47,809 nt of DNA. Origin: Marine Group I thaumarchaeote SCGC AAA799-D11. GTDB lineage: Archaea > Thermoproteota > Nitrososphaeria > Nitrososphaerales > Nitrosopumilaceae. Under the pieces are notes generated by a model. The model was given only the letters and a program-made list of their open reading frames with translations, made no database searches and was not told the origin of the DNA. Each line of letters starts with the position of its first letter. Position 1 is the stretch's first letter. Positions 1 to 47,809 of this stretch are shown piece after piece. Both the position numbers and the translations under genes were made by a program. Location of the stretch: NCBI GenBank assembly GCA_000746765.1, contig JOSY01000055.1:1-47809 (forward strand), given 5' to 3'.

Positions 1-1
1 A

Positions 2-94
2 AAGATGGCAATAAGATATGAGAGAATATCAGAAAATTATGAATCATTAATCAACATTGCATCATTTTTGATGTATTGTAGGGTTTTAGGATGA
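2..94 (+). pseudogene. C-terminal end of a probable IS5/IS4-type transposase (cut by window edge)
   Basis: An open frame enters from the left edge and ends at the TGA at 92-94. The readable part includes MAIRYERISENYES followed by a hydrophobic INIASFLMYCRVLG tail. An R-Y-(E/D)-(K/R) motif, then a short hydrophobic helix ending near an Arg, is typical of the extreme C-terminus of IS5/IS4-type DDE transposases, so I infer a transposase end. Only about 30 residues are visible and the catalytic DDE residues lie outside the window. It may be the end of an intact element. It stops just before a cupredoxin-like fragment, which suggests insertion into that gene. Other small proteins could end this way, so confidence is moderate. 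Confidence 0.45.
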
Positions 95-95
95 G

Positions 96-335
96 TTGGT
101 TTTAACGGTAATTAATAATGGGACAACACAGCACAGATTGTATATTGATGGGTTTCATGTCCAAACAGACTTGCTAGAACCAGGTCAACAAGATACAATC
201 ACAATTTATCCAGATACAGAAGGAGAGTTTACCTATTATGACAAGAGACAATACCTAGAACCATTAGGTAAAATCAAAATTTTCTCTGTGGTTCCAAGTG
301 ATGAATTTACTGGAGTCTGGAAAGACTTGGTTTAG
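96..335 (+). CDS. cupredoxin-like domain fragment, copper ligands not conserved
   Basis: 79 residues from a TTG codon just after the stop of the preceding open frame. The order VLTVINNG, TQHRLYIDGF, LLEPGQQDTITI, EGEFTYYD and LGKIKIFSV resembles the last five or so strands of a plastocyanin/EfeO-type cupredoxin. The first copper ligand region (QHR) is present, but the C-terminal Cys-His-Met loop is replaced by YYDKRQYLEPLG, so type-1 copper binding is unlikely. The usual signal peptide and first strands are missing, and no earlier in-frame start exists because of a TAG at 87-89. It looks like a gene with its 5' part removed, probably by the mobile element to its left. Its last bases overlap the convergent methyltransferase gene by 4 bp. 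Whether it is still expressed cannot be told. Confidence 0.5.
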   Translation: MVLTVINNGTTQHRLYIDGFHVQTDLLEPGQQDTITIYPDTEGEFTYYDKRQYLEPLGKIKIFSVVPSDEFTGVWKDLV

Positions 336-1198
336 GATTTTTGTGCAATGATAAAATCTACTTTGTAGTTTAGTGTAGCACGAGGATTCAGTTTTAGACT
401 CCATGGAATAAAAGATGGTTTTTTTGTAGAAGTGGAGATTTTGAATCCCAAATCACTCAAATTTGTGCGTAAACTAGATGCATCTACAGGACTTCTCACA
501 GAACTAGGCCCTCTGTCAAAGTCATAAGGATCAGAAATTACAAAATATCCTTTTGTAATTTGTTTAGAAATTAATTTGAGCAAAATTTTTGGTTCAATTA
601 TTTCTAACACATTTAGAGCCAAAACCAAATCAAACTGTAATTTACCAAACACGGGACTCAAAGAATCAGCTACAAAATAATCCAAGTTTTTCTTGAATTG
701 TTTTTTTGCAATTTGTATTGCACTAAATGAACGATCTACACCAAACACCAATTCATTAGAGTTTGCCAAATGACTAGTCACTATTCCAATCGAACAGCCA
801 TACTCTAAGACAAACTTTGATGAAGGTAAAGAGTCTAGATTTTTCTTTATTGTGCTATAAAATTTTGAGGTTTTGCTATTTTGATAAATTCTAACCCATT
901 TTTCTTCAAGATTACTACGGTCATTGTCTTTAACATTCAGAGATTTTTTTACAAAATCCTTGAGTTTAGATGAATTAGTGAGTTTGTAGAGTTTTCCTCC
1001 AAGAATTCTCCTAGAAGAGAGGTATTTTGAGAAATCATCCCACAAAATTGGAACTTTTTGAATAATTGGGAATTCTAATTTACATTTTTTACATTGCATT
1101 ATCCCTTCAATGATCTCTTTGTCGAATTCAAACACATCAAGCTCAAGTTTTGATCCGCATCTAATGCATCTCAAAAATTCAAGACTTGATTGTAACAT
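332..1198 (-). CDS. zinc-ribbon SAM-dependent methyltransferase
   Basis: Class I methyltransferase of unknown substrate. The first 55 residues form a Trm112/YcaR-like zinc ribbon (CIRCGSKLEL, later CKKCKLEFPI, then PILWDD). A Rossmann domain starts near residue 125, with motif I VLEYGCSIGIVTSHLA, an acidic motif II (FGVDRS), and LVLALNVLEII as the motif IV region. I chose the ATG at 1198 over a TTG 12 bases upstream because a TATA-like AAATATAG on the minus strand (about 1224-1233) lies about 30 bp before it. Related archaeal proteins methylate small molecules or proteins; the target here cannot be read from sequence. It converges on the cupredoxin fragment and diverges from the next gene. 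Confidence 0.7.
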   Translation of the reverse strand: MLQSSLEFLRCIRCGSKLELDVFEFDKEIIEGIMQCKKCKLEFPIIQKVPILWDDFSKYLSSRRILGGKLYKLTNSSKLKDFVKKSLNVKDNDRSNLEEKWVRIYQNSKTSKFYSTIKKNLDSLPSSKFVLEYGCSIGIVTSHLANSNELVFGVDRSFSAIQIAKKQFKKNLDYFVADSLSPVFGKLQFDLVLALNVLEIIEPKILLKLISKQITKGYFVISDPYDFDRGPSSVRSPVDASSLRTNLSDLGFKISTSTKKPSFIPWSLKLNPRATLNYKVDFIIAQKS

Positions 1199-1284
1199 AT
1201 GCAAAATCAATTATTACAAACTATATTTCTTTGATGTAAAACCAAGATAATGTTAAATGGAGTAATTCAAGATTCTATTTGAAA

Positions 1285-2397
1285 ATGGGAGAGTTTGAAG
1301 AATTTGCAGAGGCTCTTTTTGGTCAATTATCAGTAGAAATTGATGAGGAAAAGGAGATTTCAAGCCTAGCAGTAAAGGCTAAAGAAGATTTGGCAGGCAA
1401 GGTAGAATTCAAAGAGATTGAAGAGATAACAAAACAGATCCTTCCAGAATTCAAAGAAAAAGTCAAAGAGTTTATCGGGATAGAAGTTTCAGATAGTTTA
1501 AAGTTTGAATTTCCAGAATTAGAAGATCTCAAAAGACTCAAAGGAGAAAAAGTATTTGCAGATAGTGAATCAAAATATTTGGTATATTCTACTTATGCAA
1601 TTCAATACATCTCAAAAATTACAACAACCTATGGGGATTATCTTGATGGAGTTATCTACCTTAACAAATTCATCTTGTCACGTTATCCGCAAATCATTTT
1701 ACACAAACAAGGTGAGCCATACGAGTCAAGATTTGAAAACGTAAACTCCGGATATACTGGTGGGATAAAGATGGCAGTACTAGAAGAGTTAATTCACTCC
1801 ACACAAGAAAAGTTACATCAAATAAACAAAGAGGCAGCAATGCAGGTAAATAAAATCAATGAAGAGTTGGCAGGAATTATTTTAGAGATTGATACTGAAA
1901 CTGTAAACATGTTGGCTGAATATTGTCAACTTCAAACAGTACCAGATGATTTCCCATTTGCAAAAAGGGCAAATCTATTTTTCTTTTTGAATCCAGATCA
2001 TTTCTTAATTGAGCAGATAGGTCCTGATGTAATGACATTCACACATGTAGAGATGGATCCAAAGATCAAAGATGCAATTCCACAACTCTTAGACATTTAC
2101 AAGAGATGGCTTACACCAATACAACATCACCATGCGGCATTTACTGCAATGGAAGGCATGGCAGGATTTGCAATTGAAAATATCTTAAAAGATGATCAAG
2201 ACTTTCAGAATTATCTTACAACATTCATGGGAACAGACTTTTCATCATATCAGGTAAGAAAGAGCATGGGTAAGGACTTTACAAAGGCAGTATATGAAAA
2301 ACTAGGCTCAGATACCTTCAAGAAAATCATAGAAATTCCTCCAAATACAAGAGAGCTCAAGGATCCTCAACTATACCTTAACAAGTTGAGCCAATGA
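1285..2397 (+). CDS. uncharacterised protein with an EELIH motif
   Basis: About 370 residues, mostly predicted helix, with no signal peptide or membrane segment. I do not recognise the family. Visible landmarks are VLEELIHSTQEKLHQ followed 20 residues later by INEELAG, and near the C-terminus IQHHHAAFTAMEGMAG. The E-E-L-x-H...E spacing resembles the HExxH helix of zincin proteases with the first His replaced by Glu, so a degenerate metalloprotease fold is conceivable but unproven. The start is ATG 1285 (a TTG at 1279 is in frame); GTTAAAT near 1252-1259 is a plausible TATA box about 29 bp upstream. The SirB1-like gene begins 3 bp after its stop, so the two are probably co-transcribed. Confidence 0.6.
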   Translation: MGEFEEFAEALFGQLSVEIDEEKEISSLAVKAKEDLAGKVEFKEIEEITKQILPEFKEKVKEFIGIEVSDSLKFEFPELEDLKRLKGEKVFADSESKYLVYSTYAIQYISKITTTYGDYLDGVIYLNKFILSRYPQIILHKQGEPYESRFENVNSGYTGGIKMAVLEELIHSTQEKLHQINKEAAMQVNKINEELAGIILEIDTETVNMLAEYCQLQTVPDDFPFAKRANLFFFLNPDHFLIEQIGPDVMTFTHVEMDPKIKDAIPQLLDIYKRWLTPIQHHHAAFTAMEGMAGFAIENILKDDQDFQNYLTTFMGTDFSSYQVRKSMGKDFTKAVYEKLGSDTFKKIIEIPPNTRELKDPQLYLNKLSQ

Positions 2398-2400
2398 TAA

Positions 2401-3219
2401 TTGGAAGAAAAGTTTGACCCATTTGTTGCAGAATGGTTTTCATTTGTAAAAAATCCAAATTTCAATCTAGTTGAAAAATGCCTCAAATTTGCACAGATTC
2501 TCGAATACCCCGATTTAGATATTGAAAAGTATATTGAAAAGATCACTAAAATGGGCATGTCTCTCAAGGAGTCAATTAGCGATGTCAAAAATCCAACATA
2601 TCTTATTTCAATGTTAAATGAACATCTCTTTGAGAATTTAGGATACAGTGGAGATGATGATGATTACTATAATCCAAAAAACAATTTTCTAAATGAAGTA
2701 ATTGATAAAAAAACAGGACTGCCAATTACTATTTCCATTCTTTATGCAGAAATTGCAAAATTCATAGGACTGGATCTTAAAATTGTAGGATTTCCAAGTC
2801 ACATCTTAGTAAAATACAACGAAGAGATGATATTAGATCCATTCTATGATGGGCGATTACTAGACATTGATGATTTGCAGGAAATTCTTGATACAAATTA
2901 TGGCGGAGAAATAGAATTCAAACCAGAATTTCTCGATGAGATAGAACCTGAACAAATTCTATTACGAATGACTCGTAACTTGAAGAATTCCTATGTGCAA
3001 TCTTTTGTTTATGACAAAGCACTTCGTTGTGTCAACATGGTTTTAGCAATAGAACCAGAATCGCCTGAAGATATTAGAGATAAAGGAATACTAGAAGAAA
3101 GATTACTAAATTATGATAGTGCTCTAAAATATTTGAATAAATATTTGGAAATTAATCCAAATGCAGAAGATGTAGATTTTATTTTGGAATTGATTAGAAG
3201 TATAAAGACAAAAAATTAA
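2401..3219 (+). CDS. SirB1-family transglutaminase-like / TPR protein
   Basis: 272 residues. The central part (about 95-145) has the SirB1 signature NNFLNEVIDKKTGLPITIS and VGFPSHILVKY, matching the transglutaminase-like core-2 domain. The usual catalytic Cys is not obvious in this stretch, so enzymatic activity is doubtful. Residues about 195-265 form two TPR-like helix pairs (YDKALRCVNMVLAIEPE and YDSALKYLNKYLEINPN). Bacterial relatives are annotated as SirB1 or as regulators without a clear reaction. The start is TTG, 3 bp after the stop of the preceding gene, consistent with an operon. The 3' end overlaps the convergent small coiled-coil gene by 4 bp. Confidence 0.75.
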   Translation: MEEKFDPFVAEWFSFVKNPNFNLVEKCLKFAQILEYPDLDIEKYIEKITKMGMSLKESISDVKNPTYLISMLNEHLFENLGYSGDDDDYYNPKNNFLNEVIDKKTGLPITISILYAEIAKFIGLDLKIVGFPSHILVKYNEEMILDPFYDGRLLDIDDLQEILDTNYGGEIEFKPEFLDEIEPEQILLRMTRNLKNSYVQSFVYDKALRCVNMVLAIEPESPEDIRDKGILEERLLNYDSALKYLNKYLEINPNAEDVDFILELIRSIKTKN

Positions 3220-3386
3220 TCAATAATAGAATCTATGTCTTGTCCCTTCTTGATCATTGAGATTTCATGACGTGCAATTTTGTTTCTCAATGCTCTTTTG
3301 AGGATATCGACTTCGCTTCTGAGCAATGCAATTTCATCTTCAAGTTTTGCAACTCGTTCATAGATGGTTTCAGCTTCTGAACTCAT
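3216..3386 (-). CDS. small coiled-coil protein (56 aa)
   Basis: Open frame from ATG (3386-3384) to TAA. It begins MSSEAETIYERVAKLEDEIA and continues LLRSEVDILKRALRNK with a regular heptad of Leu/Val/Ile, so a single parallel coiled coil is expected for residues 8-36, ending in a charged tail IKKGQDIDSIID. The function is unknown. The size and Met-Ser-Ser start suit a real thaumarchaeal small gene, and the frame fills the space between the SirB1-like gene and the zinc-ribbon gene. It overlaps the stop of the convergent SirB1-like gene. Confidence 0.6.
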   Translation of the reverse strand: MSSEAETIYERVAKLEDEIALLRSEVDILKRALRNKIARHEISMIKKGQDIDSIID

Positions 3387-3459
3387 GATTATCTATCAAG
3401 AAAAAATTGTCTTAAAAAGTTATGGGTAAATAATTTGATGGGCAGGTTAGCTTTTTGTA

Positions 3460-3621
3460 CTATAATTCAAACTCTTGACGGCACTTTTCACACTTTGCAC
3501 GCTCCTCACCAGGAGAGCCTAGGATGAATATTTTACCAATTGTTTTACAAATAGGACACATTCCAGTTGTTGCATTTTTAGGACCTGTACGGATAATTTT
3601 TTGAGTTTTTCTTCGTCCCAT
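3460..3621 (-). CDS. small zinc-ribbon protein (53 aa)
   Basis: Starts ATG GGA (MGRRKTQKIIRTGPKNATTG) and carries one zinc ribbon, CPICKTIGKIFILG then CEKCRQEFEL, with two CxxC knuckles about 20 residues apart. The N-terminus is strongly basic and the C-terminus short, as in nucleic-acid- or ribosome-associated zinc-ribbon proteins. No precise family is recognised. It lies between the tRNA-Ser and the coiled-coil gene on the same strand. The four regularly spaced Cys make a chance open frame unlikely. Confidence 0.65.
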   Translation of the reverse strand: MGRRKTQKIIRTGPKNATTGMCPICKTIGKIFILGSPGEERAKCEKCRQEFEL

Positions 3622-3656
3622 GAAAAAACTTCCCAAATCGGTCTATTAAGTTTTAA

Positions 3657-3743
3657 TGGCGCGGGGAGGGGGATTTGAACCCCCGTGTCCTTGCGGACAT
3701 GGGATTAGCAATCCCACGCCCTACCAGGCTAGGCGATCCCCGC
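3657..3743 (-). tRNA. tRNA-Ser (anticodon GCU)
   Basis: Minus strand. The acceptor stem GCGGGGA pairs with TCCCCGC, followed by discriminator G and an encoded CCA. The anticodon arm is TGGGA-TTGCTAA-TCCCA, giving anticodon GCU (AGC/AGU Ser). The long variable arm TGTCC-GCAA-GGACA and the discriminator G are both typical of tRNA-Ser. The T arm is GGGGG-TTCAAAT-CCCCC. There is no intron. A TATA-like CTTATTTA on the minus strand sits near 3764-3773. The 3' CCA is templated (bases 3657-3659), which is not universal in archaea. Confidence 0.97.
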
Positions 3744-3799
3744 ACAAAGATGGCTAGAATTAATCTGTAAATAAGTCAAACTTTGAGGAGAGTTTTTGA

Positions 3800-4558
3800 T
3801 TAAACATTGTCTAGTTCATCATGAAATTGGCTGTAATTCTTCACAATTTCATCAATAGGAACACGTTTCCCACCTACAATCTTTAGGTCAACTTGGACTT
3901 TTTTGTTTTCAATTGTCAAAATGTTGTATGTGTTTTCAAACAATCCACGAACTCGCTCAGACGTTGCAGTACCAGCATTTACAACAGTCAAAGTTCCAAA
4001 GTTCCAAGCCCATGGCCTGTGTTTGTGACCACATAAAACAACATCTACTTTAGAATCAAGTACAGTTCTCAATACATCACCAGCATCAACTACAGTTAGT
4101 TGATCAGAGCCAGTATCAGGAATTGCAATTAGATGGTGATGCATTGCAACAATCTTTATCTTGTCTTTGAATTTTTTCATAGTTCTCTCAAGCCAAAGGT
4201 TTTGTCTGTATCCAACTTCACCTTCATTTCTGTCAGGCCTTGCAGTACCAACAGTTACTAAGACAACATCATCACTCAATTCATTTACAGTTTGAAATGG
4301 AAAGAATTTTTTGAATAACAGATAACCAGTGTTTCGGTAATCGTGATTTCCACTAATAGCAATAATTTTTTTTGTGTTAAACTTCTCTAACAGTGATTTG
4401 CATTTTTCATATTCTTTCATTAGACCTTCATTTGTTAAATCACCAGTTATCACAATGACATCAGGATTCAACTCGTTGACTTCATTAACTAGTACATTGA
4501 ATTTTTCTTCTAAGAACTGTGAGCCGACATGAAGATCAGATATTTGAACAATTATCAT
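3800..4558 (-). CDS. metallophosphoesterase (calcineurin-like, CpdA type)
   Basis: 252 residues with all motifs of the dinuclear metallophosphoesterase fold in order: DLHVGS (Asp, His), VITGDLTNEG, ISGNHDYRN, AMHHHL and LCGHKHRPWAW. Such enzymes hydrolyse phosphomono- or diesters; members of this size include cyclic-nucleotide phosphodiesterases and DNA/RNA phosphodiesterases, and the true substrate cannot be read from sequence. There is no signal peptide, so it acts in the cytoplasm. The ATG start is preceded by a TTTAATAG box about 27 bp upstream on the minus strand, so the transcript is probably leaderless. It is transcribed divergently from the dehydrogenase gene. Confidence 0.85.
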   Translation of the reverse strand: MIIVQISDLHVGSQFLEEKFNVLVNEVNELNPDVIVITGDLTNEGLMKEYEKCKSLLEKFNTKKIIAISGNHDYRNTGYLLFKKFFPFQTVNELSDDVVLVTVGTARPDRNEGEVGYRQNLWLERTMKKFKDKIKIVAMHHHLIAIPDTGSDQLTVVDAGDVLRTVLDSKVDVVLCGHKHRPWAWNFGTLTVVNAGTATSERVRGLFENTYNILTIENKKVQVDLKIVGGKRVPIDEIVKNYSQFHDELDNV

Positions 4559-4636
4559 TAAGGTTCACTTTGCAAAAATAGCTATTAAATCATCTCTATA
4601 GATAACATGTAGAAGCATTTCCAATCAAGGTAGAAT

Positions 4637-4646
4637 TAAATAATAA
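4637..4646 (+). promoter_or_regulatory. TATA box for the dehydrogenase gene
   Basis: AAATAATAAAC, centred about 26 bp before the TTG at 4668, supporting that unusual start codon. Confidence 0.45.
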
Positions 4647-4667
4647 ACTCCTCAAAAACTTGCAGTT

Positions 4668-5699
4668 TTGAGTAAAAAAGCTGCAGTGATGAAAGGAGAC
4701 GGTATCGGACCCGAAGTTGTAGATTCAATGCTTAGAGTTCTCAAGGAATGTAATTTTCAATCAGAATTGGTTCTATGTGAGGCAGGATCTGAGCAATGGG
4801 ACAAAAATGGCAGAAAAGATGCATCATACATTCCAGATGCAACCATGAAGATTCTAGAAGAGTCAGACTGTTGCTTCAAAGGGCCAACTACCACAATTCC
4901 AGTTCCAGGTGCACCTAGAAGTGTTGCAGTAACATTAAGGCAAAAATTTGATCTTTATGCAAATATCAGACCAACTAAAACTTATGATAGATTAACTCCA
5001 GATAGAAAACTTGATTGTGTTTGTTTTAGAGAAGCAACTGAAGGACTCTATACAGGTGTAGAGGCAAAAATCACAGATGATGCAGCAATCGCGATTAGAA
5101 AAATTACAAGACAAGGAAGTAGACGACTAATTAATTCATCAATAGATTGGGCAAACAAATTCAATATGAAAAAGATGGTTGCAGTCACAAAAAGAAACAT
5201 CCTAAAACAAACTGATGGAATATTTTGGGATGAAGCACAAAAGGCAGTGGAAGGAACAGATATTGAATTATCTGAAATTTACATTGATAACATGGCACAA
5301 CAAATGGTCATTGCAACTGAACAATTCAATGGCTCAGTACTAGTCAGTACTAACTTGTTTATGGATATTATTTCTGAGCTTGCATCAGCACTTGTGGGTT
5401 CAATTGGATTAATTTATTCTGCAAACATTGGAGACAATTATGCAATGTTTGAAGCAGCACACGGTAGCGCACCACAGTTTGCAGGACAAAACAAAGTAAA
5501 TCCAACTGCAACTGTTCTATCAGGAGCTTGGATGGCAGACTATCTTGGTGAAAGAGATGTTAGAGATGCAATTTTTGCTGCAACAGAACAAGTAATCAAT
5601 GAAGGAAAAGCAGTGACATGGGATATTGGCGGTGATGCATCAACGACACAGATGACGGATGCAATAATCACATATGCAAAAGAAAAATTAAGAAAATAA
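4668..5699 (+). CDS. isocitrate/isopropylmalate dehydrogenase family protein (probably NAD(P)-dependent isocitrate dehydrogenase)
   Basis: 343 residues of the beta-decarboxylating dehydrogenase family: KGDGIGPEVVDSM at the N-terminus, KFDLYANIRPTK, FREATEGLYTG, VTKRNILKQTDG, NLFMDIISE (metal-binding Asp) and the cofactor loop EAAHGSAPQFAGQNKVNPTA. The substrate loop reads PRSVAVTLRQ: a Ser at the position used by isocitrate dehydrogenases, not the Leu of 3-isopropylmalate dehydrogenases, so isocitrate (TCA/2-oxoglutarate supply) is the better guess. Homoisocitrate or isopropylmalate as substrate is not excluded. The start is TTG, with AATAATAAA 26 bp upstream (4637-4646), fitting a leaderless transcript. 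It converges on the KsgA-HemK fusion with no gap. Confidence 0.85.
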   Translation: MSKKAAVMKGDGIGPEVVDSMLRVLKECNFQSELVLCEAGSEQWDKNGRKDASYIPDATMKILEESDCCFKGPTTTIPVPGAPRSVAVTLRQKFDLYANIRPTKTYDRLTPDRKLDCVCFREATEGLYTGVEAKITDDAAIAIRKITRQGSRRLINSSIDWANKFNMKKMVAVTKRNILKQTDGIFWDEAQKAVEGTDIELSEIYIDNMAQQMVIATEQFNGSVLVSTNLFMDIISELASALVGSIGLIYSANIGDNYAMFEAAHGSAPQFAGQNKVNPTATVLSGAWMADYLGERDVRDAIFAATEQVINEGKAVTWDIGGDASTTQMTDAIITYAKEKLRK

Positions 5700-6794
5700 T
5701 CAGTTTATTGCTTCTACAAGAATTAGTTCTTCAAAGAAAAGTTTCTTTTTTGCAACAATTTGTGTTTTCAAGCCTAGTTTTTGTGCGTAATCTATGAGTT
5801 TTTGATAGTTTGAAAGAGAAGAAGTAACAAAGACAAACTTGCCATTTTCCTTTAGACTATTTTTGGCAGAATCAAAGATTTTCTTTGGAATCTCAAATCC
5901 TTCAGCACCACCATCTGTAGCAATATCTAAGATTTCATCAGTTGCTAAATATGGTAAATTACACACAATAAAATCAAATTTTATTTTTAATGCATCTGAA
6001 CCATTACAACAAATCAAATTCTGTGTTTTGTAAGAACTTTGATGTTGCAATACATCACAATTAATGTCAGTTCCAACAACCAAAGAAAAATTTTCAGACA
6101 ATAATTTTGTAAGATATCCTGAACCACTTCCAATATCTAATGCGTATTCTCCTTTTTCATTTTCAATGTTGTTTGCAATGAAAAAAAGAACATTTTTTAC
6201 AGTTTTTCTTCGATATGAAAAAATTTCATTTATTGTTGAAATTAGTTTTTTATCCATATCATTTTTCTTGGTAATTTTTAAGATCACAGAATCAACTTTG
6301 GGTGGAGGAGAGAAATTATTCTTTCTGACATTAGATATTTTTTCTATATCAAATGCATATGTTGCAATAATGCTTATTGCTTTACGGTTTTTTGATTTCG
6401 CAACAAGTTTTTCTGCAAACTCTTTTTGAACCATGACTATTCCATGAGAAAATGAACGCTGAGCTAACCATTCCACAGCATCTTTACTCTTAGAATAAGG
6501 CAAATTAGATACAAAAATAGAGAACAAATCTTTTTTCTTAAAACCATCACCTGATTTTAACACAAGATTATCGAGGTCTGAAAGAGTTGTTTTTGCTTTT
6601 CTTATCAGATTTTCATCAGCATCAACTGAGATTACTTTTTTTGCTTTTTTGCATAATAATGGAGTTAACACTCCCAGACCAGTTCCAATCTCAAAGACAA
6701 CGTCATTTTTTGTTATTTTAGCCTCAGATACAATGGATTCTGCTATTGTTTTTGAGTTGAGAAAGTGTTGTCCGAGTAGTTTTCGCTTTATCAT
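5700..6794 (-). CDS. ksgA: KsgA/Dim1 rRNA dimethyltransferase fused to HemK/Mtq2-like methyltransferase
   Basis: 364 residues with two SAM-methyltransferase domains. Residues 1-210 are KsgA/Dim1 (N6-dimethylation of two adjacent adenines near the 3' end of 16S rRNA): LLGQHFLN at 6-13, motif I FEIGTGLGVLTPL, NLPYSK at 97-102, then FSPPPKVDSVILK and a short remnant of the helical C-domain (FSYRRKTVKNVLFF). Residues 215-364 are a second Rossmann domain with motif I LDIGSGSGYLTKLL at 219-232 and VCNLPYLATDE at 277-287, the NPPY motif with Leu for the first Pro, then GGAEGFEIPKKIF. This matches HemK/Mtq2 glutamine methyltransferases, which modify the GGQ loop of release factors. In many archaea separate ksgA and hemK genes are neighbours after L21e-Rpb4-DUF655; here they are one frame. 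It overlaps the DUF655 gene by 4 bp. Confidence 0.88.
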   Translation of the reverse strand: MIKRKLLGQHFLNSKTIAESIVSEAKITKNDVVFEIGTGLGVLTPLLCKKAKKVISVDADENLIRKAKTTLSDLDNLVLKSGDGFKKKDLFSIFVSNLPYSKSKDAVEWLAQRSFSHGIVMVQKEFAEKLVAKSKNRKAISIIATYAFDIEKISNVRKNNFSPPPKVDSVILKITKKNDMDKKLISTINEIFSYRRKTVKNVLFFIANNIENEKGEYALDIGSGSGYLTKLLSENFSLVVGTDINCDVLQHQSSYKTQNLICCNGSDALKIKFDFIVCNLPYLATDEILDIATDGGAEGFEIPKKIFDSAKNSLKENGKFVFVTSSLSNYQKLIDYAQKLGLKTQIVAKKKLFFEELILVEAIN

Positions 6795-7357
6795 CTCTTT
6801 ACAAAGAGATTCATTCTACTTTCACCAGTAATTTCATCCATGATTCGTTCTGTGATGTGTTTGATTGGTTCTTTGAACCCAACTCTTTCTTGCAAGTCCT
6901 CATAGCTCTCAAACAGCTTCTTTTCTCGTTCTTCTAGCATTGTTTTCATGTAGGTTTTACCGATTCCCGGAATCAACTCTAATGCGTGAATTCTAGGTGT
7001 TAGAGGTTGTGCCTTGTTTAGGTATTCTACAAATTTTGATTCATTTTCAGTTACAATGTTTTCGACTACATTTTGTAATTCAGTTTGAGCAGATGAAGAT
7101 ATTTTTTCGTATTCCATCTTACCTAATACAGATTCGACTTTGGTTCTTCCTTCTTTTCCGATATAGATTTTCTCGCCTACTTCAAATGTAGAATTTGCAA
7201 CTCCAAGAATTTCTAAGAGAGTCAGTCTGTCTTCACCAATTGCGGTGATGATTATTCCTTCTCTTCCTCTTACAGTAGATGATTTTCCCCTAGGATTAAA
7301 ATCTAGAACGTATGCATATTCCTCATATTTTCTAGGTGGGGATTGTGCCCTATACAA
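6791..7357 (-). CDS. DUF655 family protein (HhH nucleic-acid-binding)
   Basis: 188 residues of the archaeal DUF655 family. An N-terminal OB-like part (YAYVLDFNPRGKSS, AIGEDRLTLLEILGVAN, FEVGEKIYIGKEGRTKVE) is followed by a helix-hairpin-helix region, HALELIPGIGKTYMKTMLEE at about 123-142. Its role is not established; the fold and its conserved position with ribosomal and polymerase genes suggest RNA or DNA binding in translation or transcription. The start is TTG, with GGAG about 10 bases upstream as a Shine-Dalgarno site. It sits between Rpb4 and KsgA-HemK and overlaps the latter by 4 bp, so coupled translation is likely. Confidence 0.85.
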   Translation of the reverse strand: MYRAQSPPRKYEEYAYVLDFNPRGKSSTVRGREGIIITAIGEDRLTLLEILGVANSTFEVGEKIYIGKEGRTKVESVLGKMEYEKISSSAQTELQNVVENIVTENESKFVEYLNKAQPLTPRIHALELIPGIGKTYMKTMLEEREKKLFESYEDLQERVGFKEPIKHITERIMDEITGESRMNLFVKR

Positions 7358-7377
7358 AATAAAATACTCCTGAGAAA

Positions 7378-7704
7378 TTAAGAATGCTCCTTAATTATTT
7401 TGAGCATTTTTTCTAGAGTTTCAGCAAGAATAAGTTTTTTCCAACCAAAGGTGAAAGAACGCAATTCTGCCATACTTGTTGGTCTAATGTTAACAATTTC
7501 AACAGCTTCATCTTCTGTTAATTCACATTCCTTGACGAGTTTTTTCTTCATCTCTTTTGCATCTTTAGGATCAAGTGATACAAATTTTGAAACATAATCA
7601 TAGGTCCAACGTTGAATTTGATCCATTTCTTCAGGATCAACTTTGCCTAAGATTTCTTTAACTTCTGAAAGAGAAATAGCTTGTTTCTTTTGTACTTCTT
7701 CCAT
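7378..7704 (-). CDS. rpoF: DNA-directed RNA polymerase subunit F (Rpb4)
   Basis: 108 residues matching archaeal RpoF/Rpb4, the partner of RpoE (Rpb7) in the polymerase stalk. The N-terminal half (KQAISLSEVKEILGKV) contacts Rpb7, and the C-terminal HRDC-like helical bundle is seen in WTYDYVSKFVSLD, CELTEDEAVEIVNIRP and MAELRSFTFGWKK. The length is usual for the archaeal subunit. It lies 2 bp after L21e and before DUF655, the conserved archaeal order. Confidence 0.93.
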   Translation of the reverse strand: MEEVQKKQAISLSEVKEILGKVDPEEMDQIQRWTYDYVSKFVSLDPKDAKEMKKKLVKECELTEDEAVEIVNIRPTSMAELRSFTFGWKKLILAETLEKMLKIIKEHS

Positions 7705-7706
7705 AA

Positions 7707-8006
7707 CTATACACCGAATGGTTTTATGTGATCCAATCTAGTGATTAAGGTTTTCGATTTGTTTCCTAATTTTACATCTAGTGTGACTGCACGTCTTCCC
7801 ACATTTGTAATCATACCTACTTTACCATGATATCTTCTGTGAGGTAATCCTTTGTGCTGTCTAGGATCAATGATGACAAGTGCTTGCTGACCTTCTTGGT
7901 ATTCACGTAGCAAGAATGAAACTCCTCTAGGAGAACCTTTCTTCATAACTGATCTAGATTTGTGTTTAAATCCATGTGAACGACCAGAAGATTTCTTAGT
8001 TGCCAT
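7707..8006 (-). CDS. rpl21e: 50S ribosomal protein L21e
   Basis: 99 residues, highly basic, with the L21e signature SRSVMKKGSPRG, EYQEGQQALVIIDPRQHKG, PHRRYHGKVGMITNVGRRA and LDHIKPFG. It is an SH3-like large-subunit protein found in archaea and eukaryotes. It is the first gene of the L21e-Rpb4-DUF655-KsgA cluster. A TATA-like TTAAAATA (8032-8040) lies about 29 bp before the ATG, suggesting a leaderless operon mRNA. Confidence 0.97.
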   Translation of the reverse strand: MATKKSSGRSHGFKHKSRSVMKKGSPRGVSFLLREYQEGQQALVIIDPRQHKGLPHRRYHGKVGMITNVGRRAVTLDVKLGNKSKTLITRLDHIKPFGV

Positions 8007-8031
8007 GTAGTGTAAAACCTTGAAAAGCCCT

Positions 8032-8040
8032 ATTTTAAGA
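8032..8040 (-). promoter_or_regulatory. TATA box for the L21e operon
   Basis: TCTTAAAATA on the minus strand, about 29 bp before the ATG of the L21e gene. This is the distance expected for a leaderless archaeal transcript. Inferred from position and composition only. Confidence 0.5.
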
Positions 8041-8063
8041 CTTAGAACAGGGTTCCAGCAGGA

Positions 8064-9119
8064 TTAGCCAATAATATCGGTTCTGAGTTGCCCGCAAGCA
8101 GCAGAGATCTCAGTGCCTTTTTCCACACGAACAGTACAATTTACCCCAGATTGCCGTAAAATTCTCTCAAATTCTAAGACATTTTTCTCAGAAGGTCGCT
8201 TAAAATCACCTGCAGTAGGATTGATTGGAATGATATTGACGTGAGAACCATTTCCCCGCAAAAGTTTGGCCAATTCGTTTGCTATTTCCGGAGAATCATT
8301 AATTCCTTCCATTAGAGCATATTCAAAAGTCACACGACGTCCAGTTTTCTTGAAATATTTTCTTCCAGATTCTATAATATCTTCAACAGAGTGAGATCCA
8401 GCAGTAGGAACAAGTTTTTTTCGCAATTCATTATTTGGAGCATGTAAAGATATAGCAAGACCAATCTGCAGATTCTCTTCGGCTAGTTTTTCAATTCCAG
8501 ATGCAATACCTATGGTAGAAATTGTGATATGTCTTTGTCCTAATCCAAAACCCCTATCATGTGTTAGAATTTTTACAGCACGAATCATTTCATCATAATT
8601 TGCCATTGGTTCACCCATTCCCATAAAAACCAAGTTTGTAACATGCTCCCCACGTTTCTCTAAGATTTCAGCAAAATGAATTACTTGAGATACGATATGT
8701 TCTGCTTTTAGATTTGTTTCAAATCCCATTTGTCCAGTTGCACAAAATACACATCCCATTGCACATCCAATTTGTGTTGAAACACAAATTGTTGATCTTG
8801 GATGACCACCAATCTTTGTTGGTTCATATTGCATTAGAACAGTTTCAACTGAAGAACCATCAGATAATTCCAATAACAATTTGGTAGTATCACCATCTTC
8901 ACTTACAACACGATGGGTTTCTTTTGCAGAACCAATAGTGTAGCCAGCTTCAGTTAATTCCTCTCGAAGTTTTTTTGGGAGTTGAGGGATGTCATTGATA
9001 TCTTTGGGAAATTTGTAATATAATGGAAGTAAAATTTGGTCTGCTCGATATCTATCATATCCCATATCAATTACAAGTTTTTCCACCTCTTCAGGAAGAA
9101 GTCGATAAAGATCTGTCAT
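8064..9119 (-). CDS. rlmN: RlmN-family radical SAM methyltransferase (rRNA/tRNA adenine C2)
   Basis: 351 residues. The radical SAM cluster motif CAMGCVFCATGQMGF is followed by VFMGMGEPMANYDE, ITISTIGIASGIEKLA, LAISLHAPNNELR, VTFEYALMEGIND and the C-terminal GTEISAACGQL, whose Cys is the methyl-carrying/resolving residue of RlmN/Cfr. RlmN makes 2-methyladenosine at A2503 of 23S rRNA and A37 of some tRNAs in bacteria. A full-length copy in an archaeon implies ancient transfer from bacteria (inference). The archaeal substrate is not known from sequence. The start ATG is preceded by a TATTATAAT box (9143-9151), and a perfect 6-3-6 palindrome lies between box and start. Confidence 0.9.
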   Translation of the reverse strand: MTDLYRLLPEEVEKLVIDMGYDRYRADQILLPLYYKFPKDINDIPQLPKKLREELTEAGYTIGSAKETHRVVSEDGDTTKLLLELSDGSSVETVLMQYEPTKIGGHPRSTICVSTQIGCAMGCVFCATGQMGFETNLKAEHIVSQVIHFAEILEKRGEHVTNLVFMGMGEPMANYDEMIRAVKILTHDRGFGLGQRHITISTIGIASGIEKLAEENLQIGLAISLHAPNNELRKKLVPTAGSHSVEDIIESGRKYFKKTGRRVTFEYALMEGINDSPEIANELAKLLRGNGSHVNIIPINPTAGDFKRPSEKNVLEFERILRQSGVNCTVRVEKGTEISAACGQLRTDIIG

Positions 9120-9120
9120 G

Positions 9121-9135
9121 ATTAACTACGTTAAT
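9121..9135. promoter_or_regulatory. inverted repeat in the rlmN start region
   Basis: ATTAAC-TAC-GTTAAT, a perfect 6-bp dyad with a 3-bp spacer, begins one base upstream of the rlmN ATG. It lies between the TATA-like box and the start codon, where a bound protein would block initiation. It is AT-rich, so chance occurrence is possible. Confidence 0.35.
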
Positions 9136-9142
9136 CAAATGA

Positions 9143-9151
9143 TATTATAAT
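9143..9151 (-). promoter_or_regulatory. TATA box for rlmN
   Basis: AATTATAATAT on the minus strand, centred about 28 bp upstream of the rlmN start codon, as expected for a leaderless mRNA. Confidence 0.45.
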
Positions 9152-9191
9152 TTAATCAAATTGAAAAAATGAAAAGAGAAAAAGAGTAAGA

Positions 9192-10277
9192 TTACTCTTC
9201 CACAGGTTCTGAATCATCTGCTTTGGCATCTACTGGAGGTGCTTCAACAGTTTCAACTTCTGATGCTTCAGCAGGTGCTTCTACCTCAGGAGTTTCTGTA
9301 GATTCTTCAGGAGTTTCTACTTTGGCTTCCACTTCAGGCTCTTTTGCCTTTTTTGTGGCTGCCTTTTTGGTAGTCTTTTTGGTCTTTTTCTCAGCATCTT
9401 CAGGGTCAATTACACCTGCTTCGCCAAGAGCAAAGATTACTTCCTCTTCAGGATGATGAGGACTGTCTACCATTCTGGCAATTCTTTTCTTGCCAGATTT
9501 CTTAAAGTAGATTCTGTAGGTACTAGTATGTGCAACTACATTTCCACCAATTGGACGAGTTGGATCACCAAAGAAGACATCAGGTGATGCCATGACTTGG
9601 TTTGTTGCAATTGCAGCACAGTTGTAAGTTTCTGCAATTCTAGACAACAAATGAACAAAGTGATTTAGTTTTTGTTGTCTGTTAGATAGAGTTCCTCTTC
9701 CAAGATATTCAGAACGGAACAATCCAACTGCAGAGTCTGCAACAATTAGTTTGATATTGTTTTCTTCAATAATTGGTCCAGCTTCTTCTAGAATCAATGT
9801 TTGATGTGCACTGTTGTATGCACGTGCAACAATGATGTTGTCTAGAACCTTTTCTGGATCCATTTCATGAGCTTGAGCAATGGATACGATTCTTTCAGGT
9901 CTGAAAGTGTTTTCAGTATCAATGTACAAAACACTGCCTTCAAGTCCACCTTCTTCTTTGGTTTTTTGAACCATGACAGACATTGTATGAGCAAATTGTG
10001 TTTTACCACAACCAAATTCTCCATAAACTTCTGTCAAGGCTTGTGTTTCAAGACCACCGTCAAATAGTGTGTCAAGACAGTTTGTACCAGTTGTAATTTT
10101 ACCAATACTTTGACGGTGCTTGTAAATTTCACTTGCACTTGTAAAGTGTTTGGCAATTAATCCACCATCAACTAGGTGTTGACGTGCTTTATTGACAAGG
10201 ACACCTGCATCGGATAATTTTCTAGTTGTTACAGGACCTACGCCCTCTAAACTATCTAATCTTAAATCTTCTACCAT
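9192..10277 (-). CDS. radA: RadA recombinase with long disordered C-terminal tail
   Basis: The archaeal RecA/Rad51 homologue forms ATP-dependent filaments on ssDNA and catalyses strand exchange. Residues 5-60 form the HhH DNA-binding domain (LEGVGPVTTRKLSDAGV). The ATPase core has Walker A GEFGCGKT at 86-93, YIDTENTFRPERI, Walker B LIVADSAVGLF and the DNA-binding loops around RGTLSNRQQKLNHF and GGNVVAHTSTYR. The core ends near residue 290. A further 70 residues are first Lys-rich (KKTKKTTKKAATKKAK), then Glu/Pro/Thr/Ala-rich and acidic. That tail is absent from the usual ~320-residue RadA and should be disordered. A TATA box and a strong palindrome lie directly upstream. Confidence 0.95.
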   Translation of the reverse strand: MVEDLRLDSLEGVGPVTTRKLSDAGVLVNKARQHLVDGGLIAKHFTSASEIYKHRQSIGKITTGTNCLDTLFDGGLETQALTEVYGEFGCGKTQFAHTMSVMVQKTKEEGGLEGSVLYIDTENTFRPERIVSIAQAHEMDPEKVLDNIIVARAYNSAHQTLILEEAGPIIEENNIKLIVADSAVGLFRSEYLGRGTLSNRQQKLNHFVHLLSRIAETYNCAAIATNQVMASPDVFFGDPTRPIGGNVVAHTSTYRIYFKKSGKKRIARMVDSPHHPEEEVIFALGEAGVIDPEDAEKKTKKTTKKAATKKAKEPEVEAKVETPEESTETPEVEAPAEASEVETVEAPPVDAKADDSEPVEE

Positions 10278-10293
10278 ACCGTATGGTACGGTA
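10277..10293. promoter_or_regulatory. palindrome at the radA transcription start: candidate operator
   Basis: TACCGTA-TGG-TACGGTA on the plus strand is a perfect 7-bp inverted repeat with a 3-bp spacer. Its left end includes the last base of the radA start codon. It sits just downstream of the TATA box, so a dimeric regulator bound here would cover the start site. The GC-containing arms stand out from the AT-rich background. The regulator is unknown. Confidence 0.5.
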
Positions 10294-10300
10294 CCAGTAC

Positions 10301-10308
10301 TTTATAAG
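10301..10308 (-). promoter_or_regulatory. TATA box for radA
   Basis: CTTATAAA on the minus strand, about 27 bp before the radA ATG, consistent with a leaderless transcript. It adjoins GGTACCAGTAC and the palindrome at 10277-10293. Confidence 0.55.
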
Positions 10309-10360
10309 AGTATTGTTTTAGAAAATGATCGTAATATGATAAAATTTTAGAAAAAATTGA

Positions 10361-10543
10361 CTATCGTCTCTTTCTTCTTTGTCCAGGTTTGTTCTGACCA
10401 GGGAATCTACCTAAGACAAATCTCTTTTTGAAATTACTCTTGTTCCTAAGACTAGAATTAGTACCTACAATTTTACGTCCTTCTACCTTTGGAGTTTGTC
10501 CTCTTACTTTTCCTGCTTTTGTAAGCGAACCGTGAGTTGCCAT
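10361..10543 (-). CDS. rps30e: 30S ribosomal protein S30e
   Basis: 60 residues, very basic. It begins MATHGSLTKAGKVRGQTPKV and ends with the typical GRFPGQNKPGQRRKRR. S30e is a small-subunit protein shared by eukaryotes and some archaea (Crenarchaeota/Thaumarchaeota). In eukaryotes it is made fused to a ubiquitin-like protein; here it stands alone. Between it and radA are 83 bp holding the radA promoter. Confidence 0.95.
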   Translation of the reverse strand: MATHGSLTKAGKVRGQTPKVEGRKIVGTNSSLRNKSNFKKRFVLGRFPGQNKPGQRRKRR

Positions 10544-10583
10544 AATCTACATCACAAATTAACGAATTTATGTATTTGGGATC

Positions 10584-12308
10584 CTATCTGTACTTTGCCT
10601 TTACAGTCTCAATGACGTGTTCGTGTTCACGGCTCTTCTTGCGTGCATATCTCTCCATAGCACCTAATGGAACGCCACCAAGGGAACGTGCAATTGCATT
10701 AAAGAAGTATCTTTGAGGGCCTTCAGAACCAGTTCTAGTCATGAATTTTTGAATACCATATTTGAAATTGTGCTGCCATGTCTTGTATAGAACACCTAGT
10801 TGTGCAGGAGTCATTTCATTTCCAATGTTAAAGAAGTCTGATTTTTCTAATAATCCAATTGGAACAAATGTCAAAGCAGTTGTTGTAAACATTGATTCAG
10901 GTTGTTCTCTTTCTAATTCACTGATTAAACGAATTGTCTCCCATGAATCTTCTGGTTGTTCATCGTTATCAAGTCCCATAATCAGAGTAAATGCTGGAAT
11001 CCAATAGTCTTGGTTCAAGGTCTTGACACCTTCTTTGACAACCCAATGCCACTCATCAGGAGAGTAGGGTGCAAGTTTTCTATCAGCATATTTACCAATT
11101 AATCTCAAACTTCCGGTCTCAAATCCAGCCTGAACACCAATCATGTTGTCAGGGCCAGCTTTCATAATTTTAGATAGGTTTGGAATTAATTTTTCATCAG
11201 CAATTGCTCCTGCCAATGTACCATGTGTTGGATTTGTATGTTCTACACCAGTAGACATGATTGCAGTGAATAGTTCTTCAAGTGCTTCTCTATTTGGTTC
11301 CATTCCTTTTGCAGTTCTAGGATCCATACCGTAAACAAAAATATCATCACTATGAACCCATGCAGATTTTGAACCACCTTTCTTTATGTTAACTTCGATT
11401 TCTTTTTTGACTTTTTCTGGAGAATAATATCTCAATGATCTTAATGTTACATCACAGAATTTGCATCCACGTCCACAGCCTCTCATTACTTCAATCATTC
11501 CGTGCATGCTTGGTTCTACAATATCTGGAATCTCTTCGAGGTCAGGTCTGTCCCAGAAGTTGACAAATCTTCCATGAAGTTTTTTGCCGTTTCTCTCAAA
11601 TTCTTTAATGTTAACTTTGAAATCACTTCTCTTTCTGAAAGGATCCATATTTTCAAAGTCGCCGTTAATCAAATAGTTAAAGAAGCGTCCTGCATGTCCA
11701 TCAATTTCAGGTGCAATGCCACCAAGTTCACCTTCTAAGATTGCATAAATTCCAAACTCTTCAATTTTTTCTGGGTCATAGTTGTATTGCCAAGTTCCAG
11801 ATGCACCAGAGATTACTTTGGCTTTACTTCCAGTTTTGGCTTTTGCAGCTTTGATTCTATGGTGTAATTCAGTATTGTAATATTCATCATATGATGTTTG
11901 TTTTCTACCATAAGTAAAGGTCATAGTTACTGGTCCCATTCCAAGTGGGTCCATCTCATACGTTCCAACGACTAGTGTTTCAGGACCAATGAATTTTTCA
12001 ATGTGGTCTGGATGTGCTACAACAACATCTTGTCTGCTAAATCCATCTCGTAGCAAACCGGCTTCAAGTTTTCTTAAACCATATGGAGCATAGTTTGCAA
12101 CACCATTTGTGTGAGGGATGTAATTACAGATAAAATCAAATAGAATCTTTGGAGTTACTTGTTTTCCAAGAATTTTGTACCAAAAACTCTTTGGGTCTCT
12201 ATTAGGATCAATAGCTGGGGCACATCCAAAAAATGTAGCAAGAGACAGCCCTCTATAAGGCGACATCAATGTACGATCAGCTGTTAAAACGATCTTTGGA
12301 GTTCCCAT
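10584..12308 (-). CDS. B12-binding-like / radical SAM protein
   Basis: About 574 residues. A cobalamin-binding-like N-terminal part (roughly 60-200; RKLEAGLLRDGFSRQDVVVA, LVVGTYEMDPLGMGP) precedes a radical SAM domain with the cluster motif CGRGCKFCDVTLRS (Cys 281, 285, 288 counted from the GTG start). After it come WVHSDDIFVYG, NPTHGTLAGA, GVQAGFETGS and TLIMGLDNDEQPEDSW. This resembles the archaeal family annotated as radical SAM/B12-binding or YgiQ-like proteins, which has no assigned reaction here. The start could be GTG 12317 or ATG 12308; I give the ATG, with GAAGGGA just before it. The 3' end is 40 bp from S30e on the same strand. Confidence 0.8.
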   Translation of the reverse strand: MGTPKIVLTADRTLMSPYRGLSLATFFGCAPAIDPNRDPKSFWYKILGKQVTPKILFDFICNYIPHTNGVANYAPYGLRKLEAGLLRDGFSRQDVVVAHPDHIEKFIGPETLVVGTYEMDPLGMGPVTMTFTYGRKQTSYDEYYNTELHHRIKAAKAKTGSKAKVISGASGTWQYNYDPEKIEEFGIYAILEGELGGIAPEIDGHAGRFFNYLINGDFENMDPFRKRSDFKVNIKEFERNGKKLHGRFVNFWDRPDLEEIPDIVEPSMHGMIEVMRGCGRGCKFCDVTLRSLRYYSPEKVKKEIEVNIKKGGSKSAWVHSDDIFVYGMDPRTAKGMEPNREALEELFTAIMSTGVEHTNPTHGTLAGAIADEKLIPNLSKIMKAGPDNMIGVQAGFETGSLRLIGKYADRKLAPYSPDEWHWVVKEGVKTLNQDYWIPAFTLIMGLDNDEQPEDSWETIRLISELEREQPESMFTTTALTFVPIGLLEKSDFFNIGNEMTPAQLGVLYKTWQHNFKYGIQKFMTRTGSEGPQRYFFNAIARSLGGVPLGAMERYARKKSREHEHVIETVKAKYR

Positions 12309-12359
12309 TCCCTTCACGAAATTAATTTTATGATTTATTTTAAACCTTGCTGGTCAAAT

Positions 12360-13178
12360 CTAATAATTTTCTAAGATTCCAGCCTTGTTTCTGTGATATT
12401 TACCAAATTCCTGGTTTTGAGAGAGATGCTTTCCATCAAATACGGTCCCATCCTTACACACTAGATCTTCACCCACACAGCAACTACCACATATTCCAAC
12501 ACCACATTTCATCATTCGCTCAAGACTGGCCTGAACAAAGATGCCTCTGGAATGAGCAGATTGGACAGTTTTGTACATCATTATTTCAGGGCCACATACA
12601 TAGACTCCATCATATTTTGTTTGATCAACATGTTTTTCAACTAAATCAGTGACAAAGCCTTTTTCTCCATAACTTCCATCATCAGTTGAAACAATTACTT
12701 TGTGAGGATTATTTTTCAAGAGTCTGTTTGCCAAGTCTTCAAAAAATACTTCGTCTTTAGATTTTGCGCCAATTAAGACAGTGACATCATCTGTATGTTT
12801 TACATGTGTAAGTAATCGCATCATTGGGACAAGACCAGTGCCACCACCAACTAGCAAAAGTTTTCCTTCTTTAAGATCAAAAGAGTTCCCATAAGGCCCA
12901 CGAATCCCAATTTGTTCCCCCACCTCGACATTAAATAATCCTGTAGAAGCTGCTCCATGTTTTCTAACAGTAAATGCTGCTTTACCAGATTCATCTGAAA
13001 TCATAACACTCATTGGCAGTTCATTGATTCCAGGAATCCAAACCATTGCAAATTGCCCTGGAAGAACATTTGACATTACTTCGTCAGAAAAGACCAAAGT
13101 CCTAACAGTAGGGGTTTCATCTATTACCTTTTCAACGGTAACAATTGTGGTATGATTATGATTTCTTTGCAAGACCAA
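12360..13178 (-). CDS. pyrK: dihydroorotate dehydrogenase electron transfer subunit
   Basis: 272 residues of the ferredoxin-reductase-like family. The FAD domain includes LPGQFAMVWIPG, the NAD-binding domain LLVGGGTGLVPMMRLL, then YVCGPEIMMYKTV. A C-terminal [2Fe-2S] cluster loop CGVGICGSCCVGEDLVCKDG has the four Cys of PyrK. It carries electrons from class 1B dihydroorotate dehydrogenase to NAD. It overlaps the 3' end of pyrD by 23 bp, so the two subunits are probably co-translated. The start codon used within that overlap is not certain. Confidence 0.92.
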   Translation of the reverse strand: MVLQRNHNHTTIVTVEKVIDETPTVRTLVFSDEVMSNVLPGQFAMVWIPGINELPMSVMISDESGKAAFTVRKHGAASTGLFNVEVGEQIGIRGPYGNSFDLKEGKLLLVGGGTGLVPMMRLLTHVKHTDDVTVLIGAKSKDEVFFEDLANRLLKNNPHKVIVSTDDGSYGEKGFVTDLVEKHVDQTKYDGVYVCGPEIMMYKTVQSAHSRGIFVQASLERMMKCGVGICGSCCVGEDLVCKDGTVFDGKHLSQNQEFGKYHRNKAGILENY

Positions 13179-14067
13179 TCATCTCCTCGATTTTTGAATA
13201 ATTTTTTTTCGCCATATATTGGGATATTCCTGTATTGATTTCATTAAACACATCTATCCAATTATCACCTATTGCACTACCAAGTTGTACAGCGGAAGCT
13301 CCTGCCAAGAAAAACTCTATTGCATCTTCCCAATTAGAAATACCTCCGCATCCAATAACTGGAATATCATATTTCGAAGAAATTTCATAAACACATCTTA
13401 ATGCAATTGGTTTGATTGGAGTGCCAGATAATCCTCCAAATTTATTGCTTAGAATAGGACGTTGGATTTCAACATCTATTGCCATTGCTCTAACTGTGTT
13501 AATTGCAGTGATTGCATCTATTCCAGATTCAATAGCAGTGCCTACAGTATCAAGATAATGAGTGGTTCCTAGACCAACTTTAGCAATAACAGGTACATTT
13601 GTTGAGTTTTTAACAGTAGTAACAATTTTCTTTACTAATTCTGGATCGTCACCTACCTCCAATCCAACTTTTGCAACATGTGGGCAAGATAGATTCAGCT
13701 CATAAGCTGTGACTTTGCAGTTTTCAAATTGTTTTATCATCTTCTCAAAGTCTTCAGGAATAGAACCAACAAGACTAACAACAATTGGTACATCTTGATT
13801 TGGTTCAATCATTTTTGCAAAATTTTCTGCACCAGGGTTTGATAATCCAACAGCATTAATCCATCCACCACCTTTTACACTAAAGATTGTAGGATTTGGA
13901 TAGCCCTCCCAAGGTTCTGTGCTAAGTGATTTGGTTACAACAGCTCCTGCTCCTGAGCGATAAAGACGGTTAAAGACATCCAAAGATATTCCTAAAATTC
14001 CAGACGCCAGCATAACAGGCCTGTCTAATTGAATTGGACCTATTGAAGTTGCAAGATTGGGCTCCAC
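13156..14067 (-). CDS. pyrD: dihydroorotate dehydrogenase, class 1B catalytic subunit
   Basis: 303 residues, FMN-binding TIM barrel, pyrimidine synthesis (dihydroorotate to orotate). It has VMLASGILGISLDVF, GAVVTKSLSTEPWEG, NAVGLSNPG and AYELNLSCPHV, with the Cys base that marks class 1 enzymes. AKVGLGTTHY, VIGCGGISNWEDA and FLAGASAVQLGSA bind phosphate/FMN. Together with the adjacent pyrK this indicates the heteromeric NAD-linked 1B type. The start is GTG with TTATATT about 27 bp upstream (14091-14098), fitting a leaderless mRNA. Confidence 0.95.
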   Translation of the reverse strand: MEPNLATSIGPIQLDRPVMLASGILGISLDVFNRLYRSGAGAVVTKSLSTEPWEGYPNPTIFSVKGGGWINAVGLSNPGAENFAKMIEPNQDVPIVVSLVGSIPEDFEKMIKQFENCKVTAYELNLSCPHVAKVGLEVGDDPELVKKIVTTVKNSTNVPVIAKVGLGTTHYLDTVGTAIESGIDAITAINTVRAMAIDVEIQRPILSNKFGGLSGTPIKPIALRCVYEISSKYDIPVIGCGGISNWEDAIEFFLAGASAVQLGSAIGDNWIDVFNEINTGISQYMAKKNYSKIEEMIGLAKKS

Positions 14068-14090
14068 TTTGATTAATGAGGGTAGTTTCG

Positions 14091-14098
14091 AATATAAC
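14091..14098 (-). promoter_or_regulatory. TATA box for pyrD-pyrK
   Basis: GTTATATT on the minus strand, centred about 27 bp before the GTG of pyrD. The position supports the GTG start and a leaderless transcript. Confidence 0.5.
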
Positions 14099-14122
14099 AG
14101 TTGATTTGTGATTCTAGTACCT

Positions 14123-14130
14123 TTTTTAAA
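14123..14130 (+). promoter_or_regulatory. TATA box for nop5-fibrillarin
   Basis: CTTTTTTAAA lies about 26 bp before the ATG at 14153. It is back to back with the pyrD promoter in the 85-bp divergent gap. Confidence 0.5.
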
Positions 14131-14152
14131 GGTGGTTTAGATTGAACTAGAC

Positions 14153-15460
14153 ATGTATTCTGTGATTTTAACAGAATTGGGAATCTCAGTTTTTGATGAT
14201 GAAAAGCTAGAAAAATCATTTTCATTTTCAAATCCTGTTAAAGAATATCTGCAAGTAAAAAATAAAGAATCAAAACTAAATGAACTCATCAATTATCTAA
14301 CTTCAATTCAAAGAGGTGTTTCAGTAAGTGATGATTCATTGCTTGCAATTTTGAAAAAAAATAACATAGATTCTCAGATTATGGATGATTCAGAATTAGA
14401 CAGAATTCAGGCATCAAAACCACAGATTATTGTTGACTCTGGTTTTGCATCTAATCCTCAAGATGCATTAGGAAAACTAAGAGAGTTTGCTTTAGGATTA
14501 TCATCTTCAAAAGTTACCGAAGTTTCTGAAAGTCCAGATCTTCACATTATTCAAGCAATTAATTCACTAGACGAAATTGACAAAATTGCAAATGCATTAA
14601 GTTCAAGATTAAGAGAATGGTACGGATTACATTTTCCTGAGTTAGATAATGTTATTGACAGTATCAATGGATATGCTCAAATTGTTATGGCTGGAAAACG
14701 TGAATCATTAACAAAACAGGTTTTTGAAGATGCCGGTTTTCCAGAATCAAAAGTTGAGATGTTATCTTTAATTGCTGCAAAAAGTAGAGGCGGAGATATC
14801 TCGGATGTTAATCTTACAATTGTTCAATCAATTGCAAAGCAAATCTTAGATTTCCATGATTTACGTAAAAAACTTGAAGAACATGTTGAATCAGAAATGG
14901 AAACAATTGCACCAAATCTTTCTGCAATACTTGGTACTGCAGTGGGTGCAAGAATTTTAGGAAGAGCTGGCAGTCTTAAAAGATTGGCATCGCTTCCAGC
15001 AAGTACAATTCAAGTTCTTGGGGCAGAGAAAGCATTGTTTAGATCATTGAAGACAGGTTCACAACCACCAAAACACGGATTGTTATTCCAACATGCAATG
15101 GTTCATGCAGCACCTAGATGGCAAAGAGGAAAAATTGCACGAGCAATTGCAGCAAAAGCAGTAATTGCAGCCAGAGTTGATGTTTACGGAGAGGGATTAA
15201 ACAAGACACTACTTGAAAAACTCAATGTTAGAGTAGATGAAATTGGTAAGAAATATGAAAATCCAACAGAAAAAGACACTAGAAGACCAGAGTCATTTAG
15301 ACGAGATGGTGGCAATTTTAGAGATAGACGTGGACGTAGAGATGACAGAGGCGGACGTAGAGATGACAGAGGCGGACGTAGAGATGACAGAGGCGGACGT
15401 AGAGATGACAGATCAGGTTCAAATAAAAATAAAAAGAGAAAGAAGTTTGGAAGAAGATAA
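14153..15460 (+). CDS. nop5: Nop5 (Nop56/58) C/D-box RNP core protein
   Basis: 435 residues. The Nop domain is plain: SSRLREWYGLHFPELDNVI, ISDVNLTIVQSIAKQ, IAPNLSAILGTAVGARIL, GSLKRLASLPASTIQVLGAE, HGLLFQHAMV and RWQRGKIARAIAAKA. It bridges L7Ae/box C/D RNA to fibrillarin and so guides 2'-O-methylation of rRNA and tRNA. Residues after about 370 form an Arg/Asp/Gly tail with four copies of GRRDDRG encoded by 21-bp tandem repeats, ending in KKRKKFGRR; this is likely an RNA-binding disordered tail. The gene overlaps the fibrillarin start by 14 bp. Confidence 0.95.
   Translation: MYSVILTELGISVFDDEKLEKSFSFSNPVKEYLQVKNKESKLNELINYLTSIQRGVSVSDDSLLAILKKNNIDSQIMDDSELDRIQASKPQIIVDSGFASNPQDALGKLREFALGLSSSKVTEVSESPDLHIIQAINSLDEIDKIANALSSRLREWYGLHFPELDNVIDSINGYAQIVMAGKRESLTKQVFEDAGFPESKVEMLSLIAAKSRGGDISDVNLTIVQSIAKQILDFHDLRKKLEEHVESEMETIAPNLSAILGTAVGARILGRAGSLKRLASLPASTIQVLGAEKALFRSLKTGSQPPKHGLLFQHAMVHAAPRWQRGKIARAIAAKAVIAARVDVYGEGLNKTLLEKLNVRVDEIGKKYENPTEKDTRRPESFRRDGGNFRDRRGRRDDRGGRRDDRGGRRDDRGGRRDDRSGSNKNKKRKKFGRR
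15332..15412 (+). repeat. 21-bp tandem repeats in the nop5 3' end
   Basis: Four head-to-tail copies of GGACGTAGAGATGACAGAG plus GC (starting at 15332, 15353, 15374 and 15395; the last diverges at its end). They are in frame and encode the repeated GRRDDRG motif. Near-identical DNA suggests recent slippage or expansion, so copy number probably varies between strains. Confidence 0.9.
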
Positions 15461-16121
15461 TCCATCATTTTTCTGGATAAAATCTGAAGGCCAGCAAAAA
15501 TTAGCTACAGAGAATTTAGTACCAGGAAATCAAGTATACAAAGAAAAACTTATTGTCAAAAAAGGAACAGAATACAGGTTATGGGATCCTTTTAGAAGCA
15601 AGTTAGCAGCTGCAATAATGAATGAATTAGAGATTTTTCCTTTTGAAAATAAAACCAAAGTGTTGTATCTGGGTGCATCAACTGGAACAACTGTAAGTCA
15701 TATTTCAGATATTGTAGGACCAAGTGGAATTGTTTTTGCAGTGGAACATGCAAGTAGAGTTGCAAGAGATTTTTTAGACAGAGTTGCAGCATATAGAAAA
15801 AATATTATGCCAATTCTACAAGATGCACGAAAACCAAAAGAGTATTTTTCAGTATTTGGCAAAGTAGATGTAGTCTATGTAGATATTGCACAGCCTGATC
15901 AAACAGAAATTGCAATTGATAACTGTGAAATGTTTCTAAAGAAAGGAGGTTATTTCTTCCTAGTAATTAAAACAAGAAGTATAGATGTAACAAAATCACC
16001 AAAAAAGATTGTAGAAGAAGAAACACAAAAGCTAAAATCAAGATTTGATGTAATGCAATCAATTGATTTGCATCCATATGATAAAGACCATGCAATAGTT
16101 ATTGCAAAATTTAGAGGCTAG
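15447..16121 (+). CDS. flpA: fibrillarin-like rRNA/tRNA 2'-O-methyltransferase
   Basis: 224 residues. This is the catalytic subunit of the C/D-box RNP with the SAM motif VLYLGASTGTTVSHISDIVG, VFAVEHASRVARDFLDRVA, ILQDARKPKEY, VDVVYVDIAQPDQ and the C-terminal YFFLVIKTRSIDV. I place the start at TTG 15447 (MEEDNPSFFWIKSEG), because this yields the usual archaeal length; the longer open frame upstream is the nop5 tail read in another frame. It overlaps nop5 by 14 bp, implying coupled translation of partner proteins, and its 3' end overlaps rnhB by 4 bp. Confidence 0.93.
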   Translation: MEEDNPSFFWIKSEGQQKLATENLVPGNQVYKEKLIVKKGTEYRLWDPFRSKLAAAIMNELEIFPFENKTKVLYLGASTGTTVSHISDIVGPSGIVFAVEHASRVARDFLDRVAAYRKNIMPILQDARKPKEYFSVFGKVDVVYVDIAQPDQTEIAIDNCEMFLKKGGYFFLVIKTRSIDVTKSPKKIVEEETQKLKSRFDVMQSIDLHPYDKDHAIVIAKFRG

Positions 16122-16756
16122 GTATTCATTATTTTCTGGACAGGCTTCCAGCTTTTACGCACAAATGTAGGTAGAGAATGGTTAGTTTTGTAGTACCTAG
16201 TCACAAATTTGACCGTTTTTAAATCAGATGGGTAACCACTGCCCAAATCATGATTTTTACGTAGTTTTTTAATTGCCCTATCACGCGTAACTTTTGCTAA
16301 AATAGATGCAGCAGACACAATTACAAATCTACTATCTGCATGATGATAGGATTTGATTTTATGATTATCAGATAATTTTGAGATTTCTTTTCCAAATCTT
16401 TTAGGATTTACATCACAAGAATCAACATAAGATGTATCAGGATTTAGTTTTGAGACAACTTTTGCCATGTATTTTGCTTCTAATTCATTCAAACCATGGC
16501 GTTTGACACTTGCATCAATAGATCTTGGTGGAATTTTTGTAATGTAGTAATCATCAACTAATTTGATAATTTTTTTGTAAAGTAATTCTCTGTTTTTTGG
16601 AGAGAGTTTCTTTGAATCTTTAACACCTAATGAAGAAAGTTTTCTTAATTTTCTTTTATCAATAGAAATGCCAGAAATTACTAAAGGGCCAAGCATAGAA
16701 CCACGCCCTGCATCATCTATCCCACAAACTCGCACGAATTCTGTCTTAAAGCACAA
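16118..16756 (-). CDS. rnhB: ribonuclease HII
   Basis: 212 residues. RNase HII cleaves RNA of RNA-DNA hybrids and single ribonucleotides in DNA. Motifs seen: CGIDDAGRGSMLGPLVIS, LGVKDSKKLSP, SYVDSCDVN and HADSRFVIVSAASILAKVTRD, then GSGYPSD. The DEDD active site normally starts G-I-D-E-A-G; here the Glu is Asp (residues 14-15 are Asp-Asp, both GAT), a conservative but unusual change in a catalytic carboxylate. The start given is TTG; a GTG eight codons in (VRVCGIDD) is an equally good start for a minimal enzyme. It faces trm1 across a short divergent gap. Confidence 0.9.
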   Translation of the reverse strand: MCFKTEFVRVCGIDDAGRGSMLGPLVISGISIDKRKLRKLSSLGVKDSKKLSPKNRELLYKKIIKLVDDYYITKIPPRSIDASVKRHGLNELEAKYMAKVVSKLNPDTSYVDSCDVNPKRFGKEISKLSDNHKIKSYHHADSRFVIVSAASILAKVTRDRAIKKLRKNHDLGSGYPSDLKTVKFVTRYYKTNHSLPTFVRKSWKPVQKIMNT

Positions 16757-16795
16757 GTATTAAACCATTATAGGTTTTGAAAAAATAGAAGAATA

Positions 16796-17833
16796 TTGGA
16801 AATACCAAATGAATCTCTTCAAGAAATTGTTGAAGGAAAAACAAAATTGTTAGTTCCAAAAGGATCAATTACAGAAAAAGTTCCACCAAAAGAACCAGCA
16901 TTTTTTAATCCAAAAGCAAAGTTAAACAGAGATTTTTCAATTATTGCATATGCTGCATTTCTAAAAAATTTTCAAGGACCAAAAATTTTCTTGGAAGGAT
17001 TATCAGGTATTGGTGCAAGAGGACTACGAGTTACAAATGAATTAGAAATTGATAATTTAGTAATTAATGATCTAAATCCAACTGCACTAAAAATGGCTGA
17101 GTATTCAGCCAAACTTAATGGAATCAAAAATGTAGAATTTGTTGAAAAAGAAGTATGTAGATTTTTTAGTAATTTTTCAAAAAAAGGGGAGAGAGGTTCA
17201 ATAGTAGATATTGACCCATTTGGCTCTCCAGCAGCATTTTTTGATTGTGGAATTAGAGCAACCATGCATGGAGGGATTTTATCTGTTGCAGCCACAGATT
17301 TGCAGGTACTAAACGGGCTTTTTCAGAGTGCTTGTAAGAGAAAATATGGTGGAATCCCAATTAGAGTAGAATATGGAAATGAGATAGCAATTAGATTGGT
17401 GTTAGGTTGCCTTAGAATGGTAGCAGCAAGGTTAGGTGTTGAGGTAAAACCAATGTTTGTTGAAAGTGATATGCACTACTATAGAACATATGTCAAAGTT
17501 CTAAACAGACCTGATCAAGAAGAAAATATAGGATATATTTTACATTGTAAAAATTGCGGACATCGAGAAGTTTCATTAGAACAAAAACAAGAATGTGAGT
17601 TGTGTAAATCAAGAATTGATACTGCAGGTCCATTATGGATTGGAAAAATTTTTGATAAAGAGTTTATTGAAAACATGTTGATTCAGATTCCAAATTTGCA
17701 AGTAGACAAAGTTTGTGAAAAAATATTAAACAAATGTCTACTAGAAGCAGAAATGCCAGGAACATACTACACATTAGATGAAATTGCAAAAAAAAACTTT
17801 TCAATCTATCCAATAAAACCCAAGCACACATAA
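16796..17833 (+). CDS. trm1: tRNA (guanine-26-N2) dimethyltransferase
   Basis: 345 residues. Trm1 uses SAM to make m2,2G26 in tRNA. Signature blocks are EIVEGKTKLLVPKG, PAFFNPKAKLNRDFSI, FLEGLSGIGARGLRVTNEL (motif I), IVDIDPFGSPAAFFD (the DPFG catalytic motif) and LSVAATDLQVLNG. A zinc ribbon CKNCGHREVSL / CELCKSR follows, and a C-terminal helical domain. The start is TTG. The 3' end overlaps the convergent rlmE gene by 28 bp, so the two transcripts are antisense over that stretch. Confidence 0.94.
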   Translation: MEIPNESLQEIVEGKTKLLVPKGSITEKVPPKEPAFFNPKAKLNRDFSIIAYAAFLKNFQGPKIFLEGLSGIGARGLRVTNELEIDNLVINDLNPTALKMAEYSAKLNGIKNVEFVEKEVCRFFSNFSKKGERGSIVDIDPFGSPAAFFDCGIRATMHGGILSVAATDLQVLNGLFQSACKRKYGGIPIRVEYGNEIAIRLVLGCLRMVAARLGVEVKPMFVESDMHYYRTYVKVLNRPDQEENIGYILHCKNCGHREVSLEQKQECELCKSRIDTAGPLWIGKIFDKEFIENMLIQIPNLQVDKVCEKILNKCLLEAEMPGTYYTLDEIAKKNFSIYPIKPKHT

Positions 17834-18399
17834 TACAACTCACTACTCTGTTTTCTACTTGCTTTGGGTTTGGTGAGATTGATTCTTGCAAATTTTTTCT
17901 TTACATAATCTCTAAATTCCATAGAGTATTCACCATCAAAAACTTTGAAGACAGCATTGCCTTTGTGTGCCAATACCTTATCCATGATTTTAGTACAATC
18001 ATAGTTTAGAGATATTTGTTTTGCATGGTCAACAGACCAATTTCCACTGACTTTAGGTGAAAGATCACATATTACAGCATTAACTTTACGCTCAAAATAA
18101 TCCATCACATCATCAACTACATTCTCATCTTCAATATCACCTCTCAAAATATGAGCTCCAGGAATCTCTTCCACATAAGACAAATCAATACCCATAACTT
18201 TACCTTGATTTCCCGCAAGTTTTACTGCCATCTGTGTCCATCCACCAGGAGCACAGCCAAGATCAAGAACGTAAAAACCAGGACCAATAATTCGATAGGA
18301 TTGATTTAGTTCTTTGAGTTTGTATGCGGCTCGACTTCGAAAACCTTGTTCGTGTGCCAGTTTTCGATAATGATCTTTGCGTGCATCTAGTAATTTCAT
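17806..18399 (-). CDS. rlmE: RlmE/FtsJ-family 2'-O-ribose methyltransferase
   Basis: 197 residues of the RrmJ/FtsJ family: HYRKLAHEQGFRSRAAYKL, motif I VLDLGCAPGGWTQMAVKLAG, GIDLSYVEEIPGA, VICDLSPKVSGNW, NAVFKVFDGEYS and the ending TKPKASRKQSSELYYVCLGF. The catalytic K-D-K-E residues are in place. Bacterial RlmE methylates U2552 of 23S rRNA; archaeal relatives act on rRNA or tRNA. The ATG overlaps the stop of the RPC34-like gene by 4 bp, so it is the second gene of that operon. Confidence 0.92.
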   Translation of the reverse strand: MKLLDARKDHYRKLAHEQGFRSRAAYKLKELNQSYRIIGPGFYVLDLGCAPGGWTQMAVKLAGNQGKVMGIDLSYVEEIPGAHILRGDIEDENVVDDVMDYFERKVNAVICDLSPKVSGNWSVDHAKQISLNYDCTKIMDKVLAHKGNAVFKVFDGEYSMEFRDYVKKKFARINLTKPKASRKQSSELYYVCLGFIG

Positions 18400-19091
18400 T
18401 TGGCCTTCGCAGGTTTTTTCATTTCAGCAATTACCCAATCTTCAATGAACTGACAATTTCTTGGACTGATTTCACCTTCAAGTGAGCATTTCTGTTCAAC
18501 AGGACAAACCAAACATGGTGCATTTTCAATTGATTGTGTACTAATTGGAGTTTTCTTTAAAATTAATTTGTAAGTCCAACGATTCTTTTCAAGAATTTTT
18601 TCTCTTGTAATTGTACCCATTCTTTCAAGTTTTAGTGCTAAACGAGAACCATCACGACTTGTAAGTTTAAGTTTTTTCCACAATTCACTTTGGAACATTC
18701 CTTCGGATTCACGTTCAGCTAAAATATCATAAACTTTGTTTGTGAGTCTTTCCATGTCAACTTTTTCAATTTGGAAATTTTCAATTTCCTCATCAGATAA
18801 TTGTTCTTCTAATTCTTCTTCAAGTGTTTTTTCAGCCTCTTTTTTTGCCTCTTCAATTTCTTTTTTGGTTAATTTTTTCTCTTTAGCAGGTTTTGCTTCT
18901 TTCTTTGTGGTTTTCTTTGCAGGTTTTGCTTCTTTCTTTGTGGTTTTCTTTGCAGGTTTTGCTTCTTTCTTTGTGGTTTTCTTTTTTTTTGGTTTAGAAT
19001 CTAGTACTTCTTTTTTCTTTTTTAATGCATCAAGTTCGGCCTTGATCTTCTTTGCTTCATCAGCCAATTCATCTTTTTTCTTTGCCATCAA
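18396..19091 (-). CDS. RPC34-like transcription factor (RNA polymerase III RPC34/RPC39 homologue) with 4-Cys iron-sulphur motif
   Basis: 231 residues. The first half is Lys/Glu-rich and includes three exact copies of KKTTKKEAKPA. A winged-helix domain follows (VYDILAERESEGMFQSELWK, SRDGSRLALKLERMGTITRE, NRWTYKLILKK). The C-terminus carries CLVCPVEQKCSLEGEISPRN followed by CQFIEDW, i.e. CxxCPx4Cx8-9C. That Cys pattern after a winged helix is the [4Fe-4S] site of eukaryotic RPC34/RPC39 and of its crenarchaeal and thaumarchaeal orthologues. A role in transcription, perhaps of non-coding RNAs, is inferred from that family. It overlaps rlmE by 4 bp. The coding start could be either of two adjacent Met codons. 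Confidence 0.8.
   Translation of the reverse strand: MMAKKKDELADEAKKIKAELDALKKKKEVLDSKPKKKKTTKKEAKPAKKTTKKEAKPAKKTTKKEAKPAKEKKLTKKEIEEAKKEAEKTLEEELEEQLSDEEIENFQIEKVDMERLTNKVYDILAERESEGMFQSELWKKLKLTSRDGSRLALKLERMGTITREKILEKNRWTYKLILKKTPISTQSIENAPCLVCPVEQKCSLEGEISPRNCQFIEDWVIAEMKKPAKAK
18886..18984 (-). repeat. 33-bp tandem repeats (x3) in the RPC34-like gene
   Basis: Three in-frame copies of a 33-bp unit starting at 18886, 18919 and 18952 on the plus strand, coding for KKTTKKEAKPA on the minus strand. The copies are identical as read, indicating recent duplication. This makes a length-variable basic linker before the winged helix. Confidence 0.9.
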
Positions 19092-19139
19092 ATCACCTTA
19101 TTTTTTAAATTTAATTTCATATTTTTCATAAAGTCATTC

Positions 19140-19595
19140 CTATTTAACAGTAAATTCTTCGCTAATTGAGATATTTTTTAAGTCTTCAGAAATCATTTCT
19201 GCTACAATTTTGTATGAACCAGCAGTATCAATTACTTTGGAGAATTTCTCGCCTATGGGAATTAACTCATTTCTTTCAGTAAAGCATTGCTCAAAAAATC
19301 CACCTTGGGTTACTACATCCTTTCCAGAATATATTGTCACATACAGGTCTCCACAATCAAAATGGGAATTAGAAACCTGAACAGATATCTCTACAAGTTC
19401 AGAAGTTGAATAGGTTTTTGAGAGTCCAATTATCTCAATATCAGCATCGTGAGAACCTTCTGAGAAAGACATTGAAGGCATCATGTTTAGTTCTCGGTCA
19501 GGCTCTTGGAGAACATCACCCATAACAGCAGAACCAAAAGCAATTGAGAAAATTACTGGTAAGATAAATACTACAAAAATTCTCTTTGATGCCAT
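19140..19595 (-). CDS. secreted or membrane-tethered protein with Ig-like fold
   Basis: 151 residues. The N-terminus MASKRIFVVFILPVIFSIAF is a hydrophobic signal segment. The mature part reads ADIEIIGLSKTYSTSELVEI and VQVSNSHFDCGDLYVTIY, and ends AGSYKIVAEMI, a beta-sandwich pattern seen in thaumarchaeal extracellular proteins. Two Cys (FDCGDL and EQCFTE) could form a disulphide. The function is unknown. It follows the RPC34-like gene's start by about 50 bp on the same strand but has its own upstream region. Confidence 0.65.
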   Translation of the reverse strand: MASKRIFVVFILPVIFSIAFGSAVMGDVLQEPDRELNMMPSMSFSEGSHDADIEIIGLSKTYSTSELVEISVQVSNSHFDCGDLYVTIYSGKDVVTQGGFFEQCFTERNELIPIGEKFSKVIDTAGSYKIVAEMISEDLKNISISEEFTVK

Positions 19596-19698
19596 TTGAT
19601 TTTAAAATCAGGTTTTCCCCTATATCTATTTAGCAAAACCATTGACTTCGGATCAATTTGACGAATGAGTTAAATCGTAGCCGACTAAATATCGCTAG

Positions 19699-21792
19699 AT
19701 GCGACTTAGAAAATTCAGAGTCAGAGCATATCGCTGCATTCATGATTCTGGAGAGATTACAGTTGGGGATTTAGCAGCGTTTGTTGGAAGAAATGAAAGT
19801 GGTAAAACAACTATTCTTCAAGCATTAACCCTTTTGAATCGAGACGAACAAGTTTCAGAATTAGATCTTTGTGATGAAATGAGTGAAGAACTCAAAGATG
19901 AGATTAGATTAGCAGAAGGAGAATTTGAACTAAATCAAAATGAAATTGGAATGCTAAAAGAAAAATTCCCAGGTTTGCCAGAAATGAAGAAAATTAGATT
20001 ATTTAGAACAAACAGAAACCCCAAAGTCCAATACGAGTTTGATGATGTTGAACTTGGTGAAGAGGAGAATAAAGGACTTAATTCGTGGGAAAACTTTTCA
20101 AAACAAATCATTGAGTTTTTAGATACAATTCCAAATCACCTTAGAATTCAAATTGATACTTCCTTCTTTGAAGGAGGAGTTCCAAATAACCAAGAGTCAT
20201 TTGACAGAGGAATGGCTGAGTTTAGCAATCAATTTCATGTTATTGCAATCCAAGAACCTAAAGTAATTGAAGAGTGGGAGAAAATCTATGAGAGTCCAGA
20301 AAACCAGTTTTCAAATTTACTTAGTGGAAAAAGTGAAAAAACAGCTCTACAAAACTTCATAGAATCAGAACTACATCCAAGATTTGTTTATTTTTCAGAT
20401 TATAAAAAAATCTACGGAAACATAAACCTCAACGAATACCTCAGAGAAGAAAAAGGAGAAAGAGCAGACTCTATTGAATATGTAGAAGAGTTTGACAAGG
20501 CTGAGACAGTCAGAAATCTCTTCTATCTAGCAGAATTAGACATGAATGAACTAGAGGAAGTCAAAGAGAGCCCATCAAAATGTATCAAATTACTAAATGC
20601 AGCAAGTAACAGATTAACTAGTAAACTAAATCCAGCATGGAAAGGAGATCCAATCCATGTTGACTTGAGATATAATCCAGGAAATATCATGAGTGTTGTA
20701 ATTTCAGATGTTCACAAAGATGGTACAGTAACTAACACAGGATTACTGAATAGGAGAGCAGAAGGTTTCAAATGGACATTTTCTTTTATTGTAAACTTTG
20801 CAGCTGAAACACAGAGAGCAGAACTTAAAGAGGCAATTTTACTTTTAGACGAACCAGCAAGAAATCTTCATCCAACACAACAGATGGGAATTTCAGATCT
20901 GTTAAAAAACTTGGCAGGTTCTAACCAAGTTTTGTATGCAACACACTCACCATTTATGATCTTTGATTACACTCCAGGAAATTTACTTGTAGTAGAGTTG
21001 GATAAACGAAAGCATCTAAGTAGAATATTTTATGATTATTGGAATGCAGATGACAAAACACTTACACCAATTTTGTATGGATTGTCAAGAGGTCAGGTAG
21101 AATCAATAGTAGACAGAGAGATAGGAACAAACTCAAGACCAGTAATCATTGTAGAGACAATGTCAGATTCAATGTATCTTAATGCATTTGACAAATTCTT
21201 GCAAGATCCAAACATCTCAATGAATCCACTTAATGTTGTTGCAGCATATAACAAAAATTCAGTTTTGCCTTTGGCAATTTTCTACAGAAATCATGGATAC
21301 AGAACTTTCATTCTATTAGATAATACTGAAGAATCTAAACAAATTTCAGCCCAACTGGTCTCAAATGAATTCTCACCAATTCAAACAATTTTCTTTGAAT
21401 TGGAAGGAAAAAAGCTCGAATCAATTGAGGATTACATTGTACTTGAAGACTATTTACACCCAGTAAACCAAACCTATGAAATCAAATTGAGACAAGAGGG
21501 ATTCTCAAACCTTACACCTGAAGACGTATTATCAAAGGAAGGTAAAGGTAATTTGAAAAAACTAAGAAAAATTTGGCAAGAGCATAGCGATGATGATTGG
21601 GGTAAATTCAACAATGAAGACATCACTAGATATATTTGTGAAAAAATTGCATTAGAGGAGACTAGTTTCTTATCAGACAAAACAAAAGACCAATTCAGAT
21701 CATTATACAGGTTAATTGCAGAGCGAATCAGACAATATCAAAATGTTAATACAAAATCAGATTTGGATAAATTTCAAAAGGCCAAAGCTTAA
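19699..21792 (+). CDS. OLD-like ATPase with degenerate TOPRIM domain
   Basis: 697 residues. An ABC/SMC-type ATPase domain has Walker A VGRNESGKTTILQAL at about 29-43 and, after a long helical insert, Walker B AILLLDEPARNLHPTQQMGI near 375, then VLYATHSPFMI (switch His). This layout is that of the OLD (overcoming lysogenization defect) and related AAA_15/21 nucleases. The C-terminal part has a TOPRIM-like order, PVIIVETMSDSMYL and TFILLDNTEESKQ. The canonical E-G-x-x-D becomes E-T-M-S-D and D-x-D becomes LLDNTE, so nuclease metal binding is probably weakened or lost. It has no GajB, reverse transcriptase or other defence partner next to it. Confidence 0.75.
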   Translation: MRLRKFRVRAYRCIHDSGEITVGDLAAFVGRNESGKTTILQALTLLNRDEQVSELDLCDEMSEELKDEIRLAEGEFELNQNEIGMLKEKFPGLPEMKKIRLFRTNRNPKVQYEFDDVELGEEENKGLNSWENFSKQIIEFLDTIPNHLRIQIDTSFFEGGVPNNQESFDRGMAEFSNQFHVIAIQEPKVIEEWEKIYESPENQFSNLLSGKSEKTALQNFIESELHPRFVYFSDYKKIYGNINLNEYLREEKGERADSIEYVEEFDKAETVRNLFYLAELDMNELEEVKESPSKCIKLLNAASNRLTSKLNPAWKGDPIHVDLRYNPGNIMSVVISDVHKDGTVTNTGLLNRRAEGFKWTFSFIVNFAAETQRAELKEAILLLDEPARNLHPTQQMGISDLLKNLAGSNQVLYATHSPFMIFDYTPGNLLVVELDKRKHLSRIFYDYWNADDKTLTPILYGLSRGQVESIVDREIGTNSRPVIIVETMSDSMYLNAFDKFLQDPNISMNPLNVVAAYNKNSVLPLAIFYRNHGYRTFILLDNTEESKQISAQLVSNEFSPIQTIFFELEGKKLESIEDYIVLEDYLHPVNQTYEIKLRQEGFSNLTPEDVLSKEGKGNLKKLRKIWQEHSDDDWGKFNNEDITRYICEKIALEETSFLSDKTKDQFRSLYRLIAERIRQYQNVNTKSDLDKFQKAKA

Positions 21793-21864
21793 GAAGTTTG
21801 CTCATGACAAATCCTGAATTTAAAAATAGAAAAAGAGGAAAAAACTTTAAGGTTTAAGTGAGAG

Positions 21865-24018
21865 ATGACTAGTTTGAATACAATGAATAGATCCTCTATG
21901 AGAGGAATTTTCCTTTCAGTTGTATTATTATTTTCAATAACGCTAATCTCAATTCCAGAAAATGTGTATGGTGAAGTTAATGCTAACAGTATTGGTTTAG
22001 AAGAAACTACAATTATTGAGTTTACAAATGAATTAAATGAAGAAATCAATACTTTTAGAATTTGGCTTGGTGCAGATTTTAATTTTAAATCTTTTAAAAC
22101 TGAAAAAGGATGGGTAGGTGAAAAAACTCCACAAGGAGTTATTATTTTTACAACTTCGGAACCAATTAAAAAAGGTGAATCAGTAAAGTTTGGAGTAAAA
22201 ACGGATAACAAAAATCCAAGAATAAACTGGAAAGCAATTGACACAAAAAGTGTACAACAAGGTATGGGTAAAGTACTGCCAAAAGAATTACCCAAAGTTG
22301 TAGAAAATACCGAAATAAAACCAACACAAACAGGTGCAGGTGTTCTTTCGGATTCTATTTTTAGAATAATTCCAGAAAAACCTAATGTGGGTTCATCAAT
22401 CAGAGTAACTGGAGATAATTTTGGAGCTTCACAAGAATTTGACTTTTACATAGACAATTCAAAAATTGGTAGTTTTGTGACAGATGAGAATGGACACTTT
22501 ATGACAACAATGAAAATTCCAGAAAACCAAGGTGCTGAAAGAGTAGATTTCAAAGTCAAAGATAGTGACGGAGAAGAAAAGAAGATCAGTCTAAGAATTG
22601 GACAAATTGAAAATAGAATTCCAGAAGCAGATAACATCAAACTAACAATCAAAGGAATACCAAATGTAATTCACAGAGGTGACTTTTTGGAGATTTTAGG
22701 TACAGGAAAACCTAACGGTGCAGTTACTGCAGAGATAACAAATCCTGAGGGAGAGATTATTAATTCAAGAACAGCTGAAGTTGATTCTAAAGGAAATTGG
22801 GAATTAGCAGAGCCAATCATTATTCCATTAGACACACCATTTGGAAAATATAGTGCAACAATCACAGATGGAAGAGAAAATATTCTAAAATCATGGGTTG
22901 TGGAAACTGATAAAAAAATAATCATTGCACCACACAATTTGAAATTTGAACCTGGAGAAGTAATGAAATTCAATGGTACTGCCTTACCTAACAAGCCAAT
23001 TGAACTAATTTTAGAAGATCCACTAGGTAAAGAATTGTTTTCAGATATTATTCAACTAGATGAATCAGGATTTGTAGAATTTGAACATACAACAGAGCAA
23101 TCATCAGCTAAAGGAACATACACTCTAATTGCAACACAAGAAAAAGATACAGAATTTATCTTTGCAGGACTAGGTCAATTACCTACAATTCCAGTTAATC
23201 TAGAGTTTGATGAACTAAATTACAGTGCAGGAGATACAGCGATTATTTCACTTACAGGAAAGGCTTCAGAAATTGTTAGTTTGTTAATCATAGACCCATC
23301 TGACAAACCAAAAGGAGATTCTATCTCTATTACTTTGGCAGGTGATGGTACTGCAGAATATGAACTTGATTTATCAGGATATGCATCAGGAGTGTATTCA
23401 GCAGTAGTCAGTAAAGGAAGTGCACAGAGTTCAGAAGTGTTTACTGTAGGATTACAAACAGGATCCGGAGATATTCAAATTAACACTACAAAATTAGATT
23501 ATGCCCCAGGGGATTCAATACTCATTTTAGGAGATACTGCAAAGAATGTCTTGCTAACTATAACGTTGTCAGATCCTGATGGAAACATCATAAAAGAAAA
23601 GGATACATTTTCAGACAAAAATGGAAAAATTTCTGAGAGTTCATTTAGGATCCCATCAGATGCAGAGGGAGGAATGTGGTCAATTAATGCAAAGAGCGGT
23701 GCAAACTTTGACACAATAGAAGTTGAAGTAATTGCAACAGCAACAGAAGGAATTCAAATAAGTGTTGAAGAAGGGGAAGAAATTCCAGGGTATGGACAAA
23801 CACTTCAAATCATAGTGATTGGAGTTAGTCAAACTGTTGACATAGATATCATATCAGAAGACGGTGAAGTCATAGAATCATTGGCATTCCAAGCATCAGG
23901 TGAAGGAGAAATAAACCAACCATGGATAATTCCTAAGGATACTGAACCTGGAACATATACAATCAAAGTATCAGATGCATTTACTTCTGGTGAAACTACT
24001 TTTGAAATAACAGGATAG
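21865..24018 (+). CDS. large secreted multidomain (Ig/IPT-like repeat) surface protein
   Basis: 717 residues. A signal peptide near residues 12-36 (GIFLSVVLLFSITLIS, then ENVYGEVNA) directs export. The rest is a series of beta-sandwich repeats of about 85-95 residues, each with a PG(D/E) turn and an 'x-G-x-a' strand: PEKPNVGSSIRVTGDNFG, IHRGDFLEILGTGKPNG, FEPGEVMKFNGTALPNKP, YSAGDTAIISLTGKAS, YAPGDSILILGDTAKN and IPGYGQTLQIIVIG. At least six repeats are visible. There is no membrane anchor at the C-terminus. Such proteins coat thaumarchaeal cells or bind surfaces; the ligand is unknown. TATA-like TTTAAGG lies close upstream. Confidence 0.75.
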   Translation: MTSLNTMNRSSMRGIFLSVVLLFSITLISIPENVYGEVNANSIGLEETTIIEFTNELNEEINTFRIWLGADFNFKSFKTEKGWVGEKTPQGVIIFTTSEPIKKGESVKFGVKTDNKNPRINWKAIDTKSVQQGMGKVLPKELPKVVENTEIKPTQTGAGVLSDSIFRIIPEKPNVGSSIRVTGDNFGASQEFDFYIDNSKIGSFVTDENGHFMTTMKIPENQGAERVDFKVKDSDGEEKKISLRIGQIENRIPEADNIKLTIKGIPNVIHRGDFLEILGTGKPNGAVTAEITNPEGEIINSRTAEVDSKGNWELAEPIIIPLDTPFGKYSATITDGRENILKSWVVETDKKIIIAPHNLKFEPGEVMKFNGTALPNKPIELILEDPLGKELFSDIIQLDESGFVEFEHTTEQSSAKGTYTLIATQEKDTEFIFAGLGQLPTIPVNLEFDELNYSAGDTAIISLTGKASEIVSLLIIDPSDKPKGDSISITLAGDGTAEYELDLSGYASGVYSAVVSKGSAQSSEVFTVGLQTGSGDIQINTTKLDYAPGDSILILGDTAKNVLLTITLSDPDGNIIKEKDTFSDKNGKISESSFRIPSDAEGGMWSINAKSGANFDTIEVEVIATATEGIQISVEEGEEIPGYGQTLQIIVIGVSQTVDIDIISEDGEVIESLAFQASGEGEINQPWIIPKDTEPGTYTIKVSDAFTSGETTFEITG

Positions 24019-24057
24019 GTTCAAACAATTTTATTTCACCTAAATTTAGCAGCCAGT

Positions 24058-24570
24058 ATGAATCTAAAAGACAAAATTGCAGAATATCCAAATTTTCCTA
24101 AAAAAGGGATTTTATTTAGAGATTTTAGTCCGATTCTAAAAGATCCATCAGCAATGGAATCAATTGCAGATGAGTTTTCAAAGCATTTTCATCCAAAAAA
24201 CATCGACATTTTTGCAGGAATAGAGTCCAGAGGATTCATCCTAGCATGTATTCTTGCAACAAGATACAACAAAGGAATGATGATGATTAGGAAGGCAGGA
24301 AAGTTACCTGGAAAGACTACAAAAATCTCATACACAATTGAATATGGAAAAGACACTATAGAGATTCAAAAAGACATCATCGAAGAAGGACAAAGAGTAC
24401 TCATTTGTGATGACTTGCTAGCTACTGGAGGAACTGCAAAAGCATCTGCAAAACTAATTGAGAAAGTTGGAGGAAAGATTGTTGGCTTTGCATTTATTAT
24501 TGAACTAACAGATCTTAACGGAATGAAAGGAATAAGCAAGTATGATTGTAAATCATTGGTGAAATACTAA
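24058..24570 (+). CDS. apt: adenine phosphoribosyltransferase
   Basis: 170 residues. It converts adenine plus PRPP to AMP. It has [45 protein letters not shown] and the PRPP loop [18 protein letters not shown]. Length and motif order are those of Apt. Its TAA overlaps the ATG of the methylthioadenosine phosphorylase by one base (24570), which joins two consecutive steps of adenine salvage in one operon: the phosphorylase releases adenine, Apt re-uses it. Confidence 0.95.
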
Positions 24571-25361
24571 TGGATAAAGACGTAGAGATTGGAATTTTTG
24601 GCGGTACTGGAATTTATGATTCAGGACTACTTGAAGATGCAAAAGAAGTAGATGTCGACACGCCATATGGAAAACCATCAGACACCATTACAGTTGGGAC
24701 ATTCAAGGGAAGAAAGATAGCATTTCTTCCAAGACACGGGAAAAAACATACAATTCCACCACACATGATTAATTTTAAAGCAAATATTTGGGCATTCAAG
24801 GAATTAGGAGTTACTAGAATCATTGCACCTTCAGCAGTAGGCAGCCTAAAAGAAGAGTTAGAGCCAGGACATTTTGTATTACCATCCCAGTTCCTAGACT
24901 TTACAAAATCAAGAGACGGTTCATTTTCTGAAGATGGAAGAGTAATTCACATCTCAGTAGCAGACCCATTCTGTCCAGAGTTACAATCATCAATTACTCA
25001 AGTCACCGATAATCAAAACATACACATCCATAAAGATTGTACATATGTCTGCATTGAAGGTCCAAGATTTTCTACAAAAGCTGAATCCAAATTTTTTAGA
25101 TCAACTGGTGCAGACATTATTGGAATGACTCTAGTTCCAGAATGTCAATTAGCAAGAGAAGCTCAAATTTGTTATGCATCAATTTCTACTGTAACTGATT
25201 ATGACGTTTGGGCAGAAAAACCTGTAACTGCAAAAGAAGTACTAGAAACACTTTCAAAAAATGTTGAAGGAACAAAGAAAATTCTAACTGAATTAATTGA
25301 AAAGATTCCTAAGACTCGAAGTTGTTCATGTGCTAAAGCACTAGAAGAAGCAGAGTTCTAA
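24570..25361 (+). CDS. mtnP: S-methyl-5'-thioadenosine phosphorylase
   Basis: 263 residues. It cleaves methylthioadenosine with phosphate, giving adenine and 5-methylthioribose-1-phosphate. Motifs: [77 protein letters not shown] and [16 protein letters not shown], then TVTDYDVWA. The C-terminal CSC motif ([13 protein letters not shown]) matches the disulphide seen in the thermostable archaeal enzyme. Methylthioadenosine arises from polyamine synthesis and other SAM use. The stop overlaps the convergent gene by 4 bp. Confidence 0.95.
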
Positions 25362-25642
25362 TCATCAACAAATGACTCTTTTTTGAGTCCCTCAGGTAAA
25401 GATAGATTTCCTTGGAGTAGGTTTCTTTGAAGAGCCATTATCACTTCATCAACATCATAGCCTAACTTTTTTAATTCTTTTTCAGTATCTTTAGAAAGTT
25501 TAGCTCCGACATTTTGTCCACCAATTCTTCCAAATGCTATTGCAGTAAATCTAAACTCATTGTCATCTAGAGTAAATTTGCCATTAATCTTTGCAGCCAT
25601 CTGACTGCCATGAATGTCATTTATGTGAACTTTGAGTTCCAT
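25358..25642 (-). CDS. uncharacterised 94-aa protein
   Basis: Small soluble protein, [20 protein letters not shown] followed by [19 protein letters not shown], a beta-rich half, and an acidic helical half ([18 protein letters not shown]). No family is recognised. It is 8 bp downstream of the zinc-binding protein gene on the same strand and ends overlapping mtnP. The steady reading frame and codon use support a real gene. Confidence 0.6.
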
Positions 25643-25650
25643 TTTAAAAA

Positions 25651-26049
25651 TTAAATTTCCACTGCCTTGTTGATGTTATCATCAATCAAAAAGCTCCAGT
25701 GTTTTTCATCCTCAACTTTGTAGTCTTTTACTGTCAAAGGGATTATCTGCTCATCAAGGCATTCATGCTTGATTTCGCCATTTTCTTTTAATTTTACTAG
25801 TTTCCATTTGTATTTTCCCTGCTGTAATTTACAAACTGTAACTCCCCATTTTGCATCAGGATCAATTTTTGGCATTCCTACAAGATCAGCCAACTCTTCA
25901 ATTCCAAGTTGTTTTTCTTCACAGAATCTCTTCTTGCAGACACCACAACGCCATACATCAACTGAACCAATTGTTCTCTCATCTATGTTGATGTTAACTA
26001 CACCAAAGTAAACTGGTTGGTGTTTACAAGTTTCAGTATCTATAGTCAA
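25651..26049 (-). CDS. uncharacterised protein with a putative zinc knuckle
   Basis: 132 residues. The N-terminus has CKHQPVYFG and later VDVWRCGVCKKRFCEEKQ, so C-x-H plus CxxC could make one zinc site. The rest is soluble with a Trp/Lys-rich section (KLQQGKYKWKLVKLKENG). The family is not recognised. It lies in a minus-strand run with the 94-aa gene and the TrmB-like regulator and is probably co-transcribed with them. Confidence 0.6.
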   Translation of the reverse strand: MTIDTETCKHQPVYFGVVNINIDERTIGSVDVWRCGVCKKRFCEEKQLGIEELADLVGMPKIDPDAKWGVTVCKLQQGKYKWKLVKLKENGEIKHECLDEQIIPLTVKDYKVEDEKHWSFLIDDNINKAVEI

Positions 26050-26070
26050 TGGTCTTCAAAAATCGTAGTA

Positions 26071-26421
26071 TTATTTAGTTCTTGCATCATCATATGGCTT
26101 CTCCAAAACCACACCTATGCTGTCAACTATTTTGTTTCGTTTAAACTCAATATTTTCTCGCTCACACATTCTCCTATACATGTTAACTACAGTAAATCTG
26201 GGATGCATTGCCTCATATTCAGTTTCAGAGATGTCAATGAAAGCACCAAAATTCATTAGATCTTTTGCAGTATTTTCTGCATCATCTTTTGAGATCTTTA
26301 ATTTTTCTGAAATTGTTTGTGGAGACATTTTTCCATAACAGGTAACAAGCAAATACACTTTAGCTTGAATTTGATTTAGATGAATTTCAGACATTAGATC
26401 ATTTTCAATTTTAGAGTCCAT
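26071..26421 (-). CDS. TrmB-like winged-helix regulator
   Basis: 116 residues with one HTH: LNQIQAKVYLLVTCYGKMSP and TISEKLKISKDDAENTAKDL, the TrmB-type pattern (helix-turn-helix followed by a wing with ISETEYEAMHPRFTVVNMYR). There is no sugar-binding domain, so it is a DNA-binding domain only. The C-terminus is basic and ends KPYDDARTK. It heads a three-gene minus-strand run with the zinc-knuckle and 94-aa proteins. A CATATACTG element about 30 bp upstream may be its TATA box. Confidence 0.65.
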   Translation of the reverse strand: MDSKIENDLMSEIHLNQIQAKVYLLVTCYGKMSPQTISEKLKISKDDAENTAKDLMNFGAFIDISETEYEAMHPRFTVVNMYRRMCERENIEFKRNKIVDSIGVVLEKPYDDARTK

Positions 26422-26457
26422 AACTTTTCAACTATTTTACAGCAAACACAGTATATG

Positions 26458-26688
26458 TCATTTTTTGACTAGAAGTTTTTTTGAAATCTTCAAAGAGAAT
26501 CCCATTGCAATAAAGTGAACTATTGCGCCTGAAATTGCTCCAACAATAACATCATCAAGAAAATACCAAACCAGTATAAAGACAATAAGAGAGGGAGTTG
26601 TAGTGATTAATGCAAGTATACTTCCACGAAGTATGATCTCTTTTTTTGTTAGTTTTACAGGTTTTTCATCTTCAGACAATAGCTCCAA
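26458..26688 (-). CDS. small two-helix membrane protein
   Basis: 76 residues: a charged N-terminus (SEDEKPVKLTKKEIILRG), two transmembrane segments (SILALITTTPSLIVFILVWYF and VIVGAISGAIVHFIAMGFSL without a long loop) and a Lys-rich C-terminus. No family is recognised. The start is TTG, only 9 bp from the start of the divergent gene, so one of the two starts may be drawn too long. Confidence 0.55.
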   Translation of the reverse strand: MELLSEDEKPVKLTKKEIILRGSILALITTTPSLIVFILVWYFLDDVIVGAISGAIVHFIAMGFSLKISKKLLVKK

Positions 26689-26697
26689 TTTTAAAAA

Positions 26698-27210
26698 ATG
26701 GTAATAAAAACCAAAGATACTTTATATTTGGTAAACCCAAATTTTGAATGTTTGGCAAGTTACAAGGGTGCATATTCAAATGAACAGTCTCTAAATTTTG
26801 TAATTCCAATTATCGTGATATTATTTTTAGGAATAATCTATATCATGACTCAGAGAGCAGATTCAGGATTTGTTAGTTTCATCTTAATTGGAGCTGCTGC
26901 AATTACAATGTTTTACTGGGTAAGAGTCTTGAAAAAGATGACCAAAGACCAAAAGCCACTATACACACAATCAAGAGAGCAAGAACAAAAGAATTGGGTC
27001 TATGACTTGATTAAAGGCGAAGGTGAGTTTGTGTTTGTTGCCGAAGTCCCAGGCCCTGAAGACAAAATTGCAGTAAGATTGGTAGATGGAATGTTGTACA
27101 TTAGAGGAACTGCTGGATTCTCAAAAGAAGTTCCAATAGAAGGTGCAAATGACATGCAGATATTTGATTTCAAATATCGTAACGGTGTCTTGACACTACG
27201 AATAAAATAA
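26698..27210 (+). CDS. membrane-anchored Hsp20/alpha-crystallin-domain protein
   Basis: 170 residues. Two transmembrane segments (FVIPIIVILFLGIIYIM and FVSFILIGAAAITMFYWV) are followed by an alpha-crystallin-like domain from about residue 95: NWVYDLIKGEGEFVFVAEVP, VRLVDGMLYIRGTAG and FDFKYRNGVLTLRI, the last being the conserved Hsp20 'NGVLxxxI' strand. Small heat-shock proteins hold unfolding clients; a membrane-tethered form is not the usual soluble oligomer. A TATA-like CTTTATATTT lies inside the frame at 26718-26725, suggesting that translation may really start at TTG 26752. Confidence 0.7.
   Translation: MVIKTKDTLYLVNPNFECLASYKGAYSNEQSLNFVIPIIVILFLGIIYIMTQRADSGFVSFILIGAAAITMFYWVRVLKKMTKDQKPLYTQSREQEQKNWVYDLIKGEGEFVFVAEVPGPEDKIAVRLVDGMLYIRGTAGFSKEVPIEGANDMQIFDFKYRNGVLTLRIK
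26718..26726 (+). promoter_or_regulatory. TATA-like element inside the 5' end of the Hsp20-domain gene
   Basis: ACTTTATATTTGG within the annotated frame, 26-31 bp before an in-frame TTG (26752). The 9-bp divergent gap leaves no room for promoters, so this may be the true core promoter for one or both genes. Position-based inference. Confidence 0.35.
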
Positions 27211-28323
27211 TTACAGACTTTTTGCTAGTTCTAGTTTTTGTGGTAGATACTTGTCAGTAATGTTGGTCAAACCATACTTTGCAAATGCCTCGAGTTCTGC
27301 CTTTCTCTTTAATCTCAAGAATACTTCAAGTTCCTTTTTCCATATTCCTGATTCGTATCTTGGATCTTTTTGCAAATCATAGCATCTCTTAATGTCTGAT
27401 TCAGTCATTGGAATTGTTGGCAGTTTGTATTTTTCAATATCAGTAGCCCAAACTCCAACCCACTTTGCGTCAGGAACTGTTAACTCTCTTAGATGTGCAG
27501 CATTTGCAGAACCAGATTTGATTACCATAGCAATGTGTTCTCCATACACATCTCCGTCAGTCAAAATAATTACAGGTAGGCCCATTTCATCATGAAGGCG
27601 TTTTAGTAGAGTTCTAGTAGAACGCGGAGCTTGTCCACCGGTGTTAATGATAATAGATTTGAATTTTTTATCTACTTGTTCTTCAACAAATCTTGTAAAA
27701 AGACCGCCTTTCTCAATTGCAATTACAATTTCAGCACTAGTATCAACGAGTTCAGCAGTAGTCAGACTAGGTCCAATAGAATAACCATCTGGATGGTTTG
27801 ATAAATTCATCTTTTTGCCTTCATATCCTGGAATTGTATACTCAATATTCAAATCACCAAAAATGGAGCTTCTCTCCTCAGGAAAGATGTGAAAGTCCTC
27901 TCTTGGTCTTGAGGTTACTGCCTCTAAATCTACAATGATGTTGTCTGATTCAGATTGGTCATCAAACTCTATTGCAAATGCCTGTGAGGAATAGTACACA
28001 TCTCTTAATGTAGATGATTTTTTCTCTTGGGTTAGACGATTTGCAAAAAATGCAAGCCACATTAGTTGTGTAAATGAACGTAATTGTGCTGAATTCTTTG
28101 CGCTTCTTAGAGCAGTAGAATTTCCTAAAATGTATTGTCGTAGTTTTTTATCATAAACAATATTGCTAACAGAACGACTAGGAATTGAGAATTTTGGGAA
28201 CTGCCCATTTTCTAGATCTTCGTAGATTTTTGCACCATGATTTTTTAGAGCTTCAAGAATACTCTTTTGTTTCTCTTTAGCTTTTTTGCTAATGTCTTTT
28301 GCTCTTTTCTCACTTGCTTTCAA
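27211..28323 (-). CDS. top6A: DNA topoisomerase VI subunit A
   Basis: 370 residues, Spo11-like. The catalytic Tyr lies in STLRDVYYSSQAFAIEF near residue 107. The TOPRIM domain has VIAIEKGGLFTRF (Glu) and LPVIILTDGDVYGEH (DxD). PRSTRTLLKRLHDE and VTSRPREDFHIFPEERS are typical. With subunit B it makes and reseals double-strand breaks to relax supercoils and decatenate DNA. Its start overlaps the 3' end of top6B by 14 bp, so the two subunits are translated in tandem. Confidence 0.96.
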   Translation of the reverse strand: MKASEKRAKDISKKAKEKQKSILEALKNHGAKIYEDLENGQFPKFSIPSRSVSNIVYDKKLRQYILGNSTALRSAKNSAQLRSFTQLMWLAFFANRLTQEKKSSTLRDVYYSSQAFAIEFDDQSESDNIIVDLEAVTSRPREDFHIFPEERSSIFGDLNIEYTIPGYEGKKMNLSNHPDGYSIGPSLTTAELVDTSAEIVIAIEKGGLFTRFVEEQVDKKFKSIIINTGGQAPRSTRTLLKRLHDEMGLPVIILTDGDVYGEHIAMVIKSGSANAAHLRELTVPDAKWVGVWATDIEKYKLPTIPMTESDIKRCYDLQKDPRYESGIWKKELEVFLRLKRKAELEAFAKYGLTNITDKYLPQKLELAKSL

Positions 28324-30193
28324 TGGGTTTTTCCTCCTCTACAGATTTTGTTTCAGTTTTAACTTCAACAGGTTCCATATCTTCTAAAATTTTCTTGTAA
28401 TTAGGTTCTTTTTTCTTTCCAGCCAATTCAGTACAAAATTCTGCTATCATTGGGATATATTTTGCATAAAGATTTGCTCTCTTCTTTGCCATTTCAGCTT
28501 GTCCTCTCTTTGACATGAATGCAGCTAATTTTCTGGATAAGAATTGTAACCCTAATCTTAGTTCACGTTCGATCTCTTGTCTGTCTGCAACATTTTCTTT
28601 TCCTGCAGTCTTGTAAGGAATTCTAGTTGAACAAATATGAGAGACTATGATAAATGGTGGATCACCTTTTACTTTGTATCGCCCCCAATCAGTATCATTG
28701 ACAACTTTGAGAACTACATCACTGCCTTCATCATATAGTAATGGAATTCTGTTTGCATATCTATACACATGAGGTCCACCAGATTTGATATCACCACCAT
28801 ATGCAATTCCCATCTCAACGATAAAGGGAAATCCAGAATAAGCCGAAGCTGGACGTTGAACTACTGCAACAAAATCAGGATTGAAAAATTTCTTGATTCC
28901 TTTTTCAAGAGGTTCTTCCCCTAAAGGAGCCAAGCAGCTTGAATCAGGAGCCATAAAATCATCAAATTTCTGAAGTGAATCACTTAGATTCACCAGTTCT
29001 TGATTGGTAAAAGTTCCCATACGTTTTTCAGGCTTGAATCCTGCAAATTCTGCAAACTTTACAGCAGTGGTAGGACCTATACGCTGAAATCTTTTTGTTA
29101 GAAATGTTGTTAATGGTTCACCTTGAACTGTGTTTGTGAGTTGTTTGTAGTATTGACTTTCAGGATCCATTTCTACTGTTTTTGATTGAGAGTCTCCAAA
29201 GTCCCAATAATGTAATTTTTTGTTTGGAACATCAAGGTCTTCAATTCTAATTTTGCTTAGTTTCTCAAAGTCCATCTTCAAAAATGACATCAATGCAATT
29301 ACCACACGGACCTGACGGGAAAGATTTTTCCATTTCTTTTTTGCTTTAGCCATTATTGCAGTAAAGCTTAGGTTTTGTTTTGATAATCCCAAATCTTTTC
29401 TAACCTTTTCAATCATGGTATCATCAATTGTTGGAATTTCAAATTGTGATTCAACAATCATTCTTCTAATTCTTTCAACATCAATTCCATGTGGATGTGG
29501 ACGAATGATTGTTGGTGGTGGTGGAATATCTTTTACAAATCTAGGATGATGGAACTTTTGTCCCTTTGGATCATCAAAAGTAATTGTTGCATAAGGAGTA
29601 ATTAGTGATGTTTCATAGACATAATCACGTATTTTGTTTCCTGCTTTGGAATAATCACCTTCTAAACAAATGCTAACTGATAGTCCTTTTTTTGCAACTT
29701 CTTTTGTAGTATGTTTTTGAATAATTGGTTTGTTCTTTTGAATGTCTAATAGAATTTCAAATTGATTTTGAATTTTCGCATCAGTGGAACTCTTTACAAT
29801 AACTGGTTTGTTTGTAGTGATTTGTCCATATAGAATTGCCATTGTTGCACCAAGACCAAACATACCTCTTGCTTGCTTTAATCCAAATTTTGAGCCATAA
29901 AGAACAGTTCCAAATGCAAGTGGAATGTGTTTTGCATCAACTCCAGGACCATTATCTTTTACAGTCAAGATGTAGGGCTTTGGGTCTGGTTTGTCAGGCT
30001 CAACAGCCTTGATTGTTAGGTGGACATCAGGCAGGATTCCCTTCTGATCACAGGCATCAAGGGCATTTTCAACAAATTCCCTGACAGCAGTGTATAATGA
30101 ACGGGTAGGATTACTAAATCCTGCCAAATCACGGTTACTATAGAAAAACTCACTAGGAGAAATCTGATTAAATTTTTCTTTAATAGAAGACAT
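28310..30193 (-). CDS. top6B: DNA topoisomerase VI subunit B
   Basis: 627 residues. It has a GHKL ATPase domain: SLYTAVREFVENALDACDQ, VKDNGPGVDAKHIPLAFG and GMFGLGATMAILYGQ. The H2TH and transducer domains follow, with the switch-Lys region around GPTTAVKFAEFAGFKPEK, and the C-terminal part has VFKAYKTAGKE-like ICSTRIPYKTAGKENVADRQ. ATP-driven dimerisation of B opens and closes the DNA gate made by A. The C-terminus is short and Glu/Lys-rich. It overlaps the KH protein gene by 14 bp and top6A by 14 bp. Confidence 0.96.
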   Translation of the reverse strand: MSSIKEKFNQISPSEFFYSNRDLAGFSNPTRSLYTAVREFVENALDACDQKGILPDVHLTIKAVEPDKPDPKPYILTVKDNGPGVDAKHIPLAFGTVLYGSKFGLKQARGMFGLGATMAILYGQITTNKPVIVKSSTDAKIQNQFEILLDIQKNKPIIQKHTTKEVAKKGLSVSICLEGDYSKAGNKIRDYVYETSLITPYATITFDDPKGQKFHHPRFVKDIPPPPTIIRPHPHGIDVERIRRMIVESQFEIPTIDDTMIEKVRKDLGLSKQNLSFTAIMAKAKKKWKNLSRQVRVVIALMSFLKMDFEKLSKIRIEDLDVPNKKLHYWDFGDSQSKTVEMDPESQYYKQLTNTVQGEPLTTFLTKRFQRIGPTTAVKFAEFAGFKPEKRMGTFTNQELVNLSDSLQKFDDFMAPDSSCLAPLGEEPLEKGIKKFFNPDFVAVVQRPASAYSGFPFIVEMGIAYGGDIKSGGPHVYRYANRIPLLYDEGSDVVLKVVNDTDWGRYKVKGDPPFIIVSHICSTRIPYKTAGKENVADRQEIERELRLGLQFLSRKLAAFMSKRGQAEMAKKRANLYAKYIPMIAEFCTELAGKKKEPNYKKILEDMEPVEVKTETKSVEEEKPIESK

Positions 30194-30752
30194 CTTGATC
30201 TTCCCACAACTTCATTTTTTCTTGCTTTTCTTTTCTATTTGCAGCTTCTAATTTATCATAAACTACACCATGCATACTTCCACTTGATATGGAAGAGATT
30301 GCATCAACTGCTAATCGTAATTTACTTGCATCACCAATAATTGAAACTGTTTTTCCATAAACTGAGATATGAGTACTGCTAAGGTTTTCCATATTTCTTC
30401 TTGCTCTACCACCTTCTCCAATAATTCTCCCTTTTATCCTTTCAACATTTGCATTAGATTTTCCTGCAAACTCTCTAAGATCTATTACGTGCAATGTGTT
30501 TTCGCCTTTTAACAAGGTCATAGCATTTTCAGGTGAGAACCCTCTACCAATTGCTGTAACAATTTCCATCGCTTTGAATGGTTGGATCTTCTCAACATCA
30601 CCGTCTGACTTTATGATAACCTCTCCAGTCTCACCATCAATATTTAATGAGACATGACATGCTTTTTCAATTTTAGATTTAACATTACCTGATTTACCAA
30701 TCAGTACTGCAATCCTGTCATTTGGTATTCGAAGTAATTTTTCAAAGCTCAT
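30180..30752 (-). CDS. KH-domain protein of the Pno1/Dim2 (Krr1-like) family
   Basis: 190 residues with two KH domains: FEKLLRIPNDRIAVLIGKSG (GKSG loop near 19-22) and ERIKGRIIGEGGRARRNME (GEGG loop near 112-115), then HISVYGKTVSIIGDA. This is the archaeal Dim2/Pno1 family, which in eukaryotes and archaea binds the 3' end of pre-16S/18S rRNA and helps maturation. It overlaps RIO1 by 4 bp (ATGA) and top6B by 14 bp. The RIO1-KH pairing is a conserved archaeal one and fits a joint role in small-subunit assembly. Confidence 0.9.
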   Translation of the reverse strand: MSFEKLLRIPNDRIAVLIGKSGNVKSKIEKACHVSLNIDGETGEVIIKSDGDVEKIQPFKAMEIVTAIGRGFSPENAMTLLKGENTLHVIDLREFAGKSNANVERIKGRIIGEGGRARRNMENLSSTHISVYGKTVSIIGDASKLRLAVDAISSISSGSMHGVVYDKLEAANRKEKQEKMKLWEDQDVFY

Positions 30753-31528
30753 TTTACAATATCCTCAAACAATTCATCTGGATCTTCAACAGAAACCCCT
30801 CTTTTTTTAAAGAACCTTGTAATGTTATTAATGTCTCTCTTAAGAAATTCTTGAGTATTAGGGTGTCTCAAATCGACTGCAGACCCCAAATCAAAAACTA
30901 TCAATCCTTTTTTGGTTTTGAATACATTATACTCTGAAAAATCTCCATGGACTAGTTTTGCCTTGTGATACATGTCTGAAATTATTTGGATGGACTGCTG
31001 ATAGTCATTCTCATCGACTTCTGAATCCAATAATAGTTTGGCAGGAGCGCCATTCTCACCTACAAACTCCATTGCAAGCACATTATTTGTCACATGAAGC
31101 GGTTTTGGAACTGGAATGCCAGCCTCAAAGCATTGAGTTAGGTTGCGATATTCTTTTTTTGCCCAAAGATAGACTAGATTTTTTGTTCCTTTTTTGATAT
31201 TTGAGAATCGTGGGTCGCCAAGTATGTAGGGTTCTCGTTTTTTAAAATTTGATGTACTTACAAGATAAATTTTTAGGGCAACATTAGAATCTTTTTCATC
31301 AACTCCCCAAAACAAGACAGATTCTTTTCCAGCACTTACAGCACCATTGACATAAGCAATGATATGATCTGTAATCATTTTGTACAGAGTCATAACAGTT
31401 GGTTTGTCTAAGACTTCGTTTACGACTTTGCCTTTTTTGAAACCATCATCCAAAGTTTTTCGTTTAGACTTTGAAATTAATTTTTTATCTAATTTTGATT
31501 CTAGTTTTTTACTTAGAATATCAGTCAA
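30749..31528 (-). CDS. rio1: RIO1-type serine/threonine kinase / ATPase
   Basis: 259 residues. It has the RIO fold with nucleotide loop VSAGKESVLFWGV, VALKIYLVSTSNFKKR, YLWAKKEYRNLTQCFEAGI, catalytic LVHGDFSEYNVF and metal-binding LIVFDLGSAVD. The latter differs from the more usual I-D-x-x-Q-(S/A)-V, though the Asp is kept. RIO1 drives late steps of small-subunit maturation. The start is TTG with GGAGG about 14 bases upstream. It is followed (4-bp overlap) by the KH/Dim2 protein, its functional partner. Confidence 0.93.
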   Translation of the reverse strand: MTDILSKKLESKLDKKLISKSKRKTLDDGFKKGKVVNEVLDKPTVMTLYKMITDHIIAYVNGAVSAGKESVLFWGVDEKDSNVALKIYLVSTSNFKKREPYILGDPRFSNIKKGTKNLVYLWAKKEYRNLTQCFEAGIPVPKPLHVTNNVLAMEFVGENGAPAKLLLDSEVDENDYQQSIQIISDMYHKAKLVHGDFSEYNVFKTKKGLIVFDLGSAVDLRHPNTQEFLKRDINNITRFFKKRGVSVEDPDELFEDIVK

Positions 31529-31582
31529 TAGTTTATAATACCTCCACTAGATAAAATGAATTTCTTTTTTGAAAATGACATT

Positions 31583-31879
31583 TCACATTTTAAAGACAAT
31601 AAGAAATGGAACTCCTGAAATTTTTTTAACACCATTTTCAGAACCAATACCTAAATCAATTGATAGTGAAACAGTTTCATCACCAACCATGTTAATGATT
31701 GCAGAATTTTTTAGTAAAGTTTGAGCTTCGTCTTTTTCAACAAATCTTTCTCCATAGTAACTTTCACTGATGTGCATGTTTAGTTCTCCTTCAACAATTG
31801 TTTTACCTAACAGTTCTGCATCACAGATGCTTAGCATGGGATTTTTTTGATAATCAGTTTGACGTACTGCAAATGGCAT
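31583..31879 (-). CDS. DUF424 family protein
   Basis: 98 residues matching archaeal DUF424 (COG2412): MLSICDAELLGKTIVEGELN, ISESYYGERFVEKDEAQ, AIINMVGDETVSLSIDLGIG and KKISGVPFLIVFKM. Its molecular role is not established; it is regularly found beside aIF2-beta in archaea, as here, where its ATG overlaps the stop of aIF2-beta by one base. A link to translation is inferred from that context. Confidence 0.88.
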   Translation of the reverse strand: MPFAVRQTDYQKNPMLSICDAELLGKTIVEGELNMHISESYYGERFVEKDEAQTLLKNSAIINMVGDETVSLSIDLGIGSENGVKKISGVPFLIVFKM

Positions 31880-32301
31880 TATGCATATTTACCTTTTAGA
31901 GTGGATTTTGCTCCACATGCTTCACAAATCAAAAATGAGATACGATTTTCTTTTAAAATCTTTGTATCTGGACTTTTACAAGTAGGGCATTCAAGATAAT
32001 CTTTAACATAAATTTGAAACAGTCTGGTAAAGTCATCAGGATCACGTCTTCCAATAAACATAGCCTTGTCACCAATTCTTTCAGCAGGAACTGCAAACTC
32101 TTTTGAGAGGTATTGCAATACTTTGTCAGGATCTCTCCTGAGTACCTTTGGGAATTCAGAGAAATTACGCAAGAAAGTTTTTTGGCCCTCCCACATCACA
32201 TCTACAACAGGAAGCTCAAACCTAGCGGTAGTTTGTTTTTCAGTATCGCCTAGTTTGTCTTGTATCCTTTTGAGTAGACTTTCGTATTCTGCTTTGGTCA
32301 C
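31879..32301 (-). CDS. translation initiation factor aIF2 beta subunit
   Basis: 140 residues. The eIF2-beta/eIF5 domain is seen in FELPVVDVMWEGQKTFLRNF, VLQYLSKEFAVPAERIGDKA and FTRLFQIYVKDYLECPTCKS; a C-terminal zinc ribbon has CPTCKSPDTKIL and CEACGAKSTLKGKY. It forms the aIF2 heterotrimer that brings initiator Met-tRNA to the ribosome. The start is GTG; CCATATAGGG about 24 bp upstream (32320-32329) may be the TATA box. It is the first gene of the block reaching to top6A. Confidence 0.95.
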   Translation of the reverse strand: MTKAEYESLLKRIQDKLGDTEKQTTARFELPVVDVMWEGQKTFLRNFSEFPKVLRRDPDKVLQYLSKEFAVPAERIGDKAMFIGRRDPDDFTRLFQIYVKDYLECPTCKSPDTKILKENRISFLICEACGAKSTLKGKYA

Positions 32302-32372
32302 TAAGAAATAGTGTAGACTAGACCCTATATGGGTTTTGAAAAAGAAGAAGTCGTGTGGATTTTATTTCTAAA

Positions 32373-32519
32373 TTAGTCCATTTTTCCGATACGGAAAACG
32401 TTAGTTCCACATTCAGGACATGTACCTTTTACTGCAGGACGTCCATTCTTTAGTTTAGTTTCTTTGGGATCTTTGATGTCCCTTTTTTCGCGGCATTTTA
32501 CGCAATATGCTGTAACCAT
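32373..32519 (-). CDS. small zinc-ribbon protein (DUF5679-like, 48 aa)
   Basis: 48 residues: MVTAYCVKCREKRDIKDPKE, then LKNGRPAVKGTCPECGTNVF and RIGKMD. Two CxxC knuckles about 25 residues apart form a zinc ribbon. The pattern 'Y-C-V-K-C-R...K-N-G-R-P-A...G-x-C-P-x-C-G' matches DUF5679, a small family of unknown function common in archaea and bacteria. It is a stand-alone gene on the same strand as the aIF2-beta block, 71 bp upstream of it. Confidence 0.8.
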   Translation of the reverse strand: MVTAYCVKCREKRDIKDPKETKLKNGRPAVKGTCPECGTNVFRIGKMD

Positions 32520-32738
32520 TCTAAAAATTGTCAAACACGCTGGTATTTAGGAAGAGCCTGTGAAAATTATTTCACTACAGGCATAGATACAGGTAAATTT
32601 TTTGTGCCTCAGAAAAAGCCAATATTTAAAAATTTTAACAAATGTTCGTAAATTTTACAAAATTATGGTCAAGATTATGCCAAAAACTAATTTTTCTAAT
32701 ATTTGTTTAATAATTGAAAATTTCTTCAGAGATCATCA

Positions 32739-32746
32739 ATTATAAA
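32739..32746 (+). promoter_or_regulatory. TATA box for the 32770 gene
   Basis: ATTATAAAC, centred about 27 bp upstream of the ATG at 32770. The rest of the 250-bp gap (32520-32769) is AT-rich; I see no further gene or RNA in it. Confidence 0.55.
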
Positions 32747-32769
32747 CTCCTAGACTTTAGAGAAGAAAA

Positions 32770-33270
32770 ATGGCATCAAAGAAAGGGATTGCAATCACCA
32801 TAATCATTTTAGCTGCAATCACTGGAGCCAGTTTTTTAGTATGGACAATACCCCAACAAAATGAAACTACATTCATTGTTACAGACTATGAAAACTATCT
32901 AGATGGTGTAAAAGAGATACATGAAATTTTACAAAAATCAACAGATATTGAATTTCAAAGACTTCTAGACGGCGAAATAACACCAGAACAATATATTGAA
33001 ACAGCTGAAGTTACATCATCACAAGTTACAAGTCAGATAGGGGAATTTGTTACATCAAAACCACCTGAGGAATGGCAAGACAGTTACATCAGTTACATGG
33101 ATGCAATGAGAAAATTCAGTGCATATATTGGAGAGACCAAGGTTGTGGCAAATCTGATTGAAAATGAGAGTTCACAGGATGAGATTTCTGAAGTAATGAA
33201 AAAGATTGAATCACTAAAAGCAGAATCAGCAGAACTAGTCAAAATCTCTGATGATTCTAGACCTGACTAG
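32770..33270 (+). CDS. membrane-anchored extracellular helical protein
   Basis: 166 residues. One N-terminal transmembrane segment follows a Lys-rich start (MASKKGIAITIIILAAITGA). The rest is soluble and helical: YLDGVKEIHEILQKSTDIEF, ITPEQYIETAEVTSSQV and EWQDSYISYMDAMRKFSAYI. It resembles a four-helix bundle outside the membrane. The family is not recognised; similar short anchored proteins are common in thaumarchaea. It has its own TATA box, so it is monocistronic or first in its unit. Confidence 0.6.
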   Translation: MASKKGIAITIIILAAITGASFLVWTIPQQNETTFIVTDYENYLDGVKEIHEILQKSTDIEFQRLLDGEITPEQYIETAEVTSSQVTSQIGEFVTSKPPEEWQDSYISYMDAMRKFSAYIGETKVVANLIENESSQDEISEVMKKIESLKAESAELVKISDDSRPD

Positions 33271-33340
33271 CCTCAAAACCGAATTTTAAGAATCATAATT
33301 GTGGGAAATCGTTAAAAAGCAATTCCACGATACAAGATGA

Positions 33341-34486
33341 ATGTCTCAGCGCTCAGACAAGGTTGAAAAAGATGTCAATGCATCTACTGCCAACAAATTA
33401 CTTGTAATTTGTGTAGACAGAGATAATGACGTAGGAGAAAAAGCAGGCATAGTTACACCTGTAGTAGGAAGAGATGCATGTATTGAGGCAGCACAGAGAC
33501 TTGCACTAGAAGATCCTGAAGATGCAGATTCAAACTCTATATTTTCTGCAATCAAGACATATGAGGACTTGGTGAGTAAGGGGTATCAAGTCGAAGTTGT
33601 TACCATTGCAGGAGTCAAAGACAGAGGAGTACAAGCTGATGAGAAGATTCTTAGTGAGACAAGAAAAGTTTTAGAAAGATTTTCTGCAAATGGTGCAGTT
33701 ATTGTTTCAGATGGAGAAGATGATGAAAGTGTCATTCCAGTTATTCAAAATGTTCTACCAGTAGTTTCAGTTCAACGAGTTGTGATGAAAGTAAGTAGAA
33801 GTGTAGAGTATTCCTATGCAGTATTTGGAAAATATCTCAAGATGATTGCATATGATTCAAGATATTCTAAATTCTTCTTGGGAGTTCCGGGAATTCTTTT
33901 GTTAATTGGCGGTATTGCATCAGTATTTGGAATTACTACAGAAATCTTTGCAGTACTTGTTAGTATTTTAGGCGGTGCATTTTTGATTAGAGCATTTGAT
34001 ATTGATAGAGTTTGGTCAAGCTGGTCAAAGCCGACGCCGATGGGTTTTATCAGAATGTTTACAATGGTTGCAGGAGGATTATTGATACTATCATCAGTGC
34101 CAGCTGGAGTTGCGTCAATTGATCCACAATTATCTGAAGCAGATACTACATTTGTTGCAAAACTTACGGACCAAGTAATTATCGGACAATTTGTTGCAGG
34201 AGTTTTGCCAATACTATGGACAGGACTTGGTGCAATATTTGCAGGAACATTACTTAGTAACTGGATTGGCGGAGTGCCAAGACAAATCAGCGACATCTTG
34301 AGAATAATTGTACTGATTGCTTTGTATCCAACAATCTATCAGTTTACCAACATCATGATTTCAGATGTGAGTTCATTTACACTGATTCCACCACTTCTTG
34401 GAGGACTGGCAGCTACCCTAGTTTCAGCCACGATTCTGTTCAAGAAATACAGAAAACACAAAGACCAAGAAATGGTCTCTGATTAA
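33341..34486 (+). CDS. DUF373 family membrane protein
   Basis: 381 residues of the archaeal DUF373 family. The soluble N-terminal half has LLVICVDRDNDVGEKAGI, the family hallmark D-R-D-N-D-x-G, and VSKGYQVEVVTIAGVKDRG and ANGAVIVSDGEDDE. The C-terminal half has about six transmembrane segments (for example GVPGILLLIGGIASVFG, FTMVAGGLLILSSVPAG, ILRIIVLIALYPTIYQ). The function is unknown; the acidic N-domain could bind nucleotide or metal. CGTTAAAAAG near 33311-33320 is a likely TATA box about 26 bp upstream. Confidence 0.85.
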   Translation: MSQRSDKVEKDVNASTANKLLVICVDRDNDVGEKAGIVTPVVGRDACIEAAQRLALEDPEDADSNSIFSAIKTYEDLVSKGYQVEVVTIAGVKDRGVQADEKILSETRKVLERFSANGAVIVSDGEDDESVIPVIQNVLPVVSVQRVVMKVSRSVEYSYAVFGKYLKMIAYDSRYSKFFLGVPGILLLIGGIASVFGITTEIFAVLVSILGGAFLIRAFDIDRVWSSWSKPTPMGFIRMFTMVAGGLLILSSVPAGVASIDPQLSEADTTFVAKLTDQVIIGQFVAGVLPILWTGLGAIFAGTLLSNWIGGVPRQISDILRIIVLIALYPTIYQFTNIMISDVSSFTLIPPLLGGLAATLVSATILFKKYRKHKDQEMVSD

Positions 34487-34584
34487 TTTAGAGCCGTTTC
34501 TAGCCTGAATTTTGCAAAAACACTGATATCTTTAATCATGTACTAAACATCAAAAGGTGAACTGGTATTAGCAAGATTAAAGAT

Positions 34585-35358
34585 GTGATTTTACAGCTAT
34601 CAGGTCTTTACAAGATTTATGGAAAGAGACTAGAAAGTGAGATTCAGAGTGGAGACATTCCAAATCATGTTGCATTAATTTTAGATGGAAACAGAAGATG
34701 GGCAAAGAGACATCTTACAATTCCAAAGGCAGGGCATTGGAAGGGAGCTGATGCAGTAGAGAATCTTCTAGATTGGTGTGAAGAGTTTAACATCAAAATT
34801 GTAACATTATATGCATTATCTGCTGAGAACCTGGATAGAAATGATGAGGAACTTGAACATCTCTATGAACTGATTCGTATGAGACTAGAAAAGTTGTACA
34901 ACGATCCACGAATTCACAGATGTAAGATGAGAGTAAAGGGAATTGGAAGAATAGAATTATTGCCTGATTCCATCAAAGATATTCTAAAGAAATTAGATGA
35001 TGCTACAAAAGACTATGACAATCACTTCCTCAACATTGCATTAGCATATGGTGGTCAGTATGAACTAGTTGATGCTGTAAAAAAGATAGGTGAGAAGATC
35101 AAAGAGGGTAAGATGGATGTTGATAAAATTACAAAAAAAGAGATAGAATCTAATCTTTACACATCATATTTACCGCAATCGTCACCAGATATGATTTTGC
35201 GTACATCAGGAGAGAAGAGACTAAGTGGATTTTTGATGTGGCAAAGCGCATACAGTGAATTAGTTTTTATGGATATCTTTTGGCCAGAGTTTAGGAAAAT
35301 AGATTTGATGCGAGCCATTAGAACATTCCAAGAAAGAAAAAGAAGATTAGGAAAATGA
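34585..35358 (+). CDS. uppS: cis-prenyltransferase (UppS / polyprenyl diphosphate synthase)
   Basis: About 257 residues. It adds isoprene units in cis to make the long lipid carrier used in glycan assembly and N-glycosylation. It has HVALILDGNRRWAKRH (catalytic Asp), TLYALSAENLDRN, NIALAYGGQYELVDAV, ILRTSGEKRLSGFLMWQSAY and the ending ELVFMDIFWPEFRKID. The GTG at 34585 is given as start, but an AAAGGTGA site (34553-34560) is 24 bases away and only 6 bases from an in-frame ATT (34567), so initiation may be there. It overlaps the Nudix gene by 4 bp. Confidence 0.92.
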   Translation: MILQLSGLYKIYGKRLESEIQSGDIPNHVALILDGNRRWAKRHLTIPKAGHWKGADAVENLLDWCEEFNIKIVTLYALSAENLDRNDEELEHLYELIRMRLEKLYNDPRIHRCKMRVKGIGRIELLPDSIKDILKKLDDATKDYDNHFLNIALAYGGQYELVDAVKKIGEKIKEGKMDVDKITKKEIESNLYTSYLPQSSPDMILRTSGEKRLSGFLMWQSAYSELVFMDIFWPEFRKIDLMRAIRTFQERKRRLGK

Positions 35359-35774
35359 TAGAAGAGACATCAGCAGGCATAGTATTGTTTAGAAAAGAGG
35401 ATTCTAAGAATCTGTTTTTACTGTTACATTATCCATCAGGACACTGGGATTTTGTTAAAGGTAAGATGGAAAAAGGCGAATCTACACACGAGACTGCAAT
35501 TAGAGAGACAAAAGAAGAGACTGGAATAACTGATGTGAAGTTTTTAGATGACTTTGAAGAGTGGATTGAATATAATTTTCAGTATCAAAAAGAACTGGTC
35601 CACAAAAAAGTAGTCTTCTTTTTGGCTGAAACTACAACCAAAGAAGTAAACATTTCACATGAGCATCTTGATTATACATGGATGGACTACAACACTGCAA
35701 TGGAAAAGACTACTTTTGATAACGCAAAGACAGTTCTAACAAAAGCTCAGATGTTACTTACCAAGACTGTCTAA
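35355..35774 (+). CDS. Nudix hydrolase (diadenosine tetraphosphatase-like)
   Basis: 139 residues. The Nudix box GKMEKGESTHETAIRETKEE plus TGI is complete (G-x5-E-x7-R-E-x-x-E-E-x-G). SAGIVLFRKEDSKNLFLLLH and HWDFVKGKMEKGE resemble asymmetric Ap4A hydrolases, which remove signalling or damaged dinucleotides; other nucleoside-diphosphate substrates remain possible. It overlaps uppS by 4 bp (ATGA) and so is translated with it. It converges with pyrF (21-bp overlap at 3' ends). Confidence 0.85.
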   Translation: MIEETSAGIVLFRKEDSKNLFLLLHYPSGHWDFVKGKMEKGESTHETAIRETKEETGITDVKFLDDFEEWIEYNFQYQKELVHKKVVFFLAETTTKEVNISHEHLDYTWMDYNTAMEKTTFDNAKTVLTKAQMLLTKTV

Positions 35775-36494
35775 CTGCAAGTTTTTTGCAACATCAATTG
35801 GTTTTTTTGCATTAAGAATTGTTCTACCAACAATCAGATAGTTTGTTCCAGCAGAAATAACTTCACTTGCATTGCCACCCTGAGTTCCAACACCTGGAGA
35901 GAAGATACCAAGTTTTCGTCCAGCCTTTTTTGAGCAATACTGAATAATTTTTGGAAATGTTGCACCGACTACAATTCCATCAACTTTTGCCTCCAAAGCC
36001 CAATCTAGGAATAATTGGTAGAGTTGCTGCTTTTTTCGCATTTTGACCTCCATATCATAGGACAGTTTAGCCTCAGGGGCGCTCATATGGCACAAAGTGA
36101 TGACTCCTTTTCCATTTTTGTGGGCAGATTTTACTAGATTCTTCAGACTGTCTAATCCCATTATTGGATTTGCAATAACTGCATCAAATCCTAGTTTCCA
36201 CAAATTTTCAGTAGTTACTCGATTTGTGTTTCCAATATCATTTAGTTTGATATCTGCAATTGTTTGCAAACCGTATTGATGAGCTGTTTTGTTTATTTTT
36301 TGAATTTGTTTTCCACTTAGAGGAAGTAACAGATGAAAATTCAATTTCACTGCACAAAGATATGGATGCAGTTTTTTGATGTTTGAAATTGTTTTAGTGT
36401 CTAAATTCTTTACAGATGGATCATAATCATTAGCAAGAATTACTTTGCCATTTGTTTTTGCGATCTGAGAAAGTCTAGTTTTGAAGGTGAGCAT
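35754..36494 (-). CDS. pyrF: orotidine 5'-phosphate decarboxylase
   Basis: About 246 residues. It decarboxylates OMP to UMP, the last step of pyrimidine synthesis; pyrD and pyrK are in the same window. Motifs: VILANDYDPSVKNLDTK, LCAVKLNFHLLLPLSG, IADIKLNDIGNTNR (the K-x-x-D catalytic pair), GVITLCHMSAPEA, VGATFPKIIQY, LGIFSPGVGTQGGNA and YLIVGRTILNA. ATG 36494 and TTG 36500 are both possible starts; I list the ATG. Its 5' end lies within the 3' end of the preceding gene, implying coupled translation. Confidence 0.92.
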   Translation of the reverse strand: MLTFKTRLSQIAKTNGKVILANDYDPSVKNLDTKTISNIKKLHPYLCAVKLNFHLLLPLSGKQIQKINKTAHQYGLQTIADIKLNDIGNTNRVTTENLWKLGFDAVIANPIMGLDSLKNLVKSAHKNGKGVITLCHMSAPEAKLSYDMEVKMRKKQQLYQLFLDWALEAKVDGIVVGATFPKIIQYCSKKAGRKLGIFSPGVGTQGGNASEVISAGTNYLIVGRTILNAKKPIDVAKNLQLDSLGK

Positions 36495-37161
36495 AGTCAA
36501 CTAATGGATGAGTCTCTTTTAATTTTATTATTTTGATATACGAATAACCATGCTCTGAAGGACTATCTACGAATACTGGTTCAATGACATTGCTTGTTGA
36601 GAACTTTAGGAATGGTTTTTGTGGATCTTCGTCAAGCAAGACATGACAAAAGTATGAAGTTCCTTCTTCATGGAAATTCATGAAGACTCCTAAGAGCCAC
36701 TTGTCATTGTGTGGGAACAAGAATAATGGGAATGGTATGTCTTCAAAACCCCATGTGAGTTTTGCAAGACTTGACATGTCTTCTAATTCAATTGGCTGGT
36801 ATCGGTCTAAAGTTCCGTTTCCAGGTTTCAAAGTCTTTGGTAGAGATTTTATTCGAACAATTGGAGAATACAGTTTGCTAGAATCAGAAGTGGTATCTAC
36901 AATTTCAGATTCTTCTTTTCCTCCTTTGAGTCCATAACGAAGATAGTGACCGTTATGATCTAGTGGTGTGAAATACACAATTGGTTTTTCTTTTAGAACA
37001 TCCATTTGAACAGACAAGATTTTTCTACCATCATGATCATGCAAAAAAGACACACGTGGTGCGCGCTCTAGTGCGCAAACGAGCCTAGTAAATTCTAAAG
37101 TGGAATGAACTTGAATATAGCGAGGTTGTTTGTCAACAGGAGAAGAAGATGGTTGTTCCAC
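36475..37161 (-). CDS. uncharacterised protein upstream of pyrF
   Basis: 228 residues, soluble, mixed alpha/beta. Landmarks: RYIQVHSTLEFTRLVCALER, RVSFLHDHDGRKILSVQMDV, TWGFEDIPFPLFLFPHND and EGTSYFCHVLLDEDP. No known motif is recognised. The start is GTG. The upstream 36 bp hold GTTTAATTT as a possible TATA box and a palindrome next to the start. It overlaps pyrF by about 20 bp, so both are read from one mRNA, but a link to pyrimidine synthesis is only inferred from position. Confidence 0.6.
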   Translation of the reverse strand: MEQPSSSPVDKQPRYIQVHSTLEFTRLVCALERAPRVSFLHDHDGRKILSVQMDVLKEKPIVYFTPLDHNGHYLRYGLKGGKEESEIVDTTSDSSKLYSPIVRIKSLPKTLKPGNGTLDRYQPIELEDMSSLAKLTWGFEDIPFPLFLFPHNDKWLLGVFMNFHEEGTSYFCHVLLDEDPQKPFLKFSTSNVIEPVFVDSPSEHGYSYIKIIKLKETHPLVDYAHLQN

Positions 37162-37165
37162 GAAA

Positions 37166-37182
37166 GTTAACGATCGATTAAC
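37166..37182. promoter_or_regulatory. near-palindrome upstream of the pyrF-linked gene
   Basis: GTTAA-CGATCGA-TTAAC, 5-bp arms around a mostly self-complementary CGATCG core. It lies 4 bp from the GTG start codon of the 36475-37161 gene, between it and the likely TATA box. A possible operator; AT-rich context makes this tentative. Confidence 0.35.
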
Positions 37183-37210
37183 AAATTAAACTTATCCAAA
37201 AAGTCGGAGC

Positions 37211-38212
37211 CTAGTTTCTTCTGTCAATGACATCATTGACAGTTGGTCCTGTTCCAATGATTGTAACAGGCGTGTTTAATTCATCTTCAATATTTTTTAT
37301 GAATGCTTTTGCATCTTCAGATAATTCATCGTACAAAGTTTTTCCTGCGCAGTCTGCAAACAACACATCTAACTTTGTAATTGAGATTTGTGTTGCACCA
37401 TTAAGCATGATTGCACGCCTGGCCAAATCAAAATCAAAGTCAGCTGCACGACGTTGACGACCAGTAACAGTTCCAAACTCAGACCAGCCTTTCTTTTCTG
37501 CCTCCTCAAGTGAGAGTTCTTTGTCAAGTGGACCTGTGCCTACACGAGTAACATAAGACTTGAAGACAACTATTACTTCATCTACTTTGGTTGGACCCAA
37601 TCCTATATCAGCACAAATTCCTGATGCAGTTACATCCTTGGAGGTAACAAAAGGGTATGTTCCATGCCACAATGAGAGAAATGTGCCTTGAGTTCCTTCA
37701 ACTAGAACATTTTCATTTTTGTCCAGTGCAGAATTAACCTCTGCAGGAACATCTGTAATTAGTGATGATAATGAATCAAAGTCTTTTGCCAGTCTCAAGA
37801 CTCTCATTGCTCTGTCAGCATTTGCAGGGCCTGTTCCTGAACCAGTACTGCCAATCTTTTCTTTGAGTTCACCTTTAGAATCGCGAGCAAGATGAGTCCC
37901 CTCAATGACTCCGCAATGTTTGTCAATGAATGCACGTCCTGTCACACCAAAATCATCAATCTCTTTTTGTAATACTTCAGGATTAATCACGACTCCTGGG
38001 CCAATCATGACTTTGGCATCTTTGTTTAGGAATCCACTTGGAAGCATTCTAACTTTGTAAACCTTGTCGCCATCTTTGATGGTGTGTCCAGCATTTGGTC
38101 CTGCACCACCACGAACTATAACTTTAGGATTATCCTTAATTGCCAAATATGAGATGATCTTTCCTTTTCCTTCATCTCCAAAAAATCCACCAACTACAAC
38201 AGTAGATGTCAT
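37211..38212 (-). CDS. purA: adenylosuccinate synthetase (short archaeal type)
   Basis: 333 residues; it joins IMP and aspartate with GTP on the way to AMP. It has VVVGGFFGDEGKGKI (P-loop-like, catalytic Asp), GGAGPNAGHTI, GPGVVINPEVLQKEI, GSTGSGTGPANADR, VEGTQGTFLSLWHGTYPFVT and TRVGTGPLDKEL, then TGRQRRAADFD. Bacterial PurA has about 430 residues; the shorter form with deleted loops is typical of several archaea. TAAATAAA about 24 bp upstream suggests a leaderless transcript. Confidence 0.93.
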   Translation of the reverse strand: MTSTVVVGGFFGDEGKGKIISYLAIKDNPKVIVRGGAGPNAGHTIKDGDKVYKVRMLPSGFLNKDAKVMIGPGVVINPEVLQKEIDDFGVTGRAFIDKHCGVIEGTHLARDSKGELKEKIGSTGSGTGPANADRAMRVLRLAKDFDSLSSLITDVPAEVNSALDKNENVLVEGTQGTFLSLWHGTYPFVTSKDVTASGICADIGLGPTKVDEVIVVFKSYVTRVGTGPLDKELSLEEAEKKGWSEFGTVTGRQRRAADFDFDLARRAIMLNGATQISITKLDVLFADCAGKTLYDELSEDAKAFIKNIEDELNTPVTIIGTGPTVNDVIDRRN

Positions 38213-38232
38213 GATGTTGAACTTGAACTTGG

Positions 38233-38240
38233 TTTATTTA
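38233..38240 (-). promoter_or_regulatory. TATA box for purA
   Basis: TTAAATAAAC on the minus strand, centred about 24 bp before the purA ATG. Confidence 0.45.
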
Positions 38241-38262
38241 AGCTAAAGTGCTGTTGCATCAT

Positions 38263-38270
38263 TTTATAAC
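38263..38270 (+). promoter_or_regulatory. TATA box deciding the start at 38293
   Basis: TTTATAAC, centred about 26 bp upstream of ATG 38293. Its place inside the longer open frame argues that the upstream GTG (38248) is not used. Confidence 0.5.
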
Positions 38271-38292
38271 CGAGAGAGAATTTTCTAGATCG

Positions 38293-38754
38293 ATGGTCGG
38301 AGAGAATTTTGCAGGAAACATCATTGTTAACTTGGCAAATCTTCCAGACTTTTTGAGAAATCCAATTTTAAAAAAACGTATGATGGAATTCTTTTCATTA
38401 TCAAAGCCAGATCAAGATGAAGTAATCAATAATGCATTAGAAGCAGGCCCAACAATCCCATTTCCTAACTTTGCAAAACTATTCAAAACATGGCTTAAGA
38501 TTTTAGCTACATTATCAGAAGAGCAAAGAGAAGGGTTGTTTTCAGCATACATTACCGAAATATCACAAAATCCACAAAAACTGATCACTTTCAATTTGGA
38601 TGGAATTTTAGAGATCTATCTTACTTTGGAAGACAATGAAAAGGAGACACTAGCTAATGCTGTCAAGAAGATAATCAACAATCTTGATGAGGACAAAAAG
38701 AGAAGAATAATGTTAGTTATTCCAGAAAATGCAAAAAAGCACTTGAAGTTCTAA
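38293..38754 (+). CDS. uncharacterised helical protein
   Basis: 153 residues from ATG 38293 (MVGENFAGNIIVNLANLPDF), chosen over a GTG 15 codons earlier because TTTATAAC lies between them at the right distance for a leaderless start. It is all-helical and soluble, with repeated short motifs such as LSKPDQDEVINNALEAGP, LSEEQREGLFSAYITEIS and LEDNEKETLANAVKKIINNL. The similar spacing (acidic cap then Ala-rich helix) suggests three related helical repeats. No family is recognised. It converges with and overlaps (4 bp) the zinc-binding small protein gene. Confidence 0.6.
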   Translation: MVGENFAGNIIVNLANLPDFLRNPILKKRMMEFFSLSKPDQDEVINNALEAGPTIPFPNFAKLFKTWLKILATLSEEQREGLFSAYITEISQNPQKLITFNLDGILEIYLTLEDNEKETLANAVKKIINNLDEDKKRRIMLVIPENAKKHLKF

Positions 38755-39032
38755 GCACCTGATGGTTCGTCAGGTTTTCTGTTATCCTCATTTGTATAAT
38801 CAATAACTTCTCCTTCAGGAGACATTACACCTACAAAGATTTTCTCGTGTTTTTTTAGTAATTTCCTGTGATCAGGCATTGACATGTCAAGTTTCATTTC
38901 ATTCATGACCATGATTTGGTATTCTTTCCATTCAGCCCAACACTTGTTGCATGTAGGATACTTTTCAGCAACTGGACCTAGTTGTTCAGTATCAGGAATA
39001 GCATTCTTGCATTTTGTACAAGTACGAGTCAT
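38751..39032 (-). CDS. small zinc-binding protein with YggX-like C-terminus
   Basis: 93 residues from ATG 39032 (MTRTCTKCKNAIPD); upstream codons are hydrophobic and probably untranslated. Two CxxC knuckles (CTKCKN and CNKCWAEWKEYQ) form a zinc ribbon. The following YQIMVMNEMKLDMSMPDHRK resembles the C-terminal helix region of YggX Fe(II)-trafficking proteins and their short zinc-ribbon relatives, 'Q-x-x-x-x-N-E-x-x-L-x-x-x-x-P-x-x-R'. Iron handling is only an analogy here. It diverges from the next zinc-ribbon gene with an 77-bp gap. Confidence 0.65.
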   Translation of the reverse strand: MTRTCTKCKNAIPDTEQLGPVAEKYPTCNKCWAEWKEYQIMVMNEMKLDMSMPDHRKLLKKHEKIFVGVMSPEGEVIDYTNEDNRKPDEPSGA

Positions 39033-39109
39033 GAAAAATAGCAATCTGAAACTCCTTTTATCTTTTATTGAATGTAAAGCAATAATAGTTAACAAAGACC
39101 AAATTATTC

Positions 39110-39319
39110 ATGAAGATCAAGTGTCCTAAATGTAAAGAAGATGCAGAATTGGCACCAGACTTTTCTTTTGTAAAATGTGGATCTTGTGATTTAGATATGA
39201 GTTATGGAGAATACATAAAATTTGTAGCACATAATGAAGCAACGTATTCAGACATACTTGGTGACTATGCAGGCAGTACAGAAGGGCAAACTGCAGGTTC
39301 ACTAGATGAATGGGATTAA
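39110..39319 (+). CDS. small zinc-ribbon protein with acidic tail
   Basis: 69 residues: MKIKCPKCKEDAELAPDFSF, then VKCGSCDLDMSYGEYIKFVA. Two CxxC knuckles 18 residues apart form a zinc ribbon, followed by an acidic, Gly/Ser-rich tail ending GSLDEWD. No enzymatic motif. Divergent from the YggX-like gene, which is also a zinc ribbon. The function is not known. Confidence 0.65.
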   Translation: MKIKCPKCKEDAELAPDFSFVKCGSCDLDMSYGEYIKFVAHNEATYSDILGDYAGSTEGQTAGSLDEWD

Positions 39320-39379
39320 CAAGATAGTAAAATCATTCATCAGATTAAAATAATTAGTTTAACAAGTTTCTAAACATCA

Positions 39380-40021
39380 TTGGAATTTTTATTAGAAAAT
39401 ATACTTAATCTCGTAGGGTTTTTGGTAGGACTTGGAATTGGAATAATGTCCTTTATTGGTTTTAGAAACACAGGTAGTCCAACACTGTTTAGGTTAACAA
39501 TTGCATTCTTTTCAATTAGTTTAGGATTCTTTGTAATTTGGGCAGGATACATGGCAGAAGACTTTGTCATCAAAGCTGGACATATAGAAAGATGGGTACA
39601 GACTCTGGGAATTGCAATTCAAACAGTGGGTTACTTTTTCATTGCATTTTCACACAGCATCAAATCATTTTTTCCAAAATCAAGTTACTTTAGATCAGTT
39701 GGAATCTTACCATTCTTTCTAGTTTCATCAGTACAGTTAGAGCATCTCTTTAGATCTGTTTCATTTATCTTGCTTGCATATGGTGCAATTGAAACAATGT
39801 TATCATACATTGACAACAGGAACAAAGGAGCAATCTCAGTTTCAGTTGGATTGGCGTTACTGGCACTAGGAGAGTTCTTGGGATGGTACTCTTTTGTGTT
39901 CCCCGAGTCAATTCTATATCCCGTATCAATGGTAATCAAAATTGGCGGTCTGATTGCATTGTTTATTCCAGTCAGCAAGGTTCCGCTAACTAAGATAAAA
40001 TTTGACGAAGGATTGGAATAA
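39380..40021 (+). CDS. multi-spanning membrane protein, uncharacterised
   Basis: 213 residues with about six to seven transmembrane segments (for example NLVGFLVGLGIGIMSFIGF, FFSISLGFFVIWAGY, TLGIAIQTVGYFFIAF, SVGLALLALGEFLGWYSF, MVIKIGGLIALFIPV). Short charged loops separate them. The start is TTG. No transporter or sensor motif is recognised; the size and layout are like the small uncharacterised membrane proteins often found beside winged-helix regulators in thaumarchaea, as here. Confidence 0.65.
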   Translation: MEFLLENILNLVGFLVGLGIGIMSFIGFRNTGSPTLFRLTIAFFSISLGFFVIWAGYMAEDFVIKAGHIERWVQTLGIAIQTVGYFFIAFSHSIKSFFPKSSYFRSVGILPFFLVSSVQLEHLFRSVSFILLAYGAIETMLSYIDNRNKGAISVSVGLALLALGEFLGWYSFVFPESILYPVSMVIKIGGLIALFIPVSKVPLTKIKFDEGLE

Positions 40022-40131
40022 TTTTTCAGTCTAGGCTCAAAATGCAAAATTTGTCAAATTCTTTTATCTTTTTTGTATATTGCACAATATCATCGTTCTA
40101 TCATAGAAATTATCAAAATAATTTGTAGGAA

Positions 40132-40419
40132 ATGGCAGAGTATAGAACACATATGAAAATCATTGGCGATATTCTATCTACTACCAGAGATGATCTTCAA
40201 GACGAAGATGGCGCAACAGTAACTTATCTGATTAGAAAAGCAAACATCTCTCATTCCAGAATTTCAAGAATCTTAAAGACACTAGTTTCTCAAGGTCTTT
40301 TAGAACAAGTTGACAGTCAAGGTTCTAACAAATACAAAATCAGTCAAACAGGAAGAGAATTCCTTCAAGCATATTACAAATTCACAAACTTTGCAGACAA
40401 CTTTGGACTAAGCATCTAG
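40132..40419 (+). CDS. winged-helix transcriptional regulator (HTH_45-like)
   Basis: 95 residues: RTHMKIIGDILSTTRDD, VTYLIRKANISHSRISRILK, LVSQGLLEQVDSQGSNKYK and ISQTGREFLQAYYKFTNFA. It is a single winged helix with recognition helix SHSRISRILKTLVSQG and the 'T-x-x-G-x-x-(F/L)-L' helix of the HTH_45 family, expanded in thaumarchaea. There is no effector domain. Target genes are unknown; the membrane protein just upstream and the Sua5 gene downstream are candidates by position. Confidence 0.8.
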   Translation: MAEYRTHMKIIGDILSTTRDDLQDEDGATVTYLIRKANISHSRISRILKTLVSQGLLEQVDSQGSNKYKISQTGREFLQAYYKFTNFADNFGLSI

Positions 40420-40494
40420 GTCTTCATCTAAATTATCTAAATCATCATCAAAGTCGTCTTCAAAATCTGTATCCTCATAATCTTCACTAGACAT
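40408..40494 (-). CDS. possible 28-residue acidic microprotein
   Basis: ATG (40494-40492) to TAG on the minus strand gives MSSEDYEDTDFEDDFDDDLD then NLDEDLDA: 17 of 28 residues are Asp or Glu. It overlaps the 3' end of the regulator by 12 bp. Such a biased peptide in only a short frame might be a chance product of GAT/GAA-rich DNA, but the clean start and the Met-Ser-Ser opening (shared with the 56-aa coiled-coil protein) suggest a gene. There is no evidence of function. Confidence 0.35.
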   Translation of the reverse strand: MSSEDYEDTDFEDDFDDDLDNLDEDLDA

Positions 40495-40540
40495 ACGCTA
40501 CCATAGAAAAAATTTGATGTTAAAAACTTTTCAAAAGAAA

Positions 40541-41170
40541 ATGGTAATTAAACAAAAAAAATACGACAAATCATTGAAAGTAAACTGCGATAATGAGGGA
40601 ATTGTAAAAGCATCTGAAATAATAGAGCAGGGAGGAATAGTTGTTTTTCCAACAGATACCGTTTATGGTATTGGATGCAATCCTTACAATAAAGAATCTG
40701 CAAAAAAAGTTTATGAGATAAAATCAAGAGACTTTTCAAAACCATTTCCAGTCTTAGTTTATTCAAAAGAGATAGCCAAACAGATTGCAGAGTTTGATGA
40801 GATTTCAGAAAAACTTGCTGAAAAATTTTGGCCTGGGCAACTAACAATTCTTTTGAAACTAAAAGACATGAAATTAAAAGAATCACTAAACCTTACAGAC
40901 AAAATTGCACTACGAGTTCCAAATCATAAATGCACATTACAGTTACTTGAGAAATGCAAGTATCTAGTTGGGACTAGTGCAAATGTTTCGGGGCAATCAT
41001 CATTTTTTGAACCTCAAGAATGTATCAAAAATGTAGAAAACTATGATGTCTTTGTTGATGGGGGAACAATTACAAGCAAAGGCGAATCGACAATTGTTGA
41101 GGTAGAAGATGGCAATATCAAGATCATCAGAGAAGGTTCTTTGAGCAAAGAGGAGATTTGGAACTCATGA
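40541..41170 (+). CDS. sua5: threonylcarbamoyl-AMP synthase (Sua5/TsaC/YrdC)
   Basis: 209 residues from ATG 40541. The YrdC domain has GGIVVFPTDTVYGIGCNPYN, VYEIKSRDFSKPFPVLVY, LAEKFWPGQLTILLKL, KIALRVPNHKCTLQLL, LVGTSANVSGQSSFFEPQ and GESTIVEVEDGNIKIIREGS. It makes threonylcarbamoyl-AMP, the donor for t6A37 in ANN-decoding tRNAs. The length is that of TsaC, with no Sua5 C-terminal domain. A possible TATA (GTTAAAAAC) is about 22 bp upstream. Its TGA overlaps the ATG of the THUMP gene (ATGA). The KEOPS subunit Cgi121, which acts later in t6A synthesis, lies two genes on, convergent. Confidence 0.93.
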   Translation: MVIKQKKYDKSLKVNCDNEGIVKASEIIEQGGIVVFPTDTVYGIGCNPYNKESAKKVYEIKSRDFSKPFPVLVYSKEIAKQIAEFDEISEKLAEKFWPGQLTILLKLKDMKLKESLNLTDKIALRVPNHKCTLQLLEKCKYLVGTSANVSGQSSFFEPQECIKNVENYDVFVDGGTITSKGESTIVEVEDGNIKIIREGSLSKEEIWNS

Positions 41171-41688
41171 ATTTGATAATTACATGTGCAAGACACTTGG
41201 AACCTGAAACAGAAGAAGAGTTGAGAGGATTTTTAGATGAATTTGGTGACTCTGATCCCAAAGTTACAATCACAAGCATGTCAGGTATTCTTACCGCAGA
41301 GACAAAGCTAGATCCAGTAGAAGTTGTGAGAAAAATCAAAGAGATGCTTCTTGATGAGCCTTGGAGTGTGAGATATTGTCTGAGAATAATACCAATTCAG
41401 AGAACAGTTGAGACAAAAATAGAAGAGATTGAAAAAATAGTAGAAGAGTTATCTGACAATATTTCAAAAGATGAAAAGTATAGAATTTCAATTGAGAAGA
41501 GAAACTCTGACATGTCAAGCCAGGACATTATTACAAAGATTGCAAAGAAGATAAAAAATCAGGTTTCACTTGAATTTCCAGACAAGGTTGTTTTAATTGA
41601 GATTCTTGGAAACAAGACTGGGATTTCTGTGCTAAAAAAGTCGGATATTTTGAGCACAGAGAAGACAAAGCGTAGTATCTCAGAGTAA
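41167..41688 (+). CDS. THUMP-domain protein (Tan1-like)
   Basis: 173 residues. MNLIITCARHLEPETEEELR and VTITSMSGILTAETKLDPVE open the family; THUMP follows, with WSVRYCLRIIPIQRTVETKI, YRISIEKRNSDMSSQDIITK and NQVSLEFPDKVVLIEILGNK. Eukaryotic Tan1 binds tRNA and, with an acetyltransferase, makes ac4C12; archaeal homologues are similar stand-alone THUMP proteins. I choose the ATG that overlaps the sua5 stop (ATGA) over an upstream TTG. Two tRNA-modification genes in an operon fits. The 3' end overlaps the MoaD-Cgi121 gene by 9 bp, convergent. Confidence 0.85.
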   Translation: MNLIITCARHLEPETEEELRGFLDEFGDSDPKVTITSMSGILTAETKLDPVEVVRKIKEMLLDEPWSVRYCLRIIPIQRTVETKIEEIEKIVEELSDNISKDEKYRISIEKRNSDMSSQDIITKIAKKIKNQVSLEFPDKVVLIEILGNKTGISVLKKSDILSTEKTKRSISE

Positions 41689-42453
41689 GACTGCTGCTTT
41701 TTCTACTAGAATATCTTCTAGAGGGGTTTTGGAATAGACTGAATCAAGTTGTTTTTTTGAAATTTTAAAAGACTTTTTCAGAAATGACTCGTTATTTTTT
41801 GAAAACAATGAAACGCATTGTGAGGAGAGTTCTTTGTATAATGAATCTAGATTTGTTTTATTTCCAATTGCAACTAGGATAAAATCAGTTTTTGGTTTAA
41901 TTCCAACAGATTCAATTGCAGCAGAGATTTGTTTTGTTAGTGCAAAACGCATTAGAATATCAGTTTCAAGTTTGTTTGAGAGTAGAACATCATTTTTCTG
42001 AGACTCTAGTGACAGAGACAAAATCTTTTTGAGATGAGAGCCATTTAGAACAAACTCACTTGATACTGCCTGAAGTATGGTTTTTGGGTATTTCTTTCTA
42101 AGTTCATCTAAGAACTTTACATCAATTGATTTTTGGCCTTTGATTTGAACTATTTGGATTTGTTTTGAAGAGACTTTGTAAAGCATCTTTTTGCTAGCAC
42201 CGCCATGAATTACAGGAATAATACTTACTACATCATTGTTTTTGATTACAGTTGACTTTCCATCCATTACAGAAGAATCAACGCCATTTACTGCAACTAG
42301 AACATTTTCAGTATCTAGTTTTGGGGAATCATCAGGCTTTAGTTGCAATAACAAGTCAATTAGTTCTGCAATTGTAATGTCTGATTTTTCAATCTCTAGT
42401 TTGTTTGTTGAAAAAGATTTTTTGGCACCACCAACAAGTTTTACAGTAATCAT
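41680..42453 (-). CDS. fusion of a MoaD/ThiS-type ubiquitin-like domain with KEOPS subunit Cgi121
   Basis: 257 residues. Residues 1-85 are a beta-grasp MoaD/ThiS/SAMP-like domain: MITVKLVGGAKKSFS, NVLVAVNGVDSSVMDG and NNDVVSIIPVIHGG, ending in the diglycine at 84-85 (codons at 42199-42204) that is normally the C-terminal, adenylated end. Without any linker the frame continues ASKKMLYKVSSKQIQ into a Cgi121 domain (about 91-257): AVSSEFVLNGSHLKKILSLS, LSNKLETDILMRFALTKQIS, AAIESVGIKPKTDFILVAIG and LEDILVEKAAVLL, as in archaeal Cgi121, which stimulates t6A synthesis via Bud32. So the diglycine is internal, as in ubiquitin precursors. Sua5 (t6A) is two genes away. Cleavage after Gly85 is plausible but unproven. 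Confidence 0.85.
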   Translation of the reverse strand: MITVKLVGGAKKSFSTNKLEIEKSDITIAELIDLLLQLKPDDSPKLDTENVLVAVNGVDSSVMDGKSTVIKNNDVVSIIPVIHGGASKKMLYKVSSKQIQIVQIKGQKSIDVKFLDELRKKYPKTILQAVSSEFVLNGSHLKKILSLSLESQKNDVLLSNKLETDILMRFALTKQISAAIESVGIKPKTDFILVAIGNKTNLDSLYKELSSQCVSLFSKNNESFLKKSFKISKKQLDSVYSKTPLEDILVEKAAVLL

Positions 42454-42494
42454 TATGATGTTTTTGTAAAAGTTTGAAATTAATACTTAATGTA

Positions 42495-42848
42495 TTATTC
42501 AGATTTTTCTTCTGTAGTTTGAGGAGTTTCTGTTGTGGCCTCTGTTTCAGGAGCTGCTTCTGTAGTAGGTGCTACTGTGGTTTGGGGAGTTTCTTCTACT
42601 GGTTCAGGTTTTACTTGAGCTTGTTGTTCTTGGGCTTTGGAAGCTTCGGCTTGTGCTTGTTTTACTTTTTGTTCTCGAATCTCTTTTTTGATATAATTTG
42701 TAATATAACCTGCAATCTCATTTTTTAGTCCCTTTGAGCGGACAATTGAAACTTGATCTAGAACTTTTTTGTTGTCAGCAAAATCTTCACCAAACTTTGA
42801 CTTGTGAGTGTCTAAGACTTGGTATGAAAGACGTTTTATTCTATCCAC
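42495..42848 (-). CDS. rps17e: 30S ribosomal protein S17e with acidic C-terminal extension
   Basis: 117 residues. The core (1-65) matches S17e: RIKRLSYQVLDTHKSKFGED, FADNKKVLDQVSIVRSKGLK and NEIAGYITNYIKKEIREQK. A tail of about 50 residues then follows that is Gln/Ala-rich and then Glu/Thr/Pro-rich (VEETPQTTVAPTTEAAPETE), unlike the usual 60-70-residue archaeal S17e. The start is GTG. It lies 27 bp downstream of the tatD stop on the same strand and 42 bp upstream of the MoaD-Cgi121 start. Confidence 0.88.
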   Translation of the reverse strand: MDRIKRLSYQVLDTHKSKFGEDFADNKKVLDQVSIVRSKGLKNEIAGYITNYIKKEIREQKVKQAQAEASKAQEQQAQVKPEPVEETPQTTVAPTTEAAPETEATTETPQTTEEKSE

Positions 42849-42878
42849 GCCTCGTCTAAAGATTAGGGTATTTTATAT

Positions 42879-43634
42879 CTATATTCCAAGATATGAGTTT
42901 GAATTGTTTTCTAGCAGTTTTGCAGTCTCATCAAATGATTTTCTTAGAACTTTTGAGGCACTAAAAATCACACTTGGAATAAAGCCAATATCTGCAGGTT
43001 TCATTTCAAAACATCTAGAAAATCTAACAGGACCATCAGTCTCAACTAGAATTTTTGACTCGTCACTTTTGGACAACAAGGTCTGCTTGTCATTGGCATA
43101 TATCATTACAGGGCCAAATGAAACAAAAAATCCCATATTCATGGCCTTTAAAAGCTGCTTTTTACTTCCATCAAACCAGTGAAGCAGAGCGTGTTTGGTG
43201 TTGTATGATGTCATGACTTCAAAAACTTCATCCAAACTCTTTCGTGAATGAATCGATACTGGTTTGTTGTATTTTTCAGCACAAGACAGCAAGGTTTCAA
43301 ACACATGAGTTTGTTTTTTAGAGTCTTGTTCGTTATTGGTGTATGTAGGATCTAATCCTATCTCTCCAACTCCTGCAATAGTATCATGGTTTTCTTCTAT
43401 CAGGGTAACAACTTTTTCTAGTTCATCGTTTGCACATTCAGGATGAATTCCAATAAATGGCAAAACAAGACTGCTTTTTTTTGCAAGCTCCAAAGTTTCT
43501 AGGGAATTTTTTACATCCATAGATACGCAACATGCTTTGATTTTCAAATGATTCATCTCTTGTAAAATAAAATCCATATCAGAATTATACTGAGGATCAG
43601 ACAGATGAATGTGAGAATCAAAGTACCAAGTCAT
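42879..43634 (-). CDS. tatD: TatD-family metal-dependent hydrolase/DNase
   Basis: 251 residues from ATG 43634 (MTWYFDSHIHLSDPQ). Metal ligands of the TatD amidohydrolase fold are seen: D-S-H-I-H, VGEIGLDPTY (Glu), SIHSRKSLDE, ALLHWFDGS and ILVETDGPVRF. TatD proteins are Mg-dependent 3'-5' exonucleases or nucleases. The longer upstream frame (to 43712) is rejected as TATAAATC on the minus strand lies at 43662-43669, about 31 bp before this ATG, and it leaves a promoter gap for the divergent histone gene. Confidence 0.88.
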   Translation of the reverse strand: MTWYFDSHIHLSDPQYNSDMDFILQEMNHLKIKACCVSMDVKNSLETLELAKKSSLVLPFIGIHPECANDELEKVVTLIEENHDTIAGVGEIGLDPTYTNNEQDSKKQTHVFETLLSCAEKYNKPVSIHSRKSLDEVFEVMTSYNTKHALLHWFDGSKKQLLKAMNMGFFVSFGPVMIYANDKQTLLSKSDESKILVETDGPVRFSRCFEMKPADIGFIPSVIFSASKVLRKSFDETAKLLENNSNSYLGI

Positions 43635-43715
43635 ATCTTGATCAATTCTTAAAATAGTCTGTATAAATCGATTCCTTAGTGATATTTTTTCACTCATTAT
43701 CTTTTTTCGCAAAAA

Positions 43716-43952
43716 ATGAAAACAAGATTCATGAAATCATCAGAATTGGGACTATCTGCAATGTATAGAATTCTAAAGAAAGCAGGTGCTGAAAGAGTCA
43801 GTGATGAATCTGCAGATGAATTAAGAAGGGTCATAGAAGAAGTGGCAAATGGCATTGCTAAAAGTGCAGTAGACATGGCATCTCATGCAGGTAGAAAAAC
43901 TGTGAAAGGAGAAGATGTGAAATTGGCCTCAAAACCATTTAACAAATTCTAG
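43716..43952 (+). CDS. archaeal histone
   Basis: 78 residues with one histone fold: SELGLSAMYRILKKAGAERV, SDESADELRRVIEEVANGIA and KSAVDMASHAGRKTVKGEDV. The ending KLASKPFNKF is usual for archaeal histones, which wrap DNA as dimers and longer stacks. Residues 1-8 (MKTRFMKS) are a short N-terminal addition; an internal ATG at codon 6 would give a 73-residue form. It is divergent from tatD. The 90 bp after its stop are AT-rich with T-runs suitable for termination. Confidence 0.93.
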   Translation: MKTRFMKSSELGLSAMYRILKKAGAERVSDESADELRRVIEEVANGIAKSAVDMASHAGRKTVKGEDVKLASKPFNKF

Positions 43953-44042
43953 TCCGTTAGTTTTGCAAACCATATCACAATTAATGAATTCAAGGATTGG
44001 CCAGAAATTATTGCCTTTAATTTTTCTAGTTTGATTTTATAC

Positions 44043-45734
44043 CTAGTTTTTATGGTTTAAGGAATCGACGTAAGGGGGAAAAGAGTCATCAAGTAACACC
44101 TCATTTCTAGAATAGTCAACATCAACTGCAATTACAACAGGTTTGTCTACAATAGACTTTGCTTGCTCTAAAACCTGAGCAAACTCTTGTGTTGATTTTA
44201 CATGAAATCCTTCAGCACCAAAACTTTGCGCAATTTCAACAAAGTCAGGGTTACCAAATTCCGTAAATGCACTTTTTCCAAACTCATGTTTTTGTTTTGT
44301 TGAAATTAGGTTCAAGTCATTATCAACCCACACAACAACAATAACAGCTAGTCCTGGTCGTACTGCAGTCTCTAATTCTTGCACATTCATCAAGAATCCA
44401 CCATCTCCAGTCATTGCAACAATTGTTTTTTCAGGGTAAACCATCTTTGCTGCTAACACACCAGGCAAAGAGAATCCCATTGATGCAAATCCGTTTGGGA
44501 TTATACACGTGTTAGGCTCAAATGTCTGAAAAATTTTAGAAATCCATAACTTGTGAGTACCTACATCTGAAATTACAATATCATCATGATTGGTTTTCTC
44601 ACGTACTGTAAGGATTAGTTTTTCAGGCTTTATTGGATAAGAATTATCGTCTTTGAATATGTTAATTCTTTCAATTACTTCAGAGCGAACCTTTTGAAAA
44701 ATTTCAGGTACATCTTTTCTTGGAAATGAATCAAACGAAGTGTCTTCGGATTGGAGTTTTTGAATTTCATCTAATATTGCATCTATTGCATCGCCAATAT
44801 CTGAAGCAATCTCAACATCAGGCCTATAGAACGTATAGACTTCAGAAGGCGTGTAATCAATATGAATAATTTTTTTGTCAAGATCAGAGTTCCACATTTT
44901 TGGAGTGTATTCAACTAAATCATATCCAACTGAAATTATTACATCAGCTTCTAACACTGCCTGCAACGCATGATCAGCAGACTTGATTCCAATTGTTTGC
45001 AGATGAGTCTCATAATCATCAGGGATTACGCCTTTGCCCATGAAGGTGTTAATTGAGAAGATTTTGGTTTGTTCTACAAAGTTTCTAATCTGAGGACTCT
45101 CATCTTCTCTTGCACATCCATTACCTACAAACAACAATGGTTTTTTTGATTCTAGAATTATTTTTGCAGCTCTTCGGATTTGTTCTTGGTTTGCTTTTGG
45201 TCTAAAAATTTCCTGAAATCCAATAGGAGGAATGTCTGATTCTTTTTTTGCAATATCTTGAGGCAGTTCAATGTGTGTTGCGCCTGGCTTTTCAGTTAAT
45301 GCAATCTTAAATGCACGTCTAACAATTTCTGGAATGTTTTTGGCATTTCTAATAGACCAGCTCCATTTTGTGATTGGTTCAAACATCTTTACCACGTTGA
45401 GATTCTGGTGAGATTCTTTGTGCAGTAGATGCGAGTCAGTCTGTCCTGTAATTGCTAATAATCTGGATCTATCCATATTTGCATTTGCCACACCTGTAAC
45501 AAGATTGGTAGCACCTGGACCAAGGGTGGCCAGACACACTCCAACCTTTCCAGTTAACCTGCCATAAACGTCTGCCATAAATGCAGCACCTTGTTCATGA
45601 CGTGTTAGAATGAATTTGATTTTAGAGTTTGATAAGGCCATCATCAAGTCAGCGTTTTCTTCTCCAGGTATTCCAAAGATGTATTCAACGCCTTCAGATT
45701 CCAAACATTGTACCAAAAGTTCTGATGCTTTCAT
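44043..45734 (-). CDS. thiamine-diphosphate enzyme, acetolactate synthase-like
   Basis: 563 residues. N-terminal PYR domain: EGVEYIFGIPGEENADLMMA, TRHEQGAAFMADVYGRLTGK (catalytic Glu), CLATLGPGATNLVTGVANAN. A central domain (LLFVGNGCAREDES) leads to the PP domain GFSLPGVLAAKMVYPEKTIV and AMTGDGGFLMNVQELETAVR, the ThDP/Mg motif GDG...N. Anabolic acetolactate synthases need FAD and a regulatory subunit; no regulatory gene is near, so it may be a catabolic or another ThDP-dependent lyase. Upstream, GAGGAG about 10 bases before the ATG is a good ribosome site. It is 3 bp from the stop of the microprotein. Confidence 0.85.
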   Translation of the reverse strand: MKASELLVQCLESEGVEYIFGIPGEENADLMMALSNSKIKFILTRHEQGAAFMADVYGRLTGKVGVCLATLGPGATNLVTGVANANMDRSRLLAITGQTDSHLLHKESHQNLNVVKMFEPITKWSWSIRNAKNIPEIVRRAFKIALTEKPGATHIELPQDIAKKESDIPPIGFQEIFRPKANQEQIRRAAKIILESKKPLLFVGNGCAREDESPQIRNFVEQTKIFSINTFMGKGVIPDDYETHLQTIGIKSADHALQAVLEADVIISVGYDLVEYTPKMWNSDLDKKIIHIDYTPSEVYTFYRPDVEIASDIGDAIDAILDEIQKLQSEDTSFDSFPRKDVPEIFQKVRSEVIERINIFKDDNSYPIKPEKLILTVREKTNHDDIVISDVGTHKLWISKIFQTFEPNTCIIPNGFASMGFSLPGVLAAKMVYPEKTIVAMTGDGGFLMNVQELETAVRPGLAVIVVVWVDNDLNLISTKQKHEFGKSAFTEFGNPDFVEIAQSFGAEGFHVKSTQEFAQVLEQAKSIVDKPVVIAVDVDYSRNEVLLDDSFPPYVDSLNHKN

Positions 45735-45737
45735 TAT

Positions 45738-45830
45738 CTACTCCTCGTGGGAAATCTCCTTATTGAGAAATTGGGATCTGCAGTATTTACATGGTCTGTT
45801 AACCCGACATTCAGATAAATAACAAGTCAT
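45738..45830 (-). CDS. four-cysteine microprotein (30 aa) between tfb and the ThDP-enzyme gene
   Basis: ATG (45830-45828) overlaps the TGA of tfb as ATGA, runs 30 codons and stops with TAG 3 bp before the ATG of the next gene. The peptide is MTCYLSECRVNRPCKYCRSQ plus FLNKEISHEE, with Cys 3, 8, 14 and 17; the last pair is CxxC. This could bind one zinc. The ATGA coupling, exact fit in the gap and cysteine spacing make chance unlikely, though no known family is recognised. Too short for most gene callers. Confidence 0.55.
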   Translation of the reverse strand: MTCYLSECRVNRPCKYCRSQFLNKEISHEE

Positions 45831-46723
45831 ACTTTTAAAATCTCTCTAAGACTCTTGCATCGATTTCGAATTGTTACTTCAGTTATTCCAGCTGCATCTG
45901 CAATATCTTTTTGTGTTTGATTTTCTTGAGTACTAATGCATGCAATATACAAAGCAGAAGCTGCAACACCCATAGGGTGTTTTCCTGCCAAGGCATTTTG
46001 TTTTTCAGCATGTTTTAGAATTTTTACTGCACGTCTCTTTGCTTTTTCAGATACTTTTGCATTACTTGCAATTTTTGCAATGCATGAAACAGAATCAACT
46101 ACAGGCATCTTCAAATCCAGTTCTCTGAAAATTAATCTGTATGTTGCAGAGATCTCTTTTCTTTTGATTCCAATAGTTGTTGCAACTTCACTTAGTGTTC
46201 TTGGGGTTTCAGACTCACGACAAGCAGCATACAGACATGCTGCAACAAGTGAGACAATTGAGCGCCCTCGAATTAGTTTTTTCTCCAAAGCCTTTCTGTA
46301 AATGTATGATGCTTTTTCAGCAACAGCATCAGGAAGAGACAGTTTTTCTTTTATTTTTGTAAGTTCCAAGAGTGCTTGCTGTAAATTTCTTTCATCGTTA
46401 CTTTTTACACGACTTCTGTTATCCCATTGGCGCATTCGTTTTAGTGAAGACTTCATTGAAGCAGATAACGGAGTTCCTGAAGAGTCTCTATCTAGAGGGT
46501 TAATTACAGTACTCAGTCCACGATCATGTCGCATCAATGACGTTTTGTCTCCTGTATGAGATTTGTTTACAGGTGAATCAGAAAAAGATCTCTCAGGTCT
46601 CGTATCATTTGTTTTTTCATTTATCACCATACCATACTTTGAGCAAAAGATTTCCTGAGACTCTACGTCAGTAACTAGTGTGTTCTTTCCACACCTCGGA
46701 CATTTGGTTTCTTGTAAACTCAT
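45827..46723 (-). CDS. tfb: transcription initiation factor B (TFB) with altered zinc ribbon
   Basis: 298 residues. The N-terminal ribbon has Cys 8 and 11 (KCPRCGKN), then Cys 27 but Tyr 30 (IFCSKYGMVI): the fourth zinc ligand is TAT (46634-46636), one base from TGT. The B-reader region (RPERSFSD) and two cyclin repeats follow: LTKIKEKLSLPDAVAEKASY, ASYIYRKALEKKLIRGRSIV and SLVAACLYAACRESETPRTL, with IGIKRKEISATYRLIFRELD, then KHPMGVAASALYIACISTQE and an HTH (DIADAAGITEVTIRNRCKSL). TFB recruits RNA polymerase to TBP-bound promoters. Thaumarchaea have several TFB paralogues; this may be a specialised one. Confidence 0.93.
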   Translation of the reverse strand: MSLQETKCPRCGKNTLVTDVESQEIFCSKYGMVINEKTNDTRPERSFSDSPVNKSHTGDKTSLMRHDRGLSTVINPLDRDSSGTPLSASMKSSLKRMRQWDNRSRVKSNDERNLQQALLELTKIKEKLSLPDAVAEKASYIYRKALEKKLIRGRSIVSLVAACLYAACRESETPRTLSEVATTIGIKRKEISATYRLIFRELDLKMPVVDSVSCIAKIASNAKVSEKAKRRAVKILKHAEKQNALAGKHPMGVAASALYIACISTQENQTQKDIADAAGITEVTIRNRCKSLREILKV

Positions 46724-46746
46724 AGTAAAATCAGAAAAAAGGTTTG

Positions 46747-47604
46747 TTACTGGTGTTTCTTGAGATCTTTTGAAAGTGTAACTAGTTGTTTTTCTAGTTT
46801 TTTTGGACTTGCAATGTAAAAATCTGCATAAAAGTGACCATCATCTTCAAGCCACTTGGTGTCAAGGCCTCTATCATGCAAAAGTGACAATGTCTTTTGT
46901 TTTTCTTGCAAATCAGAGAATCGCCTTTGGCGAATTGGGCGAACATCTGTTTTTGCAAGAGAATAACCATAGTGATCAAAGGTTTTTTCAATGTCAGCCA
47001 TATCAAAAATTCTCAAAACAGAGAATGCAAATACTGGGCCTCGGTCAGAGTTTTCTAGGTTTTCTTCAGAGTTTTGTTTTTTAATTAATTCAAAGATGTT
47101 TGAAAAAGCCTTGTATCCTATGTAGCCTATACATCCAGTTGCAATTATCATATCAGAATGAGGTAGTTCTTTGATTGGCAGATTCCCAGTCTCAAGATTT
47201 ACACATATTCCTTTTTTGCACAAATCCACGTTTTCAGAGAATTTCAGGGCAGGCTCTGAAATATCAATTTGATAAAATTCAAAAGAATCATCTGATGAGA
47301 GTTGATCAAAGAACTGTTTTGATTGTTCTATAGAAGGTTCTTCTTTTAAAAAGAAATCATCAAGATCAGACATTGTAAGATTGTATTTCATCAATGCAGA
47401 ATTAATTCCATAAGAACTTCCAATGTCAATAATGTTAATTTTTTTTGAGAGTTTGCGGTAAAGTTGTTTTACAATTGAGAGATACAATGGTTTTGTTTTA
47501 TCAGGAATGCGATAATCCAGTCGTTTCATTTCTTTTAAATAAGAATTTGGAAATTTTTGAGTGTAAATGTTTGTAAAATCTTTTTTTACTGCCAGTTCTT
47601 CCAT
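46747..47604 (-). CDS. SAM-dependent methyltransferase, uncharacterised
   Basis: 285 residues. Class I motif I is seen in KKINIIDIGSSYGINSALMK at about 55-74, with a motif IV-like stretch SDMIIATGCIGYIG and a C-terminal FAFSVLRIFDMADIEKTFDH. The N-terminus (DFTNIYTQKFPNSYLKEM) is like class-I methyltransferases acting on small molecules. The substrate is unknown. The ATG has TTATAAAA at 47632-47639, about 31 bp upstream. It heads the minus-strand run methyltransferase, TFB, microprotein, ThDP enzyme, with gaps of 23 bp or less. Confidence 0.7.
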   Translation of the reverse strand: MEELAVKKDFTNIYTQKFPNSYLKEMKRLDYRIPDKTKPLYLSIVKQLYRKLSKKINIIDIGSSYGINSALMKYNLTMSDLDDFFLKEEPSIEQSKQFFDQLSSDDSFEFYQIDISEPALKFSENVDLCKKGICVNLETGNLPIKELPHSDMIIATGCIGYIGYKAFSNIFELIKKQNSEENLENSDRGPVFAFSVLRIFDMADIEKTFDHYGYSLAKTDVRPIRQRRFSDLQEKQKTLSLLHDRGLDTKWLEDDGHFYADFYIASPKKLEKQLVTLSKDLKKHQ

Positions 47605-47631
47605 GTTGGCAAAATGTTATCACAGCACCCG

Positions 47632-47639
47632 TTATAAAA
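47632..47639 (-). promoter_or_regulatory. TATA box for the methyltransferase-TFB run
   Basis: GTTTTATAAC on the minus strand, about 31 bp before the ATG at 47604. The remaining bases to 47809 are AT-rich with no open frame or RNA that I can support. Confidence 0.5.
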
Positions 47640-47809
47640 CCATCGATAAAATTTTGGTTATTGTGAAAACACAATAGCTTTTAAGGGAATTTTGTAATAC
47701 ATATGACATGTAACTCATCTCAAAACTAATCATTTAGTGAATAATTGACGATCATCCTGATCTAACAAATAGCAAACACAGCATATCTCCATGAAATTCC
47801 AAGAATTAA

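Follow-up and report, generated by a model that had tools for sequence, protein, structure and literature searches.

In the Marine Group I thaumarchaeote SCGC AAA799-D11, one gene joins a beta-grasp ubiquitin-like (Ubl) domain head-to-tail to the KEOPS subunit Cgi121, and the conservation of the junction, together with the gene content of related archaea, suggests that its product is probably a precursor cut after its two glycines, which of the readings considered here is the most likely one. An invariant HGG followed by hypervariable sequence, a small next residue and relatives whose Ubls end at HGG-stop or carry a short tail all favour a precursor, as do JAMM proteases and the lack of a stand-alone ThiS-type Ubl in the fused genomes searched. 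We propose that an Urm1/SAMP-like protein would be translated as the N-terminal half of the precursor, with Cgi121 as its C-terminal half; that a protease, most likely a JAMM-type desampylase, would cut after Gly85; that the freed Ubl, now ending in a C-terminal HGG, would be activated by an E1 of the ThiF/MoeB type and may serve tRNA thiolation and/or protein conjugation; and that the freed Cgi121 would join Bud32 in KEOPS for tRNA t6A synthesis. The cutting step, the protease responsible and the role of the Ubl are our inferences, the last (thiolation or conjugation) drawn from the gene set.

The fusion was implied to be novel in the original prediction, but was published in 2010 by Makarova and Koonin, who found the same Ubl-Cgi121 protein, with an S17e neighbour, in all Thaumarchaea then available (PMC2948915). 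The architecture has thus been known since then, and the new part is the evidence on how the fusion works. The available portion of that paper contains no cleavage model for Ubl-Cgi121, PMC4508532 and PMC12645042 hold nothing on the question, and no published model was found in the open-access literature (a search without most subscription papers or supplements).

Architecture, genomic context and distribution

The fusion gene occupies positions 41680..42453 of the window (the whole 47,809-nucleotide stretch of contig JOSY01000055.1 analysed here) on the minus strand, which had not been given before, and the single unbroken frame originally described encodes 257 amino acids with homologues along the whole protein. 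Its N-terminal ThiS/Urm1-like beta-grasp domain (residues 1–85; 42199..42453, minus strand) closes with IIPVIHGG at residues 78–85, and ASKKMLYKV follows directly at residues 86–94, as had been noted, opening the Cgi121 domain (residues 86–257; 41683..42198, minus strand). The diglycine at the end of the Ubl domain is therefore present, and in fusions is internal rather than terminal; the junction codons, HGG followed by Ala (residues 83–86; 42196..42207, minus strand), contain the proposed cut between Gly85 and Ala86, which the conservation of HGG suggests.

Both domains matched profiles significantly, so that the absence of either, which was to have refuted the architecture, was not found. 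Pfam ThiS matched residues 15–85 (E = 1e-9), Pfam CGI-121 residues 123–253 (E = 3.8e-7) and Pfam Urm1 the Ubl half (E = 1.6e-5), all above curated cut-offs, and each half also matched Pfam when scanned alone. The NCBIfam Cgi121 model NF011465 gave E = 2.8e-50. We class the Ubl only as ThiS/Urm1-type, because the named NCBIfam Ubl models all scored below their cut-offs: Urm1_like (25.2 bits of 70), SAMP1 (20.8 of 60), moaD (20.1 of 66.15) and moaD_arch (30.1 of 49.5). A sequence-only search of solved structures returned weak matches (best E = 0.033). An AlphaFold2 model built from 98 sequences had a mean pLDDT of 92.3 and a pTM of 0.68, with both domains confident and a mean pLDDT of 66 in the block around the diglycine (residues 81–90); such a pTM and locally lower confidence are expected for two modules on an exposed linker. 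Searched with Foldseek, the model matched Cgi121 of yeast, human, plant and archaeal KEOPS (E down to 1e-9) as well as Urm1 and SAMP1 structures (E about 2e-4). The profile matches and the match of a confident model to Urm1/SAMP and Cgi121 structures together confirm the architecture.

Ribosomal protein S17e (42495..42848, minus strand; Pfam S17e, E = 3.9e-22) lies directly upstream on the same strand with a gap of 41 bases, and the two genes probably form one operon. On the other side, a stand-alone THUMP-domain protein (41158..41688, plus strand; Pfam THUMP, E = 1.8e-9) is convergent with the fusion gene, their frames overlapping by 9 bases, and separates it from Sua5/TsaC (40514..41170, plus strand; TIGR00057, E = 4e-50), the L-threonylcarbamoyladenylate synthase of the first step of t6A synthesis, which accordingly does lie two genes away, on the opposite strand. 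Across 80 named public loci the THUMP gene was present in all 80, an S17e frame in 74 and Sua5 in 68, the S17e and Sua5 flanks sometimes being cut. The THUMP-domain frame also overlaps that of Sua5. The S17e protein (42495-42848, minus) carries an extended tail of low complexity in which Glu, Thr and Pro are frequent, and S17e models span residues 3–60 or 4–99 of its 117; judged by unaligned frame lengths, longer S17e frames seem common in Nitrosopumilaceae and shorter ones in other families.

A search of thaumarchaeal genomes for the same architecture, as originally suggested, found it to be widespread. The fusion protein had a match at E ≤ 0.001 in 183 of 200 genomes of the class and none at that threshold in the other 17, which include two Nitrosopumilaceae drafts (G145 and G167). 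Among the best 120 of 1926 matches, the 119 other homologues were all 257 amino acids long. Every one of the 80 named public loci, kept out of 151 relatives, was fused with the same junction and frame. The fusion also occurs in Nitrososphaera viennensis, N. evergladensis and N. gargensis, and the host's own genome (87% complete) contained no other CGI-121 match. Records of 79 of the named loci are titled archaea; the remaining one (L227, JADFJJ010000046.1) is an archaeal Ubl-Cgi121 contig whose record bears the title Proteobacteria bacterium, probably through misassignment of a draft contig. A sequencing or assembly error that joined two adjacent genes, the other ground for doubt raised at the outset, has a vanishingly small probability: adjacent separate genes do exist in relatives, but an error is refuted by the identical frame in 80/80 named loci and in single-contig genomes.

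The diglycine junction

Among 98 hand-chosen, aligned fused proteins, H83, G84 and G85 were invariant in all 98, down to 25% identity to the AAA799-D11 protein. Entropy is 0 at residue 85 but 2.38 bits at residue 86, and the spacing from the diglycine to the next invariant residue, R119, ranges from 26 to 43 amino acids. Fourteen other positions are invariant in the same alignment, so that the sharp edge, and not invariance alone, is the telling sign. The residue after the diglycine is Ser, Ala, Thr or Gly in 81/98 fusions, against a background of 22% in the next 11 positions, and Ser, Ala or Gly in 76 of the 80 named loci. At the HGG of these loci both His codons are in use, as is the full set of four Gly codons at each of the two Gly positions, showing by this synonymous variation that the protein letters are what is kept (the scan of the loci required HGG in its pattern, and every locus passed). 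Such a junction fits a processing site better than a structural linker.

Were the Ubl instead to stay on Cgi121 permanently, either serving KEOPS as a module for docking or regulation or bringing an E1/thiolation complex to KEOPS-bound tRNA, the near-universal presence of the fusion in sampled Nitrosopumilaceae and its position beside t6A and translation genes would be readily understood, and Makarova and Koonin suggested, in the portion of their paper available, that SAMPylation regulates KEOPS or that their functioning is coordinated (PMC2948915). An uncut Ubl, however, cannot expose a C-terminal glycine, yet the HGG is invariant while later positions vary, and we regard permanent fusion as unlikely. 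As a counterpoint, the invariant diglycine could serve some function of the uncut protein.

Free Cgi121 could also arise with no protease, through internal translation starts. Residue 90 is Met in the AAA799-D11 protein, Met directly follows the diglycine in 12 of the 17 aligned fusions that lack a small residue there (12/98 overall), and in three relatives with split genes (L048, L051 and L054) an ATG inside the HGG codons, in another frame, is a candidate Cgi121 start. Against this, 62/80 named fused loci have no in-frame ATG, GTG or TTG in the 14 codons after the diglycine (ATG occurs in 6 of the others and only GTG or TTG in 12), and no free Ubl would result. Internal starts were thus rejected as a general route to free Cgi121, and as an explanation of the fusion they are highly improbable.

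Separate Ubl and Cgi121 genes in relatives

Loci read in 90 genomes comprised 64 fusions, 23 with separate Ubl and Cgi121 genes and 3 with a Ubl and no Cgi121 on the fetched stretch; 60 of these loci were hand-picked among the matches listed, so the fused-to-split ratio is not a frequency. Six compared contigs are shared between these genomes and the 80 named loci, and the two sets are consequently not independent. In all 90 genomes the Ubl is closed by HGG. Of the stand-alone Ubls, 19/26 end exactly at HGG-stop and 7/26 have tails of 1–7 residues. For 19 of the 23 split loci, a candidate (unmapped) Cgi121 start was located no more than about 40 bases from the Ubl stop; where it falls inside the HGG codons, as in the three relatives above, a minor shift in frame could be enough to fuse the overlapping genes. 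Most split relatives thus being tightly spaced neighbours, production of the two proteins at equal dose, which the original prediction attributed to a cut precursor, is plausible but not specific to the fusion.

The two genes need not be neighbours at all. In genus g22, Cgi121 was detectable in 7/9 genomes, and in the three of this genus whose Ubl locus was read the Ubl adjoins S17e and ends in HGG, with the Cgi121 match lying about 184 kb away (G070), 208 kb away (G100) or on another contig (G155). Ubl and Cgi121 can therefore be encoded apart, which argues against permanent fusion. It also argues against a further possibility, that slow or regulated cutting would maintain a full-length form in KEOPS alongside free Ubl, both being used; since split relatives do not need the uncut form, we consider such mixed pools improbable, although less so than internal starts.

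Placed on a 62-row tree, the fused label requires 6 changes, of which well-supported branches force at least 4; support is weak at many inner branches (26 of 59 open). In contrast to the fusion in all Thaumarchaea then available in the 2010 report, as given in its available portion (PMC2948915), we found separate genes in families elsewhere in the order and class, and also in three genomes of g26, the genus of N. viennensis, N. evergladensis and N. gargensis. Among the loci read, the split state inside Nitrosopumilaceae was seen in two draft genomes, each contributing one tailed Ubl (of seven) and one split locus (of 23): the A run in G106 has one base more than that of a close relative, through either a sequencing error or a real frameshift, and in G028 a TGA stands one codon after the diglycine. 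As biology these two splits are uncertain, and the argument rests on the other families.

Known fusions and the Ubl, E1 and JAMM genes

Eukaryotic ubiquitin-ribosomal protein fusions make the modifier as a precursor that is cut after its diglycine, and Urm1 and the SAMPs are stand-alone proteins. Like Urm1/Uba4 and SAMP/UbaA, the system described here pairs a beta-grasp Ubl ending in a diglycine with an E1 of the ThiF/MoeB type; unlike in those systems, the Ubls are fused to Cgi121 or to the E1. The proposed cut of a modifier precursor after its diglycine resembles both the ubiquitin-ribosomal protein fusions and the Caldiarchaeum pro-ubiquitin, whose 9-residue tail is cut after the diglycine by Rpn11, Caldiarchaeum SAMP precursors being cut by a Caldiarchaeum JAMM (available portion of PMC6043591); here, in contrast to that short tail, a whole unrelated protein lies behind the diglycine.

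The closest likeness is to linear MoaD-MoaE fusions, in which the Ubl likewise comes first, followed by the diglycine and then a partner protein. According to the available portions of the respective papers, MoaX is cut between Gly82 and Ser83, and the cut is needed (PMC4326299); a Deinococcus JAMM cuts MoaD-MoaE (PMC8832034); and, for SAMP1-MoaE, HvJAMM1 cleaves exactly behind the glycine in vitro, the fusion working in cells only with jamm1 and showing no cut when the diglycine is missing (PMC4443979). As in MoaX, the residue after the diglycine is mostly small. Cutting is required for function in the MoaD-MoaE cases covered, whereas for Ubl-Cgi121 a cut is only predicted, and their partner is the Ubl-using enzyme MoaE, whereas here it is a KEOPS subunit. 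MoaE was found in 0/9 genomes by a search that was positive in 11/14 control genomes, which makes a MoaD role in molybdenum cofactor synthesis unlikely. According to an earlier Haloferax study, quoted in the available portion of PMC8832034, HvJAMM1 does not need the SAMP1 diglycine in order to cut linear fusions, which weakens the link between diglycine conservation and JAMM cutting. A cut Ubl-Cgi121 precursor would extend the known JAMM-cut Ubl-MoaE kind.

The ThiS search covered 50 genomes, including 18 Nitrosopumilaceae (16 fused and the 2 split, G028 and G106), and found no stand-alone ThiS-type Ubl (ORF under 245 aa) in any of the 16 fused Nitrosopumilaceae genomes. A second ThiS match, in an ORF of 438–814 aa, was present in 14 of these 16 and missing in G000 and G193; the search found no second Ubl in the AAA799-D11 genome. 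Of the 20 such long ORFs that we read, 15 belong to Nitrosopumilaceae (fused genomes accounting for 13) and five to other families, and all 20 consist of an N-terminal Ubl ending in a diglycine, followed by E1-like sequence; the residue behind the diglycine is Ser 14 times, Ala 3 times, and Leu, Glu and Gln once each. The one scanned by Pfam matched ThiS and ThiF (E = 6.5e-74). In the Ubl-E1 loci (L096–L115; e.g. L109:1576-2889, minus strand), the frame adjoins another that we take to be threonine-synthase-like. Because the second Ubl heads the E1, the genomes read have an E1 and no stand-alone ThiS-type substrate was found for it. Ubl-E1 fusions in Thaumarchaeota were already noted in the available portion of PMC2948915. 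A permanent fusion would leave the fused genomes searched with no stand-alone ThiS-type Ubl to feed the E1. Of the two alternatives left side by side by the original prediction, the cut precursor is thus favoured by the junction, the separate genes and the Ubl and JAMM surveys, and the permanent fusion is disfavoured.

We are evenly divided on a broader proposition, that in Nitrosopumilaceae every ThiS-type Ubl domain occurs only at the head of another protein (Cgi121 or E1), with JAMM as the enzyme that would mature all the Ubls of the system, and with a supply of free modifier that would be bound one-to-one to the production of KEOPS and E1; if true, prokaryotes would here have their own counterpart to the ubiquitin-ribosomal protein precursors. 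The cut precursor itself makes a testable statement, namely that cells contain a free Ubl ending in HGG and a Cgi121 beginning at the next residue. If it holds, abundant marine and soil archaea would mature their Ubl system by cutting linear fusions, the supply of a sulfur carrier or modifier would be tied to t6A synthesis, and an independent parallel to the ubiquitin-ribosomal protein precursors would exist.

Bud32 (arch_bud32, above cut-off) was found in 7/7 genomes, AAA799-D11 included. TIGR00269, presumably a TtuA/Ncs6-type protein, matched in 11/12 genomes searched and was not found in G044, a single-contig genome of the same genus as AAA799-D11, and the role of the Ubl may therefore not be tRNA thiolation in every case. 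Prok-JAB proteins occur in 186/200 genomes of the class and are of two kinds, JAMM-A and JAMM-B; no JAMM match was found in the fused genome G193, a 350-contig draft of 90% completeness. The AAA799-D11 genome encodes two Prok-JAB proteins with the Glu, HSH and SxxD residues, and its JAMM-A matches the Haloferax desampylase model at E = 1.6e-15, below the cut-off. All 27 JAMM frames examined have the Glu, HSH or HTH, and SxxD residues, seven of them with motif spacing one residue shorter.

Among 34 genomes with a read Ubl locus (G171, with no Ubl locus read, was left out), JAMM-A was present in 14/15 that would need cutting and in 13/19 with a bare Ubl end, a difference in the predicted direction but not significant (Fisher p = 0.10, on phylogenetically dependent rows), which is consistent with cutting and was rejected as statistical proof of it; the single genome lacking JAMM-A among the 15 is G193. 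JAMM-A was counted as present in G013 (66.8 bits) and G164 (partial, at a contig edge) and as absent in G196 (22.1 bits, taken as JAMM-B). In both g34 genomes (L046 and L047), JAMM-A lies divergently beside the S17e-Ubl pair, and the Ubls carry short tails after the diglycine.
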